Of a DNA stretch of 64,000 nt, positions 1 through 64,000 are shown piece by piece (the first letter of the stretch is position 1; every line of letters begins with the position of its first letter). The position numbers and the translations under genes are program-made. Source of the stretch: Bremerella sp. P1 (GTDB taxonomy: Bacteria > Planctomycetota > Planctomycetia > Pirellulales > Pirellulaceae); the NCBI RefSeq assembly GCF_028748185.1, contig NZ_CP118164.1, positions 2,852,001-2,916,000 of the forward strand, written 5' to 3'. Below the pieces are notes generated by a model. That model ran no database searches. It saw only the letters and a list, made by a program, of their open reading frames with translations, and was not told the DNA's origin.

Positions 1-170
1 ATGATCTCTTGGCCGCTCTCGGCAGTCGGCAACGGCAGCGGCATCTGCGCTTCCTGCTTGGCCAGGTGGCTGGAGACCAGGAAGAAGATGATCAACAGGA
101 ACACGACGTCGATCATCGGCGTCATGTTGAATTCGGCCTGGCCAGGTTTCAAGTTGCTGGGCACACGCAC
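1..170 (-). CDS. ExbD/TolR-family biopolymer transport protein (N-terminal part, cut by window edge)
   Basis: Reading the minus strand from a GTG at 170 gives a protein beginning MRVPSNLKPGQAEFNMTPMI, then a hydrophobic helix and a Pro-rich segment. The pattern NMTPMIDVVFLLIIFFLV is the classic ExbD/TolR N-terminus: a short cytoplasmic leader, then a membrane helix carrying the conserved Asp that takes part in proton-driven energy transfer. An AGGAG Shine-Dalgarno sits in the last codons of the upstream exbB-like gene (stop at 176-178), so the two are translationally coupled. The family partners ExbB to energise envelope processes. Only about 56 residues lie in the window, so the periplasmic domain is unseen. 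Confidence 0.88.
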   Translation of the reverse strand, partial: MRVPSNLKPGQAEFNMTPMIDVVFLLIIFFLVSSHLAKQEAQMPLPLPTAESGQEI

Positions 171-175
171 GGAAG

Positions 176-1006
176 TTAACTCCTTGAGGCCTGAGCAGCA
201 GCTTGACGCTTGCGGCGTTTAAGCGGAGTGAAGACCTGCTGAGCAACGTAGGCGGCTTCGGCGACCAGTTCATCGACCCAGTTACGAAAGATAGCGAACG
301 CACCCAGCGAAGGAATCGCCACGAGCAAACCGCCCACCGTGGTGACCAGGGCCTGATAGATCCCTTCGGCCAGGTCCCCTGCCCCGGCGGCACCTTGCGT
401 GGCAGCCACTTGCTGGAAGGCGAAGATCATCCCGGTGACCGTACCCAACAGCCCGACCATCGGAGCGATGTTGCCGATGACCGATAAGTATTCGATCTTG
501 CGAAACAGCCGCGCGGACTGCTCAGCCGTGGCGTCTTCGAGCGCCTTTTCCACGGCGGTCCAACCACCATCGAGTTCCGCGATACCACTCAGTAGCACAA
601 ACGATAGGAAGCTGGGACGCTCGCGACAGGCACGTTCGGCCTCTTGAACTTTGCCGGCCAAAAGATGATCGCGAACCGTATCGCCCAGCTCGGGCGGCAT
701 GATCTCGGTCTTGCGAATCGTCATCGCTTGTTCAAAGACAAGGTACGCCGCCGTCATTGAAAGCGCGAGCAGGAAGACGAGGATCAGTCCCCCCACGATT
801 CCCCCGCTAAGAACGATGTCGATGAAACCGGTTTTTTCTGGGGCTGCCGGAGGCGTTTCCGCCGGCGGACTGACCGGAGCCGTATCTTGCGCGGCTACCG
901 ACTGAGGCCCGGCCGTGGGAAATAGACTCGAGCCACTTCCCAACATGCCCAGGGCAAGCACAGCCAGACAGGCGGACCAAATTCCAATACGTGTAAGATT
1001 TGCCAA
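176..1006 (-). CDS. MotA/TolQ/ExbB-family proton channel protein
   Basis: 276 residues from a TTG start preceded by AGGAGG six bases upstream; no in-frame ATG offers a better start. A hydrophobic N-terminal segment (about 8-28) is followed by an Ala/Pro-rich linker and then the three TolQ/ExbB membrane helices (about 65-90, 175-200 and 220-243). The stretch NIAPMVGLLGTVTGMIFAF is the diagnostic motif. The extra N-terminal signal-like segment plus linker is common in planctomycete and some proteobacterial ExbB variants. It lies directly upstream of ExbD and downstream of a TPR and a vWA protein. The inferred role is an inner-membrane proton-driven motor; the substrate cannot be read from the sequence. 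Confidence 0.9.
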   Translation of the reverse strand: MANLTRIGIWSACLAVLALGMLGSGSSLFPTAGPQSVAAQDTAPVSPPAETPPAAPEKTGFIDIVLSGGIVGGLILVFLLALSMTAAYLVFEQAMTIRKTEIMPPELGDTVRDHLLAGKVQEAERACRERPSFLSFVLLSGIAELDGGWTAVEKALEDATAEQSARLFRKIEYLSVIGNIAPMVGLLGTVTGMIFAFQQVAATQGAAGAGDLAEGIYQALVTTVGGLLVAIPSLGAFAIFRNWVDELVAEAAYVAQQVFTPLKRRKRQAAAQASRS

Positions 1007-1015
1007 GGCTGCCTC

Positions 1016-2122
1016 CTAGTTGCTACCTGAGCTGGCGATTCGTTTGAGGTTGATTTCCGCTTCCTGCCGTGCTGGCTGGTCGCCATATTGTTCGATTGCT
1101 TCACGCAGGACACGAGCTGCTTCGTCGCTCTGCCCTGCCCTTTCCAGTGCGCGGCCTGCTTGCAGTAAGCTATCCGCCGCGACGGGACGATGATTCGGAT
1201 ACAGGATCGGCGGCCGCATCAAGGTGAGGGCTGCCTGGTTGTCGTTATCGAGTTGCCGCCACGCTTTGCCAACGACCAGCGTCGGCCCTGCCAGAGCGGC
1301 TCCGCGAAGGATACCGGCATCCAGCTGCCGCTGCCACTGCTGCACGTCTGCCTGGCTGGCGGTAACGATTTTGGTTTGCCACAGCTGAGCTTCGGCCAGT
1401 AGCGAGATCTGCGGGATCTTGCTGCGGCGAAGGTTGCCCAGAACCTGGATGGCCTGCGAACGATCGGAAGTGCTCAATAGCCAGCTTGCACCCAAAAGCT
1501 GAGCATAAGGCGACGACATTTCCATCCAGCCGCGCGCCGCTCGATCGCGCTCGAAGTGGGGTGGCAAGCTGAACCATGCTAACGGGATGGCATCGAAGTG
1601 AATCGTCTGTGGATCTTCGGCCACGATCTTCAGGAACGCGTTGCCGGCTTCGATATATCGACCGGCGTTCTGCAGGGCGAGGGCTTCGAGGGCCAGGATC
1701 TCACGCTTTACCCACGGGCGACGTTCGCCAGGGTACGCGGCGGCGAACATCCGGGCAGCTTCGCTCGACTTCCCTTCGTCCAGAAGCTGCCGGGCCTTCA
1801 GCACGTCGGAAGCGTAGTCGGTTTCGACCGATGCGATCTTATCCGAGGGGATGCTGGTTTGGCCAGAAGCCGTTTGCAGAGTCAGTACCTGGCCGGTGTA
1901 GTCGATGACGTTGCCGCGAACCTTGGTAGGCTCGGCATTGGGACTGGCCGGGCGAAGTGTAACCGTGTCATCCGCCGCGCACCACTGCGTCGAGCCGCCA
2001 AGGGCGATCAGCGAAAGAACAAGCGTGAACAGGATCGCGCGACGAGGCAACGGAGGACTCAATCTCTTCAGGTTAGTGATATTAAGGTTGGGCACGGAGC
2101 TTCGAGATATCGACGTAAACAT
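1016..2122 (-). CDS. Exported TPR-type protein of the ExbBD cluster
   Basis: Up to 368 residues. A hydrophobic segment (about 28-50, ending near WCAADD) looks like a signal peptide. It is followed by a short beta-rich region and alpha-helical repeats, with a clear tetratricopeptide-like C-terminus (ADSLLQAGRALERAGQSDEA and following). The ATG at 2122 overlaps the upstream vWA gene by 41 bases. A TTG near residue 22 (context AAGAGATTGAGT) is an alternative start that would give a more normal signal peptide. The stop lies 9 bases before the TTG of the exbB-like gene, so an operon is likely. The inferred role is a periplasmic scaffold of the same energy-transducing complex; the function is not known. 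Confidence 0.75.
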   Translation of the reverse strand: MFTSISRSSVPNLNITNLKRLSPPLPRRAILFTLVLSLIALGGSTQWCAADDTVTLRPASPNAEPTKVRGNVIDYTGQVLTLQTASGQTSIPSDKIASVETDYASDVLKARQLLDEGKSSEAARMFAAAYPGERRPWVKREILALEALALQNAGRYIEAGNAFLKIVAEDPQTIHFDAIPLAWFSLPPHFERDRAARGWMEMSSPYAQLLGASWLLSTSDRSQAIQVLGNLRRSKIPQISLLAEAQLWQTKIVTASQADVQQWQRQLDAGILRGAALAGPTLVVGKAWRQLDNDNQAALTLMRPPILYPNHRPVAADSLLQAGRALERAGQSDEAARVLREAIEQYGDQPARQEAEINLKRIASSGSN

Positions 2123-3080
2123 GCTTGCCGTCGTTCTCGTCGGCCAATTTTACCAGAAAGTTGCGTCGTCCATCGTAGGGGCCGTAGCCAAATTCGATCG
2201 CGTGGATCGAGCACCCTTTGTTTAGTTTGCGAATTCGATCCAGGTCGGCGGGAAACAACTGTGGCTGATCGGCATCGGTCAGAAAGAAGACGACGTCCGG
2301 GTTCATTCTTAAGGCCAGTGACAAGGCATCAACATGTTGCGTGCTGCCACTGGCAATGATGCCACGAACAAAACGTTCGGCCAGATTCTTGCCCTGCTCG
2401 TCGGCGAAGACCAACTGCGGTCCATCGCCGCGAGGACTGAAGACCTGGGGGTTTTCGTTATAGAAGATGATGGCAAACTGATGCAGCTTGTCTAAGTCGT
2501 GCAGACTGTTGATCAACTGCTGCTTGGCGGCGGCTAGTGGTCGACCGTCCATGCTACCGCTGCGGTCGAAGACGTAGACAAACTTATTCCCGGTTCCTTC
2601 CGCACCGAAGACCGAGGTCGTACCTTCGTTGCCCAGTCCACCTTTGGAGGTCGCCCCTCCTTCGGTCATACCACCAGAAGAAGGAAGGCCGGTCGCCTCT
2701 TCGCCGGTCAGGGCCTGATCGCCTTGGGGAAGCAGCTTGCCGAGCGCACTCGGAGGAAGATCGAGTGCTGGCATCGCCTGGCTGATTGCCTGGGCGGCTT
2801 GCTGCGAGTCGGTAGCTTGCTGACTGTCGGCCGATTGGCTCGAGTCACCATCGAAGTACTCGGTGGCGTTCTCGCTGCGGTTGGCCAGCGCGATACTACC
2901 ACGCCGGGCCGGCTCGTCTCCGATCCCCTTGCTTACGGTCTGAACCGTGAGGATCAACAGCGTTCCCAGCAGGGCGTGAATCAATAACGACATCAGCCAG
3001 GCCGGCATCACCCGGCGTGACTGGACCCATTGGGTTTGGTCTGCAGGCTGGATGGATTCGAGTTGTTGGCTGGTCGACAT
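2082..3080 (-). CDS. Membrane-anchored von Willebrand factor A domain protein
   Basis: 332 residues from ATG at 3080; a TTG six codons earlier is less likely. One membrane helix (about 27-46, AWLMSLLIHALLGTLLILTV) follows a short cytoplasmic N-terminus. A Ser/Gln/Ala-rich linker comes next, then a C-terminal vWA domain starting near residue 168 with the metal-ion-dependent adhesion motif DRSGSM (172-177). The layout of helix, low-complexity linker and periplasmic domain resembles TonB-type envelope proteins. It is the first gene of the minus-strand cluster with the TPR, ExbB-like and ExbD-like genes. Family knowledge suggests a protein-protein interaction domain; the partner is unknown. Confidence 0.85.
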   Translation of the reverse strand: MSTSQQLESIQPADQTQWVQSRRVMPAWLMSLLIHALLGTLLILTVQTVSKGIGDEPARRGSIALANRSENATEYFDGDSSQSADSQQATDSQQAAQAISQAMPALDLPPSALGKLLPQGDQALTGEEATGLPSSGGMTEGGATSKGGLGNEGTTSVFGAEGTGNKFVYVFDRSGSMDGRPLAAAKQQLINSLHDLDKLHQFAIIFYNENPQVFSPRGDGPQLVFADEQGKNLAERFVRGIIASGSTQHVDALSLALRMNPDVVFFLTDADQPQLFPADLDRIRKLNKGCSIHAIEFGYGPYDGRRNFLVKLADENDGKHVYVDISKLRAQP

Positions 3081-4007
3081 AACACCACGATTGGGCAAAA
3101 GGCACGTATTACTGGTTTGTAGCCAGCCACACTCGTTGCGACAAGCGTGATTTCAGATCAGGTCGGCCTTCTATCGACCGGCCATCCAACCGACAGAAAT
3201 TGCCTCAAGGGAAAGATCTTCTCCATTTTAACCGCAATATGGGGGCATGACCCGGAAATTGATCACCAATTGGCGATGGATACCCGGTTTTGGCACAGGG
3301 CGTGCGTTAAGGCCTACCCACAGTCGCAAAGCAACGTGAATCGCCGATTGGCCTATTCCAGGATTTTTCATAGATTCACAACCGCTTTTGCGGCCGTTGA
3401 ACAGTCTGTGATTAATTTCCAGGAAGCAGGCAAGTGGCCCGTGGAATGTTGGCTTGATAACCCCCGATTTCAGGTCGACGTCCACGGTGCCCTTTATTTC
3501 TTGATACCGTGCGTTTGAATTTCTGATGGGACACGAATGCTATCACCTCGTGATCAGCGTCGTGTCCTTTTATCTTGCGCCCGCTGAGGAATCTCTGACT
3601 CCGATAAGTCTTTCATGTATGTGCATGCGACGAACCAGGCGAGAGCATCGGAGCTGGTATCCGCATTCCATCCGTCTCAGGCTGGCCAATGATTATGTCG
3701 AGACGTTCTCGATCCTTGATTCGTCTCGATTGCAACGGATCGACTCGTCGCATTTCTACTTCAAGTCATCCGAAGAAGCCCGTTGAGGTGAATACGTTCA
3801 AGCTGTGCAAGAAGCGATCAATCAGCCAAACGTATTCAAATAGGATGATGGTAAGCTGCGCGGTCTTACCTTCATGGAATGCTATAAAACACTGAGTTTT
3901 GCGATCAATTGAGCTTTTTTAATCAAGTTCTCTCAAGTCGGTATGGCAGTTGCGACTAGCTTTTCATGTATCCCGAACAACCTAAGTTTCATTTAGGAGA
4001 TTATGAA
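3081..4007. other. Long intergenic region without a convincing gene
   Basis: About 0.93 kb between a divergent pair (vWA on minus, PRC-barrel on plus). Open frames exist (for example 3147-3518 and 3526-3786 on plus) but have no Shine-Dalgarno, no recognisable domain and odd composition, so I do not call them. The stretch just before 4008 is AT-rich and should hold the promoter of the PRC-barrel gene. Confidence 0.6.
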
Positions 4008-4862
4008 ATGTTAGTTACTCGTATATTAGGACTTTTCCTCGCCTGTGCTCTGGTCGTTCCTGCAATGGCCGATGAAAAGCCTACGAAGAATCAAGAAAAA
4101 GAAGCGAATACTTCCAAGACCGATTCTGAGAAGTCCGATCGCATCGCTGCGACTCGCGTGCTGGGCGCCAGCGTCTACGGCACGAACAAAGATGATACTG
4201 TCGGTTCGGTCAATGACATTGTCATGACCAAAGACGGTAAAGTCGTCTACCTGATCATCGGTAGCGGCGGTGTCGCTGGTGTCGGTGAAACCGATCATGC
4301 TGTGCCTGCCAAGGCAGTCGACATGTCGTGGGAAAACACCGACGACGAAGCGACTCTGAAGCTAAGCATTCCAATGACTGCAGAAGACTTGGAAAACGCC
4401 CCTGCTTTGTCGTTGGAACATGCTGCTGACCTGACGGTCGGTTCGTTCCACGAACGTAATAGCAAGTACTTCAAGTCGACTGACGCCCCACATCTGAAGT
4501 CCGAAGAGATGTTCCTCGCTTCGGCCCTGAACGATCTGGACGTCAAAGGTAGTGGTAACGAGTCGATCGGTCAGCTAGATGACATCGTCTTTAACCACAA
4601 GATGGAAGATTGTAAGGCTGAATACTTCATCCTCGGTTCCGGTGGTACGCTCGGCGTCGGTGAAGATTACACCGCCGTCCCTGCCGAGAAGGTAAAGATC
4701 ACCAAGACCGAAGGTAACCAGTACACGGCTATGATCGATGCCGACAAGAACATCGTTGGTGCCGCCCCGAAGGTGACTTCGGACAAGTACTATGCCGAAC
4801 TGGATAGTGAAGAAACGCGAAGCAATGTCGAAAAGGCTTTTTCGGAAGCTGGCGACAAATAG
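4008..4862 (+). CDS. Exported protein with two PRC-barrel-like domains
   Basis: 284 residues. The start is ATG 4008, seven bases after TAGGAGA; an upstream in-frame ATG at 3966 would add an implausible leader. A signal peptide (MLVTRILGLFLACALVVPAMA) is followed by a charged Lys/Glu linker. Then come two related beta-rich units: one near residues 45-115 (ASVYGTNKDDTVGSVNDIVM, with YLIIGSGGVAGVG) and one near 170-240 (GNESIGQLDDIVFN, with EYFILGSGGTLGVG). The internal similarity is obvious by eye and matches the PRC-barrel pattern of a G.vxDivi strand followed by a glycine-rich turn. PRC-barrels are usually cytoplasmic RNA or photosynthetic-reaction-centre modules, and exported ones are poorly understood. 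The gene is monocistronic, ending before a strong hairpin. Confidence 0.8.
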   Translation: MLVTRILGLFLACALVVPAMADEKPTKNQEKEANTSKTDSEKSDRIAATRVLGASVYGTNKDDTVGSVNDIVMTKDGKVVYLIIGSGGVAGVGETDHAVPAKAVDMSWENTDDEATLKLSIPMTAEDLENAPALSLEHAADLTVGSFHERNSKYFKSTDAPHLKSEEMFLASALNDLDVKGSGNESIGQLDDIVFNHKMEDCKAEYFILGSGGTLGVGEDYTAVPAEKVKITKTEGNQYTAMIDADKNIVGAAPKVTSDKYYAELDSEETRSNVEKAFSEAGDK

Positions 4863-4926
4863 TCTTCACGCTAAGCCGCTACTCAAGCGAGTAGCCAAAT
4901 AGACCACGCACGCCGCGAAAGCGGGA

Positions 4927-4956
4927 GGACGCACTCGAAGCAATTCGGGTGCGTCC
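4927..4956. terminator. Bidirectional hairpin between convergent genes
   Basis: A 13-bp stem (4927-4939 with 4944-4956, one G-T pair) closes a GCAA tetraloop. It lies between the stop of the PRC-barrel gene (4862, plus) and the stop of a lipoprotein gene (4971, minus). There is no long T tract, but position and stability fit a shared terminator. Confidence 0.75.
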
Positions 4957-4970
4957 CTTGCGTTCGAACC

Positions 4971-5414
4971 TTAGGCACCACCTTTGGGAGTCGGACGACG
5001 CTTGGGCATCTTTAAGTCGCCCGGCACAACGATCTTTTGCGTTGTGGCTTCTTTGGGCAAATCGAGGGTCGTTTCGTAGTCGGGAAACAGCATTTGCCCG
5101 TTGGGGAACAGGTCGCCATCTCCCAGGCCATCGAGTCCGACAACGCGGACGAGATGCGGTCCGCCAACATGGCCTCGATCGGCGCCGGCCGAACTGAACT
5201 CTCCGTCGATAATCTCCAGTGAGACCGCGGCACCGCTGTTGCCTTGCCGCGTATCCGGGATCAGCGTGATCGAGCCATCGGGGACCGGTCGGTCACCGAA
5301 ATGAACCGTGCCTGAGATCGGATAGGTAGCCGAATCACCGCCGGAGAAACATCCCAGGCAGCTGGCCAAGGCCAAGACAAGAACAGAAAGCGACAGCGGA
5401 TAGGTTCGCAACAT
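4971..5414 (-). CDS. Small lipoprotein of the DUF1559-associated type (copy 1)
   Basis: 147 residues from ATG 5414. The N-terminus MLRTYPLSLSVLVLALASCL is a signal sequence that reaches a lipobox (ASC or LGC), so the mature protein is probably lipid-anchored. The body begins YPISGTVHFGDRPVPDGSIT, the start of a carboxypeptidase-regulatory-like or transthyretin-like beta domain, with QGNSGAAVSLEI and GRGHVGGPHLVRVVGLDG-like segments. It is the same length as, and clearly paralogous to, the protein at 6631-7074. The gene follows a DUF1559 gene by 58 bases, as in the other two modules of the window. The molecular function of this family is not established. Confidence 0.85.
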   Translation of the reverse strand: MLRTYPLSLSVLVLALASCLGCFSGGDSATYPISGTVHFGDRPVPDGSITLIPDTRQGNSGAAVSLEIIDGEFSSAGADRGHVGGPHLVRVVGLDGLGDGDLFPNGQMLFPDYETTLDLPKEATTQKIVVPGDLKMPKRRPTPKGGA

Positions 5415-5472
5415 GGGAAACCTTTGCACGTGGGAAAGCAAGCTTATGACTTAGACGCAAGAGAGTACCCAG

Positions 5473-6372
5473 TTAGTTGGTACGAATTGCCTCGCCACCG
5501 GCCTTGCTGGTGCCGGCCAGGTAGGCGTCGAAGTCGATCGTTTCCGCCACGAAGGTCACCGAGCCATCGCCCCGCGAGAACATGGCTCCGCCCGGATGCA
5601 TGCTGCCGAATGCAACCGTGTTCCACTTGTCATCCACACCGCTATTGATCGGGCTCTGAACGTTCTTCGAAATCAGGTAGAGCGTTCCACGGCTGTCCTC
5701 GTACTTGGCTCGCAGCCAATAGCGACGATAAGGCATATCGCGCCACGAGTTCTCACCCAGCAGGTAGGTGTTGGACAAACCATCGGTCACGTCACGCATC
5801 TTCGAACCCCATTGCCAGAAGATCCCTTCGGTGCACTCACCACCAAAGGTCGACGAGGTGTCTTTGCAGATGTAATTAGATCCGGACTGAGCGTTCACGC
5901 CCATTGGGCCGAGTATGCCGAAGTAGTGAATCGCGTACGAATCTTGACCGTTGTATTTTTCGTCGTCGCGGGGCGAGTAAACCTCGGAAGCCGGGGCACT
6001 CGGGCACAGGTAAGCATCAATCCTCGCGGGACCAAACTTACGGCGACCGACGTCGGTGTGGGTGCCTTCGCTGTAGTCCAAACCATCTGCGATCGCCGAC
6101 TGCTCGAGCTGAGCCAAGATCGAAGCGCTCCAGCCCAAGTGATTGGCCTTCATGCCTGGCAAAGGAAACTGGCCATGAATGTCATGGTAGTTGTGCATCG
6201 CCAACGCGGTTTGCTTCAGGTTGTTTGAGCATTGCATCCGGCGAGCTGCCTCGCGGGCCTGTTGAACGGCCGGCAATAGCAGTGCGATGAGGACACCAAT
6301 GATCGCGATCACGACCAACAGTTCGACCAGAGTGAATCCACGGCGAGTTGTGCAGCAAGGTTGATTCAACAT
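5473..6372 (-). CDS. DUF1559 prepilin-like protein (copy 1)
   Basis: 299 residues from ATG 6372. A short basic leader ends in RRGFTLVELLVVIAIIGVLI, the type IV pilin/type II pseudopilin cleavage and methylation motif (cleavage after Gly, mature Phe, Glu at +5). QQAREAARRMQCSNNLKQ follows, then the DUF1559 body (labelled SBP_bac_10 in older annotations). The C-terminus holds the typical FGSMHPGGAMFSRGDGSVTF segment. Planctomycetes carry large expansions of this family. The protein is presumably processed by a prepilin peptidase and surface-exposed; the exact role is unknown. It forms a module with the small lipoprotein just downstream. Confidence 0.93.
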   Translation of the reverse strand: MLNQPCCTTRRGFTLVELLVVIAIIGVLIALLLPAVQQAREAARRMQCSNNLKQTALAMHNYHDIHGQFPLPGMKANHLGWSASILAQLEQSAIADGLDYSEGTHTDVGRRKFGPARIDAYLCPSAPASEVYSPRDDEKYNGQDSYAIHYFGILGPMGVNAQSGSNYICKDTSSTFGGECTEGIFWQWGSKMRDVTDGLSNTYLLGENSWRDMPYRRYWLRAKYEDSRGTLYLISKNVQSPINSGVDDKWNTVAFGSMHPGGAMFSRGDGSVTFVAETIDFDAYLAGTSKAGGEAIRTN

Positions 6373-6468
6373 TGTTTCCAGTTTGCTTACCCGAAGGAGA
6401 TGTTCTCAATAACTAAGAGAAATAAAAGAAAGTTAGCCTGGTAACTTTATCGTTCGAGGTGCCTAATA

Positions 6469-6510
6469 GCTAGGGCTAAAATGGGGTTTTACGGAATCCC
6501 ACGCCCTAGC
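6469..6510. repeat. Inverted repeat in the spacer between the two duplicated modules
   Basis: Eight-base arms GCTAGGGC (6469-6476) and GCCCTAGC (6503-6510) enclose a weaker inner stem. A second hairpin lies at 6567-6589, with arms GCTCACAA and TTGTGAGC. Both lie downstream of module copy 2 and upstream of copy 1 on the minus strand, so they may terminate copy 2 or structure the leader of copy 1. No T tract follows. Confidence 0.5.
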
Positions 6511-6630
6511 CTCGATTTAAGGGGTTTACGTCGCCGCTGCGTACTTGTTGAGAGTGGTCTGGTATAGCTCACAAGCGTCATTTGTGAGCACGCTGTGAGC
6601 AGACGTGTAGCAGAGATTGCCACCAAGAAA

Positions 6631-7074
6631 TTACGGCCCAGAGCTGGTCCGGACGCGGCGGCTGGGCTTCTTCTGATCGGCCGGGACGACGATGTCGTTG
6701 GTCGAAGACTCCTTCGGCAGATCGAGCGAGACCTGGTAGTCCTGAAACAACATGTATCCCTTGGGGAACAGGTCGCCGTCCCCGTTCCCGTCCAGTCCTA
6801 CGATCGTCGCAACATGGGGGCCGCCGACATGGCCGCGCGACGCGTTGGCGGAATCAAACTTCCCATCGACGATTTCCATCGAGACAGCCGCTCCACGATT
6901 CCCTTGGCTCGAGTCGGGGACCAACGTAATCGATCCGACCGGAACTGGCTGACCCTGGTAGGTCACTGTGCCTGAGATCGGATAAGTTTCCAAGTCATTT
7001 TGCGCGCGGCAGCCGATGCTGGTTCCGAGCAAGACAAGCGAAACCAGTCCAAGCCAATAACGAGATCGAGTCAT
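6631..7074 (-). CDS. Small lipoprotein of the DUF1559-associated type (copy 2)
   Basis: 147 residues from ATG 7074; an ATG four codons earlier is also possible. The signal sequence MTRSRYWLGLVSLVLLGTSI ends at a GC lipobox. The body starts YPISGTVTYQGQPVPVGSIT and shares the GNRGAAVSMEIVDGKFDS, RGHVGGPH and LFPKGYMLFQDYQVSLDLP blocks with the copy at 4971-5414. It probably belongs to the carboxypeptidase-regulatory-like beta-sandwich group. It sits 33 bases after the stop of the second DUF1559 gene. The two copies look like the product of a tandem duplication of the whole two-gene module. Confidence 0.85.
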   Translation of the reverse strand: MTRSRYWLGLVSLVLLGTSIGCRAQNDLETYPISGTVTYQGQPVPVGSITLVPDSSQGNRGAAVSMEIVDGKFDSANASRGHVGGPHVATIVGLDGNGDGDLFPKGYMLFQDYQVSLDLPKESSTNDIVVPADQKKPSRRVRTSSGP

Positions 7075-7107
7075 GGTGAAATACATAGTTGCCAAGGATG
7101 AGTGGGC

Positions 7108-8013
7108 TTACTCGCTGCCAACAGGCTCGTTACCGGCCTTACTCGCTCCGGCTAAGAACGTCGCGAAGTCTACCGTTTCGGGTACGAACGTGACCGAGCC
7201 GTCACCACGCGAGAACATCGCGCCGCCTGGATGCATTCTGCCGAAGGCAACCGTATTCCACTTGGTGGCAACCTCGCTATTAATCGGGTGCTGGATGTTC
7301 TTCGAGATCAGGAACAGCTTTCCGCGTGAATCGTTGTACTCGCCTCGTAGCCAATAGCGGCGATACGGCATGTCCTTCCACGAGTTCTCGCCCATCAGGT
7401 AAGTGTTCGAGAGCCCGTCGGTCACGTCGCGGAACTTCGATCCTTTCTCCCACATGATCCCTTCGGTGCACTTGCCGCCGAACGCTTCGGACAGGTTCTG
7501 GCAGTCATAGGCCTGGCTGCTGGTGGCGTTGGTTCCCTGCGGCCCTAAGATGCCGAAGTAGTGGATCGCGTAGCACTGTTGGCCGTTGTAGACCTCGTCG
7601 GTGCGTGGCGAGTAGGTTTCGGAGCTCGGGGCACTCGGGCACATGTAAGCATCGATGCGGGTAATGCCGTAACGCACGCGTCCGGTGGCGACGTGACTGC
7701 CGACGGTGTAATCAAGGCCATCGGCAATGGCGTTCTGTTCCAGCTGAGAGAGGATCGAAGCGCTCCAGCCCAGGTGGTTACCTCCGTAGCCTGGCAGTGG
7801 CAAAATGCCGTGAATATCGTGGTAGGTATGCATCGCCAACGCGGTCTGCTTCATGTTGTTCGAGCATTGCATCCGACGGGCCGATTCACGAGCCTGTTGG
7901 ACTGCCGGCAGCAGCAAAGCAATTAAGACTCCGATAATGGCAATTACCACCAACAATTCGACAAGCGTGAAGGCGCGCGAGCGCAATCGACGCAGCAAGG
8001 CGGATCGAAGCAT
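7108..8013 (-). CDS. DUF1559 prepilin-like protein (copy 2)
   Basis: 301 residues from ATG 8013; the frame is open further upstream, but only this start places the pilin motif near the N-terminus. A basic leader ends in SRAFTLVELLVVIAIIGVLI, with Ala rather than Gly before the mature Phe. That is a less usual prepilin cleavage residue, known to be tolerated in some pseudopilins. The body matches copy 1 nearly throughout, including LAMHTYHDIHGILPLPGYGG, DAYMCPSAPSSETYSPRTDE and FGRMHPGGAMFSRGDGSVTF. The small lipoprotein follows directly. Confidence 0.92.
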   Translation of the reverse strand: MLRSALLRRLRSRAFTLVELLVVIAIIGVLIALLLPAVQQARESARRMQCSNNMKQTALAMHTYHDIHGILPLPGYGGNHLGWSASILSQLEQNAIADGLDYTVGSHVATGRVRYGITRIDAYMCPSAPSSETYSPRTDEVYNGQQCYAIHYFGILGPQGTNATSSQAYDCQNLSEAFGGKCTEGIMWEKGSKFRDVTDGLSNTYLMGENSWKDMPYRRYWLRGEYNDSRGKLFLISKNIQHPINSEVATKWNTVAFGRMHPGGAMFSRGDGSVTFVPETVDFATFLAGASKAGNEPVGSE

Positions 8014-8156
8014 TTGAATTTTCCCGTGATGAGACCGGAGCGAACGAGATAAGTCGTCGAGATAAGAGATAAGAAAACGAACTATCTGCACGCATCTTAT
8101 CGGTAAAGGGAAACTCAATCCACAAACTTTAAATTATTCCTTGGTTGGCTTGCGGC

Positions 8157-8197
8157 AAGTACCTCGGCTGTGGCAAAAGCTATGGGTTAAGGTACTT
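8157..8197. repeat. Inverted repeat upstream of the divergent DUF1559 and epimerase genes
   Basis: Arms AAGTACCT (8157-8164) and AGGTACTT (8190-8197) flank 25 bases in the 270-bp divergent spacer. This could be an operator or a leader hairpin; nothing else is recognised here. Confidence 0.4.
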
Positions 8198-8286
8198 ACG
8201 ACGCTTTGTCCTATATCAACCCAGGGGAATCTGGACGACAATTTAATGCATGAAAGCTGCGAAAAACGCGTGATGGGAGATCGATA

Positions 8287-9285
8287 GTGCTGGCACTTGT
8301 CACCGGTTCGACCGGATTAGTGGGCAACAACGTAACTCGGATGCTGCTAGAGCAAGGACATCAAGTTCGGGTGATGGTCCGTGACCCGCGGATCGATCGT
8401 TCGCTAGCGGGCCTCGATGTCGAGCCAGTCCCAGGCGACATCCGCGAAGAAGAAGCGGTTAACACGGCCATGATTGGTGTCGACGCGGTCATTCACTCGG
8501 CAGCGGTGGTTCATATTGGCTGGACCAAAGAAAAGCTGATGCAGCAGGTGAATGTCGAAGGGACCAAGATCGTGGCTCAAGCGGCCATGAAGCAAGGGGT
8601 TCGCATGGTGCACGTTTCCTCGGTCGACGCACTCGGCGTCGGCAAGAAGGATGCGTCGGCCAACGAAGACTCGCCACGCGAGGGTAAGATCCCCTGTCCC
8701 TACGTGCTCACCAAGCGCGCCGCGGAAGACGCGCTGCGCGAGATGGTTCCCCAAGGCTTGAATGTCGTCATCACGAACCCGGCCCTGATGTTCGGCCCGT
8801 GGGACTGGAAACCTTCGTCGGGGCGCATGCTGATTTCGGTCGTGAAGAAGCAGCCGCCAATGGCACCGCGCGGTGGGGGCAGTACGTGCGATGTGCGTGA
8901 CGTGGCCGCCGCGATTATCACGGCAATCCATAAAGGAAAGGTCGGCGAGAACTACATCCTGGGCGGAGAGAATCTGACGTACTTCGACCTCTGGAAACGC
9001 ATGGCCGCCATCACCGGGCGGCGACCACCCTGGGCACGCTTGGGACCGCTGATCGGTATCATCGCCGGTATGAGCGGTGACCTGTATGGGCACATGGATG
9101 GTAAAGAGCCGGAAGTGAACTCGGCAGCAATTAAGATGGGTAGTCAGTACCATTACTATCGCAGCGACAAAGCGATGGAAGAACTCGACTACCAGGTTCG
9201 TCCTCTCGACCGGACCTTGCGTGACGCGCTGCTATGGTTTCGAGCCAATGGCTATCTCCCCGCACTGGATGGTTCCGAAGAATGA
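8287..9285 (+). CDS. NAD-dependent epimerase/dehydratase (extended SDR)
   Basis: 332 residues from GTG 8287. The Rossmann NAD-binding motif TGSTGLVG is at 6-13 and the catalytic pair Tyr139/Lys143 lies in YVLTK; SSVD (111-114) supplies the catalytic Ser. Segments such as VMVRDPRIDRSLAGLDVEPV and GENYILGGENLTY resemble HpnA-type (hopanoid-associated) sugar epimerases and dihydroflavonol-reductase-like SDRs. The exact substrate cannot be assigned. The stop overlaps the start of the beta-lactamase-fold gene as ATGA, implying translational coupling. No hopanoid genes are nearby, so I do not use hpnA. Confidence 0.85.
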   Translation: MLALVTGSTGLVGNNVTRMLLEQGHQVRVMVRDPRIDRSLAGLDVEPVPGDIREEEAVNTAMIGVDAVIHSAAVVHIGWTKEKLMQQVNVEGTKIVAQAAMKQGVRMVHVSSVDALGVGKKDASANEDSPREGKIPCPYVLTKRAAEDALREMVPQGLNVVITNPALMFGPWDWKPSSGRMLISVVKKQPPMAPRGGGSTCDVRDVAAAIITAIHKGKVGENYILGGENLTYFDLWKRMAAITGRRPPWARLGPLIGIIAGMSGDLYGHMDGKEPEVNSAAIKMGSQYHYYRSDKAMEELDYQVRPLDRTLRDALLWFRANGYLPALDGSEE

Positions 9286-10598
9286 ACACCGATTGCGATC
9301 GCCGTCGTTTTCTCGCCAGGCTCACGACCCTGTTGTCGACTGGGAGCGTTCTCGCTGGTCTGACAGAACATTGCAGTGCGGCGGATAAGGTCACGTCGAA
9401 GGGCGAGAGCCTGGCAGGGCTCGCGGCGTACGATCGTTTGATGGAAACGTTCTTCGAAGAGAACCAGCCGCTGGGCGCATCGTTGGCGGTGGCTTACCGA
9501 GGACGGCTGGTTTACGCCAAGGGGTTTGGCCAAGCCGATCTGGACGGAAAACGCCAGGTGCAACCGACCTCGCTGTTTCGCATTGCCAGTTTGTCGAAGC
9601 CGGTCACCGCCGTGGCGGTGATGAAGCTGGTCGAGGAGGGCAAAGTCACCCTGGATCAGCCGATCGTTCCCCTGTTGAATCTCGACTTCCTGCCTGAGGA
9701 TCCGCAGCAGTGGGCCGATCCACGTATGGCAGATATCACGCTGCACCACTGTTTGCAGCATACCGGGGGTTTCGATAAAGACAGGTCTGGCGATCCTTTC
9801 GCGATGAGTCGACCGGTGAAGGTCTCGCTGGGAGTCGACTTTCCGCTATCGCAAGAGGACCTGCTGCGATTTGCTCTGACGAGGAATCTCGACTTCGATC
9901 CCGGTCAGAAACATGCGTATGCCAACATCGGTTACTTAATGCTTGGGCGTATGATCGAGCAGCAAAGCGGTCAGGCGTACGACCAATATGTGCAGCAAGA
10001 GATCCTGCAACCGCTGGGCATCCACCGGATGCAATTGGCCAAAACGCTCAAAGAATACGCGGCTCCCGGAGAGGTCGAGTACCGTGACGCCAAAGGACGA
10101 ACCGGCGCGAATGTACTAGGGCTCAAGAGTACCGACTGGGTCCCCTTCCCGTACGGCATCGAACGCATCGAGAACCTGGCACCTGTCGGCGGTTGGCTGG
10201 CCTCGTCGGTCGATCTGGTTCGATTCACCTCAGGTTTGTTCTTTCCTGAAGGGGATGCGATTCTCTCGCGCGAGACGCTGCAAACGATGCTGGCTCCTCC
10301 CAAGATCAACGGCCAGAAGCCCTCTGGCAAACAGGCCTACTACTATGCTTGTGGCTGGCTAACGAGACCTTCGCCTAGAAGCGTCTTACCATGGACCTGT
10401 TGGCACAACGGTCGACTGACTGGCGTATCGACGCTACTCGTTTCTCGTGCCGATGGGATCAGCTGGTGCGTGCTCTTCAATCAAGATACGGCACCGGATG
10501 GCCAGGCCTTTGCCAGTAAAATCGACAGCCCACTGCACGCTCCGGCCAATGCAATTGAAGATTGGCCGGAGGGAGATTTGTTTGCGGAATACCTCTAG
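9282..10598 (+). CDS. Class C beta-lactamase-family serine hydrolase
   Basis: 438 residues; ATG 9282 overlaps the upstream stop by four bases. The N-terminus contains RRRFLARLTTLLSTGSVLAG, a twin-arginine-like signal that suggests export of a folded enzyme. The serine beta-lactamase/DD-peptidase triad is present: Ser103-Leu-Ser-Lys106 (SxxK), Tyr213-Ala-Asn215 (YxN) and His375-Asn-Gly377 (the KTG-equivalent box). Such proteins can be beta-lactamases, D-aminopeptidases, esterases or transesterases, and sequence alone does not tell which. The stop lies 12 bases from the convergent transaldolase stop. Confidence 0.9.
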   Translation: MNTDCDRRRFLARLTTLLSTGSVLAGLTEHCSAADKVTSKGESLAGLAAYDRLMETFFEENQPLGASLAVAYRGRLVYAKGFGQADLDGKRQVQPTSLFRIASLSKPVTAVAVMKLVEEGKVTLDQPIVPLLNLDFLPEDPQQWADPRMADITLHHCLQHTGGFDKDRSGDPFAMSRPVKVSLGVDFPLSQEDLLRFALTRNLDFDPGQKHAYANIGYLMLGRMIEQQSGQAYDQYVQQEILQPLGIHRMQLAKTLKEYAAPGEVEYRDAKGRTGANVLGLKSTDWVPFPYGIERIENLAPVGGWLASSVDLVRFTSGLFFPEGDAILSRETLQTMLAPPKINGQKPSGKQAYYYACGWLTRPSPRSVLPWTCWHNGRLTGVSTLLVSRADGISWCVLFNQDTAPDGQAFASKIDSPLHAPANAIEDWPEGDLFAEYL

Positions 10599-10610
10599 AA
10601 CGTTATTCCG

Positions 10611-11657
10611 TTAAACGGCGGCCTTCTTCGACTCGATCAGTTCGAGCAAAGCCTTTTGCGGATCGGCGAACTTGGCGATCCCTTCTTCCATCAAGATCTC
10701 TTCCAGATGGACATAGTCGACATGGCGGTCGAGTTCGTCCAGCACTTCCTGGGGTGGCAGTTGATCGATCTCACGCTCGAACGTCTTGCCACTCTCTTGA
10801 ACCTGCTGGTTGGTCTTCGGCGGGTTGGTTTCGATACCGTCGCCGGCGAACGCTGCCACATACTTCCACGGCGGGTCGGAAGGAAGCTTGGTGCCGGTCG
10901 AGGCGAAGATCAGCTCTTGCTCCAGCTTCAGGTTGTTGTCGGACCAGAACTCGGCATTGTTCTTCCAGATGTTTTTTGCGTTAACAATTCCGAGTTGCCC
11001 CTGAGCGGCATCGCTCAGATGTGGCAAATGCTTCTCGGTATAAACATCGACGCGCGAAACAAAGATAGAGTAGACACTTTTGAACGCGTCGGTCGATTCT
11101 CGTCGCTGGGCACCACGCCACACGGCCTCGCGAGCCGCATGATACTGACGCATGGTGAAGCAAAGTGTCACGTTCAGCGTGATGCCGGTGGCGCAAAGTT
11201 CTTCCAAAGCGTCGATGCCGGCCGGGGTGGCTGGCACTTTGATCATGCGGTTCTTATGGCCGAGCCCCCACTTCTTGCCCAGTTCGATGTATTGAGCCAC
11301 GCGATCTTCGTGAGGGAGATTGCGATCGGGGTCTTCCAGCAGCGGATCCAACTCGAAGCTGACGTAGCCGTTGTTGCCTTCGGAGCTCTCCCAGACCGGC
11401 AAAAAGACGTCTTGGGCCTGCTGGACCATGCGGTCGGTGATCGTCCAGGCAATCTCATGGGCGTCTTTTCCCTCGGCGGTCAGTTCTTCGATCCAATTGT
11501 CGAACTGCCCCGATTTGATCAGACCGGAGACGATGACCGGGTTGGAAGTCGCCCCGGAAACACCCAGCTTGGAATTGGATTCGACCAACTCGGGATCAAT
11601 GGAATCGAGCCAAACTTTGGTGCCTGACTGTATAAGTGTCTCAAGTGGCGTCGTCAT
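10611..11657 (-). CDS. tal: Transaldolase
   Basis: 348 residues from ATG 11657, with AAAGGAGCG upstream; longer in-frame extensions lack support. The enzyme moves a dihydroxyacetone unit between sugar phosphates in the non-oxidative pentose phosphate pathway. The N-terminal block [15 protein letters not shown], the [11 protein letters not shown] block and the Schiff-base Lys140 in [10 protein letters not shown] are diagnostic. The length and the [12 protein letters not shown] segment fit the long bacterial transaldolase subfamily, not the short TalC/fructose-6-phosphate aldolase type. It is a single gene, convergent with the beta-lactamase-fold gene. Confidence 0.95.
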
Positions 11658-12061
11658 TGCCCATCGCTCCTTTATTTGGGAATCAAATGCATGAATTGGA
11701 CGAAGTTGCGGTATTCTACCCAGGCGAGCGGTGCAGATCTTCTTTTTCTGCCGTGCGAAGGTCCTGGAAAGCACCACAATTTGGATTTGGTGAAGATGCA
11801 CAGCTTAGGGTATATGCGCCTGCCATAGACTCAACTTGAAGAAAACTGTAGCTTTAATCGCTTACAGACGCAAAAATTGGCGAAGTTTTTACCGTTTTGC
11901 GTAGGAAGCAGCAAGTAGCGGAAAATCTGTGAGGCATCGGCGATCAGGCCGAGTTCTCATAGCCGTGCCCACTGGCTGAGCCGGTGGCGTTGGATCTTGG
12001 CCTGAGCGTCCGATTTACCTCGATCCGAGTTGCTCAAAGGATTCTCAAAGAGCGGATTTTG
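11658..12061. other. Divergent intergenic region with a nested inverted repeat
   Basis: It holds the promoters of transaldolase (minus) and the RND exporter (plus). An inverted repeat has arms ACGCAAAA (11868-11875) and TTTTGCGT (11895-11902) with an inner A5/T5 pairing. It could be an operator or a hairpin. No gene is supported here. Confidence 0.5.
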
Positions 12062-15000
12062 ATGCAGATGCGTCGACCTACATTCTTCGAGCGTTACGCC
12101 CTGTTCATATTGATGGCGATCTTCTTCCTCGTCCCGTTCGCGCTGCGCGGGGCACGGTTGTCGCTGGAACAGATGAGGAATGACGTTAAAGACTGGCTTC
12201 CCAGTGACTTCGCCGAAACGTCCGAACTCGATTGGTTCCGCGATCACTTTCTGGGCGAGCAATTCGTTCTGATCAGTTGGGAAGGCTGCACTGCCGAAGA
12301 CCAACGCCTCGATTATCTCGCGCGGCTGTTGGTCCCTCCGCCGTTGACCGAGGAAGAGAAACAGAAAGTTCCCACTGATCATCGCCTGCCAGATTTCATC
12401 GGCGACGAACTGGGACTCTATTACCCCGGCGAAGAACACGATGGTTGGGCGGGACAGAACGAGAAGTGGTTCCTGGGAAACGACTCGACGTGGTACTACC
12501 TTCTAGATAACGGCGAGCTGTACAAGTGGAATGGCCAGAGCACGGTGATTGGTGCGCTTGGTCGTGCCGCCGAGCGGGTCTTCACCGGAGGCAACTCGGC
12601 CGATGGCGACTATGTGAAGAAGGTCAACGAAGAGTACTACAAGAAGCCCAAGCTGCTGCAAGCGCGGCTCTTCAAATCCGTCACGACCGGGCCTGATGTT
12701 CTGGCTCAATTGGCTGCCCCTGGTGGTACGCTGGTTCGAGATGGTGACCCGAGCCCGAGAGACTTGGAAGAGGCCCGCGAGAAGGCCTTGAACCGACTCA
12801 AAGGCACCTTGTTCGGTCCCGACGGAGAGCAGACCTGCTTGATCGTCACACTCACCGATGCCGGCAAGGTGGATCTGCGCCGCACGATGGGACATGGCGT
12901 GCTTGGCCGCCCGCTGGGTCAATTGGAAGAGCTGGCAATTCAAGCTGGCGTGCCGCTGGAAGAGCTTCGCCTGGGTGGTCCTCCGGTCGATAACGTTTCG
13001 ATTGACGAAGAAGGGGAACGTACGCTGGCCCGCCTGGTCAGCTTCAGCGTGATCATCGGCCTGGGGCTTTCGTACCTGTGTTTGCGTAGCATCAAGCTGA
13101 CCATCATGGTCTTTTTCGTTGGTGGGATTAGCGCGGTGACGAGCTTGTCGCTGATCTACTGGACCGCTGGCCGATTTATCTGGTGGCTCGATCCGACGAC
13201 CGACGCCGTGATCATGTCGATGCCGGCGGTGGTGTACGTGCTCGGCTTATCGGGCGCGATCCATATCGTGAACTACTACAAAGATGTCGTGAACGAGTCA
13301 GGCACGCTGCGGAATGCTCCGGAACTGACGATTGCTCACGGTTGGTATCCTTGCACCATTGCTGCCGTAACCACGGCCGTGGGTCTGGGGTCCTTGGCAA
13401 CCAGTAGCATCACGCCGATTCACAAGTTCGGTATCTTCTCGGCGATGGGCGTTCTGGCAACGCTCTTCCTGCTGTTCACCTACCTGCCGGCCGCACTGCA
13501 AATGTGGCCCCCGAATGCTGCGAAGAAGGGGGAAACGAAGCCGATCGAACCTTCGGCAGCCGGGCAGTGGATTCGCGGAATTGGTGATCGAGTCGGTGAC
13601 TTCATCATCGCGAATAACGTGAAGGTGGCCTTGGGCTGTATGGCGATCTTCCTCTTCTTCGCGTTCGGACTTCAGTACCTGAAGACCTCCGTGCAACTGC
13701 TGAAGATGTTCGACGACGATGCCCGCATCATTCAGGACTATGCCTGGTTAGAAGACAACCTGGGCAAGCTCGTGCCGATGGAACTGGTCGTCCGCGTCGA
13801 ACCCGAAATGCTTTACTACGACGAAGCCGATCCAGAAAAGGCACTCAACCCGCTGGCACTGGCCAACGAAGACAAGGTCGATCCGAAGTTCCAATACAAG
13901 TTCCTGGAACGCATGGAGATGGCCCAACGCGTCGCGAACGTCGTTGAAGAATACCTCGGCCCGGATGGAGCCGAACTGGTAGGTCCTCCGATGTCGGCTT
14001 TGACGTTTGCTCCCGAGCTTCCCGATGCCGGTAACAGCACGGCTTCGCTTTCGGAACGCTATGCCTACAGCAAGCAGTTGGAAGCCTCGTTCAACGAGTT
14101 TGTGAAGTCCGATTACCTGCGAGTCGACAAGAAGAATGGTGCCGAGTTGTGGCGTGTGAGCCTGCGACTGGGTGCGCTCGAAAACATTGACTATGGCAAC
14201 TTTGTCAATGACTTGAAGCAAGTGACCGAGCCGATCATGGATGCCTATCAGGCCCGCGATCGGATTCTGGCTCAGGTCGACAAGGACCGAGACGGTGCTG
14301 GATACGTCAACGCCAAGGTAGCTTTGCTAGGCGTGAATTACGAAGCAGCCAAAGAGGCGGCAGCCAGCGGCAAGTCCGATCATCACGATCGTTATGGGCA
14401 TCTCGACGCGACGAAAGTGTTTTCCGAAACGCTACGTGACCTGCTCGTGAATGCTCGTATCAAATTGTTGGATCACGATCCGGAAGTTCATAGCCAGGAA
14501 CGTTTGGATTACATTCTGAACAACTCTCGCGGCCATGCGGAATATGTTGTTTTGGTCGAACCCAACGTCATCTATGACATGGGTGCGATTGCTGATAACG
14601 CCAACGTCAAAGGGACCTTCGACGTTACTGCCCATGAATACACCGGGAAAGAGATTCCCCGGATGTACAGCGACGACCGTCCGCCTGTTTCGCTGGTTTA
14701 CACCGGCGTGGTTCCCGTCGTTTACAAGGCCGCTCGTACGCTGCTGACCAACCTGATCGAAAGCACGGTCTGGGCGTTTGCCTTGATCGCGTTGGTGATG
14801 ATGATGGTTCTGAAGAGCTTCCGAGCCGGTCTGATCTCGATGCTGCCGAACGTCTTCCCGATTTGTATCGTGTTCGGTTTTATGTCATGGACAGGCATCG
14901 AAGTTGACATCGGTACGATGATGACCGCCAGTGTGGCGATGGGTGTGGCGGTGGACGATACGGTCCACTTCCTGACCTGGTTCCGCTGGGGACTTGACGA

Positions 15001-15388
15001 AGGATATACGCGCGGCCGAGCGATTAAAGAAGCCTACAGTCGCTGTGCGATGGCCATGTTCCAGACGACCATCATTGGTGGCCTGGGGCTTGCCGTCTTT
15101 GCTTTCAGCACCTTCACGCCGACGCAGCGATTTGGTTACCTGATGGTCTCGCTGCTGGCAGTGGCCCTGATTGGTGACTTGATCTTCCTGCCAGCTCTGT
15201 TGGCGGGCCCGCTGGGACGTGTCTTCCGTCCTGATCACAAGGCTCGCAACAAGCACGGCGACAACGACAGCACCTCTGAAGAGCCTGTGGACGAGACTCC
15301 CTCGGAAGGAGATGCTCCCGAAGCCGCCGGCGAGGATGTCGAAGAACCGCGTGTCTACCCGGTTCATGGCCGTAGCCGCCCTGCTTAG
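12062..15388 (+). CDS. RND/MMPL-family exporter
   Basis: 1108 residues from ATG 12062 (a second ATG two codons on is possible). The architecture is the doubled RND fold: a first membrane helix near 10-28, a large periplasmic loop, a block of five to six helices (about 325-500), a second lone helix (near 520-545), another large periplasmic loop, and a final helix bundle (about 885-1050). The last bundle contains TASVAMGVAVDDTVHFLTWF, typical of MMPL/hydrophobe exporters with a proton-relay Asp pair. The C-terminus is a Glu/Asp/Ser-rich cytoplasmic tail. No membrane-fusion protein or outer-membrane channel is adjacent, as is usual for MMPL lipid or hopanoid transporters. The substrate is unknown. 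Confidence 0.9.
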   Translation: MQMRRPTFFERYALFILMAIFFLVPFALRGARLSLEQMRNDVKDWLPSDFAETSELDWFRDHFLGEQFVLISWEGCTAEDQRLDYLARLLVPPPLTEEEKQKVPTDHRLPDFIGDELGLYYPGEEHDGWAGQNEKWFLGNDSTWYYLLDNGELYKWNGQSTVIGALGRAAERVFTGGNSADGDYVKKVNEEYYKKPKLLQARLFKSVTTGPDVLAQLAAPGGTLVRDGDPSPRDLEEAREKALNRLKGTLFGPDGEQTCLIVTLTDAGKVDLRRTMGHGVLGRPLGQLEELAIQAGVPLEELRLGGPPVDNVSIDEEGERTLARLVSFSVIIGLGLSYLCLRSIKLTIMVFFVGGISAVTSLSLIYWTAGRFIWWLDPTTDAVIMSMPAVVYVLGLSGAIHIVNYYKDVVNESGTLRNAPELTIAHGWYPCTIAAVTTAVGLGSLATSSITPIHKFGIFSAMGVLATLFLLFTYLPAALQMWPPNAAKKGETKPIEPSAAGQWIRGIGDRVGDFIIANNVKVALGCMAIFLFFAFGLQYLKTSVQLLKMFDDDARIIQDYAWLEDNLGKLVPMELVVRVEPEMLYYDEADPEKALNPLALANEDKVDPKFQYKFLERMEMAQRVANVVEEYLGPDGAELVGPPMSALTFAPELPDAGNSTASLSERYAYSKQLEASFNEFVKSDYLRVDKKNGAELWRVSLRLGALENIDYGNFVNDLKQVTEPIMDAYQARDRILAQVDKDRDGAGYVNAKVALLGVNYEAAKEAAASGKSDHHDRYGHLDATKVFSETLRDLLVNARIKLLDHDPEVHSQERLDYILNNSRGHAEYVVLVEPNVIYDMGAIADNANVKGTFDVTAHEYTGKEIPRMYSDDRPPVSLVYTGVVPVVYKAARTLLTNLIESTVWAFALIALVMMMVLKSFRAGLISMLPNVFPICIVFGFMSWTGIEVDIGTMMTASVAMGVAVDDTVHFLTWFRWGLDEGYTRGRAIKEAYSRCAMAMFQTTIIGGLGLAVFAFSTFTPTQRFGYLMVSLLAVALIGDLIFLPALLAGPLGRVFRPDHKARNKHGDNDSTSEEPVDETPSEGDAPEAAGEDVEEPRVYPVHGRSRPA

Positions 15389-15448
15389 CGGCTTTGCCGG
15401 TCGACCGGTCTTCAATTCTGCCTATAATGAAACGTTTCGCGGCCCCGC

Positions 15449-15474
15449 TTTCACTTCGATAAGTGGGGTCTGAT
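15449..15474 (+). terminator. Possible hairpin after the exporter gene
   Basis: Arms CCCCGCTT and AAGTGGGG (one G-T pair) lie between the exporter stop and the deformylase start. The T tract is poor, so this may only weaken read-through. Confidence 0.35.
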
Positions 15475-15509
15475 CCCGTTATTTGGGCCCGGCTCTTAGG
15501 ACCGCTACG

Positions 15510-16088
15510 TTGCAGATCATTCACTTTCCTCATCCCACGCTGCGTTATAAATCGAAGCCTGTCAAACGCGTCGACGCGGAGCTTCGCGGCATGATTGCCG
15601 AGATGTTCGATCTGATGTACCAGGCTCGGGGGATTGGTCTGGCCGCCAATCAGGTTGGCATTCCGCTGCGGTTCTTCATCATGAATCTGGCCGGCGAAAA
15701 GGGAGAAGGCGAAGAACTGGTCTTCATCAATCCGGCCATCAACCGCGGAACGGGCTCGGACGAAGCCGAGGAAGGATGTCTCAGCTTGCCCGGCGTGTAT
15801 GGCCCCGTAATGCGTCCGGCCGAGATCATGTTCAGCGCCTATATGCCCAACGGCCAGAAGTTCGAGCAGAAGGTCGACGGGATGTTCGCCCGCTGCGTGC
15901 AGCACGAGACCGATCACCTCGATGGGATCATGTTCACCGATCGCATGGACGAAGACGCGCTGTACGATATCCAGCCCCAGGTCGATCAGTTCGAGCTGAC
16001 CTTCGAACGCCTGCGAGGCGAAGGCAAGCTGCCGACCGACGAAGAGATCAAGAAGTTCCAGGACGAACTCGAGAAGAAGTATGCTTAG
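15510..16088 (+). CDS. def: Peptide deformylase
   Basis: 192 residues from TTG 15510, chosen because TTAGGA lies 8 bases upstream and the product then starts MQIIHFPHPTLR, as deformylases do. It removes the formyl group from the N-terminal Met of nascent proteins. All three signature motifs are present: GIGLAANQ (41-48), EGCLS (88-92, Cys90 a metal ligand) and HETDH (132-136, two His ligands and the catalytic Glu). The methionyl-tRNA formyltransferase gene follows on the same strand, the usual def-fmt pairing, but here the two are separated by a repeat element. Confidence 0.96.
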   Translation: MQIIHFPHPTLRYKSKPVKRVDAELRGMIAEMFDLMYQARGIGLAANQVGIPLRFFIMNLAGEKGEGEELVFINPAINRGTGSDEAEEGCLSLPGVYGPVMRPAEIMFSAYMPNGQKFEQKVDGMFARCVQHETDHLDGIMFTDRMDEDALYDIQPQVDQFELTFERLRGEGKLPTDEEIKKFQDELEKKYA

Positions 16089-16097
16089 TTAGTGGGA

Positions 16098-16177
16098 AGT
16101 TTTCAGTGTTCAGTTTTCAGTAAGACTGCCTGAGGACTTCGTCTGCACTGAACACCGAAAACTGAACACTGAAAACT
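16098..16177. repeat. Long imperfect palindrome of the TTTTCAGTGTTCAG repeat family (locus 1)
   Basis: Positions 16098-16121 pair with 16154-16177 over 24 bases with one mismatch, around a 32-base loop. The same sequence words (AGTGGGAAGT, GTTCAGTTTTC, TGAACACTGAAAA) recur near 25124-25154 and 26318-26449. This copy lies between def and fmt. Confidence 0.75.
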
Positions 16178-16181
16178 GTTT

Positions 16182-17156
16182 ATGAAAATCGTCATGATGG
16201 GGACCGGGCCGTTTGCTGTTCCCACGTTTAAGGCTCTGATTGCGAGCGAGCATGAAGTCGCTTGCCTCTTCACTCAGCCCGTGCGATCGGTGCATCGGCG
16301 AAAGTCTTCGATTCCCACTCCCATGCGCGATGTCGCCAACGAGCATGGCATCGCGATTCATGATCCAGCAAGCGTGAACACCGATGAGGTGAAGCAACTG
16401 CTCGAAGGCATTCAGCCTGATCTGTTGGTTGTGTGCGATTACGGTCAGATCTTAAAGGACTACATCCTGGCCACGGCGACCTACGGCGGCATTAACTTGC
16501 ACGGTTCGATCCTCCCCAAATATCGCGGCGCGGCGCCGGTCAACTGGGCGATTCTCAGTGGGGACGAAGAAACGGGCATCACGGTCATCCACATGACACC
16601 CAAACTCGATGGGGGACCTTGTTTGAAGATCGTGCGGACGCCGATCGGTCCAACCGAAACGGCCGTCGAGCTAGAACCACGCCTGGCGGACCTGGGTGTG
16701 CAGGCCGTGCTTGAATCGATTGAGATGCTTGAAAAACATGGCCCTGAAGGCACGCCTGGTGAGGTTCAGGATCAGTCGCTCGCCACCAAGGCACCCCGTC
16801 TGGCCAAGTCGGATGCCGACATCGATTGGAGCGATTCGGCCGAGCTGATCTACAACAAGTTCCGCGCGTATCAGCCATGGCCCGGCTGTTTCACACATCT
16901 CGAGCAGCAGGGAAAACCGCCACTGCGGATCATCTTGAAAGAGATTCGTCTTTTACGCGAGCCAGCCCCGGAAAGCGTTTCGCCGGGATCCATCTCGGCG
17001 GTGACAGAAGACCGACTCTATTTCGCGGCGCAGGATGGCCAGATCATCATCGATACGCTACAGCCAGCGGGCAAAAAACCGATGAAGGTAGCGGACTTCG
17101 TCCGCGGTTATCAGCTCAAAGTTGGTGATCGACTGCTGTCAGAAGCCCAGCTGTAA
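16182..17156 (+). CDS. fmt: Methionyl-tRNA formyltransferase
   Basis: 324 residues from ATG 16182. It transfers a formyl group from 10-formyl-tetrahydrofolate to initiator Met-tRNA. The N-terminal formyltransferase domain carries catalytic Asn105 and His107 in GGINLHGSILPKYRGAAPVN, and Asp143 in TPKLDGG. The C-terminal OB-like domain follows (from about 215). The length is normal for Fmt. The start falls just after the palindromic repeat and lacks an obvious Shine-Dalgarno, so the repeat may influence translation or read-through from def. Confidence 0.96.
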   Translation: MKIVMMGTGPFAVPTFKALIASEHEVACLFTQPVRSVHRRKSSIPTPMRDVANEHGIAIHDPASVNTDEVKQLLEGIQPDLLVVCDYGQILKDYILATATYGGINLHGSILPKYRGAAPVNWAILSGDEETGITVIHMTPKLDGGPCLKIVRTPIGPTETAVELEPRLADLGVQAVLESIEMLEKHGPEGTPGEVQDQSLATKAPRLAKSDADIDWSDSAELIYNKFRAYQPWPGCFTHLEQQGKPPLRIILKEIRLLREPAPESVSPGSISAVTEDRLYFAAQDGQIIIDTLQPAGKKPMKVADFVRGYQLKVGDRLLSEAQL

Positions 17157-17280
17157 CAAGAAAACAGCCCTTTTCTAGCCTCGTTTACCCAGTTTGCCGC
17201 GGAAATCCCTCTCGCCCCCAAAGGGGGTCTTTGTTTAAGATACACCGTTGGATTTCTGCACGGACGCGGGATTATATGCT

Positions 17281-17517
17281 GTGAGTCGCTGGGACATCGT
17301 TCTATTTGCGGTCGCTTCTTACATCGCCATCATGGGATTGGTGCGACTGATGAGGGTGCGCCGTATCCGCTTGGAGCGTCAGTTCCAGGAGGAATTCCGC
17401 CGCCAGCGCGAGATTGCCCTGAAGCAACAGGCCGAAGAGCAGAAGAAGGCCCGAGAGCTCGCCGAACAGCAACAGTTTGAAGAATTCATCAAGCAGAAAC
17501 ACCAAGAGGCCGCCTAG
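17281..17517 (+). CDS. Small membrane protein with cytoplasmic coiled coil
   Basis: 78 residues from GTG 17281; an in-frame TTG 11 codons earlier is less likely. One membrane helix (about 5-23, IVLFAVASYIAIMGLVRLMR) is followed by a highly charged Arg/Glu/Gln/Lys helix to the C-terminus, which should form a coiled coil. It lies between fmt and miaB on the same strand. I do not recognise the family. Size and layout resemble small scaffold or regulator proteins, but that is only a structural impression. Confidence 0.7.
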   Translation: MSRWDIVLFAVASYIAIMGLVRLMRVRRIRLERQFQEEFRRQREIALKQQAEEQKKARELAEQQQFEEFIKQKHQEAA

Positions 17518-17558
17518 TCTCAGGAACCTAGGCCTCGCTTAACCCCCGATTCGTCCGC

Positions 17559-18989
17559 ATGGAAAAACGTCTTTTTATTGAAACTGTCGGTTGTCAGATG
17601 AACATGCTCGATAGCGAGCTGGTGGTGGCCTCGCTACGCAAGCAAGGCTACGTCCTGACGACCAAGCCGGAAGAGGCCGATACCCTGCTCTTCAATACGT
17701 GCAGCGTGCGTGCTCAGTCCGAAAACAAGACGTACAGCCACCTGGGCATGCTGCGCGACTTGAAGGAGCAGAACCCCGAGAAGGTCATCGGCGTGATGGG
17801 CTGCATGGCTCAGAACCATCAGCACAAGATCTTCACCCGGGCACCCTACGTCGACCTGATTGTCGGCCCGGGGCAACTGCATCAAATTCCTTCCATGATC
17901 GACAAGATCAACGCTGGTGAAGGAAAGCAGATCGAAGTCAGCTTGGGACGTAAGGACGGTACCCGCGATCAAATCACCCGCAGCCACGAAAGCTTCGATC
18001 CGCTGCGCGATCCTGAGATGCGTCCGACACCGTTTCAAGCATACGTACGAATTCAAATCGGCTGCGACAAGTTTTGCACCTACTGCATCGTGCCAAGTGT
18101 TCGTGGTCCCGAGCAAGGACGTTCGCCGGAAGACATCATTCGCGAAAGCCGTCACTTGGCCGAGCATGGCACGGTGGAAATCACGCTCGTCGGCCAGACG
18201 GTTAACAGCTACAAGGCAACCGACTCTAGCGGCAAGCTCTGGCGCCTGGCTGATCTGCTGGCCGAACTGCAAGCGATTGAAGGGCTCGAACGCATCAAGT
18301 TCGTGACCAACTATCCGAAGGACATGACGCGCGAACTGTTGGAAGCGGTTCGCGATTTGAGCAAGGTCTCGCCTTACCTGCACGTGCCGCTGCAAAGTGG
18401 CTCGGACGAGATTCTCAAGCGGATGAAACGCGGCTACACGGTTGCCGACTACCGCGAGATGATGGTGCGGATTCGCGAGATCGTCCCTGGCTATGCCGTT
18501 AGCAGCGACTTCATTGTTGGCTTCTGCGGCGAGACGGAAGAGGATTTCCAGAAGACGGTCGAGTTGGTCGAAGAGTGTCGCTTTAAGAACAGCTTCATCT
18601 TCAAGTACAGCGAACGCGAAGGCACCCGCGGTGCCGACTTGTTCATCGATGACATTCCGCATCACGTTAAGCAGCAGCGGAATAACGACCTGCTGGCGAT
18701 CCAGAATCGCATTAGCCTGGAAGACAATCAGAAAATGATTGGCGAAACGGTACAAGTCCTGGTCGAAGGCCCTAGCAAGACGGCTCTCAAGAAAGCCGAT
18801 GAGGCCGAGAACCCACACGCGACGCAGTTAATCGGACGAACGCACTGCGACCGGATCGTCGTCTTCGATGGTAATCCGCGACAGATCGGCAAGATTATGC
18901 CGGTGGTGGTTTACGACTGCCACGCACATACGCTCTTTGGCGAAGTGGTCACGCAAGAGTGCGGGCCTGAGCTTTTCGCTTTGGGTTAG
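17559..18989 (+). CDS. miaB: tRNA-2-methylthio-N6-dimethylallyladenosine synthase
   Basis: 476 residues from ATG 17559. It is a radical SAM methylthiotransferase that modifies i6A37 of tRNAs. The UPF0004 domain supplies Cys12, Cys48 and Cys82 for the auxiliary iron-sulfur cluster (IETVGCQMN, FNTCSVR, GVMGCMAQ). The radical SAM motif is Cys169-x3-Cys173-x2-Cys176. A C-terminal TRAM domain is recognisable after about residue 395 (QVLVEGPSK, LIGRTHCDRIVVFDG). Length and motifs match MiaB better than MtaB or RimO. It follows the small coiled-coil gene and is convergent with the next gene. Confidence 0.95.
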   Translation: MEKRLFIETVGCQMNMLDSELVVASLRKQGYVLTTKPEEADTLLFNTCSVRAQSENKTYSHLGMLRDLKEQNPEKVIGVMGCMAQNHQHKIFTRAPYVDLIVGPGQLHQIPSMIDKINAGEGKQIEVSLGRKDGTRDQITRSHESFDPLRDPEMRPTPFQAYVRIQIGCDKFCTYCIVPSVRGPEQGRSPEDIIRESRHLAEHGTVEITLVGQTVNSYKATDSSGKLWRLADLLAELQAIEGLERIKFVTNYPKDMTRELLEAVRDLSKVSPYLHVPLQSGSDEILKRMKRGYTVADYREMMVRIREIVPGYAVSSDFIVGFCGETEEDFQKTVELVEECRFKNSFIFKYSEREGTRGADLFIDDIPHHVKQQRNNDLLAIQNRISLEDNQKMIGETVQVLVEGPSKTALKKADEAENPHATQLIGRTHCDRIVVFDGNPRQIGKIMPVVVYDCHAHTLFGEVVTQECGPELFALG

Positions 18990-19024
18990 TGCCACTTTGT
19001 GGAGCATTTGCCGCTCCAGGTTTC

Positions 19025-19942
19025 TCATTCCCGGAATCCTTTGAGTTTATCCAGGAACTGACGAACCTGTTCCTTGCGCTTATCCTTGCCGCGCCAATAG
19101 TGTGGAAAATTGGCGACGTAGGATTGCACTTCTTTAAACATCTCGTCGGCGTCAAAGTGCACGACCCCTTTGGGCATCGAGATGTCAACATCTGCTGCCG
19201 CTTGGGCCCGCCAAGGGCCACCGAGTCGAGCGACCATGTTGCTTGGCTCGATGGGGTCGTAGTTGTGTTCTGCCCAAACGTTGGTCCAAAGATTGACATT
19301 CTTGGGCTTGGTTCGGCTGTAGCCGTTGTACTTGAACTTTCCGAGTTCCTTTTGATCAAAACCGGATTTAATATAATCGGCCACGTCACCGAGAAGTGAT
19401 TTGATATTGGCGGTGGTGATCCGTTCTTTACTGGAAACCGGATCGAGCGTGACCACGAGATTCACTTCGATTCCGCCATAGCTTGCGGCAAGCGTCTCAG
19501 CGAGGTCCATCGCGGTGTCGCCTCCATAGCTATGTCCCACCAGGCAAATCGGTGTCAGAGGATTGAACCGCAGGCTTCTGAAGATGCGCGCCAGAACCAC
19601 GAGACGATCCGTGTCCCAAGTGAAGAACGCTTTCTCATGCGATGCATCGCTGTACTTTTTGAAAACATCATCACGCACTCGATAGTGCTGGATCCCGTAT
19701 ATCTTGGGCAACTTAAGTGAGTCGGCGATCTTGTTGTAGGCGCTTTCAAACCGGGCGAAGCTATCGTCTCCGTCTCCGGCCCCACCAAAGAAATAGATCA
19801 GCGGTCGCTGTAGTTCGACCTCATGCTGGATGAACCCGGTGCGTTCTACAGACGCCGACCTTTGACGGCACATCGTCCCAAGGTCGATGACCTGTTCTGA
19901 GCGGACTTGCCGCTGCGGTCCGGGAAGGCGATTGGCACCCAT
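19025..19942 (-). CDS. Alpha/beta-hydrolase-fold protein
   Basis: 305 residues from ATG 19942, with AAGG nine bases upstream; a GTG at 20029 would add 29 residues. The core has LIYFFGGAGDGDDSFARFE and the nucleophile elbow VGHSYGGDTAMDLAETL (GxSxG). VVTLDPVS may carry the acid. A late His (such as in GVVHFDADEMF) could complete a Ser-Asp-His triad. It looks like a lipase/thioesterase-like hydrolase, substrate unknown. No signal peptide is seen, so it is probably cytoplasmic. Confidence 0.7.
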   Translation of the reverse strand: MGANRLPGPQRQVRSEQVIDLGTMCRQRSASVERTGFIQHEVELQRPLIYFFGGAGDGDDSFARFESAYNKIADSLKLPKIYGIQHYRVRDDVFKKYSDASHEKAFFTWDTDRLVVLARIFRSLRFNPLTPICLVGHSYGGDTAMDLAETLAASYGGIEVNLVVTLDPVSSKERITTANIKSLLGDVADYIKSGFDQKELGKFKYNGYSRTKPKNVNLWTNVWAEHNYDPIEPSNMVARLGGPWRAQAAADVDISMPKGVVHFDADEMFKEVQSYVANFPHYWRGKDKRKEQVRQFLDKLKGFRE

Positions 19943-20319
19943 GGCATTCACCCTTGCGAGTAGCGATAGACTCTTCGAATGCTCCAGACTCTTGCCCGAA
20001 CCAAGTGCGTTGCAGCCTAGTCCGGACACTCTTTATTTTACCTAAAATTTTGGAGAAGTGGCGAGTTTTCAATCGCTTCGAGATGGCTCGGCGAGAAAAA
20101 CCTTTCCGTGGTAGGAAACCGCAATGATGGGCTTCAACACGTTTGCTGAACGATGGAATGAAACGCATGTCGATCGCGTACCAGCCTGCGTACGATCAGA
20201 TCGGCATCGCGGACGCGGAGTTCCTCTTGCCTCTCTGCACGGGGTCGCTTTTCCTGATGGCTTGGATTGCTACGATGATGGTTCAGACCTGTCGACTTGA
20301 CCTGTAGGAGCCACCGAAC
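19943..20319. other. Divergent spacer, no gene recognised
   Basis: It separates the hydrolase (minus) from the FMN reductase (plus). A TGTAGGAG sequence about 12 bases before 20320 serves as the reductase Shine-Dalgarno. Short open frames here lack any supporting signal. Confidence 0.5.
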
Positions 20320-20895
20320 ATGAGCCAACCGAAGATCCTTGCATTTGCCGGAAGTGCCCGCCGCGATTCTTTCAACAAGAAGCTGATTCAAATCGCCGTG
20401 AAGGGAGCCAGAGACGCTGGTGCCGAGGTTACTCTGCTCGATCTGGCCGATTTTCCGATGCCGCTGTACGACGGCGATCTGGAAGCAGAGCATGGGATCC
20501 CAGAGAACGTGAAGGCCTTGAAGGAATTGTTTCTGGCACATCAGGGATTATTGCTGTCGTGTCCAGAATACAACAGTTCGATTACGCCCCTGTTGAAGAA
20601 CACGATCGACTGGGTCTCTCGTCCGGTCGAAGGCGAAGGTCCGTTGGCAGCTTACCAAGGTAAAGTATGCTCAATCATGAGCGCATCGCCGGGGGCTTTA
20701 GGTGGACTTCGGGGCCTGGTCCACGTGCGAGCCATTCTGCAAAACATCGGTGTGATCGTGCTGCCAAAGCAAATGGCTATTTCGCAGGCTAATAATGCGT
20801 TTGCTGATGATGGGTCCCTAAAGGATTCTCGGCAGCAAGAAACGATCGAGGGTTTAGGAAAAACTTTGTGCGGATTCTTGGGGAAACTGCAATAA
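20320..20895 (+). CDS. NADPH-dependent FMN reductase
   Basis: 191 residues from ATG 20320. It has the flavodoxin-like fold of the NADPH-dependent FMN reductase/chromate-reductase/azoreductase family. The flavin phosphate loop is AGSARRDSFNKKL and the second flavin-contacting motif is SCPEYNSSITPLLKNTIDWV. It probably reduces FMN, quinones or metals with NAD(P)H. The length is typical. It precedes the STAS-like array by 90 bases but need not share a function with it. Confidence 0.9.
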   Translation: MSQPKILAFAGSARRDSFNKKLIQIAVKGARDAGAEVTLLDLADFPMPLYDGDLEAEHGIPENVKALKELFLAHQGLLLSCPEYNSSITPLLKNTIDWVSRPVEGEGPLAAYQGKVCSIMSASPGALGGLRGLVHVRAILQNIGVIVLPKQMAISQANNAFADDGSLKDSRQQETIEGLGKTLCGFLGKLQ

Positions 20896-20985
20896 TCTAC
20901 GTTGCCTCGTCTGACCGCTTGACGGTTCCCCCTGGCACGATTCACCTCAATCTTCTTTTCATTCCTCCTTGCGAGGAAAGCCAGA

Positions 20986-21351
20986 ATGTCGAGCACGTGT
21001 ATCGACATGCTTGAGCACCCGAAATATCTCGAGTTTGTTGTTTCAGGGGATCCGACAGAGAACGAGTGGATTTCGGTGATGCACAACATCGTCGAACGAA
21101 TTGACGAGACGGGCAAGTCGCGGGTTTTCATCGATGCGTCGGGAATTGAAAAACCAATCGACTCGATGGTCCGCTACCGAATGGGTATACGAACGGGCGA
21201 AACCTTTGGTATCAACGCTCGCTTTGCAGCGCTGCGTCCGGTGTGGGATGATGACAACTTCTGGGAGACGGTCGCGACCAATCGCGGGGCGATCGCCAAA
21301 TCAGGAGAAGACCGTTCGGTCCTTATCCAATGGCTTTTGAGTGACGAGTGA
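20986..21351 (+). CDS. STAS-like small protein, array member 1
   Basis: 121 residues from ATG 20986, with a good Shine-Dalgarno-like run (GAGGAAAG) upstream. The pattern of a beta strand with EHPKYLEFVVSGD, then SRVFIDASGI, MVRYRMGIRTGETFG, FWETVATNRGA and a final DRSVLIQWLLSDE, fits the small STAS-like (SpoIIAA-fold) family widespread in bacteria. It is the first of four tandem paralogues. No kinase, phosphatase or sigma factor partner is adjacent. The function is unknown; family members are generally thought to be interaction modules. Confidence 0.75.
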   Translation: MSSTCIDMLEHPKYLEFVVSGDPTENEWISVMHNIVERIDETGKSRVFIDASGIEKPIDSMVRYRMGIRTGETFGINARFAALRPVWDDDNFWETVATNRGAIAKSGEDRSVLIQWLLSDE

Positions 21352-21380
21352 GGTATCGTCCACTTGGTTTACTTTCGAAC

Positions 21381-21755
21381 ATGTCTAAGTACGAACATCC
21401 GTATGTCGAACATGCTGACTACCTCGAGTACGTCGTACACGGGTCCGTACGCGACGAGGATCTCTTAGCCGACCTGCTTCAGTCGATGGTTGAAGCTACC
21501 GAGAAGACCGGGAAGCGAAGGGTTTTGGTCGATCGAACTGATAGTGGTGATGAAGCGATAACGGACACCATGGTGATCTATCGATTGGCCGTTCGAGTTG
21601 GAGAAGCATTTGGGTCGTCCGTTCGCATTGCCGCTTTGTCAGCTCGGGCGGATCAGCATTCATTTTGGGAAGATGTCGCGTCCAATCGTGGCGCTATTGT
21701 CAAAGCCGGTAATGATCGAGAGAGCCTCATGCAGTGGCTGTTGAGTGACGAGTAA
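21381..21755 (+). CDS. STAS-like small protein, array member 2
   Basis: 124 residues from ATG 21381. It begins MSKYEHPYVEHADYLEYVVH, nearly the same as member 3. It shares the KTGKRRVLVDRTDSG strand, the MVIYRLAVRVGEAFG helix, the HSFWEDVASNRGAIVKAGND segment and the C-terminal MQWLLSDE. The spacer before its start is closely repeated before member 3, which shows that the duplication unit was gene plus leader. It probably shares a transcript with members 1 and 3. Confidence 0.78.
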   Translation: MSKYEHPYVEHADYLEYVVHGSVRDEDLLADLLQSMVEATEKTGKRRVLVDRTDSGDEAITDTMVIYRLAVRVGEAFGSSVRIAALSARADQHSFWEDVASNRGAIVKAGNDRESLMQWLLSDE

Positions 21756-21784
21756 GGTATGGCCAACTTGGCTTACATTTCATC

Positions 21785-22159
21785 ATGTCTAAGTACGAAC
21801 ACCCCTACCTGGAACACGATGAGTACCTGGAGTTCCTTGTTCCAGGCGATGATCACGACGAAGATTTCTTCAACGATCTGCTTCAGGCGATGGTCGAACT
21901 ATCCGATAAAACGGGGAAGCGAAGAATCCTCATAGACCGAAGCGGGGCCGATCCCGCCAAGCCAGTCGAGCAGATGGTCATTTATCGGTTATCTCTGCGT
22001 ATGGCTCAAGCATTTGGAGCAACGGTTCGAATTGCTGCCTTGTCGACGCATACCGAGCAGCATTCATTTTGGGAAGATGTGGCTACCAATCGTGGGTCGA
22101 TTGTCAAAGCCAGCAACGATCGCGAAAGATTGCTCGAGTGGTTATTACAAGATGGCTGA
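21785..22159 (+). CDS. STAS-like small protein, array member 3
   Basis: 124 residues from ATG 21785. It is the closest relative of member 2 (MSKYEHPYLEHDEYLEFLVP, KTGKRRILIDRSGAD, HSFWEDVATNRGSIVKASND). Conserved positions follow the predicted strand and helix pattern of the STAS fold, while the loop after the central strand varies (RSGADPAKPVEQ against RTDSGDEAITDT). That loop is where SpoIIAA carries its phosphorylated Ser, so divergence there may alter partner choice; this is inference. Confidence 0.78.
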   Translation: MSKYEHPYLEHDEYLEFLVPGDDHDEDFFNDLLQAMVELSDKTGKRRILIDRSGADPAKPVEQMVIYRLSLRMAQAFGATVRIAALSTHTEQHSFWEDVATNRGSIVKASNDRERLLEWLLQDG

Positions 22160-22294
22160 TCTTCAGTGATGCTCATACGCTGTAAACCGCTCTAGCAGTT
22201 TCAGCAAGTTGCTTGACGAGGTGACAGGCGGTGCTAGATTTGCGATCTCGTAGTGCCTGAATGTCATTCGGTGATGAATTAGAAACAGAACCCC

Positions 22295-22660
22295 ATGAAT
22301 AAACTCAGCGTCCAGCAGTTTGAACACCCCGGCTATCTTGAAATTGTCTGCTCAGGCGATCATGTCCCGGAGGATTGGGAGGAGTTGGTTGAACTGACTT
22401 ATCAAGAGTGTCGGCGTACCGGAAAGAAACGCGTCCTAGTCGACGGATTGAGCCTGAACTCCGGCATGGACAACATGACCCGTTATCGCACGGGGCTGTT
22501 GGTCGCAGAGAAATTCGGACCTGAGTACAAGATCGCCTCTCTATCACCGCGGGAACACATTAATTTCTTCTGGGAGACGGTCGCCCACAATCGCGGCGCG
22601 AAGGTAAGAACGGCGAGTGACCGCGACACGCTGGTGACTTGGCTGAGCGAGGACGAATAA
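22295..22660 (+). CDS. STAS-like small protein, array member 4
   Basis: 121 residues from ATG 22295. It is the most diverged member with member 1-like features (MTRYRTGLLVAEKFG, FFWETVAHNRGAKVRTASDR, TWLSEDE). It lies after a 135-bp gap that is long enough for its own promoter, unlike the roughly 30-bp gaps within the first three. The same family assignment and the same lack of known function apply. Confidence 0.75.
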   Translation: MNKLSVQQFEHPGYLEIVCSGDHVPEDWEELVELTYQECRRTGKKRVLVDGLSLNSGMDNMTRYRTGLLVAEKFGPEYKIASLSPREHINFFWETVAHNRGAKVRTASDRDTLVTWLSEDE

Positions 22661-22664
22661 CTGC

Positions 22665-22811
22665 TTACCACTTGGGGATATGCAGTTTGCGGTTCATCAG
22701 CACGATCCAGATGGTCATGCCAATCAAGATGATGCCTGCCGACAGCATGGCCGAGAGGTCCAAATAAAACGTCAAGCCTAGCAGGCCGGCAAATACTACG
22801 AGATAAGACAT
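22665..22811 (-). CDS. 48-residue membrane protein
   Basis: A short frame starting MSYLVVFAGLLGLTFYLDLS and ending NRKLHIPKW. It has two hydrophobic helices, roughly residues 2-16 and 21-39, separated by YLDLSAM. A GTTGGAACC sequence lies upstream of the ATG. The strictly membrane-like composition with a basic C-terminal tail supports a real gene. It converges tail-to-tail with STAS member 4. The function is unknown. Confidence 0.55.
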   Translation of the reverse strand: MSYLVVFAGLLGLTFYLDLSAMLSAGIILIGMTIWIVLMNRKLHIPKW

Positions 22812-22963
22812 AGGTTGGTTCCAACAAGAAACGACAAGACTTTGTTGGAAGCTTTCGTCGCATCTGCCCCTTTCGCAAGGAATCAGTGGGCAGCAATCAC
22901 GAACAATCTAAGCTGCACCGTCGGCAGAATCGGCGAAACCGCTACAATCGCGCCCGCGCATAA

Positions 22964-23002
22964 AAAAATGGCTATCGGACTCATCGTCCGATAGCCATTT
23001 TT
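22964..23002 (-). terminator. Intrinsic terminator of the acidic-protein gene
   Basis: A 16-bp perfect stem (22964-22979 with 22987-23002) has a 7-base loop and, read on minus, runs into seven T. It lies 15 bases after the stop at 23017. Confidence 0.9.
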
Positions 23003-23016
23003 GTGTTTTCACCGAC

Positions 23017-23958
23017 TTAAAACGGAGCAGGCTTTTCACCTTCGTCCGCAGGCTTCTTGGCCTTCTCTGGCTCGCCACTGGGGGCATTCACCAGGACCTT
23101 CAGCGATTCCAGACAACTGATCATGTCTTCCTGGCTGATCTCTTCCCAACCCGCACTGCGGTGGCGAATGATGGCCAGCTTGAAGGCCTCGAACGCATCC
23201 AGCACGTCGTCTGGCATCGAGCCGATCTCGGCGAATGGTTTCACCAGCGAAGGCGCTTCGGTCGAATCGCCGATTTCCCCTTCGGCCAGTCCGGCAGATT
23301 CCCGGTTATGGGTGTCTTGCTCTTCGTCACCGAAGTCAGGGCCTTCGTGGGTAGGGCCACTTGGTCCGTCCATTTCGCCGATCGAACCACGAACTTCGTC
23401 GTCGTTGCCTTGGGCTGGCTCGTAATCTTCGTCGACGTCGGAAGCGACGATTTCACCGTCAGGACGATCGGCTTCGAGCTTGCCCATCGTTTCCCAACGC
23501 TGGTTACGCATCGAGGCGACCGACCACTTGTTCTCGGCGGCACCTTCCAGCCACATTTCGGCGTCGTCCCACTCGATCGCGGCCTGGAAGTGGCTCCAGA
23601 ACAGACCTTCGTAGGTGGGATAGTTATCGCCGAAACGCTCGAACACGCGGCGCAGTCGGCCGACGTGTTGACCAGTGACGCCACCAACGCGGCGAGCCCA
23701 GGCATCGTCGGCATATTCAGAGGTGGGCGCCCCTGCTTCCTGCAGAGACGTTCTCCACTGATGAATGATTTTCCCCTTGTCCCAGTTGGTCGTGCTGATC
23801 AGCTTGGTCCACTGGCCCAGGTAAGGAGCCGAAGCTTCTTCCAGCTTGGACAGCAGTTCGTCGCTGAGGGGAAACTCGGAGGCAGCGGTTTCAGCACCGG
23901 CATCCGCCGATGGTTGGGTGGTATCGGTTGCGGCGAGATCGACAGTTGGTTCTTCCAT
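23017..23958 (-). CDS. Acidic conserved protein of unknown function
   Basis: 313 residues from ATG 23958; the frame extends further upstream, but composition changes there and TAGGAAG precedes this ATG. The N-terminal 25 residues are Thr/Ala/Glu-rich. A helical, Trp-rich region follows (GQWTKLISTTNWDKGKIIHQ, then WARRVGGVTGQHVGRLRRVF and YEGLFWSHFQAAIEWDDAEM), then an acidic disordered stretch and a short helical end. The conserved-looking middle resembles DNA-binding-like helical modules, but I cannot name a family. It ends at a strong terminator. Confidence 0.75.
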   Translation of the reverse strand: MEEPTVDLAATDTTQPSADAGAETAASEFPLSDELLSKLEEASAPYLGQWTKLISTTNWDKGKIIHQWRTSLQEAGAPTSEYADDAWARRVGGVTGQHVGRLRRVFERFGDNYPTYEGLFWSHFQAAIEWDDAEMWLEGAAENKWSVASMRNQRWETMGKLEADRPDGEIVASDVDEDYEPAQGNDDEVRGSIGEMDGPSGPTHEGPDFGDEEQDTHNRESAGLAEGEIGDSTEAPSLVKPFAEIGSMPDDVLDAFEAFKLAIIRHRSAGWEEISQEDMISCLESLKVLVNAPSGEPEKAKKPADEGEKPAPF

Positions 23959-24381
23959 GCGGACTTGGCTTCCTATCCTTTCGAGACGTGATCCAAATGG
24001 GCCCGGCACGCCCACAATTCTTCTCGCGGAGCGGGGCCAACTTCTAAGAGGCACGAATTCTACGCACTGACCTGAGGAGCCTTCCACCGATTAAGACCTG
24101 GTGCGTTGAAAATTCTGCTAGCCCATGGCACCAACAAGCGGCCAGACAACAACTTAGGCCTTCACAAAATCTCCACATCCAAGCGTCTGAGATGGGGATA
24201 ACTTGTCAGCCGTATGTCGAACTTGCCGGGCAAAAACCAAAGCTGCCAGCAAGCAGATCGCCCCAGCGTCAAAAGATGCCGAAGGTGCGGTTTTCTCGGA
24301 GAAAACGCTGTGGATCGTTCACGGGAACATTCCCGCCGGAGGCCTGGGTAGAACCGCGAACGATTGCCCAGTGGAATGGCG
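23959..24381. other. Intergenic region, nothing recognised
   Basis: About 420 bp between two minus-strand genes. It should hold the promoter of the acidic-protein gene. Short frames have no support. A sequence one base away from a DnaA box near 24194 is not convincing. Confidence 0.45.
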
Positions 24382-24786
24382 TTACAGTTCCTCGTCTAGG
24401 GCACCGTAGGGGACGCGGGAGAGATCCCCTTTCAGGTCATCGTAGAAGGTCGAAACGGCTTCGACCGCCATGGCGTGGAAGTCATCTTCCCGGGTTGGTC
24501 CTTCCAGCGGACCAACCGCCCCGATCGGTGTGGTGGCGTCGTCGAGGTACTTTTCGCTGAACATCAACAGCGGATGAAATCGCTCGCCATCGGCGCCGAT
24601 CCATCCCATATCGAAGACCTGCCCCATACTCATACCGAATTGAGCACAGATACTTTTGCGGATTCCCTGGTCTTCGATGCCGTTTTGCTGGAGCGTCGCA
24701 TCGAGTTCGGCAACCTGGGCCAACAGATAGGCGTTCATCAGGTTGCAGTACGTTTCCGTATCGCGACGAATATCAACCGGTTCCAT
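24382..24786 (-). CDS. Small protein of unknown function
   Basis: 134 residues from ATG 24786; the frame opens upstream, but this start gives a compact acidic protein. It begins MEPVDIRRDTETYCNLMNAY and has a helical first half, then FGMSMGQVFDMGWIGADGER and FHAMAVEAVSTFYDDLKGDL. There is no signal peptide, membrane helix or known catalytic motif. It lies 56 bases downstream of the CDGSH gene on the same strand and may be cotranscribed with it. I do not recognise the family. Confidence 0.65.
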   Translation of the reverse strand: MEPVDIRRDTETYCNLMNAYLLAQVAELDATLQQNGIEDQGIRKSICAQFGMSMGQVFDMGWIGADGERFHPLLMFSEKYLDDATTPIGAVGPLEGPTREDDFHAMAVEAVSTFYDDLKGDLSRVPYGALDEEL

Positions 24787-24842
24787 GTTCGTACTCCTGG
24801 CGAATGGTATCAAATGCGGGAGACGTCTGTCGCTGGCACCGA

Positions 24843-25052
24843 TTACGCCTGGTTGGCACGCTCTTCGGAGGTGAACCCGCAATGCTTGTGCTTGCCGTCG
24901 CAAAATGGCTTGTTGTCCGAGTGGCCGCAGCGGCACAGGGCAATGGTCGGCTTGTCGATGGTATACGAATTGCCTTCGGAGTCTTCGAGCGTTACCGGCC
25001 CTTCGACCAAAAAGGGGCCATTGTCACGGATGCGAATCTTGGTTTCAGACAT
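24843..25052 (-). CDS. CDGSH iron-sulfur domain protein
   Basis: 69 residues from ATG 25052, with AAGGATCGGG upstream. The motif CRCGHSDNKPFCDGKH gives the three-Cys, one-His 2Fe-2S ligand set (Cys40, Cys42, Cys51, His55) of the mitoNEET/CDGSH family. The N-terminal half (IRIRDNGPFLVEGPVTLED) matches the extended bacterial type in which one beta-cap precedes a single CDGSH site. Such proteins bind a labile, redox-active cluster; the specific role is unknown. Confidence 0.93.
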   Translation of the reverse strand: MSETKIRIRDNGPFLVEGPVTLEDSEGNSYTIDKPTIALCRCGHSDNKPFCDGKHKHCGFTSEERANQA

Positions 25053-25123
25053 ATCCCGATCCTTCACTGGTTGGGTTGGCTAGTGGACCTACTTACTTGC
25101 ATTCTAGGGGCGCCTGGCGGCCA

Positions 25124-25154
25124 GTGGGAAGTGTTCAGTTTTCGGTTTTCAGTC
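25124..25154. repeat. TTTTCAGTGTTCAG repeat family (locus 2, short copy)
   Basis: The sequence AGTGGGAAGTGTTCAGTTTT continues into CGGTTTTCAGT. It matches the left arm of the palindrome at 16098-16121 with a small deletion. No matching right arm is seen nearby. Confidence 0.6.
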
Positions 25155-25201
25155 GGAGAAGACGATAGTGCTAACCGCTGCTGCTGAAATCTTTCAACTA
25201 A

Positions 25202-25432
25202 CTACTCATCATCCGAACGCATGCTTCGCTTGCGGTTCCACAAAAGCACTCCCCAGAACAGCAGGAAGCCGCTCATGCAGGCAAACACGATTAAGCCGCG
25301 GCGGATATCGTACGCGCGGGTGCCTTCTGCCAGGCCCAGATACGAGCCAATGGCCAGGTAGATACCCCACAAGGCCAACGCGGCAATTACGCCGACCATC
25401 AGGTAAACGGTACTTTTCGACTGGGGAGCCAT
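25202..25432 (-). CDS. Small two-helix membrane protein
   Basis: 76 residues from ATG 25432. Two hydrophobic helices (about 9-32 and 45-66) are joined by a short loop containing GLAEGTRAYDIRRG; the C-terminus is basic then acidic (NRKRSMRSDDE). The start is two bases from the radical SAM stop, so translation is probably coupled. The function is unknown. The pairing with a cytosolic radical SAM enzyme may be only operonic. Confidence 0.75.
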   Translation of the reverse strand: MAPQSKSTVYLMVGVIAALALWGIYLAIGSYLGLAEGTRAYDIRRGLIVFACMSGFLLFWGVLLWNRKRSMRSDDE

Positions 25433-25434
25433 GC

Positions 25435-26304
25435 CTAATAGTCCGAACTGCCGTAGTAAACTTCTGCCGTGAGTCCAGTCCGGTCGCGTACGGCCTGGGC
25501 GATCGCATCGACTTCCGCGTCTTCCAGCGGCGTGACGATCGATTCCGCTGGCTTGCGGGCCACGGTATAAACCTGGACCAACTTGATCTGGCCGCCTCCT
25601 TGGGTGATCTCGTTCAAGCGATCGCAGAAGGCCGAAATCTCTTCGGCCTTGGGGCTTTCCCTCAGCAGTTTCAGGAACATCGATTGAATCACAATCGGAC
25701 GCACCTTCGCGGCGAGCAGTAGATTATCGAGTACCCGCTGAAATGGAATCTTGGTTCGCTCGATCGTGCGGTAGTATTCTTCGGTGCCGGCATCGAGTTT
25801 GGCCCAGATCTCGCCCTGGTTCGCGTCGAGGATCTCGAGACCGCGCTGGACGTGCGGACGATGAAACATGGTGGCGTTGGTGATCAACACCATCTTCACG
25901 TCGTCGAGCCCATGCTTGCGTTTGATCTCAGCACTGCGCTCAATCAGCTCGTCAAAGTTCTTATAGGTAGTCGGCTCACCATCGCCGCTGAAGGCGATAT
26001 CGTTGACGCGCCGCAAATGCTCAGGCGTCTCGGCGAATTTGGCGGTGTGGAAGATTTCGCCGGAAGCACACAGGTCGAGCATCTCTTCCAGTTCGTGGAA
26101 GTAGCGATCACTCTCGACAAAGCGTACTTCGCTTTCGGTCCGGCGATCGACCTGGCAGTAGATGCAATCGAAATTGCAGATCTTGTCGGGATTCAGATTA
26201 ACCCCGACCGACAGCCCCTTGCTCCGTCGAGAGAGGACCGGATAGACGAACCGGTTCCCTTCGAACGTGCGCTGATGCTGGGTATGAAGGTGGTGCGTTG
26301 ACAT
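25435..26304 (-). CDS. Radical SAM protein
   Basis: 289 residues from ATG 26304. Cys43-x3-Cys47-x2-Cys50 (CNFDCIYC) binds the 4Fe-4S cluster. GVNLNPDKICNFDCIYCQVD and AFSGDGEPTTYKNF are typical of a group often annotated as wyosine-base (TYW1-like) or general radical SAM proteins. No flavodoxin domain or substrate-defining SPASM motif is present. It belongs to the SAM-cleaving radical superfamily; the reaction is unassigned. A small membrane protein follows with a two-base gap. Confidence 0.88.
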   Translation of the reverse strand: MSTHHLHTQHQRTFEGNRFVYPVLSRRSKGLSVGVNLNPDKICNFDCIYCQVDRRTESEVRFVESDRYFHELEEMLDLCASGEIFHTAKFAETPEHLRRVNDIAFSGDGEPTTYKNFDELIERSAEIKRKHGLDDVKMVLITNATMFHRPHVQRGLEILDANQGEIWAKLDAGTEEYYRTIERTKIPFQRVLDNLLLAAKVRPIVIQSMFLKLLRESPKAEEISAFCDRLNEITQGGGQIKLVQVYTVARKPAESIVTPLEDAEVDAIAQAVRDRTGLTAEVYYGSSDY

Positions 26305-26317
26305 TCAATAATCAGTT

Positions 26318-26449
26318 AGAAGTCTTCAGTATTCGGCAAGCGAACGCCTACCAGCAAGATGACTGGAGCGACGCGATCTCACAACCCCCGTGGACCGTTC
26401 TCCACGAAAGCTCTTCGCTGAAAACTGAACACTGAAAAACTGAAAACCA
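26318..26449. repeat. TTTTCAGTGTTCAG repeat family (locus 3, degenerate)
   Basis: The left arm AAGTCTTCAGTATTCGGCAA (26320-26339) and the right arm CTGAAAACTGAACACTGAAA (26418-26437) resemble locus 1 but are more diverged. They flank about 80 bases of unrelated sequence. The element lies between the radical SAM and MarR genes. Confidence 0.6.
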
Positions 26450-26453
26450 AGAA

Positions 26454-26948
26454 TTACCTTGTTTCCGACGGCTGTTTCTGTCCTACAGGCTCTGCTGGGA
26501 TATTATGCCCAGGCAGTTCAGAAAGCAAATTACCGCGAATAACCGTCAGCGAGCTTTTCACCTTCTGGACGTCCTCGGGCGGAACGTCGCGAAGGGCTTT
26601 GGCGCGGACGCTTTTGGCACAGTCGACCATTTGTTCCCACATCGGTTCCACCTTTTCGGTGGCGCGTATGATCTTCTTGCGGCGATCGTTGGGGTCGGTC
26701 TCGCGGACGATCCAGCCATCGCGTTCCATGCGGTCGATCACCCCGACCAACGTCGGTGCTTCGATACGCATCTGGTCGGCTAGTTCGCTTTGTGTGATTT
26801 CGCCCATGTACGAAAGCCAACACAGGACTTCCCACTGGCGATAGGTGATGCCGAGTTTCCCCAGTTCATCATTCATCGCGCGTGTCATTAGATGGGCGAC
26901 ACTGAAAACCCAATAGCCCAAGCTATCTTCAAAGTCGTAACGGAGCAT
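26454..26948 (-). CDS. MarR-family transcriptional regulator
   Basis: 164 residues from ATG 26948. The winged helix-turn-helix is clear: YRQWEVLCWLSYMGEITQSE, LADQMRIEAPTLVGVIDRME (recognition helix) and the wing around ETDPNDRRKKIIRATEK. N- and C-terminal helices should make the dimer interface. MarR proteins usually repress a neighbouring or divergent gene and respond to small phenolic or oxidant ligands. The target cannot be told; the radical SAM gene is downstream on the same strand beyond a repeat. Confidence 0.93.
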   Translation of the reverse strand: MLRYDFEDSLGYWVFSVAHLMTRAMNDELGKLGITYRQWEVLCWLSYMGEITQSELADQMRIEAPTLVGVIDRMERDGWIVRETDPNDRRKKIIRATEKVEPMWEQMVDCAKSVRAKALRDVPPEDVQKVKSSLTVIRGNLLSELPGHNIPAEPVGQKQPSETR

Positions 26949-27040
26949 TCGATTCTCTTCAGTCTGAGGCTGAATGATTGAGATGAGATTATTGACGAGT
27001 CAGCCTTGCTTCTCTGTTTATGCCATCGGTCATTCAGGTA

Positions 27041-27634
27041 CTAAAAAGCACGCGAATAACAGTATTCAAACAACGTTTCCCACTCGGCGTGGGTAACTTT
27101 GCGTAAAAGTTCCTCGTTTGCGCACTTGCCGCGACTAACGGCTTCACACGCATCCACCATTGCCATCGGGTCCCAATGTCGCTCCGCCAGGAATTGGGTA
27201 TGGCTATCGAGGTTTGCTTCGGAGGCTAACGAGTTTGCCTTCTCAGCAAGTGTCTCCATCGCGGGGTGATCGCCCGTGCGGCGAAACCAGTATTTGGCAT
27301 TGCCGTAATCTGGTTCTCGCCGGTGCATAATCCCGTGCCAGTAACTGCCAGTGGAACTGGGCAGATCCTGACTGACCGTATGCGACTCGTCCAGAAAATT
27401 CCAAAGCAGCCACAAACCGCTGATGCAAGCGCGAGCCATCTCACGGTCTTTCACCGGTTTATCGCTCAGGGAATTAACCTGGATTGCCTGAAGCCGCTCG
27501 AAGGCCGCCGGATCCGGTTTGCCAGGCCCCAGGGGGCATAACGAGGCATTTTGGATAAGTTCGGCGACTTCGTTTGGGTACTGATCGAAATTCATGCCAA
27601 CGCGGGGGTCACTTCCAAGAGGGGTACGCTTCAT
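27041..27634 (-). CDS. Conserved protein with HRREPDY motif, function unknown
   Basis: 197 residues from ATG 27634 (ATG 27595 is an alternative). It has no signal peptide or membrane helix. The central block SSTGSYWHGIMHRREPDYGN, followed by AKYWFRRTGDHP, is dense in His, Arg and aromatic residues and looks like an active or binding site. Similar blocks occur in uncharacterised proteins of bacteria and plants, from memory. FLAERHWDPMAMVDACEAV is a second conserved-looking part. No reaction can be assigned. Confidence 0.75.
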   Translation of the reverse strand: MKRTPLGSDPRVGMNFDQYPNEVAELIQNASLCPLGPGKPDPAAFERLQAIQVNSLSDKPVKDREMARACISGLWLLWNFLDESHTVSQDLPSSTGSYWHGIMHRREPDYGNAKYWFRRTGDHPAMETLAEKANSLASEANLDSHTQFLAERHWDPMAMVDACEAVSRGKCANEELLRKVTHAEWETLFEYCYSRAF

Positions 27635-27855
27635 GGTAGCTTTACCATGGCCTAGCTTAACAGGTTTTCGGTCACTAGCGACCTAACTATTTCGAAAATC
27701 GAACTACCACGGTTGTAGGCGGCTAGATTCCCTGTTCAGGCCGATTTTTCGCTGATAAACTCAGTTACTTCGCCCTCTTACTATAGAGGTGACCTAGAGG
27801 GCGCTAATAGTTACACCCCCTTTAGATTTTCTGATTCTCGTCCGAGGCCTTTCCC

Positions 27856-29487
27856 ATGTCGACTGATCCTCAGAAGGATCCCGCTTCCGTGGAACCCACC
27901 CCCCCATCTCCTGAAGCTTCGGCCCCGGAGGCATCTTCCGACGCACCTAAACCGGCAGAACCCCCCGCCGAAACGACCACCGGCGAGTCCGCTGCCGACG
28001 ATGGTGGCGAGGACAAGGAAAAGAAGAAGGTGCTCATTGGCTCGCAGCGAGACGCACCGAAGCCGGCACCTGCCCAGCGAAAGCCGCAAGCACCCAAGCG
28101 TCCTTCGCAGCCCAAGCCCGCTCAGGACGACGACGATCCGACCAAGATTCCGGCCGATCTGACCGAAACGTTGGCCGAAGCCTCGCAGGAAGAAGGCGAG
28201 CCGGACTACCGATTGCCCGTCGAAGGAGGCAAGGTCCACGTCCCTAATCGCCGCGAGACGATGGAAGACATCGAAGCCGAGTTGGAAGCCGCGTTCGGTG
28301 GAAGCTCGATCGATGACGTGATGGGCAGCCAGACTCCGGCGCCTGCTGCCGTTCGCCTGGAAGAAGGCGATCGCGTGACCGGCACCGTCATTCGCGTGCA
28401 TCGCGAAGACGTCTTCTTCGATCTGCCGGAAGGGAATCAAGGGATCGCTTCGATCCGCAACTTCGTCGCACCGCCTGCGGTGGGTGACAAGTTGGAAGTC
28501 TCGATCGGCGAGTTCAACGGTAGCCAACGTCTGTATGAAGTCGGTATCCCCGGCGCGTCGACCAGCGTCCAAGACTGGGGTGACATCAAAGAAGGGATCG
28601 TTGTTGATGCCGTGGTCGATGGCGTGAACAAGGGTGGTCTTGAGTGTGCCGTCGGTACGGCGCGCGGTTTCATCCCAGCCAGCCAGGTTGCCACCTACCA
28701 CGTGAAGGACCTCGAAGAGTTCAAGGGCCGTAAGCTCCAGTGCCTGGTGACCGAAGCCAATCCCGAGAAGCGTAATTTGGTGCTCAGTGCCCGGGCTGTC
28801 GCCGAGAAGATGGCCGAAGACAACAAGAAGAACCTCCTTGGCAGCCTGACAGTTGGTCAGGTTCGCGAAGGAACCGTGACCCGCATTCAAGACTTCGGCG
28901 CGTTCGTCGACATTGGCGGCGTCGATGGTCTGGTTCACGTTAGCCAAATCAGCTGGGACCGCGTGCAGCATCCTTCTGACGTCCTTTCCGAAGGTCAGGC
29001 CGTGAAGGTGAAGGTCACCAAGATGGATCCCGAGACCGGCAAGATCGGTCTTTCCATCCGCGACACCATGGAGAACCCATGGCAGAAGGTCGCCAGTGAG
29101 TTTGCCGTTGGTAAGGTTGTGCCTGGCAAGGTGACCAAGCTGATGGACTTCGGTGCATTCGTCGAAATCGCCCCAGGCATCGAAGGCCTCGTGCACGTTA
29201 GCGAAGTGAGCTACAGCCGCATCAGCCGCGTTTCCAGCGTGTTGAAGGTGGGCGAAGAGGTCGAGGTGAAGGTCCTCAGCATCGACCAGACCAAGCGTCG
29301 TATTAGCTTGTCGATCAAAGCCACCCAGCCACCACCGGCCGATTCCCGACAAGGAGGCCGTCGCAAGGAAGAACCGGAAACCGACATCGACCGCGAACTG
29401 TCGGTCAAGAAGAAGTCGAACCAGCCACTCAAAGGCGGCATCACCAACGACCAAAGCGAAGGTGCCAAATTCGGCTTGAAGTGGTAA
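27856..29487 (+). CDS. RNA-binding protein with four S1 domains
   Basis: 543 residues from ATG 27856. A Pro/Ala/Glu-rich disordered leader of about 170 residues precedes four S1 OB-fold repeats, roughly 172-235, 245-317, 330-402 and 413-490. The third and fourth have the classic VTRIQDFGAFVDIGGVDGLV and VTKLMDFGAFVEIAPGIEGL pattern; the first is the most degenerate. A basic tail follows. It resembles ribosomal protein S1 or the related general stress/RNA-binding S1 proteins. The N-terminal extension and only four repeats leave open whether it is the ribosomal S1 of this organism. Confidence 0.88.
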   Translation: MSTDPQKDPASVEPTPPSPEASAPEASSDAPKPAEPPAETTTGESAADDGGEDKEKKKVLIGSQRDAPKPAPAQRKPQAPKRPSQPKPAQDDDDPTKIPADLTETLAEASQEEGEPDYRLPVEGGKVHVPNRRETMEDIEAELEAAFGGSSIDDVMGSQTPAPAAVRLEEGDRVTGTVIRVHREDVFFDLPEGNQGIASIRNFVAPPAVGDKLEVSIGEFNGSQRLYEVGIPGASTSVQDWGDIKEGIVVDAVVDGVNKGGLECAVGTARGFIPASQVATYHVKDLEEFKGRKLQCLVTEANPEKRNLVLSARAVAEKMAEDNKKNLLGSLTVGQVREGTVTRIQDFGAFVDIGGVDGLVHVSQISWDRVQHPSDVLSEGQAVKVKVTKMDPETGKIGLSIRDTMENPWQKVASEFAVGKVVPGKVTKLMDFGAFVEIAPGIEGLVHVSEVSYSRISRVSSVLKVGEEVEVKVLSIDQTKRRISLSIKATQPPPADSRQGGRRKEEPETDIDRELSVKKKSNQPLKGGITNDQSEGAKFGLKW

Positions 29488-29515
29488 TACCTAAGCGCCA
29501 ATTTTGATTCAACAG

Positions 29516-29550
29516 AAAAGCCCTCACGCCAAATGCGAGAGGGCTTTTTT
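29516..29550 (+). terminator. Intrinsic terminator of the S1-domain gene
   Basis: Arms AAAAGCCCTC (29516-29525) and GAGGGCTTTT (29539-29548) run into a T tract, 28 bases after the stop at 29487. The minus-strand gene ending at 29550 abuts it. Confidence 0.92.
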
Positions 29551-30002
29551 TATGGTTGATCGGCCCTTTGCGAGTTTAGTCGTCGGGCCGCTTCACTGCG
29601 GCTCATTCCTAAGAACCCCGGTTGCAGACCATGTTCGTTCAGATCGCTCAAGGCTTTCTGGTTGACGACCACCAAGACAACCAGACCCACAATCGGAAAC
29701 AGGATCAACAAGCCACAAAGAACCGCAATCAGCGTCGAATAGACTTGTTGTGCGAGACGAAAGGTGGTGAACATCGCGACGAAAACGAAACACCAGTACG
29801 CGATCGATACCGCACGAATGGGAACCCAGAGTCCGGCAACCGTTAACAGCATTGGTCCGATCGCGAATCCGGTATAGACCAGAATCGCGAGTATCGTCAG
29901 CCGTTGATACCAGACGATCCGAATAAGACGGGTATCCTCGTCCACCGCAGGCTGCGTGGATTCAATACTCGGCGATCGAAATGGCGAGTCGTCGTGGGGC
30001 AT
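29550..30002 (-). CDS. DSPFxSP-family membrane protein (member 1)
   Basis: 150 residues from ATG 30002. The N-terminus MPHDDSPFRSPSIESTQPAV carries the DSPFxSP motif seen in two other genes of this window. Four hydrophobic helices occupy about 33-125. The C-terminus GLQPGFLGMSRSEAARRLNS shares LGMSRSE with the member at 34603-35127. No enzymatic motif is seen. These are probably inner-membrane proteins of an uncharacterised planctomycete family. Confidence 0.75.
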   Translation of the reverse strand: MPHDDSPFRSPSIESTQPAVDEDTRLIRIVWYQRLTILAILVYTGFAIGPMLLTVAGLWVPIRAVSIAYWCFVFVAMFTTFRLAQQVYSTLIAVLCGLLILFPIVGLVVLVVVNQKALSDLNEHGLQPGFLGMSRSEAARRLNSQRADQP

Positions 30003-30031
30003 CCCAGCATTGTAAATGAATGCTCGGCAGT

Positions 30032-30937
30032 TTACTTCAAGCCGACCGCGTGCCCATCGAGCTCCCAGGCATCATCGATTTCGACACCCAAGTAGGTCAG
30101 CAAGGTCGGTACGGCATCGACAATGTAGATCTGCTTTTCAAACTTCCCTTTCTCGGCTCCCTCGCCACTGACCATCAGGAAGCTGTTGAGGATGTCGGGA
30201 TTGGTTTGGCCGTTGCTGTGTCCTTTGCCGAAGCCGCCGTGATCGCTAGTCACGACGATCAGCCACTCTTGGTCGGTTCGTTTCTCGATCGCTTCCAGCA
30301 CGCCTCCTACCAGGCCGTCGACATGTTCGATCGCGGCGATGTACTGCGGGACGGTCGGGTGAAAGCCGTTGGCGTGGCCGGCTCCGTCGACTTCGCCAAA
30401 GTAGAGCATCATGGCGACTGGGTTGTCGTCTTGCGTCAGTTGCTCCACGGCCGCGGCCATTGCGGCGTCGTCCGCCTCTTCATAGGAGTTGTCTTTTTTC
30501 GTATCGATCGAAACGTCGGCCGAGGAAACGATGTACTTGGCGATCGGCGGCCAGTTGATGATCGAAACGGTCTTCGCCTGGGGCATGCTCTTCTTCACGT
30601 AATGAAAGAAGTGCGGGTACTTGTCGAACTTAGGATCCTTAAAGCTGTTTCCCTGCACGTTGTGCTTGTCGGCCCACACGCCGGTGTTGATGCTGCCCCA
30701 GCCAGGCCCGCTAATTGTGTCGTTCTTCTTGTAGCGATCTCCCAGGATGAGCGTCGTTGGCGAGTAAATTCCTGAAGCGCGAATCTTGTCCAGATTGGGT
30801 GTGTTGGCTTTGGTCAGTGCATCGAAGCGGCACCCGTCAATGCCCAGCAGCAGCACGTGCTTCGACTTCTCTTCAGCGGACACAACGCTGGTTACCAACA
30901 ACAAAGTCAGAACGGCAAGGGACAGATAGCGACGCAT
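30032..30937 (-). CDS. Exported alkaline-phosphatase-fold protein (phosphodiesterase/sulfatase superfamily)
   Basis: 301 residues from ATG 30937, with AGGAGA seven bases upstream. The signal peptide is MRRYLSLAVLTLLLVTSVVS. The metal site starts with LLLGIDGCRFDAL (Asp ligand), followed by GPGWGSINTGVWADKHNV, where the nucleophile Thr/Ser should lie; FGEVDGAGHANGF (Asp and His ligands) and VTSDHGGFGKGHSNG (Asp-His pair) complete the two-metal centre. This matches type I phosphodiesterase/nucleotide pyrophosphatase proteins. It is predicted to be periplasmic, with the substrate unknown. Confidence 0.9.
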   Translation of the reverse strand: MRRYLSLAVLTLLLVTSVVSAEEKSKHVLLLGIDGCRFDALTKANTPNLDKIRASGIYSPTTLILGDRYKKNDTISGPGWGSINTGVWADKHNVQGNSFKDPKFDKYPHFFHYVKKSMPQAKTVSIINWPPIAKYIVSSADVSIDTKKDNSYEEADDAAMAAAVEQLTQDDNPVAMMLYFGEVDGAGHANGFHPTVPQYIAAIEHVDGLVGGVLEAIEKRTDQEWLIVVTSDHGGFGKGHSNGQTNPDILNSFLMVSGEGAEKGKFEKQIYIVDAVPTLLTYLGVEIDDAWELDGHAVGLK

Positions 30938-31063
30938 GGGAGATCTCCTGGCAGGGAACATTAGTTGACCGAAAGTCTACTTGCTGCGATGGAGTGGTTC
31001 CACCTGTCAGGCATTATTTTGTTGTTAATCCGACAGGACAGATCTGCGAACAGAAAGCTTTGC

Positions 31064-31579
31064 TCATTGTGGATCTTCGACGGAGGGATCTTCATCGTCG
31101 GGCGGTAAGTCGGCAGCCATCTCGCGTAACGCGTTCCAATTGGGGCCTGTCCGCCGGAACGGAATGCCCTGCCTTTCCAGGCTGTCGCGGATCGTTTCGG
31201 CGACCGGCAACAACGCGAACAGGCCGATGCAGGGACACAACGCGAAGAAGCAGTAGGCGACCATCGTGACCAAGTGTGACTTGGTTGCCAACATCAAGCG
31301 AAGCAGGCTGTACGCGGAAAATAGGTACAGCACCACCAGCCAGCTATAAACGGCGAAACCTGTCCAACGTGCGGGCGAACTATTCTCGGCAGACATGGCC
31401 GAAAGTGCGGCAACCAAGGGAATGGCAACGACCGTGCCTAGTTGCAACGCCATCGCGATGTAGACCAGTTGCAGATAACGGAGCGCCTGGCAGGCCTCTT
31501 CGCCAATCAGCTTCTGTACGGCAAAGTCTGCCCCTTTCGGCGATGCAAACGGGGAGTCAGTAGATTCCGAACTGGTCAT
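31064..31579 (-). CDS. DSPFxSP-family membrane protein (member 2)
   Basis: 171 residues from ATG 31579. The N-terminus MTSSESTDSPFASPKGADFA has the motif, followed by four hydrophobic helices between about 38 and 130. The C-terminal part, with RDSLERQGIPFRRTGPNWNA, aligns in position with the matching tail segments of members 1 and 3 (a short helix, then G and an aromatic or hydrophobic, then G). It ends in an acidic tail. The function is unknown. Confidence 0.72.
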   Translation of the reverse strand: MTSSESTDSPFASPKGADFAVQKLIGEEACQALRYLQLVYIAMALQLGTVVAIPLVAALSAMSAENSSPARWTGFAVYSWLVVLYLFSAYSLLRLMLATKSHLVTMVAYCFFALCPCIGLFALLPVAETIRDSLERQGIPFRRTGPNWNALREMAADLPPDDEDPSVEDPQ

Positions 31580-31668
31580 GCTGATGATTGCGGGATGGCA
31601 GGGAGCACACGAATTTCACTTTTGAACAGACTAAGTTTAATCGTTCCCTTCAACGGACTGCTCAAAAA

Positions 31669-31704
31669 AAGAGCCATGCCCCAGTTCACTCGGGCATGGC
31701 TCTT
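31669..31704 (-). terminator. Intrinsic terminator of the third DUF1559/lipoprotein module
   Basis: A 13-bp perfect stem (31669-31681 with 31692-31704) has a 10-base loop. On minus it is followed by seven T. It lies 31 bases after the lipoprotein stop at 31735. Confidence 0.92.
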
Positions 31705-31734
31705 GGATTTTAAACTGTCCGCGGCAGTAGTCGA

Positions 31735-32127
31735 CTACAGATCGAAGTCTGCTTTGTTTTCGCCGTCGGCGACCGTCGTTTCCAACTGAGAGTTTTTGTT
31801 GTACTTGGCCGGAATCGATTCTTTCATGATCGGTTCCTTGGTGATTTGATCTTGTCCTGCTTCGATGCGGTGAGAGATTTTCACCTTCTTAGCGCCGGGT
31901 GTGGCCATGACTGAATACTGACCATCTTTGATTTCACCGGTAGTTGGTGGAATTCCTTGGGAAGCATCCTCAGGCGATTCAAAGCTGATTCGCCCTTCAG
32001 TGAGTGGCTTGCCGTCGAGGGTCACGGTGCCCGCAACCTGGTGACGGGCAGGCCCATCGTCTTTGGAAGCCACACAACCGATGATCATGGGAATCAACAG
32101 GCAAGCGGCTAATACCGTTGGTTTCAT
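31735..32127 (-). CDS. Small lipoprotein of the DUF1559-associated type (module 3)
   Basis: 130 residues from ATG 32127. The signal sequence MKPTVLAACLLIPMIIGC ends in a lipobox (IIGC). The body starts HQVAGTVTLDGKPLTEGRIS and has the GQYSVMATPGAKKVKISH beta-strand pattern of carboxypeptidase-regulatory-like domains. It is more diverged from copies 1 and 2 and 17 residues shorter, but holds the same place after a DUF1559 gene, 23 bases downstream. It ends at a strong terminator. Confidence 0.87.
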   Translation of the reverse strand: MKPTVLAACLLIPMIIGCVASKDDGPARHQVAGTVTLDGKPLTEGRISFESPEDASQGIPPTTGEIKDGQYSVMATPGAKKVKISHRIEAGQDQITKEPIMKESIPAKYNKNSQLETTVADGENKADFDL

Positions 32128-32150
32128 TTTCTGTTCCTAGAAGATTGTGA

Positions 32151-33152
32151 CTACGGCAGTTGAACGACGTTACCGTCGTTTCGCACGCCCAGGTTTCCAA
32201 ACGTTGGCAGGTCGATCGTTTCGGGGAAGAAGTGCACCGAGCCGTCGACAAACAGCACATTCACCCCACCTGGGTGATCGGAACGCAGCGGAGGGTTGTT
32301 TCCGTAGTTGGTGCAAACACCGTCTGTATCGCAGCTGCTGTCGAAGGGTTGAATTTGATTGATCGGATAGCGGAGAGACGTTGTATTAAAGCAGCGACCA
32401 TCTCTTGAGTTGGGAAGTGTCGTCTTATTGTCGTTGTTGCCGATCGTACCCATGTTGAAACCATAAGTTGTGCTCCGGTAGTCGACCCTCGTTCCGGCAG
32501 CACTCTTCAGCCATGCTCCCACTTCGCTCACCATCATCGTGTTGCTGGTGCCGTCGGTGACATGGGCAAAATTGGTTTTGCTGTTGTAATACAGCACTCC
32601 GTTCATGGACGCATTGCCAACGTCATCGATGACGTTTTCGTTTGCGCCGCTGATACCGGCGAATCCATTCACAACACCAGCGATTGAAACGTAGTCGGCG
32701 ACCATCGTCTTGACCGGATCGCCACCCAACTCTTGCGAAACGGAAGCAGAGGGGCACTCGTAAATCCCGAAGACCGGGCTTCCGGCGTCCACACCACATG
32801 CGTCGCTGACCGAACCGCCGTTCCAGTGTTCGCTCAAGTCGATAATGTCATAGACATTTCCCAGTTCCACGTAGGGAAGCAGATGCACCATCCAACCGGT
32901 TCCCCACTTTCTGCCGGTCGCGGTGCCAAACGGCGGAAGGTTATTGGTCGTTCCAGGCGGCAATCGCAGGTACGTATCGTGGAAGTTGTGCAGGCCCAAC
33001 CCGTGCTGCTTCAGGTTATTCACGCACTGGGAGCGTCGGGCGGCCTCACGAGCTTGCTGCACGGCGGGCAACAGGAGGGCAATCAGGACCCCAATAATCG
33101 CGATCACAACGAGAAGTTCAACCAGCGTGAAGCCGGTGTTTCGGTTCTTCAT
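32151..33152 (-). CDS. DUF1559 prepilin-like protein (module 3)
   Basis: 333 residues from ATG 33152; an ATG four codons earlier is equally open. The short leader MKNRNTG is followed by FTLVELLVVIAIIGVLIALL, the prepilin motif with Gly before the cleavage site. QQAREAARRSQCVNNLKQ and LRSDHPGGVNVLFVDGSVHF place it in DUF1559. Compared with copies 1 and 2 the middle is quite different, so it belongs to another subgroup. The lipoprotein gene follows on the same transcript. Confidence 0.93.
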   Translation of the reverse strand: MKNRNTGFTLVELLVVIAIIGVLIALLLPAVQQAREAARRSQCVNNLKQHGLGLHNFHDTYLRLPPGTTNNLPPFGTATGRKWGTGWMVHLLPYVELGNVYDIIDLSEHWNGGSVSDACGVDAGSPVFGIYECPSASVSQELGGDPVKTMVADYVSIAGVVNGFAGISGANENVIDDVGNASMNGVLYYNSKTNFAHVTDGTSNTMMVSEVGAWLKSAAGTRVDYRSTTYGFNMGTIGNNDNKTTLPNSRDGRCFNTTSLRYPINQIQPFDSSCDTDGVCTNYGNNPPLRSDHPGGVNVLFVDGSVHFFPETIDLPTFGNLGVRNDGNVVQLP

Positions 33153-33462
33153 GAGCAGCACCATAAATCAACGAATAAGTATGTTTGTGCGCAGTACTTC
33201 CGGGGAGTAAGCAAATGCCAAGGAAGTAGGGAGTATATTCTTGGGTGCGAAAAAACACAAGGAATTGTTTAAAATCTTTGCTGCTAACATGTGATATTGC
33301 GCGGCAATATGCTTCCTAAAGCACCTATATTCGCGCGGCGTGCATAACTTATATCGATGTACCGTGGTTTAGAGTTCGAGGCGAATTGCCTCATCGGCAG
33401 GGCTGGAAAAGAACTCTGCGGCCGTTGATGGGACAGCGTATGGGTGGCGATCGGGGGCTAAG
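33153..33462. other. Intergenic region, nothing recognised
   Basis: About 310 bp between two minus-strand genes. It includes an AT-rich part (about 33240-33300) that may hold the promoter of the DUF1559 gene. Confidence 0.45.
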
Positions 33463-34548
33463 TCAAACCACTTGCTGCTCGAAAGGAAGCACGATACGTA
33501 CGTCGTTATCGACCGGTGGAGCTTCCTGCTTCTCGGCGAGATTGATCACCGCGAAGGCGATCACGCCGTGCAGAATCGCCAGGACGAGGAGCCCTCCGAT
33601 GATATTGGCCAGCACGCTGCTTTTGAGTTCGGCGGCCACTTCTTCGGCCGTTCCTCGCTTTAAGCGATTCACGGTTGTGCTGCCTTTGGGCGGCATTAGT
33701 CCTCGGTGGACTTCGCTGTAGATGCCGAAGACGACGACCTCTTCGCCGGGCTCAATTCGTTTCTCGACCAGTTTGGGCAACGAATGAGAGAGCGTTTCCG
33801 CCCCATCGAAGGCCATGTTTTCAGGATCGTCTAGTTCATCGTTCGAGTCGATTGCCTCTCGAAAGACTTGGGCAGTCTCTTCGGCACTCGGCGGAATGAT
33901 CTTATCAATCGGCGTGCTGGTCAATCGCATGTGCCGCTCGACGCGGCCGTCATCATCGGACCAGACATCACTGAAGACCGACAAGATGGAGACAACCTTC
34001 ACCCCTGATCGATCTTCGAACTCGGTGTTGAGCAAGAATTTGCGAGCAGCTGCCACTTCCGAAGAATTGATGCAGTTATCGGCGATCACATCGTCGACCA
34101 TCGGAAAGCCCAACAGTCTAACGTCTCCCCACGAGGTTTGGATCTTGCAGGGTGACATGAGGAAACCAGCGAAGTCGGCCGCTGTGTCGTCATCTTCACG
34201 GTCCGAGAATTCGCCTTCCGGCTTGCAAATATCGTACTCGCAAATGACGCACTCTTTACCGGAAATCGGAGCTTTCATCGGTTCGCCTTCGGCGCGAATG
34301 CGTCCGGCAACCGCGACCTTGCAGCCATCGTTCAGTTGCAAGCCAAAGTCGGCCTTTGAGATCAGCGACCAGTCGCTCCACGCGGTCCAGGCATTGGTGA
34401 GCGCTCCGATACAAAAGAATGTGATCAGCCCAGAAATGGCCCCGAAGATCAGGCCTTCCGGTCGCTGAAAGACTTGATCAAACGCATACATGTACCCGCC
34501 GGCCAATGCGGCCAGCATCAGTAGCGAGAGACCACATCCTTTAAGCAT
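33463..34548 (-). CDS. Membrane protein with GIDE-like (E3-ligase-associated) domain
   Basis: 361 residues from ATG 34548. Two N-terminal helices (about 5-25 and 33-55) and one C-terminal helix (about 315-340) flank a soluble domain. The piece GCKVAVAGRIRAEGEPMKAP, followed by ISGKECVICEYDI, matches the beginning of the GIDE domain known from eukaryotic MULAN/MAPL and its bacterial relatives. Later VVVFGIYSEVHRGLMPPKGS fits the end of that domain. No RING finger is present, so it is not a ubiquitin ligase; the bacterial role is unknown. No partner gene is evident. Confidence 0.78.
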   Translation of the reverse strand: MLKGCGLSLLMLAALAGGYMYAFDQVFQRPEGLIFGAISGLITFFCIGALTNAWTAWSDWSLISKADFGLQLNDGCKVAVAGRIRAEGEPMKAPISGKECVICEYDICKPEGEFSDREDDDTAADFAGFLMSPCKIQTSWGDVRLLGFPMVDDVIADNCINSSEVAAARKFLLNTEFEDRSGVKVVSILSVFSDVWSDDDGRVERHMRLTSTPIDKIIPPSAEETAQVFREAIDSNDELDDPENMAFDGAETLSHSLPKLVEKRIEPGEEVVVFGIYSEVHRGLMPPKGSTTVNRLKRGTAEEVAAELKSSVLANIIGGLLVLAILHGVIAFAVINLAEKQEAPPVDNDVRIVLPFEQQVV

Positions 34549-34602
34549 CGTGAATTACCCTGGACCGGAGCAAGCCAATAACTCGCCGCAGCGAGACACC
34601 CT

Positions 34603-35127
34603 TTAGTGTACTTCTTCAGAGCGGCTCATGCCTAAGGTTTTCGGATCGACCGGCGAGCCGTCGTGGTGGCGAAGCTGCCGGAGAATCTCCTTGTGCGAAG
34701 GTCCTACCCATTCAAACTTCAAGCCATAGCCTCGCAGATCCTGTTGAACCAAGCGAGCCGCGAAGACGATACCCACGATCGAAACACAAGGGATACTGGC
34801 AACGGCCGCAAACCATAGATAACGCTGGTGATAGCCCAACGATCCGAGAACTGTGAATACGATGATGCCGGTGATCAGGCTGGCCAAGGTCCAGCCGCAT
34901 GCCAGGATCGTGAACACCATAATGCTCGAGATCTCACCGGGGTTGTGCTTGTTCATCTCCACGAGAAACCCGCACGGCGCCGCGAGTCCGCCGAAATAGA
35001 ACGCGAACAAAAACTCTAACCGGCGAAGCCCCCGGGCGAGTTTGAAAATCTCTTGCGAGCGCTCGTCGAACGAGTCGTGCAGCTCGTCGACAATTTCGGG
35101 AGATTTAAACGGAGAGTCGTCCGTCAT
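34603..35127 (-). CDS. DSPFxSP-family membrane protein (member 3)
   Basis: 174 residues from ATG 35127. The N-terminus MTDDSPFKSPEIVDELHDSF carries the motif. Hydrophobic helices fall at about 35-57, 65-92 and 97-122. The tail contains DLRGYGLKFEWVGPSHKEIL and ends with the TLGMSRSEEVH sequence shared with member 1. It lies between the GIDE-domain and ketoacyl-synthase-like genes, all on the minus strand, but the gaps leave room for separate promoters. Confidence 0.73.
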   Translation of the reverse strand: MTDDSPFKSPEIVDELHDSFDERSQEIFKLARGLRRLEFLFAFYFGGLAAPCGFLVEMNKHNPGEISSIMVFTILACGWTLASLITGIIVFTVLGSLGYHQRYLWFAAVASIPCVSIVGIVFAARLVQQDLRGYGLKFEWVGPSHKEILRQLRHHDGSPVDPKTLGMSRSEEVH

Positions 35128-35155
35128 CGGTTCTCTCGTTGGTTGAATCTACCAA

Positions 35156-36421
35156 CTACGCCTTGGCGACGACCATCGCCGCACACTGCCCTTTGCGTGT
35201 GTGGCTGAGAATCAGAATCGCCGGCTTCTCGATGTCCAGCGGCTGCCCATGAATGACTGGAATATCACACGCGGGGTCAGGCGTATCGTAATTCAGCGTT
35301 GCTGGAACCTTACCGTGCTGCAGCGCCAAAACAGCCACTGCTGCATCGAGGGCTCCCGAGGCGGAACCGCTGTTGCCGTAGTAGCTTTTGAGTGCCGCAA
35401 CTGGAACGCCAGGTAGCGCGGCCTTGATGCCTTCAGCTTCCAGCGGGTCGTCGGCGATATTACCAGAGCCGTGAGAGACGATGCATGCCAGGTCATCCTT
35501 GGTGATGCCAGCGTCGCGCAACGTAGCGGCGATGCAGCTACTGACCGCTGTGGGAGAAACAGGAGCTTCCGCGGTGACGCGACCAAATGTCGAAGACGCA
35601 CCAAGGACTTTACCGAGAATATTCGCCCCGCGTGCTTCCGCTTTCTCACGTGTCTCAAGAACTAGTGCGGCCGCAGCTTCACTGCTAACCGACCCGTCGC
35701 GATCCTTTTCAAATGGGCGCGAGGCCTTCTCGGGTTCTTCGTTGCGGTGCGATAGGAGCGTGTCGCTACGGTATAGAAGCACGTTCAAATTCAAACGCGA
35801 GCCCGTCGCTCCGGCGATCATGCAGTCCATCGTCCCGCGACGCAGGTGAGCCAATGCTTCGCTGATGGCGTTGATCGCGCTGGCTTCTTCCAGGCAGATC
35901 GTATTGTTGTGGCCGCGACCGTCGTAGTAGATACCGACATGGCAGGCCGGCATGTTGGGCAAGTACTTCAGCATCCAGAGCGGGTTCGTTTCGCTCATTG
36001 CCGAGGGGCCCCAGCGATCGTGCTGGTACCAACCCTCTTCAATGCACTGATCGTACGCGGCTCGCAGGTCCTCGAAGTCGCTGTACATCATCTCGCTGCC
36101 ATAGACGACACCGAGACGTTCTGGATCGATGCTGCCTGGTTCCAGTCCGGCTTGATCCATCGCCAGGGCAGCCGCAGCAAATCCGGTTTGGATCTCGCGG
36201 CACATCACCTTGAGCGCTTTGCGAGGCTTGACGTACTTCTTGCCCTCGAAGTCTTTAAGCTCACCGCCGAAGGTGACCGGATAGTCCGGCATGGTGAAGA
36301 CGGAAAGGGGCGCAATCCCAGACTTGCCAGCCATGAGACTTTCCCAGACGGCTTCGTTGCCAATTCCGATGGGGCTCACTACCCCATTACCAGTAATAAC
36401 GACTTCGACTTGGGACTGCAT
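35156..36421 (-). CDS. Beta-ketoacyl synthase homologue lacking Cys and one His (probably non-condensing)
   Basis: 421 residues from ATG 36421. The whole protein aligns with FabF-type ketoacyl-ACP synthases: N-terminal VVITGNGVVSPIGIGNEAVW, the central GTMDCMIAGATG and the C-terminal VSHGSGN and KSYYGNSGSASGA. An ungapped match of HNNTICLEEASAINAISEAL to the FabF nucleophile helix puts Glu179 where the catalytic Cys belongs. The first catalytic His is kept (His317) and so is the Lys (Lys345), but the second His is Asn350. The enzyme therefore cannot condense acyl chains in the usual way. It may act like a chain-length factor, or in another role. It is divergent from a fatty-acid desaturase. 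Confidence 0.85.
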   Translation of the reverse strand: MQSQVEVVITGNGVVSPIGIGNEAVWESLMAGKSGIAPLSVFTMPDYPVTFGGELKDFEGKKYVKPRKALKVMCREIQTGFAAAALAMDQAGLEPGSIDPERLGVVYGSEMMYSDFEDLRAAYDQCIEEGWYQHDRWGPSAMSETNPLWMLKYLPNMPACHVGIYYDGRGHNNTICLEEASAINAISEALAHLRRGTMDCMIAGATGSRLNLNVLLYRSDTLLSHRNEEPEKASRPFEKDRDGSVSSEAAAALVLETREKAEARGANILGKVLGASSTFGRVTAEAPVSPTAVSSCIAATLRDAGITKDDLACIVSHGSGNIADDPLEAEGIKAALPGVPVAALKSYYGNSGSASGALDAAVAVLALQHGKVPATLNYDTPDPACDIPVIHGQPLDIEKPAILILSHTRKGQCAAMVVAKA

Positions 36422-36805
36422 CCGTTAGCTTGGCTTTCCTGAAGCGATCGCGAAAGATTGACTGTTGTTATATCGGTAGGCTCCGCCCTTCCCTAGATCG
36501 ACCTGACAACGACAAATTCACCATTTGCGAAATTTTACGGCAATGTCGATAATTTAGGCAGAAAATACCATCTTGGAAGGGTGGGTAGTTAGTTTACCAC
36601 AAATTAAGCTTAAGCTATTGGTACTGGCATCTCTGGGTTGATGTAATCGTCACCCTTTACCCTCCTTCCGCCGGAAACTTGACCGGGCCTGAATAATTGG
36701 CGGAACCCGCCCCATCGCCACAGCCGATTTTGATGCATAGGAAGTAATCCCGAATCATGGACGGATTTCCCGAAACCGCACACCCGGCAACGACTCGATA
36801 CAGCC
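36422..36805. promoter_or_regulatory. Divergent promoter region of the KS-like and desaturase genes
   Basis: 384 bp with an AT-rich core at about 36500-36620. No gene is supported and no clear operator was found. It could coordinate the two lipid-type genes. Confidence 0.45.
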
Positions 36806-37963
36806 ATGAGCGACACCTCCGACAAATCACTGCAAGCTCCTTTGCACTGTAATAAGTCCGACGATTTCTCGATGGCCGAGGCCCGAAAATCAATTGGCGA
36901 CTTGTTCCAACCGAAGCCTTGGATCTATTGGACCGACTTCCTGGTGAGCTTCTCGGTCGCGATGGTTTGCTTTCGGATGGTTCGTCAAACCGAACTGTTC
37001 AGCTGGCAACAAGGCGTGTTCTTCGTCATCAGTAGCTGCCTGTTCTACCGATTGGCCATGTTTATCCACGAACTGGTCCATCTTCGCACCGGCACGTTCA
37101 CGGCGTTTCGCGTCGCTTGGAATCTGCTGGTAGGCGTTCCGTTTCTGATGCCGTCGTTCGTCTATTATACGCACCTCGACCATCACCGCCGCAAACATTA
37201 CGGCACCGACATGGATGGCGAGTACCTTCCAATCGAATACGAAGGTCGCTGGCAGATCTTTGCCTTTTTGGCTTCCAGTTTCGTCGTTCCGCTTTTGGCC
37301 GTCTTCCGCTTCCTGATCCTCACGCCGCTGACCTGGGTCAGCCCGCGTTTCCGCGACTGGGCGTTTCAGCATGCGTCGTCGATGGTGATCGATCCGAAGT
37401 ACCTGCGTCCGCTACCGACCAAGAAGGCGATGCGATTGATTCGCCTGCAAGAAGGTTTGTGCTTCCTCTGGTGCCTGGGCATTCTGATCGGAGCGCTCAC
37501 CGTCGGTGGTTACCCTTACCCGCTGTTGATTCAGGCCTACTGCACCGGCGTCTTCGTGTTGACCTTGAACGCACTGCGAACGCTGGTCGCTCATCGTTGG
37601 CACAATCATGTCGGCGAAATGACCTTCCTGGAACAACTGTTGGATTCGGTCAATTTCCCTGGCAACAAGTGGATCACCCAAATCTGGGCACCCATCGGAA
37701 CGCGTTTCCATGCCCTGCACCACATGTTCCCATCGCTGCCATACCACGCGATGCCTGAGGCTCACCGCCGCTTGATCGAGCGACTCCCGGAAGGTTCGCC
37801 GTATCACCGGACCAACGAGACCTCCTTCACGCACGCGTTTCTCGACTTGTGGAAGCGTTGTGGCCGGCTGATCAATCGTCAGGTTGAGCCAGCGAAACCC
37901 GCGGAATCGATCAGCGCCGAACAACCTACGAACGGCCACAGCGAAATGGCGAAGTCGGCTTAG
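36806..37963 (+). CDS. Membrane fatty-acid desaturase-family protein
   Basis: 385 residues from ATG 36806. Three histidine clusters typical of di-iron membrane desaturases and hydroxylases are present: HELVH (88-92), HLDHHRRKHY (123-132) and a late HALHHMFPSLPYH. Hydrophobic segments surround them. The enzyme should introduce a double bond or hydroxyl into an acyl chain or lipid at the membrane. The last about 40 residues are a hydrophilic tail. It is divergent from the KS-like gene, and the DUF202 gene follows 52 bases later on the same strand. Confidence 0.9.
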   Translation: MSDTSDKSLQAPLHCNKSDDFSMAEARKSIGDLFQPKPWIYWTDFLVSFSVAMVCFRMVRQTELFSWQQGVFFVISSCLFYRLAMFIHELVHLRTGTFTAFRVAWNLLVGVPFLMPSFVYYTHLDHHRRKHYGTDMDGEYLPIEYEGRWQIFAFLASSFVVPLLAVFRFLILTPLTWVSPRFRDWAFQHASSMVIDPKYLRPLPTKKAMRLIRLQEGLCFLWCLGILIGALTVGGYPYPLLIQAYCTGVFVLTLNALRTLVAHRWHNHVGEMTFLEQLLDSVNFPGNKWITQIWAPIGTRFHALHHMFPSLPYHAMPEAHRRLIERLPEGSPYHRTNETSFTHAFLDLWKRCGRLINRQVEPAKPAESISAEQPTNGHSEMAKSA

Positions 37964-38015
37964 GCGTCTTCATGATTGAAGTTTCGGGCAATACCCGTAA
38001 GAATCGTTCTTCATC

Positions 38016-38447
38016 ATGAATGACGAAGAATCAAAGCCGTTGCCGCCGTCGGATCCTCGCGTGTTCTTTGCCGCCGAACGCACCATGCTCGCGTGGCTTC
38101 GTACCGGGCTTGCCGTGATTGGCGTTGGCTTTCTGGTGGCCCGCTTTGGACTCTTTCTCGAGATGCTCCGTCATCCGGGGGCCGATATCAGTCCGCCGCT
38201 GTTCTCTTCGTTGATCGGTATTGGTTTCGTCCTGCTGGGGGCGACGCTCATTGGAGTATCGGCCTGGCAGCACACCGGCTTCATTCGCGAGATGACCCTC
38301 CAGCAGCGCCCCAATAGCTACAGCATGCACCTGGCCGTCTGGGTATCGGCTGTGGTAACTCTCTTGGGGTTGGCACTAGCAATCTACTTGCTTCTGAGTG
38401 TCTTTACCGGCGAGCCGATCCACACGGGCGTGTCGTCCGGTTCCTGA
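38016..38447 (+). CDS. DUF202 (YidH-like) membrane protein
   Basis: 143 residues from ATG 38016. The DUF202 signature is RVFFAAERTMLAWLRTGLAV near the N-terminus, followed by three membrane helices (about 29-51, 64-85 and 105-130). The family includes E. coli YidH and parts of the VTC complex; its biochemical role in bacteria is not settled. It lies 52 bases after the desaturase stop and could share its transcript. The stop is followed by about 190 bp before the large fusion gene. Confidence 0.9.
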   Translation: MNDEESKPLPPSDPRVFFAAERTMLAWLRTGLAVIGVGFLVARFGLFLEMLRHPGADISPPLFSSLIGIGFVLLGATLIGVSAWQHTGFIREMTLQQRPNSYSMHLAVWVSAVVTLLGLALAIYLLLSVFTGEPIHTGVSSGS

Positions 38448-38640
38448 GTCGTGAAAGAGGGAAGCCAACACGTCAGATTACCTCGTTTTCGGCTGAAATT
38501 GAGAGAATTATCTCAATCTCACGTGGTATCTTCGCGATCGCGTGGGTTCCGATTGAGGCGGCATGAACTATAGTAAACGTGGACCCTCTCCCCACTTTTC
38601 CTCCCCCTGAAAACTTCTAAAGCAAGTAGGTTTTTCCTAG

Positions 38641-41600
38641 ATGACATCCCCCCGCTCGCTTTTTGCCCGCGTTTTGTCTGTGGTCACCCTTTGCCTGTTG
38701 CCAGCCACGCTTTTGGCGGCCGATGCTCCGAAGCCGATTAAGGCGCTATTGGTGACCGGTGGTTGCTGCCACGACTACCAGACGCAGAAGAACATCATCA
38801 AAGAAGGGCTCGAAGCCCGTGCCCATATTGAAGTGACGGTCGTTCACGAAGGGGGCAGCACCACCGATACCAAGATTCCGCTCTATCAGAACCCAAACTG
38901 GGCCGAGGGGTACGACATCGTCCTTCACAACGAGTGCTTCGCCGCGGTGAAAGATCCGGCGTGGACCGCTCGTGTTTTGAAGCCGCACCAGGAAGGCCTT
39001 CCAGGTGTCGTCATTCACTGTGCGATGCACTGCTACCGGGACGGAACCGATCAGTGGTTCAAGTTCTGTGGTGTCACCTCGCATCGCCATGGGGCCCACT
39101 ACCCACATGCTGTTTACAACTACGACGCACAGCATCCGATCATGGAAGGCTTCGGCCCCGCGTGGGCGAACCCGCAAGGCGAGCTTTACCACATCGCCAA
39201 GGTCTGGGAGAACACGCACGTCTTGGGTGCTTCCAAGGAAAAGAACCAAGGGGACGAACACGCCTGCATTTGGACTAACCAATATGGCGACGCCAAGGTC
39301 TTTGGTACGACGCTTGGTCATCACAACGAAACGATGGAAGCCGATACCTTCCTGAACATGCTGACCCGCGGCACGCTGTGGGCGTGCGACAAGCTGAGCG
39401 ATGAATACCTGAAGCCTGTGGATTCCGCTCCGAAGCTGGTTCCCGTGAACCTGGCCCAGGGTAAACCGGCCAAGGCTTCGAGCGAAGAGACCGGCAAGAA
39501 CAACTTCGCCAAGAACGCTTTCGATGGTGACAAGGGAACTCGCTGGTGTGCCAGTGGGGCAAACTATCCCCAGTGGTTGGAAGTCGACCTGGGCGAACCG
39601 AAGGAACTTCGCGGCGCTCAAATCGATTGGGAATCGGAAGGGGGCGTCTACCAGTACACGATCGACGGCAGTGCCGACGGCAAGACCTGGATGACGATCG
39701 TCGACCAGTCGAAGAAGGACGACAACAAGCACGACTTTGAATTCGTCTCTGGCGGCTTCCGTTATATCCGCGTGAATGCTTTGAACAGCAAGCATGGCGG
39801 CTGGGCTTCGATTCGCGAGCTTCGTTTGCTCGGTAAAGAGCTGGTCGAAGTTGCTCCCGAGAAAGTCAAAGAAGACGAAGACGCTCAGAAGCTGGCCGAA
39901 GTGAAACTGCCGGAAGGGTTCGAGAAAACGATCTTTGCGGCGCCTCCTGCAGTGAACTATCCGGTCTTTGTGGCCGCTTCGCCGGAAGGGGATGTCTACG
40001 TTTCGGTTGATAAGAACGGTTCACTCGATCGCGAACTGAAGCGTGGAGCCATCCATCGCCTGCGAGACACCGACGGCGACGGTAAGGCCGACGAAGTGAA
40101 GCTGTTTGTGCCCGATGTCGACTCGCCCCGCGGTATCGTGTGGGATCGTGATCGGCTTTATGTCTTGCATCCGCCGCACCTGAGTGCGTTCATCGATGAA
40201 GACGGCGACGGTCGTAGCGACAAGCAAGAGATTTTGATTAAGAACCTGGCCTTCACGTTCAAGGATCGCCCGGCCGACCATACGTCCAACGGCGTCACGC
40301 TAGGGATCGATGGTTGGTTGTACTGTGCAATCGGTGACTTCGGTTTCATGGAAGCTGAAGGGGCCGATGGCCGAAAGCTGCAATGTCGCGGCGGCGGCGT
40401 GCTGCGGGTTCGTCCTGATGGCTCGAACATGGAGATGTACAGCTACGGCACGCGTAACATTCTGGAAGTGGCGGTCGACCCACTGATGAACGCCTTCACA
40501 CGTGACAACACGAATGACGGCGGCGGCTGGGACATTCGCCTGCACCACTTCAGCGGTCTGGAAGACCACGGCTACCCACGCTTGTACATGAACTTTGGTG
40601 AAGAGATCGTCCAACCGCTGGCCGACTACGGCGGTGGTTCCGGTTGTGGTGCGTTGTACATGGACGAACCAGGCTTCCCTGAAGGTTACGGCAGCGCTCT
40701 GTACACGGCTGACTGGGGCCGCAGCTGGATCTATCGCCACAACCCCGAACGCAAGGGAGCGACCTTCGAGGTTAACCAGGAAGAGTTCCTGGGCATGCCT
40801 CGCGTGACTGACCTGGATGTCGACGCCAACAGCAACATCTACGCCGCGAGCTGGAAGGGTGCGACCTTCAAGTACAACGGCGAAGATGTCGGCTACCTCG
40901 TGCAGGTGAAGCCGAAGGGGTATCAGGCAAAGCCGATGCCGAATCTCCGGGAAGCGGACACGGATATGCTGTTGGAACTAATTCAGTCCGATAGCCACCG
41001 GCGCCGTTTGGCGGCTCAGCGCGAGCTGCTGGCACGCGGGCTAGATGACGAAACGCTGCAGAAGATTCGATTCTTAAAGATCAGTTCCCCTGAGGCAATG
41101 ATTGCTGTGGAATATCTGCTATTCCAGGGCGTAAAGGATGAAGACCGCGAAAAAATCGCCATCTTCGGGGAAATCGCTGGAACCATGGAATTGCAGAACA
41201 ATGTGGACGGCATCCGCACGATCATCCGTGCATCCACGGATCGAGCCATTCTGCGCCGCCGCGAAGACATCGTGAAGTATGCTCAAGTGATGGCGACGGA
41301 GTTCCTAGTCAATATGCCTCCTCTGGTTCAATTGGAGGCGATCAACGCTCTAACGCGTTTGTCGAAGATCTCCGAAGTCGAACCTACTAGCAGCATGGCT
41401 GATCTGCTGGACAGCGAAGACCCCGTTCTCCGCCATACGGCCTTCCGTGGGCTGGCCAGTATGGAAGCGAGTGATCTTCTGTTTGGCGTCGTCGATGACG
41501 AAAACGCCAGCCAGCGTAAACGCCAATTCGCCTTGTTCGCCCTGCAGCGAATCCACAAGCCGGAAGTTGTCGACGGGCTGATCCAGCGGCTGGCCAAGGA

Positions 41601-42960
41601 AGACGATGCCAATCGTCGCCAAGGACTGCTGACAGCACTATGCCGTCTCTACTTCGTTGACGGCGAGTGGAAAGGCAATAGCTGGGGTACCCGTCCCGAT
41701 ACGCGGGGTCCTTACTATCAGCCCGAGAAGTGGGAGCTGTCCGACAAGATCGGTGGCGTGCTTCGCACCACGTTGGCCTCGGCCGATAGCCAAGAGTCCG
41801 GCTTCCTGCTCACACAGCTGCAGCGTCACCGCATCGAGCTGGATGGCACGCTGCGCCTGGCTTTGGAGAAAGCAGCCGGCGATCCGAAGTTTGCCGCCGC
41901 GGCGGTCAATATGATTGCCACCTCGAATGAACTGCCCAGCGAAGCGATCGGGCTTCTAAAGTCCACTGCGACTGCCGAAGGGTCCGAAGCGGAAGTTCGC
42001 GGTCAGGCCGTTATTGCCCTGCTCCGCAGCACCGACGCCGATACCGTCAAGGCCGCTCTGGCAGGGCTTACCAAGCTGCACGCAGCCGATGCGGGTGGTG
42101 CCGCGTTCAAGAAGTCTTTCAGTGGCTTCCAGGACAAGAACCAACTCAGCCGCCAGATTGGTGTGCTGGAAGGTCTGGCCAAGACGCCAACCACCGGCGA
42201 TGCCGTTTGGGCCGAAGCCGGTCTGTTGACCTTGTCGCAGCAGAAGAAGCTTTCGCCCGAGGTGGAAAGCACCGTGACCGGCTCGCTGGAAGCCGGCTGG
42301 AACGATCCAGCACGCCAGCCGCAGCTGCTCGCCGCAGCGTTGATCGTCAACGATCGCCAGCTGGAAGATAAGGTTCGCGGGTTGCTCGACAGCAAGAACG
42401 CCGAGGTCGCTTCGGCCGCTGGCAAGGTTGCCGATGCCTGGCAGCTGAATGCCCAAATGAATAAGCCGACCGGTCCGAAGGTTGCTACCATCGATCCGGC
42501 CGAGGTCATCAAGATGGTCGTCGGCATGAAGGGGGACAAGGCTCGTGGCGAACAGCTCTTCGCCAAGCTGACCTGTAACAAGTGCCACACGGTCGATCCA
42601 AACGAAGCCCCACGCGGCCCTTACCTGCCGCAGGTTGCCAAGACCTACAAGCGAGATCAGCTGACCGAAGCGGTCGTGCTGCCGAGCAAGTCATTGGCCC
42701 AAGGCTTCGTGACGAACATCTTCCAGATGGAAGACGGTCGATTGCTGTCAGGTTTCATCACCTTCGAAGGCCCCGAGAAGATCGTTATCCGCGACAACCA
42801 GGGGAACGAGATCACGCTGAACCCAGACGAGATCCTCGGCCAGAAGAAAGACGACATCTCGATCATGCCGACCGGTTTGGCCAACGAGGTGACCGTTCAG
42901 GAACTGGCCGACCTGGTGACCTACCTGGAAAGCCTGGCTTCGAAGGCCGGCACCAAGTAG
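38641..42960 (+). CDS. Exported multidomain protein: ThuA, F5/8 type C, dehydrogenase-like propeller, HEAT repeats, cytochrome c
   Basis: 1439 residues from ATG 38641, with a signal peptide (about 1-26). Domain order: ThuA-like (about 30-255, ALLVTGGCCHDYQTQKNIIK); an F5/8-C/discoidin carbohydrate-binding module (about 270-395, GDKGTRWCASGANYPQWLEV); a glucose/sorbosone-dehydrogenase-like beta propeller typical of PVC-type membrane-bound dehydrogenase proteins (about 410-770, DTDGDGKADEVKLFV); alpha-helical HEAT-like repeats (about 780-1270); and a C-terminal cytochrome c with CNKCH near 1315 and a likely Met ligand in SIMPTGL. The set suggests a periplasmic sugar or glycoside oxidation enzyme that passes electrons to its own heme. 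The substrate is not known. Confidence 0.9.
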   Translation: MTSPRSLFARVLSVVTLCLLPATLLAADAPKPIKALLVTGGCCHDYQTQKNIIKEGLEARAHIEVTVVHEGGSTTDTKIPLYQNPNWAEGYDIVLHNECFAAVKDPAWTARVLKPHQEGLPGVVIHCAMHCYRDGTDQWFKFCGVTSHRHGAHYPHAVYNYDAQHPIMEGFGPAWANPQGELYHIAKVWENTHVLGASKEKNQGDEHACIWTNQYGDAKVFGTTLGHHNETMEADTFLNMLTRGTLWACDKLSDEYLKPVDSAPKLVPVNLAQGKPAKASSEETGKNNFAKNAFDGDKGTRWCASGANYPQWLEVDLGEPKELRGAQIDWESEGGVYQYTIDGSADGKTWMTIVDQSKKDDNKHDFEFVSGGFRYIRVNALNSKHGGWASIRELRLLGKELVEVAPEKVKEDEDAQKLAEVKLPEGFEKTIFAAPPAVNYPVFVAASPEGDVYVSVDKNGSLDRELKRGAIHRLRDTDGDGKADEVKLFVPDVDSPRGIVWDRDRLYVLHPPHLSAFIDEDGDGRSDKQEILIKNLAFTFKDRPADHTSNGVTLGIDGWLYCAIGDFGFMEAEGADGRKLQCRGGGVLRVRPDGSNMEMYSYGTRNILEVAVDPLMNAFTRDNTNDGGGWDIRLHHFSGLEDHGYPRLYMNFGEEIVQPLADYGGGSGCGALYMDEPGFPEGYGSALYTADWGRSWIYRHNPERKGATFEVNQEEFLGMPRVTDLDVDANSNIYAASWKGATFKYNGEDVGYLVQVKPKGYQAKPMPNLREADTDMLLELIQSDSHRRRLAAQRELLARGLDDETLQKIRFLKISSPEAMIAVEYLLFQGVKDEDREKIAIFGEIAGTMELQNNVDGIRTIIRASTDRAILRRREDIVKYAQVMATEFLVNMPPLVQLEAINALTRLSKISEVEPTSSMADLLDSEDPVLRHTAFRGLASMEASDLLFGVVDDENASQRKRQFALFALQRIHKPEVVDGLIQRLAKEDDANRRQGLLTALCRLYFVDGEWKGNSWGTRPDTRGPYYQPEKWELSDKIGGVLRTTLASADSQESGFLLTQLQRHRIELDGTLRLALEKAAGDPKFAAAAVNMIATSNELPSEAIGLLKSTATAEGSEAEVRGQAVIALLRSTDADTVKAALAGLTKLHAADAGGAAFKKSFSGFQDKNQLSRQIGVLEGLAKTPTTGDAVWAEAGLLTLSQQKKLSPEVESTVTGSLEAGWNDPARQPQLLAAALIVNDRQLEDKVRGLLDSKNAEVASAAGKVADAWQLNAQMNKPTGPKVATIDPAEVIKMVVGMKGDKARGEQLFAKLTCNKCHTVDPNEAPRGPYLPQVAKTYKRDQLTEAVVLPSKSLAQGFVTNIFQMEDGRLLSGFITFEGPEKIVIRDNQGNEITLNPDEILGQKKDDISIMPTGLANEVTVQELADLVTYLESLASKAGTK

Positions 42961-43005
42961 GAAAGCAGTTACCCAGCGAGAGAAATCTCTCGGATCCAAC
43001 CTTCG

Positions 43006-43036
43006 CAAGAGCCATCGGTAATGTCGATGGCTCTTG
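43006..43036 (+). terminator. Hairpin after the fusion gene
   Basis: A 12-bp perfect stem (43006-43017 with 43025-43036) has a 7-base loop followed by a T-rich run. It lies 45 bases after the stop at 42960. Confidence 0.8.
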
Positions 43037-43207
43037 TAGTTTATTCATGCCCCTCTGTGGAATCGGTGATCACTCTATTCTCTGTGGCAAAATTCTTCTT
43101 GAAGCGTTTCGCCACAAGCGTCATAACAAAAAGACATCGACCGGCCACCCCACTACGTTCTGGCCGGCCCTTTCTGGCGTGCTTTTCGCAAACCAAAGGC
43201 CTGAGCG

Positions 43208-43963
43208 ATGTCTCTCTTCTTCTCTCGATTCATTGTGATCTGCACGGTCGTCAGCGGAGGTTCTGTAGCCTTCGCCGGCGATCCGTCGCCGTTTGACAAA
43301 CAGCAAGAAGCGATCTCGCTGATGCGTGTTAAGGGGCACGATCTGCGGATGTGGGAGTCGATCGCGGGTGTCTACTGCGAGCTGGAATTGTTCGAGCCAG
43401 GCCCCGAGGAACTGGCTGCAGTGGCGGATCTTCCGCGATTGGTAGAACTCGAGATCCACAGCGGCAAACTGACGCAGGCCAGCGTGCGGCAGATGGGAAA
43501 GCTTTCGGACCTGACTCGGCTGTCGCTGGAAGACTGCCAGTTTCCTGAAGGCAACCTCGCGTTTCTCAAGCATCTAACGTCGTTGGAACGCCTGTACTTT
43601 AGTCGCTGCAATTTTGAAGGGGCCAGCCTGTCGGAGTTGGGTTCGCTCAATCGTCTGTACTACGTTCGCATCAGTGACTGCGTGTTGGAAGACAGCGGCA
43701 ACCTGGTGTTTCCGGCCGAGATGCAGCGGCTTTCGCGGCTCTACGTCTACGACACGTTTGTCAACCAATGGAGCTTTCAGCAACTGGTGGGTAGCAGCTA
43801 TTTGACCTCGCTGAAGTTTCAGGGTGCGAAGATCACCGACGAGTATCTACGGCACGCAGCCCCTGGCGAAAATTTGGAACGCCTACGCGTGTATCACAAA
43901 ATCAGTCACACCGCCGGCGAACGTTTCAAGCAGAGCTTTCCCCAGGTGCGGTTCTATTATTGA
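43208..43963 (+). CDS. Exported leucine-rich-repeat-like protein
   Basis: 251 residues from ATG 43208. The signal peptide is MSLFFSRFIVICTVVSGGSV, cleaved near AFAG. Repeats of about 23-25 residues follow, each with an LxxLxL pattern: LPRLVELEIHSGKLTQAS, LSDLTRLSLEDCQFPEGN, LTSLERLYFSRCNFEGAS, LNRLYYVRISDCVLEDSG and others. This gives a solenoid of the cysteine/leucine-rich type used for protein binding. It is probably periplasmic. The partner is unknown. Confidence 0.82.
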   Translation: MSLFFSRFIVICTVVSGGSVAFAGDPSPFDKQQEAISLMRVKGHDLRMWESIAGVYCELELFEPGPEELAAVADLPRLVELEIHSGKLTQASVRQMGKLSDLTRLSLEDCQFPEGNLAFLKHLTSLERLYFSRCNFEGASLSELGSLNRLYYVRISDCVLEDSGNLVFPAEMQRLSRLYVYDTFVNQWSFQQLVGSSYLTSLKFQGAKITDEYLRHAAPGENLERLRVYHKISHTAGERFKQSFPQVRFYY

Positions 43964-43973
43964 ACGTTCTCCG

Positions 43974-44459
43974 TCACTTGCCGGCGAACACCTGGCAGGC
44001 ATTGTCGAACGCGGCATTCTTACCCCGTCCGCCGGTAACGACCATCGACCCTTGGATCGGCGTGACGATCTTGGGTACCGAAACGACTTGCCCGTTGACG
44101 ATCAGTGCTAAGTGGCTGGCCGTCGGATTCGTCGTAGCGGCAAGCATCTTCTGGGCCCCGCCGGTGGTCAGATTGATCATGAGCATCGGCTGGTCAGGCT
44201 GATCGCGATTAACATCCAGGCCAATCGTGTCGATATCGCTGGTCACGATCAGCGGTGGCGTGAGCAGATGAATCGGATTGCCGGTGACGGGTTCGGCGGC
44301 AGGCTTTGTATTGTTTGCTTGGGTCGGCACCACTTCGTAGATCTCGATCACGGCACCTTTGGGCACCCGGATTAACTTGGCGCTACCGGAAAAGTAGCAG
44401 CCTGTCGTGGCGAGTAACATGGCGACGAGAATTGGCGTTGTGCTGGCCATGGTTCTCAT
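43974..44459 (-). CDS. Lipoprotein resembling the SecDF P1 head subdomain
   Basis: 161 residues from ATG 44459 (a second ATG lies three codons later). The signal peptide ends in the lipobox ATTGC near 21. The mature part has PMLMINLTTGGAQKML, ATTNPTASHLALIVNGQVVS, and VPKIVTPIQGSMVVTGG, which match the beta-alpha pattern of the SecD/SecF P1 head (phrase: lai-v-g-v-s-p-i-i-g). In SecD this domain sits in the periplasm; here it is alone on a lipid anchor. The gene ends 10 bases from the convergent LRR gene. The role is unknown. Confidence 0.72.
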   Translation of the reverse strand: MRTMASTTPILVAMLLATTGCYFSGSAKLIRVPKGAVIEIYEVVPTQANNTKPAAEPVTGNPIHLLTPPLIVTSDIDTIGLDVNRDQPDQPMLMINLTTGGAQKMLAATTNPTASHLALIVNGQVVSVPKIVTPIQGSMVVTGGRGKNAAFDNACQVFAGK

Positions 44460-44589
44460 GATGGAGCTCCCACCGAGGGTTCGGATTTCAAATCAAGGTT
44501 GCCATAGCTTATTCGCGTGACAGAGCTCAATGTTGCCATAAAAGCTGAAACGATCAAAATCGATGGACCACCAGCGCGGTGCTGTGATA

Positions 44590-45054
44590 CTACAGTTCTT
44601 TTGTCAAGAAGAACTTCGTATGCCCGTGCGAGTCCCAGTCGGGGATTTGCCCGACGATCTGGAATCCGCGATTGGTGTAGAACTGCGGTGCCTGATACTG
44701 CATCGTGTCGGCGTAGAGGTACTGGCAGCCCATTTCACGTGCACGCAGCTCGGCGTCGAGCAACAGGCTCGTTCCCACGCCTCGGCCGCGATACGTCGGG
44801 TCGACCGCCATGATCGAGATTCTCAGCCAGGCCAACACATGCTCGGCTATCAATCCGCCTACAAGTTGATCGTGATTGCGTGCCAAGAGGATCAGCGGTT
44901 GAGCGAAATCGGCGTCATGGGTGAAGCGTTCCATGAACGATTGGTTGGCACTCCAGTTGAATTCCCGAAGCCAAGTGTTGACTTGATCGACGTCCGGAGA
45001 ATCGCTTGCTGATTCGCATTGGATGACCCAGGAAGAGTCAGGAGAGGATGCCAT
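44590..45054 (-). CDS. GNAT-family N-acetyltransferase
   Basis: 154 residues from ATG 45054; the frame runs on upstream only as a shadow of the next gene. The acetyl-CoA motif is DPTYRGRGVGTSLLLDAELR, the substrate helices precede it, and QYQAPQFYTNRGFQIVGQIP is the typical end of the GNAT fold. The function is acetyl transfer to an unknown amine. It is the last gene of the sigma/anti-sigma strand group, 34 bases after the stop at 45089. Confidence 0.9.
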   Translation of the reverse strand: MASSPDSSWVIQCESASDSPDVDQVNTWLREFNWSANQSFMERFTHDADFAQPLILLARNHDQLVGGLIAEHVLAWLRISIMAVDPTYRGRGVGTSLLLDAELRAREMGCQYLYADTMQYQAPQFYTNRGFQIVGQIPDWDSHGHTKFFLTKEL

Positions 45055-45088
45055 AAGCGAACTGCAATTCGACCATCGCTTGAAGTGA

Positions 45089-46264
45089 CTACGCTTCGTC
45101 CAGGGGCTTGGGGGCCGGATCGGCTGGCCGCTGCGGTCGAGGTCCGAATTCGCCATCACGCATCGGCGGCGGACCCTCGAATTCCTGAGGACGTGGGCCT
45201 CGATCGCCACGCATGCCAGGAGGGCCTCCTGGTCCACGCCCTTCAGGGCCGCGGCCATCTGGTCCACGGTCGTCCGCCCCGCGACCGTCTCCTCGGCGAT
45301 CATCGCCACCGCGGCGACCATCTCGATCGTCTCGGTCCCAGGGAGGCCCTGGCGGACGTCCACCAAAGAAGCGGGTACCGTTTTCCCGCATGTATTCGCG
45401 GCGCAGTTCCGAGTCGAATCGCTCGGGCGGAAGCGCGGCCAATTCGGCCTGACGTTTCTCAGGCAGCTTGCGGTAGAACTTCTGGAGTTCGTCGTCGTCC
45501 ACGCGGTTTTGGAAGTGCGAGAAGACGGCGGCCTGCATGAGTGCACCGAGAAGTCCTCGCTGTCGATCGGCTGGTTCCGACTGGAGTTTCTCTTGGGTCT
45601 CTTTGTCGAGTTTCGCGGCTAACTGCTGAAAGTCTTCGTCCGACGGCATGATGGCTTTCACATCCGGGACACGGAACATCCAAACCCAGATGACGAACAG
45701 CTTTCGATCGTCCGAGGCATCTTCCAAGCGATCTTTCAGCCAAGGAATACGTTCGTAAAGCTTTGGCTCGTTGGCCAGGATTTCTTCTTTATGGGCGTTG
45801 AGCCACTGATCGAACCAAGTTCGAATGGCTTGGAAGTCTTCCCGCTTGGGTTTAATGTCGCGAAACGCGTAGCGGGTGAGTTCTTCAAATTCTTTTCGCT
45901 CTTGCGCCGCGATGATGCGTTTGATTTCCGTGATCCGCTCTTCCGGCGGCAGCTCTTGCAGTTTTAGACGCTCGACCGAGCTGATCGTTTTCAGCCAGTC
46001 GTAATAGCGGTGCATCACCTCGCGGAGTTGGTCTCCTTCGGTATGCTCGTCGAGTGCCTCGTTTAGGGCGATTCGCCGGTTGCGTTCTTCCGTGGAAAGC
46101 TTCTCGAAGCGTTCCAGCTTCAGGCGCAGTTCTGACTTGTCGGCGGCCGACATCGATTCGATACGGGCGATACGCTCGGAGGACGATTCCTGGGAGTGAC
46201 CGAGCAGGGCCGTCACTAGCACAAGAGCGAGGACGGTGATCGCGGTGATGGCGTTACGATGCAT
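45089..46264 (-). CDS. Exported helical protein with Arg/Gly/Asp-rich disordered tail
   Basis: 391 residues from ATG 46264, which overlaps the anti-sigma gene end by 11 bases. The signal peptide is MHRNAITAITVLALVLVTAL, followed by a long Glu/Arg-rich helical region (about 25-270). The last 100 residues are a low-complexity tail of RGG/DRG/PGP words such as DGRRGGDDRRGDGRGADDRG. No family is recognised. Its place in the operon directly behind the sigma factor and anti-sigma factor suggests that it is a sensor or an effector in the envelope-side signal; that is inference. Confidence 0.8.
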   Translation of the reverse strand: MHRNAITAITVLALVLVTALLGHSQESSSERIARIESMSAADKSELRLKLERFEKLSTEERNRRIALNEALDEHTEGDQLREVMHRYYDWLKTISSVERLKLQELPPEERITEIKRIIAAQERKEFEELTRYAFRDIKPKREDFQAIRTWFDQWLNAHKEEILANEPKLYERIPWLKDRLEDASDDRKLFVIWVWMFRVPDVKAIMPSDEDFQQLAAKLDKETQEKLQSEPADRQRGLLGALMQAAVFSHFQNRVDDDELQKFYRKLPEKRQAELAALPPERFDSELRREYMRENGTRFFGGRPPGPPWDRDDRDGRRGGDDRRGDGRGADDRGPDGRGPEGRGPGGPPGMRGDRGPRPQEFEGPPPMRDGEFGPRPQRPADPAPKPLDEA

Positions 46265-46808
46265 CGCTGGTCTCTCCCGTGAAAAGGCCTTCTTTCCGCA
46301 GGGCTTCCAGAAACTCGATATTGTCGACGCGTTCCAGCTCGTCGACATGTTCGATGACCGGCAGGTTCTCGACGAGAACGCGATCGGGGCGATTGAGCCG
46401 CCACTGGGTGAGCATGTAGCCCATTCCCACCAGGGCGACAATTCCCAAGGCGATGCCCACCTGGCGAACAATGGCAGTGCGTTTGCGCTGTTGCTCGAAT
46501 TGTTGAATTTCTTGCGAAGCGGCAACCGTGATCATCTCCACCGTGGTGCGGACGAATTTCTCGTCGTCGAGATCTGCTTTGGGAAGCGCGTCAAGCATAT
46601 CCCAAGCGCGATCGAGTTCGTCGAGCCGGCTACGGAACGTTTCGTCCTCGGCCAGGCGCGTCTCAACGAGCGAGCGTTCCGTCTCGGTCAGCTCGTTGTC
46701 GAGATAGGCGGCCAAAAGCTCGTCCATTTCGGTCTTCGCATCGGGATGTGCAGTGGGATCGGTCATGGCTACGTCGCTAGATTCGCGGGGCATACCCGCT
46801 TGATCCAC
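46254..46808 (-). CDS. Membrane-bound anti-sigma factor-like protein
   Basis: 184 residues from GTG 46808; ATG 46793 and 46766 are alternative starts. The N-terminal cytoplasmic part has the DELLAAYLDNELTETERSLV helix typical of anti-sigma domains, though without the zinc-finger His-x3-Cys-x2-Cys set. One membrane helix (about 119-137, VGIALGIVALVGMGYML) leads to a short periplasmic tail. It follows the ECF sigma gene by 142 bases and overlaps the next gene. It most likely binds and holds that sigma factor. Confidence 0.82.
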   Translation of the reverse strand: MDQAGMPRESSDVAMTDPTAHPDAKTEMDELLAAYLDNELTETERSLVETRLAEDETFRSRLDELDRAWDMLDALPKADLDDEKFVRTTVEMITVAASQEIQQFEQQRKRTAIVRQVGIALGIVALVGMGYMLTQWRLNRPDRVLVENLPVIEHVDELERVDNIEFLEALRKEGLFTGETSDAS

Positions 46809-46840
46809 TAAATATTCCTTTGTGTGATTATCTCCGGTCG

Positions 46841-46861
46841 CCTCTCCCCTCGGGGGAGAGG
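46841..46861. repeat. REP-like hairpin between sigma and anti-sigma genes
   Basis: Arms CCTCTCCCC (46841-46849) and GGGGAGAGG (46853-46861) close a 3-base loop, with GTTAGGTTGAGAGGCG after it. The CCTCTCCC/GGGAGAGG type of repeat is a common dispersed element in many GC-rich genomes. Confidence 0.65.
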
Positions 46862-46950
46862 GTTAGGTTGAGAGGCGAACCTGGTGCTCGCTTCTCAACT
46901 CTCACCCTTGGGAAGGGAAAGGGGACAGGAGTATTGTCAAAACAGGATGC

Positions 46951-47589
46951 TTAGGGGACGGTTCCTTCTTGTAGGTAGGGTTGCAGGGCTTCTTTCAGGT
47001 TGGCCCGGGCACGGGACAACAACGACTTAATCGCTTGGACCGACATGCCCATGGTCTCCGCGATGTCGGCATAGCTCATCTCTTCAAACTTCGAGAGCAG
47101 CACGGCCATCCGTTGCCGCTCGTTGAGGGATTCGACAGCCTGACGGACGATCGATCCCATTTCTGACTTATCGAGTTGCCGGGTAGGCATCATTCCGCTG
47201 GCCGCGGTGGCAATTCGCTCCATCGGGTCAGCCGGCTGGCTGCCAGACTGCTCGGCCGGGTTGGTGACCTGGACTTCCTTGCGGCGAGCCAGACTACGGC
47301 GAGCGTTGCTGGCGACGTTGTTCACGATGGTGAAAAGCCACGTCGAGAACCGCGAGCCGGGCACGTACGTCTTTCGCGAGCGATAAACGCGCATAAAGAC
47401 ATCCTGAGCCAGGTCTTCGGCTAGATCCCGCTTACTCACCAAATGTTCCAGAACGGTGACGACCCGGCGCTGGTATCGGAGCATCAGCTCTTCGAACGCA
47501 GCCGCGTCGTCATCGCGCACCAACAGCATGAGCCGGACATCCGGATCTTGCAGTTCGTATCTTCGGGCAGTCGATTCCGAAATCGACAA
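46951..47589 (-). CDS. ECF-type RNA polymerase sigma factor
   Basis: 212 residues from TTG 47589, with GGAG upstream. Region 2 carries FEELMLRYQRRVVTVLEHLV and DLAEDLAQDVFMRVYRSRKT, then FSTWLFTIVNNVASNARR. Region 4 is LNERQRMAVLLSKFEEMSYA with the helix-turn-helix ETMGMSVQAIKSLLSRAR. There is no region 3. It directs RNA polymerase to the regulon controlled by the anti-sigma protein encoded downstream. The exact ECF group cannot be assigned without a search. Confidence 0.95.
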   Translation of the reverse strand: MSISESTARRYELQDPDVRLMLLVRDDDAAAFEELMLRYQRRVVTVLEHLVSKRDLAEDLAQDVFMRVYRSRKTYVPGSRFSTWLFTIVNNVASNARRSLARRKEVQVTNPAEQSGSQPADPMERIATAASGMMPTRQLDKSEMGSIVRQAVESLNERQRMAVLLSKFEEMSYADIAETMGMSVQAIKSLLSRARANLKEALQPYLQEGTVP

Positions 47590-47921
47590 AACATCTTCTC
47601 CGCGAGCCGACGTGACAAGGACAATCCAAGGAGCAGCAGCGCCTTGAAATTCAGTCTAGGGATTGGCTTCGGCAAAAACTAGCAGCCTGATCCCTAACCA
47701 AGCTGCTGTGAGTCGCGTCCGCGTCGGATTTTTCATCACAAGGAGCATTCATCCTGGGGCGCAATCAAAGAAACCCCGATCGCGTGTTAAGGTTCTGCAG
47801 CACCCTCGAAAGAGTGGGGAGCAAGATGGAAATGGGATTGGTTGCCTGCATGAAAGGGTTGGCGGGTATTTTTTGTAGTTACGGCCATACTCTCAACTAA
47901 AACGGAGTAAGTATTTTCTTT

Positions 47922-47937
47922 TGGCACGCCTGTTGCA
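47922..47937 (+). promoter_or_regulatory. Consensus sigma-54 promoter
   Basis: TTGGCACGCCTGTTGCA (47921-47937) matches the -24/-12 consensus TGGCAC-N5-TTGC exactly, with ten bases between the GG at 47923 and the GC at 47935. The start of transcription is expected near 47948. No annotated gene begins within 600 bases downstream. Confidence 0.75.
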
Positions 47938-47947
47938 TATACGTCTA

Positions 47948-48176
47948 GCATCCTAACGGAAACTGAGACAGGGTCGGAACAGAGAAGAGGATCCTTGATA
48001 ACAGGGGCCGGTTTTAAGAAGAGGCACTCCGGTTTTAGACTTTAATCCTTTAGAGGCACTGGGTTAAAGTCGTTCCGAAAGGATGATAAGAGGCTTGAGT
48101 TGGAAGGATCTCCCCCTTCCATCCCTAATAGAGCAGGCGAGTTCGTTTAACAGAGACGACTCGCCTGTTTTATTTT
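47948..48176 (+). ncRNA. Candidate sigma-54-dependent small RNA
   Basis: Bounded by the sigma-54 promoter and an intrinsic terminator at 48134-48176. It contains repeated words: CCGGTTTTA twice, AGAGGCACT twice, and several AAGAGG. It can fold helices GACTTTAA/TTAAAGTC and TGGAAGG/CCTTCCA. The only ATG frame (48083-48193) crosses the terminator. It could instead be the leader of the gene at 48555. It is not a known RNA family that I recognise. Confidence 0.5.
48134..48176 (+). terminator. Intrinsic terminator of the candidate small RNA
   Basis: A 9-bp stem CAGGCGAGT (48134-48142) with ACTCGCCTG (48159-48167), 16-base loop, followed by TTTTATTTT. It is oriented for plus-strand transcription. 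Confidence 0.78.
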
Positions 48177-48554
48177 GCGCGTTGCAAAATTGAGCAGTGT
48201 GCAATTCTGATACGCCCCGCGTGGGGGTGTAGGTGCTGCGAAATGCGATACCAAATCGAAAAAGCAAAATTCAGGATAAAAAAACACCGTTTTTGTAAGT
48301 CGGAATAATCTACTCGAATTTCGTAGAATAGATGAGTAGTCCCGCACCTTGTCCGCTAGCGGGGAAAAACTCGCAGAAATCCTTCCGATTCCGGAAAATC
48401 CCCGAGTACATTCATAGTACAAGCTCGTTTATCCAGGTTGAGTTACGGCATTATCGCAATGTCTAGTCACGATAGTAGCTCACAATGGACAGACCTAACT
48501 CGTTATGCACGAGGGCTTTTCGCCGTCCATTTTTAGTCGTAGAGAGGTATCCCC

Positions 48555-50225
48555 ATGTCGCGCTGGCAATTTCTTCCCGTTACGTTCGGCGTCGTGCTCG
48601 CAATGACCGCGGGCTTGAGTGCTGCTGATAAAGCTGAAGATTACGGCATCCCTCAGGTTGCTACGATCAACGAGAAGATTCGTCTCGGCTGGGAAGACTA
48701 TGGAATTTCGCCATCTCCCGAAGAGATTGATACCGTTTGGGCCCGTCGCTTGTTTCTCGACGTGCTGGGACGTGTCCCTTCGGTCGAAGAGCTGAATGAG
48801 TTCCAGCGAGATCGCGGCAAGGACAAAAAGAAGAACCTGGTCGACAAGCTGCTCTTCGACGAGAAGTACGCTGAAGAGTATGCCCGCAACTGGACCACCA
48901 TTTGGACCAACGTCCTGATTGGTCGTAACGGCGGTACTGACAACAACTCGCAGATCAGCCGTCCGGGGATGCAGAAGTATCTGCGTGACAGCTTTGCTCG
49001 AAACAAGCCATACGACCAAATGGTCAAAGAGTTGGTGACCGCGACCGGTGCCAACACGCCTGGCATGCCCAACTTTAATGGTGCTGTCAACTTCTATATG
49101 GACAAACTGGCCGAAGATGGTGTTCAGGCGACCGCTAAGACGGCCCAGATCTTCCTCGGTATGCAGGTTCAGTGCACCCAGTGCCACAACCATCCGTTCA
49201 ACGAATGGAAGCAGGAAAAGTTCTGGAACATGAACGCCTTCTTCCGTCAAACGCGTGCCCAACGTGGTCAGATGCCTGTCGGTGGCGACGACAACATGCG
49301 AGCGATGACGCTCAACAACGTCGACTTCATGGGTGAAGGCCGCAACATCAACAATGCTGAAATTTACTACGAACTGCGTAACGGCCTGTTGAAGGTCGCT
49401 TATCCAGAATTCCTGGATGGTCAGAAGATTCCGACCAGTGGTCGCGTTTCGGAGGTCAATCGTCGTGACGAACTCGCGAAGTTCATCGTCGATTCCGAAA
49501 ACCTGCCTGAAGCGATTGCCAACCGGTACTGGGGTCACTTCCTCGGTTACGGCTTCACCAAGCCTGTCGATGACATGGGTCCACACAATCGCCCAACGCA
49601 TCCAGAATTGGTCAGCTACTTGGGCGAGGAAGTTCGTAACAACAGCTTCAACCTGAAGGATCTGATTCGTTGGATTACGCTGAGCGAAGCTTATGGTCTC
49701 TCCAGCCGCATCACCAAGGCCAACGCCCTGGACGATCCGACGGTCGGCGAGCCACCGAAGTTCAGCCACTTCTACCTGCGTCAGATGCAGGCCGAACAGT
49801 TGTACGAGTCGCTGCTCGTTGCCACCGAGGCCCACAAGACTCGCGGCAACTACGAAGCTCAAGAAAAGAAGAAGAGTGAATGGATGCGACAGTTCGTCAC
49901 CGCCTTCGGAACCGATGAAGGGGACGAAGCGACGACCTTCAACGGTACCATTCCTCAGGCTCTGATGATGTTCAATGGCGACTTGGTCATGGACGCCGTT
50001 AGCACGAAACAAGGTAGCTTCATCCACCGCATGGCCGCCGAAGGTCGCGACGGTAAAGAAGCAATCAATCACTTGTACATGGCAACCGTTGCTCGACGCC
50101 CAACGCGAAACGAGCTGCAAGCTGCCAACTACCTCATTGGTGTTCACAAGGGAGACATGGCCAAGGCCATGCAAGATGTCTTCTGGGCTCTCCTGAACAG
50201 CAACGAGTTTATTTTGAATCACTAA
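48555..50225 (+). CDS. DUF1549/DUF1553 (PSD1-type) exported protein
   Basis: 556 residues from ATG 48555, with AGAGAGG seven bases upstream. The signal peptide is about 1-24 (AMTAGLSAADKAEDYG). DUF1549 starts near 40 and includes WARRLFLDVLGRVPSVEELN; the motif QCTQCHNHPFNEWKQEKFW follows with a CxxCH that may bind heme. DUF1553 makes up the C-terminal half (SGRVSEVNRRDELAKFIVDS, with FVTAFGTDEGDEATTFNGT). These proteins are very abundant in Planctomycetes and always paired with DUF1501 proteins, as here. Their biochemistry is not known. They lack the N-terminal PSCyt cytochrome domain seen in longer relatives. Confidence 0.93.
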   Translation: MSRWQFLPVTFGVVLAMTAGLSAADKAEDYGIPQVATINEKIRLGWEDYGISPSPEEIDTVWARRLFLDVLGRVPSVEELNEFQRDRGKDKKKNLVDKLLFDEKYAEEYARNWTTIWTNVLIGRNGGTDNNSQISRPGMQKYLRDSFARNKPYDQMVKELVTATGANTPGMPNFNGAVNFYMDKLAEDGVQATAKTAQIFLGMQVQCTQCHNHPFNEWKQEKFWNMNAFFRQTRAQRGQMPVGGDDNMRAMTLNNVDFMGEGRNINNAEIYYELRNGLLKVAYPEFLDGQKIPTSGRVSEVNRRDELAKFIVDSENLPEAIANRYWGHFLGYGFTKPVDDMGPHNRPTHPELVSYLGEEVRNNSFNLKDLIRWITLSEAYGLSSRITKANALDDPTVGEPPKFSHFYLRQMQAEQLYESLLVATEAHKTRGNYEAQEKKKSEWMRQFVTAFGTDEGDEATTFNGTIPQALMMFNGDLVMDAVSTKQGSFIHRMAAEGRDGKEAINHLYMATVARRPTRNELQAANYLIGVHKGDMAKAMQDVFWALLNSNEFILNH

Positions 50226-50299
50226 TCTGTCGACGTACTCCTACCCAGTAACAAATCGCTGGCCCGAGTCGTCGGGCGCATCAAGTAAGGAACTTCAAT

Positions 50300-51568
50300 A
50301 TGAGTTTTGCTCCACAGGGGATGACCCGACGTCACTTCATGTCGCACATGGCTGGTGCATCCGCCATGATCGCTCCATCGCTGATGATGGGAAGTGCTAT
50401 TCAGGCTAACGCACAAGAGTTGAAGAAGCGTGGCAAGAGCTGCATCATGCTTTGGATGGGTGGTGGTCCGAGCACGATGGATATCTGGGATCTTAAGCCA
50501 GGTACGAACACGGGTGGTCCTTTCCGTCCGATCAGCACCAAGGGTGATCTGCAGATCAGCGAACACATGCCAATGACCGCCAAGGTCATGGATAACCTTT
50601 CGGTCGTTCGCTCGATGAGCACCCGCGAAGCGGATCACGGTCGTGGCCGTTACTACATGCACACCGGTTATGTGCCGAACCCAAATATCGAACATCCTAG
50701 CTACGGTTCGGTGATCGCTCACGAACTGGCCAGCGACCACAACGAATTGGAAATTCCACCATTCGTTTCCGTCGGTGGTGGTAGCGTCGGTCCAGGTTTC
50801 CTGGGTATGTCCTGGGCTCCTTTCACTGTTAGCAGCAGTGGTCAGGTTCGTAACCTGGGCATGAAGGGCTGGGGCAATGAAACCCTGCAAAGCCGCCTGG
50901 AAATGCTGCGGTTGATCGAAGGTGGCTTCGTCAATCAAAACCGCGGTCCGGCTGCCATGGATCACGCTAAGATCCTGGATAAGACCGTCAAGCTGATGAC
51001 CAGCGATCAGATGAAGGCCTTCAAGGTCAACGAAGAACCAGAAGAAATGAAAGAGTTGTACGGTCAAGATGGCTTCGGTCGTGGTTGCTTGCTCGCTCGC
51101 CGTCTGGTTGAAGCTGGCGTTCCGTTTATCGAAGTTGACCTCGGCGGTTGGGATAACCACCAGAACATCTTCAACACGTTGGCCGATAACAAGCTGCCTG
51201 TGCTTGATCGTGCGATGAGTGCTTTGGTCACCGACCTGAAGCAACGTGGTCTGCTGGAAAGCACCACGATTGTTTGGATGGGTGAATTCAGCCGAACGCC
51301 ACGCATCAACGGTAATACCGGTCGTGATCACTGGGCTCGCAGCTGGAGCACCGTGGTCGGTGGTGGTGGTATCAACGGCGGCATTGCGGTTGGTGAAACC
51401 AGCTCGGATGGTACTCGCGTTGAAACCGAACCATACAGCTCGGAAGACCTGATGGCCACCGTTTGCCGTGCAATGGGTATCTCGCTCGATACCACGTTCA
51501 CCAGCAAGAGCGGACGTCCAATGAAGATCGCCAATGGCGGTAAGGTTATTAAGGAATTGATCGCCTAG
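50300..51568 (+). CDS. DUF1501 exported protein (Tat substrate)
   Basis: 422 residues from ATG 50300. The twin-arginine signal MTRRHFMSHMAGASAMIAPS suggests export of a folded, perhaps metal-bearing, protein. The DUF1501 body has CIMLWMGGGPSTMDIWDLKP, STREADHGRGRYYMHTGYVP and GEFSRTPRINGNTGRDHWAR, in which Asp and His residues resemble the sulfatase/alkaline phosphatase fold. It is 74 bases downstream of the DUF1549/DUF1553 gene, the standard planctomycete pair. The role is unknown; a hydrolytic activity is plausible by fold. Confidence 0.93.
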   Translation: MSFAPQGMTRRHFMSHMAGASAMIAPSLMMGSAIQANAQELKKRGKSCIMLWMGGGPSTMDIWDLKPGTNTGGPFRPISTKGDLQISEHMPMTAKVMDNLSVVRSMSTREADHGRGRYYMHTGYVPNPNIEHPSYGSVIAHELASDHNELEIPPFVSVGGGSVGPGFLGMSWAPFTVSSSGQVRNLGMKGWGNETLQSRLEMLRLIEGGFVNQNRGPAAMDHAKILDKTVKLMTSDQMKAFKVNEEPEEMKELYGQDGFGRGCLLARRLVEAGVPFIEVDLGGWDNHQNIFNTLADNKLPVLDRAMSALVTDLKQRGLLESTTIVWMGEFSRTPRINGNTGRDHWARSWSTVVGGGGINGGIAVGETSSDGTRVETEPYSSEDLMATVCRAMGISLDTTFTSKSGRPMKIANGGKVIKELIA

Positions 51569-51647
51569 AAAAAGGTGAAAGTTTTTTCGCAGACCGGGAT
51601 TAATTTCGATGCCTCACTGCGAACACATTAATAACCAAGCAAATCAA

Positions 51648-51673
51648 TCTTCCAGAGTGCACTCTCTGGAAGA
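51648..51673 (+). terminator. Hairpin after the DUF1501 gene
   Basis: A 10-bp perfect stem TCTTCCAGAG/CTCTGGAAGA with a 6-base loop, 79 bases after the stop. The rest of the 343-bp gap to 51912 shows no gene. Confidence 0.7.
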
Positions 51674-51911
51674 ACACGCCAGGCGAAAAGAAAACTTCTC
51701 TGGCATATAAACCAACGAAGCGCGACGGTCGAAAGCCCCTGATTACCTCGTGGTAGTAAAGACTTTCGGCCGTGTTTCGTTTCTTGAGAGATGATCGACA
51801 TCAAAGAGATGAATCGATCTTTCTGGATGATTCGTACGCTACTAATTACGTTGCGAGCAATTACGAAATCTCGATAACTTCCGTCAGCAAATCTAAAGAA
51901 GTGTTGCTAGC

Positions 51912-53063
51912 TTAAGCAGGACCTTGCTTCTCTTCCAAGGCTGTTCGTAGACGACCGTTCTTTCGGTCGCGACAGGTCTGAAGCCAATGTTTCAGGCGAA
52001 GAATCTGGGCTCGAGGAGCCATCATCGGATAGTGAGTCATTCGGCCGACGGTGGCGATGCGTGTCATCCATCGGCGCTTGGCCTCGAAGGAGCCTGGTCC
52101 CATGTCGAGCGACTTGTCGCCGCGCTGGAAACTATCGCGGATGAGGATGGCTGTCAGCGCTGTCCCGAGTCCGTGCTCGCGTGCTTCGGGCGCATCACCA
52201 CGACGCAATCCGAAGACATGACCGCCTGAGCAATAGTTGTAGCAGAAGCCGATGGGGTTGCCGTCGAGGTAGAGCATAGCCAGATCGAGCATGCCTAGTT
52301 CTGTCGCGGCAACATGACAGTCTTTGATGTAACGGCGAATCGGACGATGCGAAATCGTGGTGCCGGTTGTGGAGTGGCCCTGCCAGCTCTTTTCTGCGAT
52401 CGATGTTGCTTGTTCGTAAAGGTCCCAGCGAGGATTGCAATCGCCTGCCGCTTTCCCCTGCGGTCGATATCGTTCCAGTTGGACGCGTCCGGTCAGATCG
52501 AACTTCTTCAGTTTTCGGCGAATGTCGCTGCGTAGCTTTGGGCTACGCGATCGCAGGTAGTCATCCCAGGTCCCTTCAAAGTCGATGAAGACCGTTTCCT
52601 TCCAGACTCCTGGGTTGGGCGAGTAACCCGCTTCGGCCATCGCGTCGCTTGTCAGGTTGAGCTCCAGGTCTTCTTCAGCAAGCCAACGGAGATCGATCAT
52701 ATCCCAATTGCGCGGCGTCTCTTGGATGTGCTGCAGAGCACGGCCCAAGGTCTGCTGAGGGTTCTCGGCCAGCACGCTGAAGTGGGTACCCCAATCGGCA
52801 AGCGGGTACGTCAGCACACGTACTTTGCCCAGACGCGTCGGTTCTTTGACGACGACGAGGGGAACAACACCTACCAGGCGTTGTCCGTCGAGGACCAACA
52901 GAACGCGCAGAAGTTTGCCTTCGCCGAAGTGCTTCCAATAGATCTGCAACCATTCGAGCGTTTGAAAGAATGTCGCGCCCGGCGTCGATTCCCACAATCG
53001 ATGCCAGTTGCATCGAACGTAAGAAAGGTCCTGGGTCTCGTTGATTTCCAAAACGCGAAGCAT
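51912..53063 (-). CDS. FemAB/CelD-like GNAT acyltransferase
   Basis: 383 residues from ATG 53063. The N-terminal half matches CelD/BioF2-like proteins (WESTPGATFFQTLEWLQIYW). The second half has the acyl-transfer fold with LAMLYLDGNPIGFCYNYCSG, EHGLGTALTAILIRDSFQRG and KSLDMGPGSFEAKRRWM, which is the Acetyltransf_6-type (cellulose biosynthesis/FemAB-like) core. These enzymes modify cell-surface polysaccharides or peptides. No polysaccharide gene is adjacent. Single gene, no signal peptide. Confidence 0.85.
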   Translation of the reverse strand: MLRVLEINETQDLSYVRCNWHRLWESTPGATFFQTLEWLQIYWKHFGEGKLLRVLLVLDGQRLVGVVPLVVVKEPTRLGKVRVLTYPLADWGTHFSVLAENPQQTLGRALQHIQETPRNWDMIDLRWLAEEDLELNLTSDAMAEAGYSPNPGVWKETVFIDFEGTWDDYLRSRSPKLRSDIRRKLKKFDLTGRVQLERYRPQGKAAGDCNPRWDLYEQATSIAEKSWQGHSTTGTTISHRPIRRYIKDCHVAATELGMLDLAMLYLDGNPIGFCYNYCSGGHVFGLRRGDAPEAREHGLGTALTAILIRDSFQRGDKSLDMGPGSFEAKRRWMTRIATVGRMTHYPMMAPRAQILRLKHWLQTCRDRKNGRLRTALEEKQGPA

Positions 53064-53237
53064 TCCAACTCTGTCCTAACGTGGGGGCGGATAGCGGCAG
53101 ACGATCCGCTAACGGAACGTAAATTGGCTCACTTGAAACCTATGCCGAGAAACGGATCGGGGCCGCCAGATGGTTACGCTAATCACCACGTCAGAGGGTG
53201 GCATGCGCCGTTAGAATCGGCACAGCCATTAAAAAGC

Positions 53238-53274
53238 CAAAGGCCTGCCGAAATCAGCTTTCGACAGGCCTTTG
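53238..53274 (-). terminator. Intrinsic terminator of the pseudokinase gene
   Basis: A 16-bp stem with one mismatch (53238-53253 with 53259-53274) has a 5-base loop; on minus it runs into T5 after GGC. It lies 31 bases after the stop at 53306. Confidence 0.88.
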
Positions 53275-53305
53275 CCTGGGAATTATGGATTGGCCGCTTT
53301 TACGC

Positions 53306-55207
53306 TTAAAATTCCGTTGAATCGCCCGAGAAGCCTGGATTGACTGGGAATAGCGGAGCACGTTTCACTGGTGCTTCTTCGACCGGGCCAGCCTCGGGCG
53401 AGGCAGTTTCCGAGAGGTCGATTTCGCTGGTCGAAGCTTCCGCTTCCTCGGAAGCCTTGGTCTCAGCCGGAGTGGCTGGTCCTGCTTCAGTTGGGGCTTC
53501 GGTCGCATTCAAATCAGGTTTGCGAACTTCCTGCTGCTTGTCGGTTTCCAAGGCAACTTTCGGCTTGGCCACCGTCGCTTCTCGGCTTGAAGGCATCGAG
53601 ATGGGCTTGGCAAGCTCGCTTTTCGCAAGTTCAACCGCTCCAGCCCCATCGGGCGACTCTTGATAAAGCGAGACGATTCGACGGAAGATCTCGCGACCCT
53701 TTCGCACGTCGCCAGAAACCGTCATCTCTTCGGCCTGAAGGACGAAGTCATTGAGCGACGAGTTCTGCACCTTACCGGTGACTCGCAAGTGTTGCAGCCG
53801 ATGGATCTCTCGCTTGGCGATCAGATGGTAGGGACGGTTGTCCACTGTCTCCGGCAGTTCTTCCAGGATCATGTCGTATTGATGCCATGCTCCCAGGTGA
53901 TTGCCGGCTTCTTCCAAGCCCCGAGCATTTGCCAGGCGACGTTCGGCGTCGCTGCGGAACTCGCGACCCATACGCAGGCTAATCGCCAAACGAGCCTCGG
54001 CTCGTTCCATCTGGATCATGTCGAGCCAATTCTGCGCCTCGTCGGCGTATTCGCTATTGGGATAACGCTCTAGAAGAGGCTGAATGTAGTTACTCTCCGC
54101 TTCGCGCCACTTGGTAGTGTCGTCGGTGAGCATCAAAGGTTCGGCTCGTGCGTGGAGTTCCTGATCGTTGAGTGGCCGCAACAGCCAGACCAACGCAGCG
54201 ATCACGACAATCAATGCCAGACCCAGGAAGATCTTACTGTTGAAGAACGAACCGCGTTCGTACGACTTGGGCTTATGAAGCAACTTTTCAGCTTCACTGC
54301 GGTCGATGCCGATATCGATAATGCTCTCGCGGCCGTTATTGCCAACCAAAGCATGTTCGATCGCGCTCATACCGCGAGCAACGGCGTCTTGTGATTCGCG
54401 TAGCCCAGCAGCGACCGAGTCGATATCAGGCGGACGACGATCCGGCATGACCTCGATCATGCGCATGATGACGCGGTCGAGCCAAACAGGACAATCGAGT
54501 TCGAGCGAGGCAGGCCGCTCTGGAAGCTTCCAGCGTTCTTCGCCGGAGGCGAGCGGATTGAAGGGTAACTTGCCGGTGATCATCTCGTAGAAGACGCATC
54601 CCAACGAGAAGATGTCGGTGGCATCGTCGACGTATTGGGGATCTTCAAACTGCTCAGGCGAAAGATACTGTTGGCGATCTTTCGGGAACAGCAGCAGCGA
54701 CGAACGTCGCCAGCGCGGATCGGCCCAGAAACTGGTGAGTTGGACGGTAAGCGGCTTACGCGGATCGGTCAGACCTGCACCGGACAGCAGAATATGAGCG
54801 GGTCGAACATCCAAGTGGTGAATGTTCATGTGATGGGCGGCGGCCAATGCGGCACATACCTGCAGACCGATTTCCACCACGGTTTCCCACGGAAGTGGAC
54901 CATGCTCTTCAAGATATTGCTGAAGGCTGATGCCGTCGACAAAGTCGAGAGCAAAGAACGGAATTCCCTGATCAATCCCCGCGCCGTGATAGCGCACGAT
55001 GTTCGGGTGATTCAGTTTCTGCAACTGGCGGCTTCGCTTTTCGAGACGTTGCCGTGCTCGGGGATTCTCGGCGTATCGTTCAGGCAGAATGCAAACGACC
55101 GCTTGGCGTTTTTGCTTGAGATGGAAGCCATGAAATACATGGCTATCTGGGTCATTGCCGAGGCGGTTCTCCAGGGCAAATGGACCTAACTTGGAAAGCT
55201 CTATCAT
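53306..55207 (-). CDS. Transmembrane serine/threonine-kinase-fold protein, probably a pseudokinase
   Basis: 633 residues from ATG 55207; TTG at 55222 is an alternative. The kinase domain spans about 5-280. The glycine loop is lost (LGNDPDSHVF), the VAIK lysine is Cys39 (AVVCILPERY), HRD is HLD (131-133, Asp133 kept), the following Asn is His138, and DFG is Ser-Phe-Trp (159-161). SPE (183-185) and DIFSLGCVFYEMITGKLPF remain, so the fold should be intact without phosphotransfer. A membrane helix (about 325-345) leads to a TPR-like periplasmic region and an acidic Pro/Ala/Glu tail. It may sense or scaffold. Confidence 0.88.
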   Translation of the reverse strand: MIELSKLGPFALENRLGNDPDSHVFHGFHLKQKRQAVVCILPERYAENPRARQRLEKRSRQLQKLNHPNIVRYHGAGIDQGIPFFALDFVDGISLQQYLEEHGPLPWETVVEIGLQVCAALAAAHHMNIHHLDVRPAHILLSGAGLTDPRKPLTVQLTSFWADPRWRRSSLLLFPKDRQQYLSPEQFEDPQYVDDATDIFSLGCVFYEMITGKLPFNPLASGEERWKLPERPASLELDCPVWLDRVIMRMIEVMPDRRPPDIDSVAAGLRESQDAVARGMSAIEHALVGNNGRESIIDIGIDRSEAEKLLHKPKSYERGSFFNSKIFLGLALIVVIAALVWLLRPLNDQELHARAEPLMLTDDTTKWREAESNYIQPLLERYPNSEYADEAQNWLDMIQMERAEARLAISLRMGREFRSDAERRLANARGLEEAGNHLGAWHQYDMILEELPETVDNRPYHLIAKREIHRLQHLRVTGKVQNSSLNDFVLQAEEMTVSGDVRKGREIFRRIVSLYQESPDGAGAVELAKSELAKPISMPSSREATVAKPKVALETDKQQEVRKPDLNATEAPTEAGPATPAETKASEEAEASTSEIDLSETASPEAGPVEEAPVKRAPLFPVNPGFSGDSTEF

Positions 55208-55593
55208 CGATCGTTCCCTCAAATCGGTTAGGCATGCGAGGGGGGTCGCAATCTATTCGACGCGCGCGGACAGCGAGTAGTTCGCCTCTTCTGCCAAAAG
55301 GTTAAACACTGCAAACCCCAAGCCAGATTCGAACAAACTGCCCGGACGACCGCATGATTCGATATAAACTGTTACTTTCAATATACTTATTACCGTAAAA
55401 TATTTGACATCAAACTTGACTAATATTTCTTACGTGCTGTCGATCTGAGACGACTTGTCTCAATATGAGTCAAAATCGTCCCGCATGGTTTCTGTTGAGG
55501 CATTTCAAGAAAAGCCGTAGAATCGCCCCGCTTGGGTCCTCTCCGTAGACCCAGGCCACGGTACCGATGACCAAGTCAAGGAAGACACGTGTC
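55208..55593. promoter_or_regulatory. AT-rich divergent region with inverted repeat
   Basis: The divergent spacer between the pseudokinase (minus) and kdsD (plus). Positions 55360-55440 are strikingly AT-rich. A palindrome TGAGAC-N5-GTCTCA at 55446-55462 may be an operator. No gene is supported. Confidence 0.5.
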
Positions 55594-56676
55594 ATGAGTT
55601 CTCCCATTCGCAAGGACGAGATCGTCGCGCCTCGAGACCGATGGATCGAGCAAGGGCAAGCCGCCATTCGGCACGAAGCCGACGTCATGCTGCGCGTCGC
55701 CCAAACGCTTGACGATCGTTTTGCCAGCGCGGTCGAGATGATCCTAAACTGCCGCGGCGATGTGATCGTCAGCGGGATCGGCAAGGCAGGTCACGTCGGC
55801 ACGAAGCTGGCGGCAACGTTGGCCTCGACCGGCACGCGCAGTCATTTCCTCCATCCGGCCGAAGCAATCCACGGCGATCTTGGCCGGGTAACGCAACACG
55901 ACATCGTGCTCATGCTTTCGCAAAGTGGCGAAACGGAAGAAGTCGTCCGCCTGTTGCCCATTTTGCGAGGCCTCGGCGCGACGCTCATCGCGATGACTTC
56001 CTCGGCAGAAAACACACTCGGCAAGGCGGCCTCCGTCGTGCTGGAGCTAGGCGGCATCACCGAAGCATGTCCGCTCAACCTCGCCCCAACTGCCAGCACC
56101 GCGGCCATGCTCGCCCTAGGAGACGCACTGGCAATCACGGTTAGCGAACATCGTGGCTTTCGCCCCGAAGACTTTGCCCGCTACCACCCCGGTGGAAGCC
56201 TGGGACGCAAGTTGGCCTTCGTGGAAGAGAAGATGCGTCCGCTGGCACAGTGCCGCGTGGCATCCGACCAACTCTCGATTCGGGAAGTCTTTCAGAAGGT
56301 TCGCGTGAATGGACGACGTACCGGCGCCGTCATGTTGATCGATGCCGAAGGGCGGTTGTCAGGCATCTTCACCGATAGCGATCTGGCGCGCTTGTTCGAG
56401 CGGGATGACGTTGTTGATATCAATGCATCGATTGCCACGGTCATGACGACGCAGCCCAAGACAACGACAGCCGGTACCCGCTTTCAAGCGGCACTCAGTC
56501 GTCTGGCGAACGAAAAGATCAGCGAATTACCGGTGATCGATGCCCACGGGCGTCCACTTGGTATGTTGGATGTGACGGATATGGTGGGTCAGGTTCCCAG
56601 TGAAACTGAAGAGGAACCAGCGACAAGGCCCACGCTGAAGATCCGATATCCGAACCAAGACAAGCGAGGGGCGTAG
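55594..56676 (+). CDS. kdsD: Arabinose-5-phosphate isomerase
   Basis: 360 residues from ATG 55594, chosen over ATG 55567 because AAGGAAG lies nine bases upstream. It makes D-arabinose 5-phosphate from ribulose 5-phosphate, the first step to Kdo for lipopolysaccharide. The SIS domain has VIVSGIGKAGHVGTKLAATL, HPAEAIHGDLGRVTQHDIVL and LMLSQSGETEEVVRLLP. Two CBS domains follow (about 205-265 and 275-330). This is the KpsF/GutQ/KdsD family. The downstream gene is kdsC with no gap, so a Kdo operon is nearly certain. Confidence 0.94.
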   Translation: MSSPIRKDEIVAPRDRWIEQGQAAIRHEADVMLRVAQTLDDRFASAVEMILNCRGDVIVSGIGKAGHVGTKLAATLASTGTRSHFLHPAEAIHGDLGRVTQHDIVLMLSQSGETEEVVRLLPILRGLGATLIAMTSSAENTLGKAASVVLELGGITEACPLNLAPTASTAAMLALGDALAITVSEHRGFRPEDFARYHPGGSLGRKLAFVEEKMRPLAQCRVASDQLSIREVFQKVRVNGRRTGAVMLIDAEGRLSGIFTDSDLARLFERDDVVDINASIATVMTTQPKTTTAGTRFQAALSRLANEKISELPVIDAHGRPLGMLDVTDMVGQVPSETEEEPATRPTLKIRYPNQDKRGA

Positions 56677-57192
56677 ATGAATCTGGAACAGCGATGTCAG
56701 GCAGTCGAGCTGTTGTTGACCGATGTCGACGGCGTGCTGACCGACGGCGGAGTGATACTGAACAACGAAGGCGTCGAGTCGAAGAAGTTCCATATCCGGG
56801 ACGGACTTGGCTTCAAGCTATGGCGTCAGGCCGGCTTCAAATGCGGTTTGATCACGGGACGAAACTCGCAGGTCGTACGTCTACGGGCTCAAGAATTGAG
56901 CCTGGACATCGTCCGGCAGGGAATTGTGGACAAAGGGACTGTGGCTCAAGAGGTGCTCAAGAAGTTCAATCTTGAGCCGGAACAACTGGCATTCGTTGGA
57001 GACGACTTGATCGATCTCGGTGCGATCCGCCTGGCAGGCCTGGGGATCGCGGTTGCCGACGCAGTAGACGAAGTAAAAGAAGCAGCCGACTATGTCACTA
57101 AGACTCCGGGCGGCAAGGGCGCGATTCGCGAGGTGATCGAGGTCATCCTTAAAGCGAAGAAAGTCTGGAACGACATCATCCACACGTATTAA
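56677..57192 (+). CDS. kdsC: 3-deoxy-D-manno-octulosonate 8-phosphate phosphatase
   Basis: 171 residues from ATG 56677, which directly follows the kdsD stop. It is a HAD-superfamily phosphatase acting on Kdo-8-phosphate. Motif I is LLTDVDGVLTDGG (Asp16 nucleophile, Asp18 acid/base). ESKKFHIRDGLGFKLWRQAG and CGLITGRNS carry motif II, and AFVGDDLIDL is motif IV. Length, C0 type and lack of a cap domain match KdsC. The usual kdsC-next gene is lptC, and here a large LptC/LptA-like gene follows 15 bases later. Confidence 0.94.
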   Translation: MNLEQRCQAVELLLTDVDGVLTDGGVILNNEGVESKKFHIRDGLGFKLWRQAGFKCGLITGRNSQVVRLRAQELSLDIVRQGIVDKGTVAQEVLKKFNLEPEQLAFVGDDLIDLGAIRLAGLGIAVADAVDEVKEAADYVTKTPGGKGAIREVIEVILKAKKVWNDIIHTY

Positions 57193-57207
57193 GTACGGAA
57201 GCAAACT

Positions 57208-60207
57208 TTGACGGCAGCCATTCAACAAGACACGTGGCAACCACCAACGCTCATCGGGCAAGCCGTGCGCGTAGCGGTCGTGTTTGGCGTGATGGTAGCC
57301 ATCGCTGTCGGCTATCAGATGACGTTCGTTCCGTGGATCGAACCGACAATTACGCCCGACGACACCGATGTTGTTCCAACGGTTGGCTTTCTAGGCCAAC
57401 AGAAACAAAGACTGGCCCTCTACTTCTCGCCACGCAGCTGGCAACTTGGTTCAACGAAGGTTCTCGAGAGCAATAACATCATGCTCTTGATGAAAGACTT
57501 TCGCGAAGTGGGTGAGAATCGTCTGGAACTGGAACCCCTGACGATCATCGCGTTTGAAACCGATGTCGAACAAGAGAAGTGGGACAAACCGGTCGTCATT
57601 CTCAATGCGGAAAAGGCGATCCTGCAGTTCTCGGAACTGAACCTGGCCTTCGGCAAAATAGGTGACTTGGTTGGTGGCCAATTGCTAGGCAACGTGCAGA
57701 TCACGCGTAAGAGCGCCGATGGAAATCACGAGCCGTTGAACGTTCTGACCTCGGACGTCATGTTGGCATCTAACCGGATCGAAACCAAAAAAGACGTTCA
57801 GTTCCAAATGGGTAAGCACCAGGGAAGTGGACGCCACCTGATCGCTCAATTCGAGGAAGGTCCCAATCGCGGTCAGCAGAAGGGCCCAAACATCTCTGGC
57901 CTTTCGGTTCTGGAACTGGTTCACGTCGATCGGATTGTCCTTTCGACCGAAGGCCGCGGACTGCTGGGCAACGCGGCCGAGATGCCAGGTATGCGGGAAC
58001 AGTCGAGCCAGATGTATGCTTCGGCACCGGTCGAGATCCGCTGCCTGGGGCCTTTCGTCTTCGATGGTTCGCATCGCGTGGCAACCTTTCGCGATCAAGT
58101 GCAGGTCCGCCGTCTGGTCGCTTCCGGTGTGACCGATCAATTGGAAGCCGACCTCCTGGAAGTTCACTTCCAGAAAGAAGATCCCGCGGAGTCTGCGGAA
58201 CCAAAAACGGACTCTGATGAAGATTCTTCAGACAAACCATCGGCGAAGCTGAAAATGCAACGACTGGTCGCCGTGGGAAGTCCGTTTCGGTTGTCGGCCA
58301 CCAGCGTTTCGGCCAATGCCGAAGGTGGTCAGCTGATTTATGACCTCATCAAGAAGCGGATCGAAGTCAAAGGCAGCCCGACCGCCATCCTGACTAAGGA
58401 CAAGTATCGCTGCGAGTCGCCTCACCTGATGTACGAACTGGGAGACAATCCAAGTCACCTGGGGCGCGTGTGGTCGGCTGGCCCAGGGGTGTTTACGGGA
58501 AACCTGAACGACAAAGACCCTAGCGAACTGAGTCGTCTCTCTTGGCAGGAGCAGTTTCGTATCGAACCCCAAAACGGTGAGTACGCGGTTGCCGTTGAAG
58601 GAAATGCCACGGTCTCAGGCGACAAAAAGGGACAGATCTCCGGCGATAAGTTATTCGTCTTCCTACAGGATGTGACCCCGCCAGGTGAGAAGAAACAAAA
58701 GCTCATTCCTAGCCGACTTCATGGGATCGGACGCATTTCGATCGATACGCCCCAGCTTGTGGGACGCGCGAATGAAATCAAGACATGGTTTCAATTCGAC
58801 GAGCCACAATTGGTGCCAGGCAATGAGCCTGGCAAGCTGCCAACGGGACCTGCTCCCGGAGCACCACCTGGTAATGCACCAGCGCAGCCGCCACTAGCCC
58901 AACAGCAGAATTCGGAAGAAAAGCCAACGCGGTTCCGGCTCTCAGGCGAAACCATTCAACTGGTCGTTCGCTTCGATGGACAGAAGTCGCACCTCGATTC
59001 GGCTCAGATATCCGGACAAGTCCAGATGGCCGAGATGCCGGAAGGGGAAGGCCTGATCGATCCCTTCATGGTGCGTGGCAACGTAGTTCAGCTGCTCAAC
59101 GCGGCCGACAACAATGCCGAGATCCATGTCACTGGTGAACCGGCGGTTGTATCAGGGCGAGGTTTGATCATGCGAAGTGGTCGACTACGCGTGAATCAAC
59201 TGCAAGGACGCATCTGGACCGATGGCCCTGGTACGCTTGAGTTTCCATTGGATCGTGATTTCCAGGGACGCAAGCTGGCGGTGCCGGAGTACTTCAACGT
59301 TCAGTGGCAAGGAGGGCTCCAGGCCCAGCACGATCAGATTACCTTCGATCGAGCGGTTAAAATTCAGGGTCGCCAAAGCCATCTGAACACGGCTCGCCTG
59401 ACGATCACGTTGAATCGGCCGATCAGCTTTACCGATACCAATGCGAACAAAGCATTGAGCGCCAAACGCGTGGAATGTACCGGCGGCGTGCAGCTTTACA
59501 ATCGCAACGTCGAACTAGGCGTACTCAAGTCGGTGGATCAGTTTGAAGGAAAAACGCTGGCCATCAATCAAGAGACTGGCGATATCCAAGCCCAAGGTCC
59601 TGGTACTGCCAAAACGGTCATGATGGGAAGTCCCACGACGAATATCCCTGGACAACCGACTTCCCCAAAACCGCCGGGCGAAAAGCAGCTCACCTTTTTG
59701 CGTGTCGACTTTGTGAGCCACGTGAGCGGCAATGTGCATCGCAAAGAGGTTAACTTCCACAAGGTCGATCGTGCTTACTACGGCCCGGTCAAGTCGTGGG
59801 ACGACGAGATTGACTTGCAGAACCCGTCCGCAATGAATGCCAGTGATGTCACCCTCCGCTGCGATCAACTAACGGTCGTCCAGCACGATAAGCAGTCAGG
59901 GCTGAGTGGAAGCGAGATCCTGGCGATGGGGAACAGCGAAGTCCAAGGCAAAATGTTCAGTGCCTGGGCAGACCGCATCAGTTACTCAACCGAAAAACAC
60001 CTGCTGACGATGACCGGTAACGGACGCAACGCCGCACAACTGATTCATCAGCAGCGGATTGGCGGATCGCGGCAGACACTGACTGCCGGGAAGATTCAGT
60101 ACTGGCCAGAAACCAGAAAGTTCCAAGTCGACGACGGCAAATCGATCGACGTTTCTGGCGTCAGACCGAACGACGTCAACATTCCGAAAATACCAGGCCT
60201 GCGCTAA
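57208..60207 (+). CDS. Giant LptC/LptA-like (OstA-type) lipopolysaccharide export protein
   Basis: 999 residues from TTG 57208, with GGAAG upstream. One N-terminal membrane helix (about 20-43) is followed by a periplasmic region. Repeated OstA-like strand patterns occur: DVMLASNRIETKKDVQFQMG; VSANAEGGQLIYDLIKKRIE with VKGSPTAILTKDKYRCESPH; SDVTLRCDQLTVVQHDKQSG with MFSAWADRISYSTEKHLLTM. An LptC-like N-terminus plus several LptA/OstA-like beta-jelly-roll segments would span the periplasm in one chain. A Pro/Ala/Gln-rich linker lies near 545-575. It follows kdsD-kdsC as lptC-lptA do in other bacteria. Its stop overlaps the convergent FG-GAP gene. Confidence 0.78.
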   Translation: MTAAIQQDTWQPPTLIGQAVRVAVVFGVMVAIAVGYQMTFVPWIEPTITPDDTDVVPTVGFLGQQKQRLALYFSPRSWQLGSTKVLESNNIMLLMKDFREVGENRLELEPLTIIAFETDVEQEKWDKPVVILNAEKAILQFSELNLAFGKIGDLVGGQLLGNVQITRKSADGNHEPLNVLTSDVMLASNRIETKKDVQFQMGKHQGSGRHLIAQFEEGPNRGQQKGPNISGLSVLELVHVDRIVLSTEGRGLLGNAAEMPGMREQSSQMYASAPVEIRCLGPFVFDGSHRVATFRDQVQVRRLVASGVTDQLEADLLEVHFQKEDPAESAEPKTDSDEDSSDKPSAKLKMQRLVAVGSPFRLSATSVSANAEGGQLIYDLIKKRIEVKGSPTAILTKDKYRCESPHLMYELGDNPSHLGRVWSAGPGVFTGNLNDKDPSELSRLSWQEQFRIEPQNGEYAVAVEGNATVSGDKKGQISGDKLFVFLQDVTPPGEKKQKLIPSRLHGIGRISIDTPQLVGRANEIKTWFQFDEPQLVPGNEPGKLPTGPAPGAPPGNAPAQPPLAQQQNSEEKPTRFRLSGETIQLVVRFDGQKSHLDSAQISGQVQMAEMPEGEGLIDPFMVRGNVVQLLNAADNNAEIHVTGEPAVVSGRGLIMRSGRLRVNQLQGRIWTDGPGTLEFPLDRDFQGRKLAVPEYFNVQWQGGLQAQHDQITFDRAVKIQGRQSHLNTARLTITLNRPISFTDTNANKALSAKRVECTGGVQLYNRNVELGVLKSVDQFEGKTLAINQETGDIQAQGPGTAKTVMMGSPTTNIPGQPTSPKPPGEKQLTFLRVDFVSHVSGNVHRKEVNFHKVDRAYYGPVKSWDDEIDLQNPSAMNASDVTLRCDQLTVVQHDKQSGLSGSEILAMGNSEVQGKMFSAWADRISYSTEKHLLTMTGNGRNAAQLIHQQRIGGSRQTLTAGKIQYWPETRKFQVDDGKSIDVSGVRPNDVNIPKIPGLR

Positions 60208-61370
60208 CGGGCCGGATTCTCGTACCAGATCACACCCAGGTTGTCGCGCTCTTCGCAGGTCAGCACATCCTGATCGCCATCACCATCGAGATCGATCAGT
60301 TGCAACAAGTCGAACTTGATGCCTTCCTTTACGCCGCTGATCGGCTGGGCGACCCACTCCCCTTCTCTCTTCTGCATCCACATCACGCCATGCTTCTTGC
60401 CGGCGTTGCCGCAGCTGATGACGAGATCGTTGTGCCCATCAAGATCGACGTCCGCGACTCTGACCGATTTGCCAGTTCCTGTGTTGGGAGGCATGGGGAT
60501 TTCGATTTGCGCGAAGACCGGAACATTGCTCGTGCGGCGGAACCACAGGATCGTATCGCCATAGGTTGAGCACACGACGTCACGGAATCCGTCTTGATCA
60601 AGGTCAGCCGAGTCGAGGAACATCACTTCATGGTCGGTTCCTCCGATGAGTTTGGGGGCAGTCGATTGTGGATCGCCAGCACGATCGATCCAGTAAACGC
60701 CCCGCCGCTTTCCTTTCCGATCGCTGTACAGAAGATCGGCATGGCCATCCTGATTCATATCTTCGGTCATCAGTGACATGATCCAGCCGGCATCGGTCAG
60801 TTTCTTCCAACTCCAAGTGTTGGGATCGTCCTGTCGAAAGATGCCTACGGCCCCGTTGGGTGATTTCGAGCCAGCGATCAGTTCGAGCGGCTTCTCCTTC
60901 TTCGTCTGCCAAGGCAACGCGAACATCCAGCGGGATTGATTCTCGGAAGCGGCGATCGGTTCGGTCTTCCAGGCACTCTCTTCAAGATAGTCTTCGGGAT
61001 TCTTAGGAGCGATGTGCACGAAGACCGTTTGCTGACGTCCTTCGCACGAAGAGACGACGTCCACCGCTCCATCACCGTTGATGTCCATGAAGACGGCATC
61101 TTCGGGGCTTTTCACGTTACCGACCGTCACGGCAGGCCACGGTTGTTTTACCGCCGCATGGCCCGGATGCAGATAGGCGCGGATCACTCCTCCTTCTTCC
61201 CAGCCGGTACACAGATCGGTAAGGCCATCGCCGTTGACGTCGAAGGGTCGCACGCCGTCGGCACCTCGCGACGTGTTGTCGATCGTATGACGCTTCCAAG
61301 GTTCTTGGGCACCTAAGCTGCCTAGGAGTGACAGTACGATGGCAATCGCAGTCGAACGCGGAGCGAGCAT
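60204..61370 (-). CDS. Exported FG-GAP/VCBS repeat protein
   Basis: 388 residues from ATG 61370. The signal peptide is MLAPRSTAIAIVLSLLGSLG. Seven or so beta-propeller-like blades follow, each with an Asp-rich calcium loop: VRPFDVNGDGLTDLCTG, VFMDINGDGAVDVVSS, MTEDMNQDGHADLLYS, DSADLDQDGFRDVVCS, RVADVDLDGHNDLVIS and LIDLDGDGDQDVLTCEE. These are FG-GAP (VCBS) repeats of periplasmic or secreted binding proteins. The stop overlaps that of the Lpt-like gene by three bases on the other strand. The function is unknown. Confidence 0.9.
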   Translation of the reverse strand: MLAPRSTAIAIVLSLLGSLGAQEPWKRHTIDNTSRGADGVRPFDVNGDGLTDLCTGWEEGGVIRAYLHPGHAAVKQPWPAVTVGNVKSPEDAVFMDINGDGAVDVVSSCEGRQQTVFVHIAPKNPEDYLEESAWKTEPIAASENQSRWMFALPWQTKKEKPLELIAGSKSPNGAVGIFRQDDPNTWSWKKLTDAGWIMSLMTEDMNQDGHADLLYSDRKGKRRGVYWIDRAGDPQSTAPKLIGGTDHEVMFLDSADLDQDGFRDVVCSTYGDTILWFRRTSNVPVFAQIEIPMPPNTGTGKSVRVADVDLDGHNDLVISCGNAGKKHGVMWMQKREGEWVAQPISGVKEGIKFDLLQLIDLDGDGDQDVLTCEERDNLGVIWYENPAR

Positions 61371-61466
61371 GATAAGACCTCGAGGAGGAAGGTGAGATGA
61401 AGACTGGCAAGATCTGCACGGTACTTCACCTCAGGTCGCTCGTCCAGGAATTCCGCATAGCGCAAA

Positions 61467-61500
61467 GAAAAACCCTGCCGATGTTCGGACAGGGTTTTTC
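61467..61500. terminator. Hairpin terminator after the NarL-type regulator
   Basis: An 11-bp stem GAAAAACCCTG (61467-61477) with CAGGGTTTTTC (61490-61500). On minus it is followed by a T-rich run. It lies 25 bases after the stop at 61525. Confidence 0.85.
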
Positions 61501-61524
61501 TTTTCGAGCGAACTAACGTAGGTC

Positions 61525-62157
61525 TTAGACCAAACCTTGACGCACAGCCCAAACGGCGGCTTGGGTGCGATCGGTGACGTCGACCTTACGCAGAATATTT
61601 TGAACGTGTTCTTTAACGGTTTCGATGCTAATGCTTAGCGAACGACCGATCTCACGATTGCTGAGACCCAATGCCAAGTGGCGAAGCACTTGCATTTCGC
61701 GATTGGTCAATGGGAACTCGCTATTCTTGGCATCGTGACGCTTGGCCATGGTGCCTTTGACGCGCGACATGATGCTTCCGTCAGGTTGCTTTCCACCACT
61801 AGCAGCATTGTGGATGGCGCTGACGATCATTTCGCGAGGCGAACCTTTAAGAACGTAATCAACCGCACCCAAGGCAACACCACGAGCGACGTAAGTCGGG
61901 TTGTCATAGGTGCTAAGCATGACGACCGGCGTGCCGGGAGCGTCAGATTGCAATTTCTCAAGGGCAGACAAGCCGTCCATCTCCGGCATCCGGATATCCA
62001 TGAGGACAACGTCAGGCTTGTGCTGGAGTGCCTTCTCGATGGCGTCATTTCCATCAACTGCTTCTCCGACGACTTCAATATCGGTGCCTCGGAAGAGACA
62101 CGCCAAGCCGCTGCGAACGACCTCATGGTCGTCGACAACCAACACATTAATGGACAT
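61525..62157 (-). CDS. NarL/LuxR-family response regulator
   Basis: 210 residues from ATG 62157. The receiver domain has VLVVDDHEVVRSGLACLF, the phosphoacceptor Asp54 in DVVLMDIRMPEMDGLSAL, Thr/Ser in VVMLSTYDNP and Lys in YVLKGSP. The C-terminal LuxR-type helix-turn-helix (about 146-205) is LTNREMQVLRHLALGLSNRE and IGRSLSISIETVKEHVQNIL. It is a DNA-binding transcription factor controlled by a sensor kinase that is not in this window. It is divergent from the NtrC-type regulator gene. Confidence 0.95.
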   Translation of the reverse strand: MSINVLVVDDHEVVRSGLACLFRGTDIEVVGEAVDGNDAIEKALQHKPDVVLMDIRMPEMDGLSALEKLQSDAPGTPVVMLSTYDNPTYVARGVALGAVDYVLKGSPREMIVSAIHNAASGGKQPDGSIMSRVKGTMAKRHDAKNSEFPLTNREMQVLRHLALGLSNREIGRSLSISIETVKEHVQNILRKVDVTDRTQAAVWAVRQGLV

Positions 62158-62647
62158 AGGAACCTTTCACAGTGAAACGAGGGTGGCTGTTGTGAGCGGC
62201 TTCTCGGAGCAGTTTTCCCCACCCGGTGCGAGTCGTACGTTTTCTAAAAAACGCCAAAAATCTCGCTAACTGCATATCCGCGATAACCTTGCGTTTATCG
62301 ACGCTGCCTTGCCACCATGTTAACCCCCAGTGAGGGCATTTCCAGTGTGGTTGCCCGTGATGTGCCCCTTTTTGCGATGTCCCGCACCCGCTAGACGTAG
62401 TAAATACCGGGGGTTTCAATTCGTTTAAGGGTGTTGATGCCGCCCAACGGAAAAATGTGGTTTACCGCAGCGGGATATCAACGCCCCTCGGGGGGTGTCT
62501 ACAAAATGCCACATTGTTTTGACCAGGGTGAATGCGTGACCTAGATAAATAGATAGATGTGGAGAATTTGCGACATGTGTTGTTCGCGGAAGCTCTCCCC
62601 CCAAATTGAGAGATAGAATCAGACCGCTTTCCCTGGATATTCCCATC
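62158..62647. promoter_or_regulatory. Divergent region between two response regulators, with a structured segment
   Basis: 490 bp. Arms AATGTGG (62454-62460) and CCACATT (62509-62515) close a region with an inner CCCC-TC-GGGG hairpin (62484-62493). This may be a leader structure or an operator for the regulator genes. No gene is supported. Confidence 0.45.
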
Positions 62648-64000
62648 ATGAACCAAGCCCAACTGCTGCTTATTGACGACGACCGCCATGTCTTGGATTC
62701 GATGGGAAGTTGGCTGCGCGAAATTGGTTATGTGGTCGATCAGGCCTCTAATCTGAATCAAGCCATCGCCCTGATCGACGATCGTCCGTACGACCTGATC
62801 CTGGCGGATGTGCGTTTGGGGGACGAGGACGGCTTTGATGTGTTGCGACATTGCCACACGCATCACCCTGGTACCACGGTGATCATGATTACCGGTTACG
62901 GAACGGTGGAGACCGGTATCGAGGCCCTGCGAGCTGGTGCGTTCGATCTACTCACCAAGCCGTTGATCGACGAAGAATTGGAGATGGCCATCCAGCGGGC
63001 ACTCTCGCAACAGAAGGTAATGCAAGAAAATAAGCAATTAAAGGAACAACTCGATCTGCGATTCGGGCTGGAAAATATTATTGGCCACGACCACAGAATG
63101 TTGCGCATTTTTGACATGGTCGATAGTGTTGCCGACACGCGAGCCACCGTTTTGATCACCGGAGAGAGCGGAACGGGTAAGTCGCTACTGGCCCGAGCCA
63201 TCCATCGCCGCAGCAATCGTCGCGACCAACCGTTCATCGAAGTGGCTTGCGGTGCACTGCCAGAAAACCTGCTCGAGAGCGAACTGTTCGGTCACGTCGC
63301 CGGCTCCTTCACCGGAGCAACCGGCAATAAAGTCGGTAAGTTCAAAGCGGCTGATAAGGGAACGATCTTCCTGGACGAAATCGGTACCGCTCCGCTGAGC
63401 ATGCAGGTCAAATTGCTTCGCGTGCTACAGGAACTTCAGTTCGAGCCAGTTGGTGGAACGGAAACGGAAACGGTCGATACGCGTGTCGTTCTGGCCACCA
63501 ACGAAAACCTGGCGAACCTGGTCGATCGTGGCGAGTTCCGTCAGGACCTGTTTTACCGAGTCAACGTGATTAACTTGGAGCTGCCCCCGCTGCGGGAACG
63601 TATCTCCGACATTCCACGCCTGGCCGATCACTTCCTGGCGGAAGTTTGCCAGGATACAGGCCGCCGCGTGCAAGGCTTCTCAAGTGAAGCGGTTGCCGCT
63701 TTGCAGCGTTACAAGTGGCCAGGCAACGTGCGAGAACTGCAGAACGTGGTCGAACGAGCCGTGCTGCTGAGCAAGAACGAAGAGATCACGCCAGACGATA
63801 TGCCGTCGTCGATCGCTTCGGGAGCTCCTGTCTCGGTCAGCCGAAGCACCGGCACGTCCTTGAAAGAAGCTCTGGAAGGCCCAGAGCGACAGATCATCCG
63901 CGAAGTACTGGAATCGAACGGCTGGAACCGCAACGAAACGGCCGACCAACTGGGTATCAACCGCACGACGCTCTATAAGAAGATGAAAAAGCTCGGTCTC
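62648..64000 (+). CDS. Sigma-54-dependent response regulator, NtrC family (C-terminus beyond window)
   Basis: ATG 62648; 451 codons are in the window with no stop. The receiver domain has LLLIDDDRHVLDSM and phosphoacceptor Asp54. The AAA+ domain carries Walker A GESGTGKS (172-179), Walker B GTIFLDEI (238-245) and the sigma-54 contact loop as GSFTGA (219-224), with Ser where GAFTGA has Ala. RWPGNVRELQ-type sensor II appears as YKWPGNVRELQNVVERA. A Fis-type helix-turn-helix (NRNETADQLGINRTTLYKKM) ends the visible part. It should activate sigma-54 promoters when phosphorylated. Confidence 0.94.
   Translation, partial: MNQAQLLLIDDDRHVLDSMGSWLREIGYVVDQASNLNQAIALIDDRPYDLILADVRLGDEDGFDVLRHCHTHHPGTTVIMITGYGTVETGIEALRAGAFDLLTKPLIDEELEMAIQRALSQQKVMQENKQLKEQLDLRFGLENIIGHDHRMLRIFDMVDSVADTRATVLITGESGTGKSLLARAIHRRSNRRDQPFIEVACGALPENLLESELFGHVAGSFTGATGNKVGKFKAADKGTIFLDEIGTAPLSMQVKLLRVLQELQFEPVGGTETETVDTRVVLATNENLANLVDRGEFRQDLFYRVNVINLELPPLRERISDIPRLADHFLAEVCQDTGRRVQGFSSEAVAALQRYKWPGNVRELQNVVERAVLLSKNEEITPDDMPSSIASGAPVSVSRSTGTSLKEALEGPERQIIREVLESNGWNRNETADQLGINRTTLYKKMKKLGL

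Follow-up and report, generated by a model that had tools for sequence, protein, structure and literature searches.

A probable sigma-54-dependent small RNA in Bremerella sp. P1 that may act as a multi-site sponge of a conserved planctomycete small RNA

Several described RNAs resemble, in one respect or another, the RNA reported here. SroC is a sponge of GcvB that pairs with and counteracts another sRNA, and it comes from an operon with both sigma-70 and sigma-54 promoters (PMC9731577). CrcZ of Pseudomonas is an RpoN-dependent decoy RNA whose repeated A-rich motifs titrate Hfq and which is switched on by the response regulator CbrB (PMC8395346), and the Qrr RNAs of Vibrio are sigma-54-dependent small RNAs with the LuxO site TTGCAWWWTGCAA (PMC10162802). 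The Rhodopirellula-1 motif is a candidate RNA motif in Planctomycetes and Proteobacteria that is listed without an Rfam accession (PMC2864571), and the table of one review gives 8 sRNA families for the PVC group versus 345 for Proteobacteria (PMC9029176). Regulatory RNA of the Planctomycetes is nearly blank, and we describe here one concrete case in which a conserved sRNA is matched by a likely sponge. The likely sponge comes with a promoter, sites and a candidate enhancer and has an anchor in DUF1549/DUF1501 proteins of unknown function. We consider it likely that the segment analyzed here is a sigma-54-dependent small RNA acting as a multi-site sponge (decoy) of the conserved sRNA, with the transcript, the pairing in the cell, the titration, the enhancer and the link to the operon all being inferred.

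Analysis of the window, i.e., the whole 64,000-nucleotide stretch of the Bremerella sp. P1 genome (G000), confirmed the exact sigma-54 -24/-12 element reported in the first-pass annotation, TTGGCACGCCTGTTGCA, at 47921-47937 on the plus strand. It has the TGGCAC-N5-TTGC form with correct spacing and contains the single zero-mismatch match in the window to TGGCACGNNNNTTGC; a search allowing up to two mismatches gave 22 matches versus 24.3 expected by chance. The intrinsic terminator claimed downstream in the same direction is also present, as supported by folding and alignment. It consists of a strong hairpin at 48127-48174 and a T-rich tail that ends at 48176, ~230 nt 3' of the sigma-54 element, and we think that a simple terminator scan passed over it on account of its long, interrupted stem. 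The inferred RNA would thus span 47948-48176 (plus strand, ~229 nt), its 5' end being inferred from promoter spacing without transcript data. No plus-strand ORF of at least 40 aa lies inside 47940-48176 in the ORF list, in agreement with the earlier view that there is no credible gene between promoter and terminator; three ORFs on the minus strand (54, 67 and 91 aa) extend over the ends of that interval. The 229-nt segment folds better than its shuffles (z = -4.0, 0/200 as good).

By DNA search, each of the eight other genomes of the genus has the segment, at 85-95% identity, and short traces occur in other genera. Loss of the promoter from close relatives had been named beforehand as a result that would refute a small RNA; the element was found in 9/9 genus genomes, with a varying spacer and, in G005, an altered -12 side, and the RNA body and terminator are likewise kept in all nine. 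The genus alignment of the RNA (9 sequences, 229 columns) has a mean column identity of 94% and contains single-base gaps, and its AGAGG blocks are invariant, so the internal repeats noted earlier are real and conserved. Qrr, CrcZ and CsrB are families in Rfam. Rfam covariance models gave no match in the window at the gathering score, and the best sub-threshold score for the segment was 18.3 bits where 38.2 were required. At E<=10, the segment and the partner RNA described below gave chance-level matches only, and the partner had no match at the gathering score. No published work on either RNA was found in the open-licence literature, to which that search was confined.

The repeats are explained by a second RNA. 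Positions 47967-47990 matched, at 92%, a second place in the Bremerella sp. P1 genome and in many relatives. This place (G000:C1:3885824-3885847) is antisense to the segment and lies within a conserved, terminator-ended RNA, inferred from sequence and unlinked to the window locus, which we called the CU RNA (G000:C1:~3885748-3885877; L002:1425-1554, plus strand). A promoter-like, sigma-70-like footprint resembling TGGACA-N16-TATCAT lies upstream of it in 9/9 genus sequences, and its 3' end with the terminator reads TTCGGCCTCTTCTCTGTTCCGGCCCCGTCG-loop-CGACGGGGTTTTTT. Both footprint and terminator are conserved; the transcript length of ~130 nt assumes a start 7 nt after the footprint, as there are no transcript data.

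To describe its spread, a covariance model was built from a 60-nt 3' module using 30 aligned modules, in which the identical letters are by construction because the modules were chosen by exact match. The model matched 249/396 genomes of the order at E<=0.01, representing 123/144 genera, with listed places at 5.3e-24 to 8.1e-18; the weakest matches include chance ones. Upon reading, the weak matches in G150, G155 and G160 were tRNA 3' ends and several others were unrelated terminators, and these were rejected. An exact 20-base CU pattern was found in at least 120 stretches of a named genome collection. Among the 120 matches listed, 110 were by rule of the CU type, 4 of the sponge type and 6 other; 78 of the 80 records listed had planctomycete titles (including Gemmataceae, Isosphaera, Paludisphaera and Singulisphaera), one was Candidatus Kuenenia and one was just titled "bacterium". 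The CU RNA is found across the Pirellulales and also in Gemmataceae and Isosphaerales.

Consistent with a sponge, for which sites complementary to a separate sRNA are expected and were found, the sigma-54 RNA carries four AGAGG-type sites on the plus strand. Site 1 (47967-47990) is complementary to the CU RNA over 24 nt, apart from a single wobble and a single mismatch (calculated duplex -42.3 kcal/mol). Site 2 (48004-48025), GGGGCCGG-TTTTA-AGAAGAGGC, pairs on either side of an internal loop (-35.7 kcal/mol). Site 3, AGAGGC at 48052-48057, and site 4, AAGAGGC at 48088-48094, give weaker calculated duplexes with their flanks (-10.6 and -16.4 kcal/mol, respectively). The consensus fold predicts a closed multi-branch domain (47949-48085) in which an outer stem, 47949-47960 paired with 48074-48085, encloses hairpins A, B and C. 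Site 1 is held in the predicted loop of hairpin A (47976-47989), the AGAAGAGGC part of site 2 in that of hairpin B (48013-48027) and site 3 in that of hairpin C, whose loop (48049-48060) is closed by a stem of 48038-48048 with 48061-48071 having one pair changed on both sides. Site 4 is predicted to be single-stranded and is followed by a small hairpin and then the terminator. The fold that shows the sites in loops is that of the alignment consensus and not the minimum-energy fold of the single sequence. Covariation is thin in the consensus fold, with 2/67 pairs changed on both sides; the single-sequence fold has 3/78 such pairs, a number matched by 102/500 shuffles.

A motif repeated in loops could instead bind a protein. 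Decoys of CsrA/RsmA carry repeated GGA in hairpin loops. By reading, the loops here hold AGAGGC or GGAACAGAGAAGAG and no GGA is repeated across them, so the RNA does not qualify as a decoy of that kind. A broader possibility is that the repeated AGAGG loops bind some RNA-binding protein, the complementarity to the CU RNA being secondary. Such an RNA would be CrcZ-like, and the combination of a short repeated loop motif with sigma-54 control is indeed as in CrcZ (PMC8395346). The pairing of site 1 over at least 20 nt and of site 2 on two flanks, however, exceeds what a short protein motif needs, and we regard a protein decoy as quite improbable, even though certain RNAs of the family described below keep their motif in genomes where no CU RNA was found.

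Loci found through their site cannot give a fair estimate of the pairing, and upstream regions were also located through the downstream DUF1549 gene. Its best match was at E<=2e-194 in 18/18 genomes and at E<=1e-150 in 26/30 genomes; in the second set G262 had two matches, G216 a partial one and G146, G165, G263 and G023 none. This made 44 upstream regions readable without using the site. In this operon-found set, 15/23 sigma-54 RNAs outdid all 200 of their shuffles in pairing with the CU core (11/15 and 4/8 in the two batches, with G009 and G079 placed by their site). For the remaining eight, the shuffles that paired as well numbered 2 (G020), 4 (G160), 9 (G155), 11 (G115), 25 (G150), 53 (G147), 107 (G025) and 143 (G101) of 200, and G101 and G115 do have a CU RNA. 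Within the genomes of the co-occurrence count given below, all shuffles were beaten by 11/14 RNAs with a CU RNA in the same genome and by 2/6 without (G145, G009). The figure for all 50 RNAs, 44/50, overstates the case since most of those loci were found through their site; in the same 50, separate 7-nt complementary sites averaged 3.4 per RNA versus 0.50 in shuffles. One CU core was used for every genome in these tests.

The two RNAs also tend to occur together. Based on operon-found upstream regions, the sigma-54 RNA was present in 14/17 genomes with a CU RNA and in 6/20 without (p = 0.0018). CU RNA calls were made by the model at E<=1e-10 in 15 genomes and by pattern only in G097 and G171, without which the count is 12/15 versus 6/20 (p = 0.004). 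Absence of the sigma-54 RNA meant no promoter match within 1500 nt, the first base also being allowed to be C. The count covers 37 of the 44 regions and omits G151 (region cut short), G025, G035 and G152 (CU state unclear), and G139, G122 and G216 (CU model not seen to be scored). These p-values are indicative only because the genomes are related and were partly picked by their CU state. A sigma-54 RNA without a CU RNA having been found was seen in G150, G155, G160, G145, G147 and G009, and a CU RNA without a sigma-54 RNA at the operon in G029, G092 and G078. The CU segment varies in G148, G164, G262 and G078, and we saw no case in which one RNA had changed to compensate for the other; by reading, the variant CCUCUUUUCUGUUCC of G148 and G164 leaves wobble pairs.

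A strict family-wide pattern of the promoter plus CAGAGAAGAGG matched 16/241 genomes, one of them (G033) likely by chance, and it was replaced by an order-wide pattern. Promoter plus site was then found in 29/396 genomes of the order, in 17/144 genera, versus 2 matches for the reversed pattern, and in a Gemmataceae contig (L228). Three of the 29 (L138, L152, L154) appear chance-like. The remainder, from five families (f1, f3, f7, f12, f17), share one plan with site 1 GGGGYCGGRACAGAGAAG, in most a site 2 of the form GGGGYCGG-N4-7-GAAGAGG, in some an extra AGAGGC, and a GC-rich terminator. Promoter, complementary sites and terminator thus recur jointly in genera whose RNA is otherwise different, and for this reason, and without an Rfam match, the original proposal of a new small RNA driven by sigma-54 remains the best reading of the locus.

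Another form, class II (g56, g80, g28), has GGAAGTGGTTCGCC...GGCGGAAYAGAGACGAGGCAGTGC with one constant C mismatch to the CU RNA and mostly one long site. This sequence is strongly conserved at L100, L101, L102, L364, L371, L380, L381 and L383. These are the RNAs that keep their motif, AGACGAGGCAGTGCC, in G150, G155 and G160, and their persistence there means that they may have a further function. Complementarity by itself gives no direction, and together with the mostly single site of class II it leaves room for the reverse arrangement, in which the sigma-54 RNA has some other function and the CU RNA serves to silence it. The presence of several redundant sites fits titration of the CU RNA, though, and the CU segment has the same letters in different orders while the body of the sigma-54 RNA varies; we therefore find this arrangement improbable.

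Targets of the CU RNA itself were sought as GAGAAGAGG shortly before an ATG. This pattern was matched in 9/9 genus genomes, about twice as often as its reversed control, and hardly any place recurs. Of nine places read in the Bremerella sp. P1 genome, one was start-region-like, G000:C1:3819454, at the start of MNSRQIRSNPLARRRSAFQLL...; there GAGAAGAGGC (L281:655-669) immediately precedes the point where a predicted protein of >200 aa starts. The place recurs in 4/9 genus genomes and 9/300 shuffles paired with the CU RNA as well, and based on its sequence it is a candidate mRNA target and no more. Two further observations come from other genomes. In G029, whose operon has no sigma-54 RNA within 1500 nt, CGGAACAGAGAGGAGG lies directly before an ATG with AAGAAGAGGC upstream (L070:1071-1086; G029:C1:315970), possibly in the leader of a CU target. 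In G030 and G221 (L078 and L105, both g23), CGGAACAGAGAAGCGG immediately precedes a terminator-like hairpin, which could be a short sponge or a regulated 3' end.

DUF1549 and DUF1501 proteins are large planctomycete families. Downstream of the RNA, on the plus strand, are genes for a DUF1549 (PSCyt2) plus DUF1553 (PSD1) protein (48555-50225, by domain match and orthologs) and a DUF1501 protein (50300-51568, by domain match), and by eye there is a weak possible operon promoter at 48301-48329 (TAGAAT at 48324-48329) that is similar in most genus genomes. Upstream, on the minus strand, lies a divergent gene for an ECF-type sigma factor (46951-47589, by domain match and neighbor search), which among 52 loci searched is a neighbor in only 14, all of g1, g19 and g21. 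The first-pass annotation had allowed that the segment could serve as leader and attenuator for the DUF1549/DUF1501 operon, i.e., the 5' part of its mRNA, with pairing to the CU RNA deciding passage through the terminator. As to place, this proved right for most loci in tblastn searches with the window proteins: 30/37 site-found loci, many of them close relatives, have DUF1549 downstream on the same strand (with DUF1501 where the locus reaches), starting ~400-860 nt after the promoter. The operon was unseen in G083, G064 and L228, but there <800 nt were readable.

The attenuator itself found no such support. In none of 34 RNAs did the body contain a 7-nt complement to the 5' arm of the terminator (16/50 had no terminator by the rule used), so no antiterminator was detected. 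In G025 the distance from the RNA start to the operon match is 1437 nt, and four RNAs (G027, G011, G393, G052) have no such gene within the 1155-1602 nt readable in each. Moreover, the DUF1549 and DUF1501 starts pair with the CU RNA no better than shuffles (117/300 and 208/300 as good); for the ECF start, 30/300 were as good. Overall, a leader seems unlikely, and we infer that the sigma-54 RNA is a transcript separate from the operon mRNA, although a pure sponge does not explain the adjacency to the operon.

Immediately 3' of the terminator are two imperfect 17-bp palindromes (about TGTAGCAAAATTGAACA), CGTTGCAAAATTGAGCA at 48180-48196 and TGTGCAATTCTGATACG at 48198-48214, identified by motif comparison. 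Their centers are 18 bp apart here and mostly 18-19 bp apart across loci. A by-eye consensus had 59 matches in 35 site-found loci versus 9.3 in shuffles; it was derived from the same 35 loci, and the operon-found regions test it on others. Using a tandem matrix trained on site-found loci, a score >=14 was reached in 20/22 operon-found regions with a sigma-54 RNA (G009 and G097 fail) and in 0/20 without (highest 6.3), omitting G151, whose region is truncated, and G025, in which the RNA lies outside the 800 nt that were scanned. The palindromes are a candidate downstream enhancer, which is an inference without binding data; a natural downstream enhancer behind a terminator would be unusual.

The sigma-54 activator said to be encoded at the end of the window is indeed there: an NtrC-type protein with receiver, AAA+ and Fis HTH domains (PF00072, PF00158, PF02954) at 62648-64000 on the plus strand, the last 33 nt of its gene being outside the window. 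It is a candidate only; the activator domain is matched 16 times in the genome. From an incomplete list (96 proteins, 110 loci) it had appeared confined to RNA-bearing genomes, which a direct search overturned, there being some match in 63/63 genomes. Among the 20 genomes that lack the RNA, 12 contain a full-length match (57-64% identity), and in another six the match extends to residue 390-396. The HTH was readable in 8 of these 18 and looks the same, and a motif rule found nothing in the other 10. Action of this activator at the 47921-47937 promoter is thus neither supported nor excluded.

In the mechanism that we propose, transcription would be switched on at ~47948 by an NtrC-type activator whose binding site is probably the palindrome pair just 3' of the terminator. 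The RNA is predicted to fold with three sites in hairpin loops and the fourth single-stranded, and these sites, whose complementarity was observed, would then pair with the conserved CU-rich segment of the second terminator-ended RNA made from the sigma-70-like promoter. Pairing may titrate the CU RNA or mark it for decay and so free its mRNA targets, which are not identified. The sigma-54 RNA is often kept beside the DUF1549-DUF1501 operon, a proximity that probably reflects a role of the operon in the same response. Given the elements, conservation, complementarity and co-occurrence observed, together with the predicted fold, the sigma-54 RNA is most likely a sponge of the CU RNA. We are evenly divided on the wider hypothesis of an ancient two-RNA circuit of the Planctomycetia, in which a class-wide CU sRNA with a near-unchanging pairing segment is countered by a dedicated sigma-54 sponge with loop sites and an enhancer behind its own terminator, often beside this operon. 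To our knowledge, sponges of model bacteria are mostly narrow in their spread, and if our interpretation is true, the presence of one in several families of a single order would demonstrate that circuits of this type can be old.

Qrr RNAs act on mRNAs. They are sigma-54-dependent, as is inferred for the RNA described here, and the LuxO site TTGCAWWWTGCAA resembles its palindromes, but the activator sites of Qrr genes lie upstream and the palindromes here lie behind the terminator. The Rhodopirellula-1 motif is likewise a candidate RNA, reported for both Planctomycetes and Proteobacteria. CrcZ is an RpoN-dependent decoy RNA with repeated motifs, as is inferred for the RNA here; it titrates the protein Hfq via A-rich motifs, whereas the motifs here are complementary to an RNA. 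The sigma-54 RNA is like SroC in being an RNA that would pair with another sRNA and counteract it, and differs in being apparently a free-standing gene with its own sigma-54 promoter and several sites, in another phylum.
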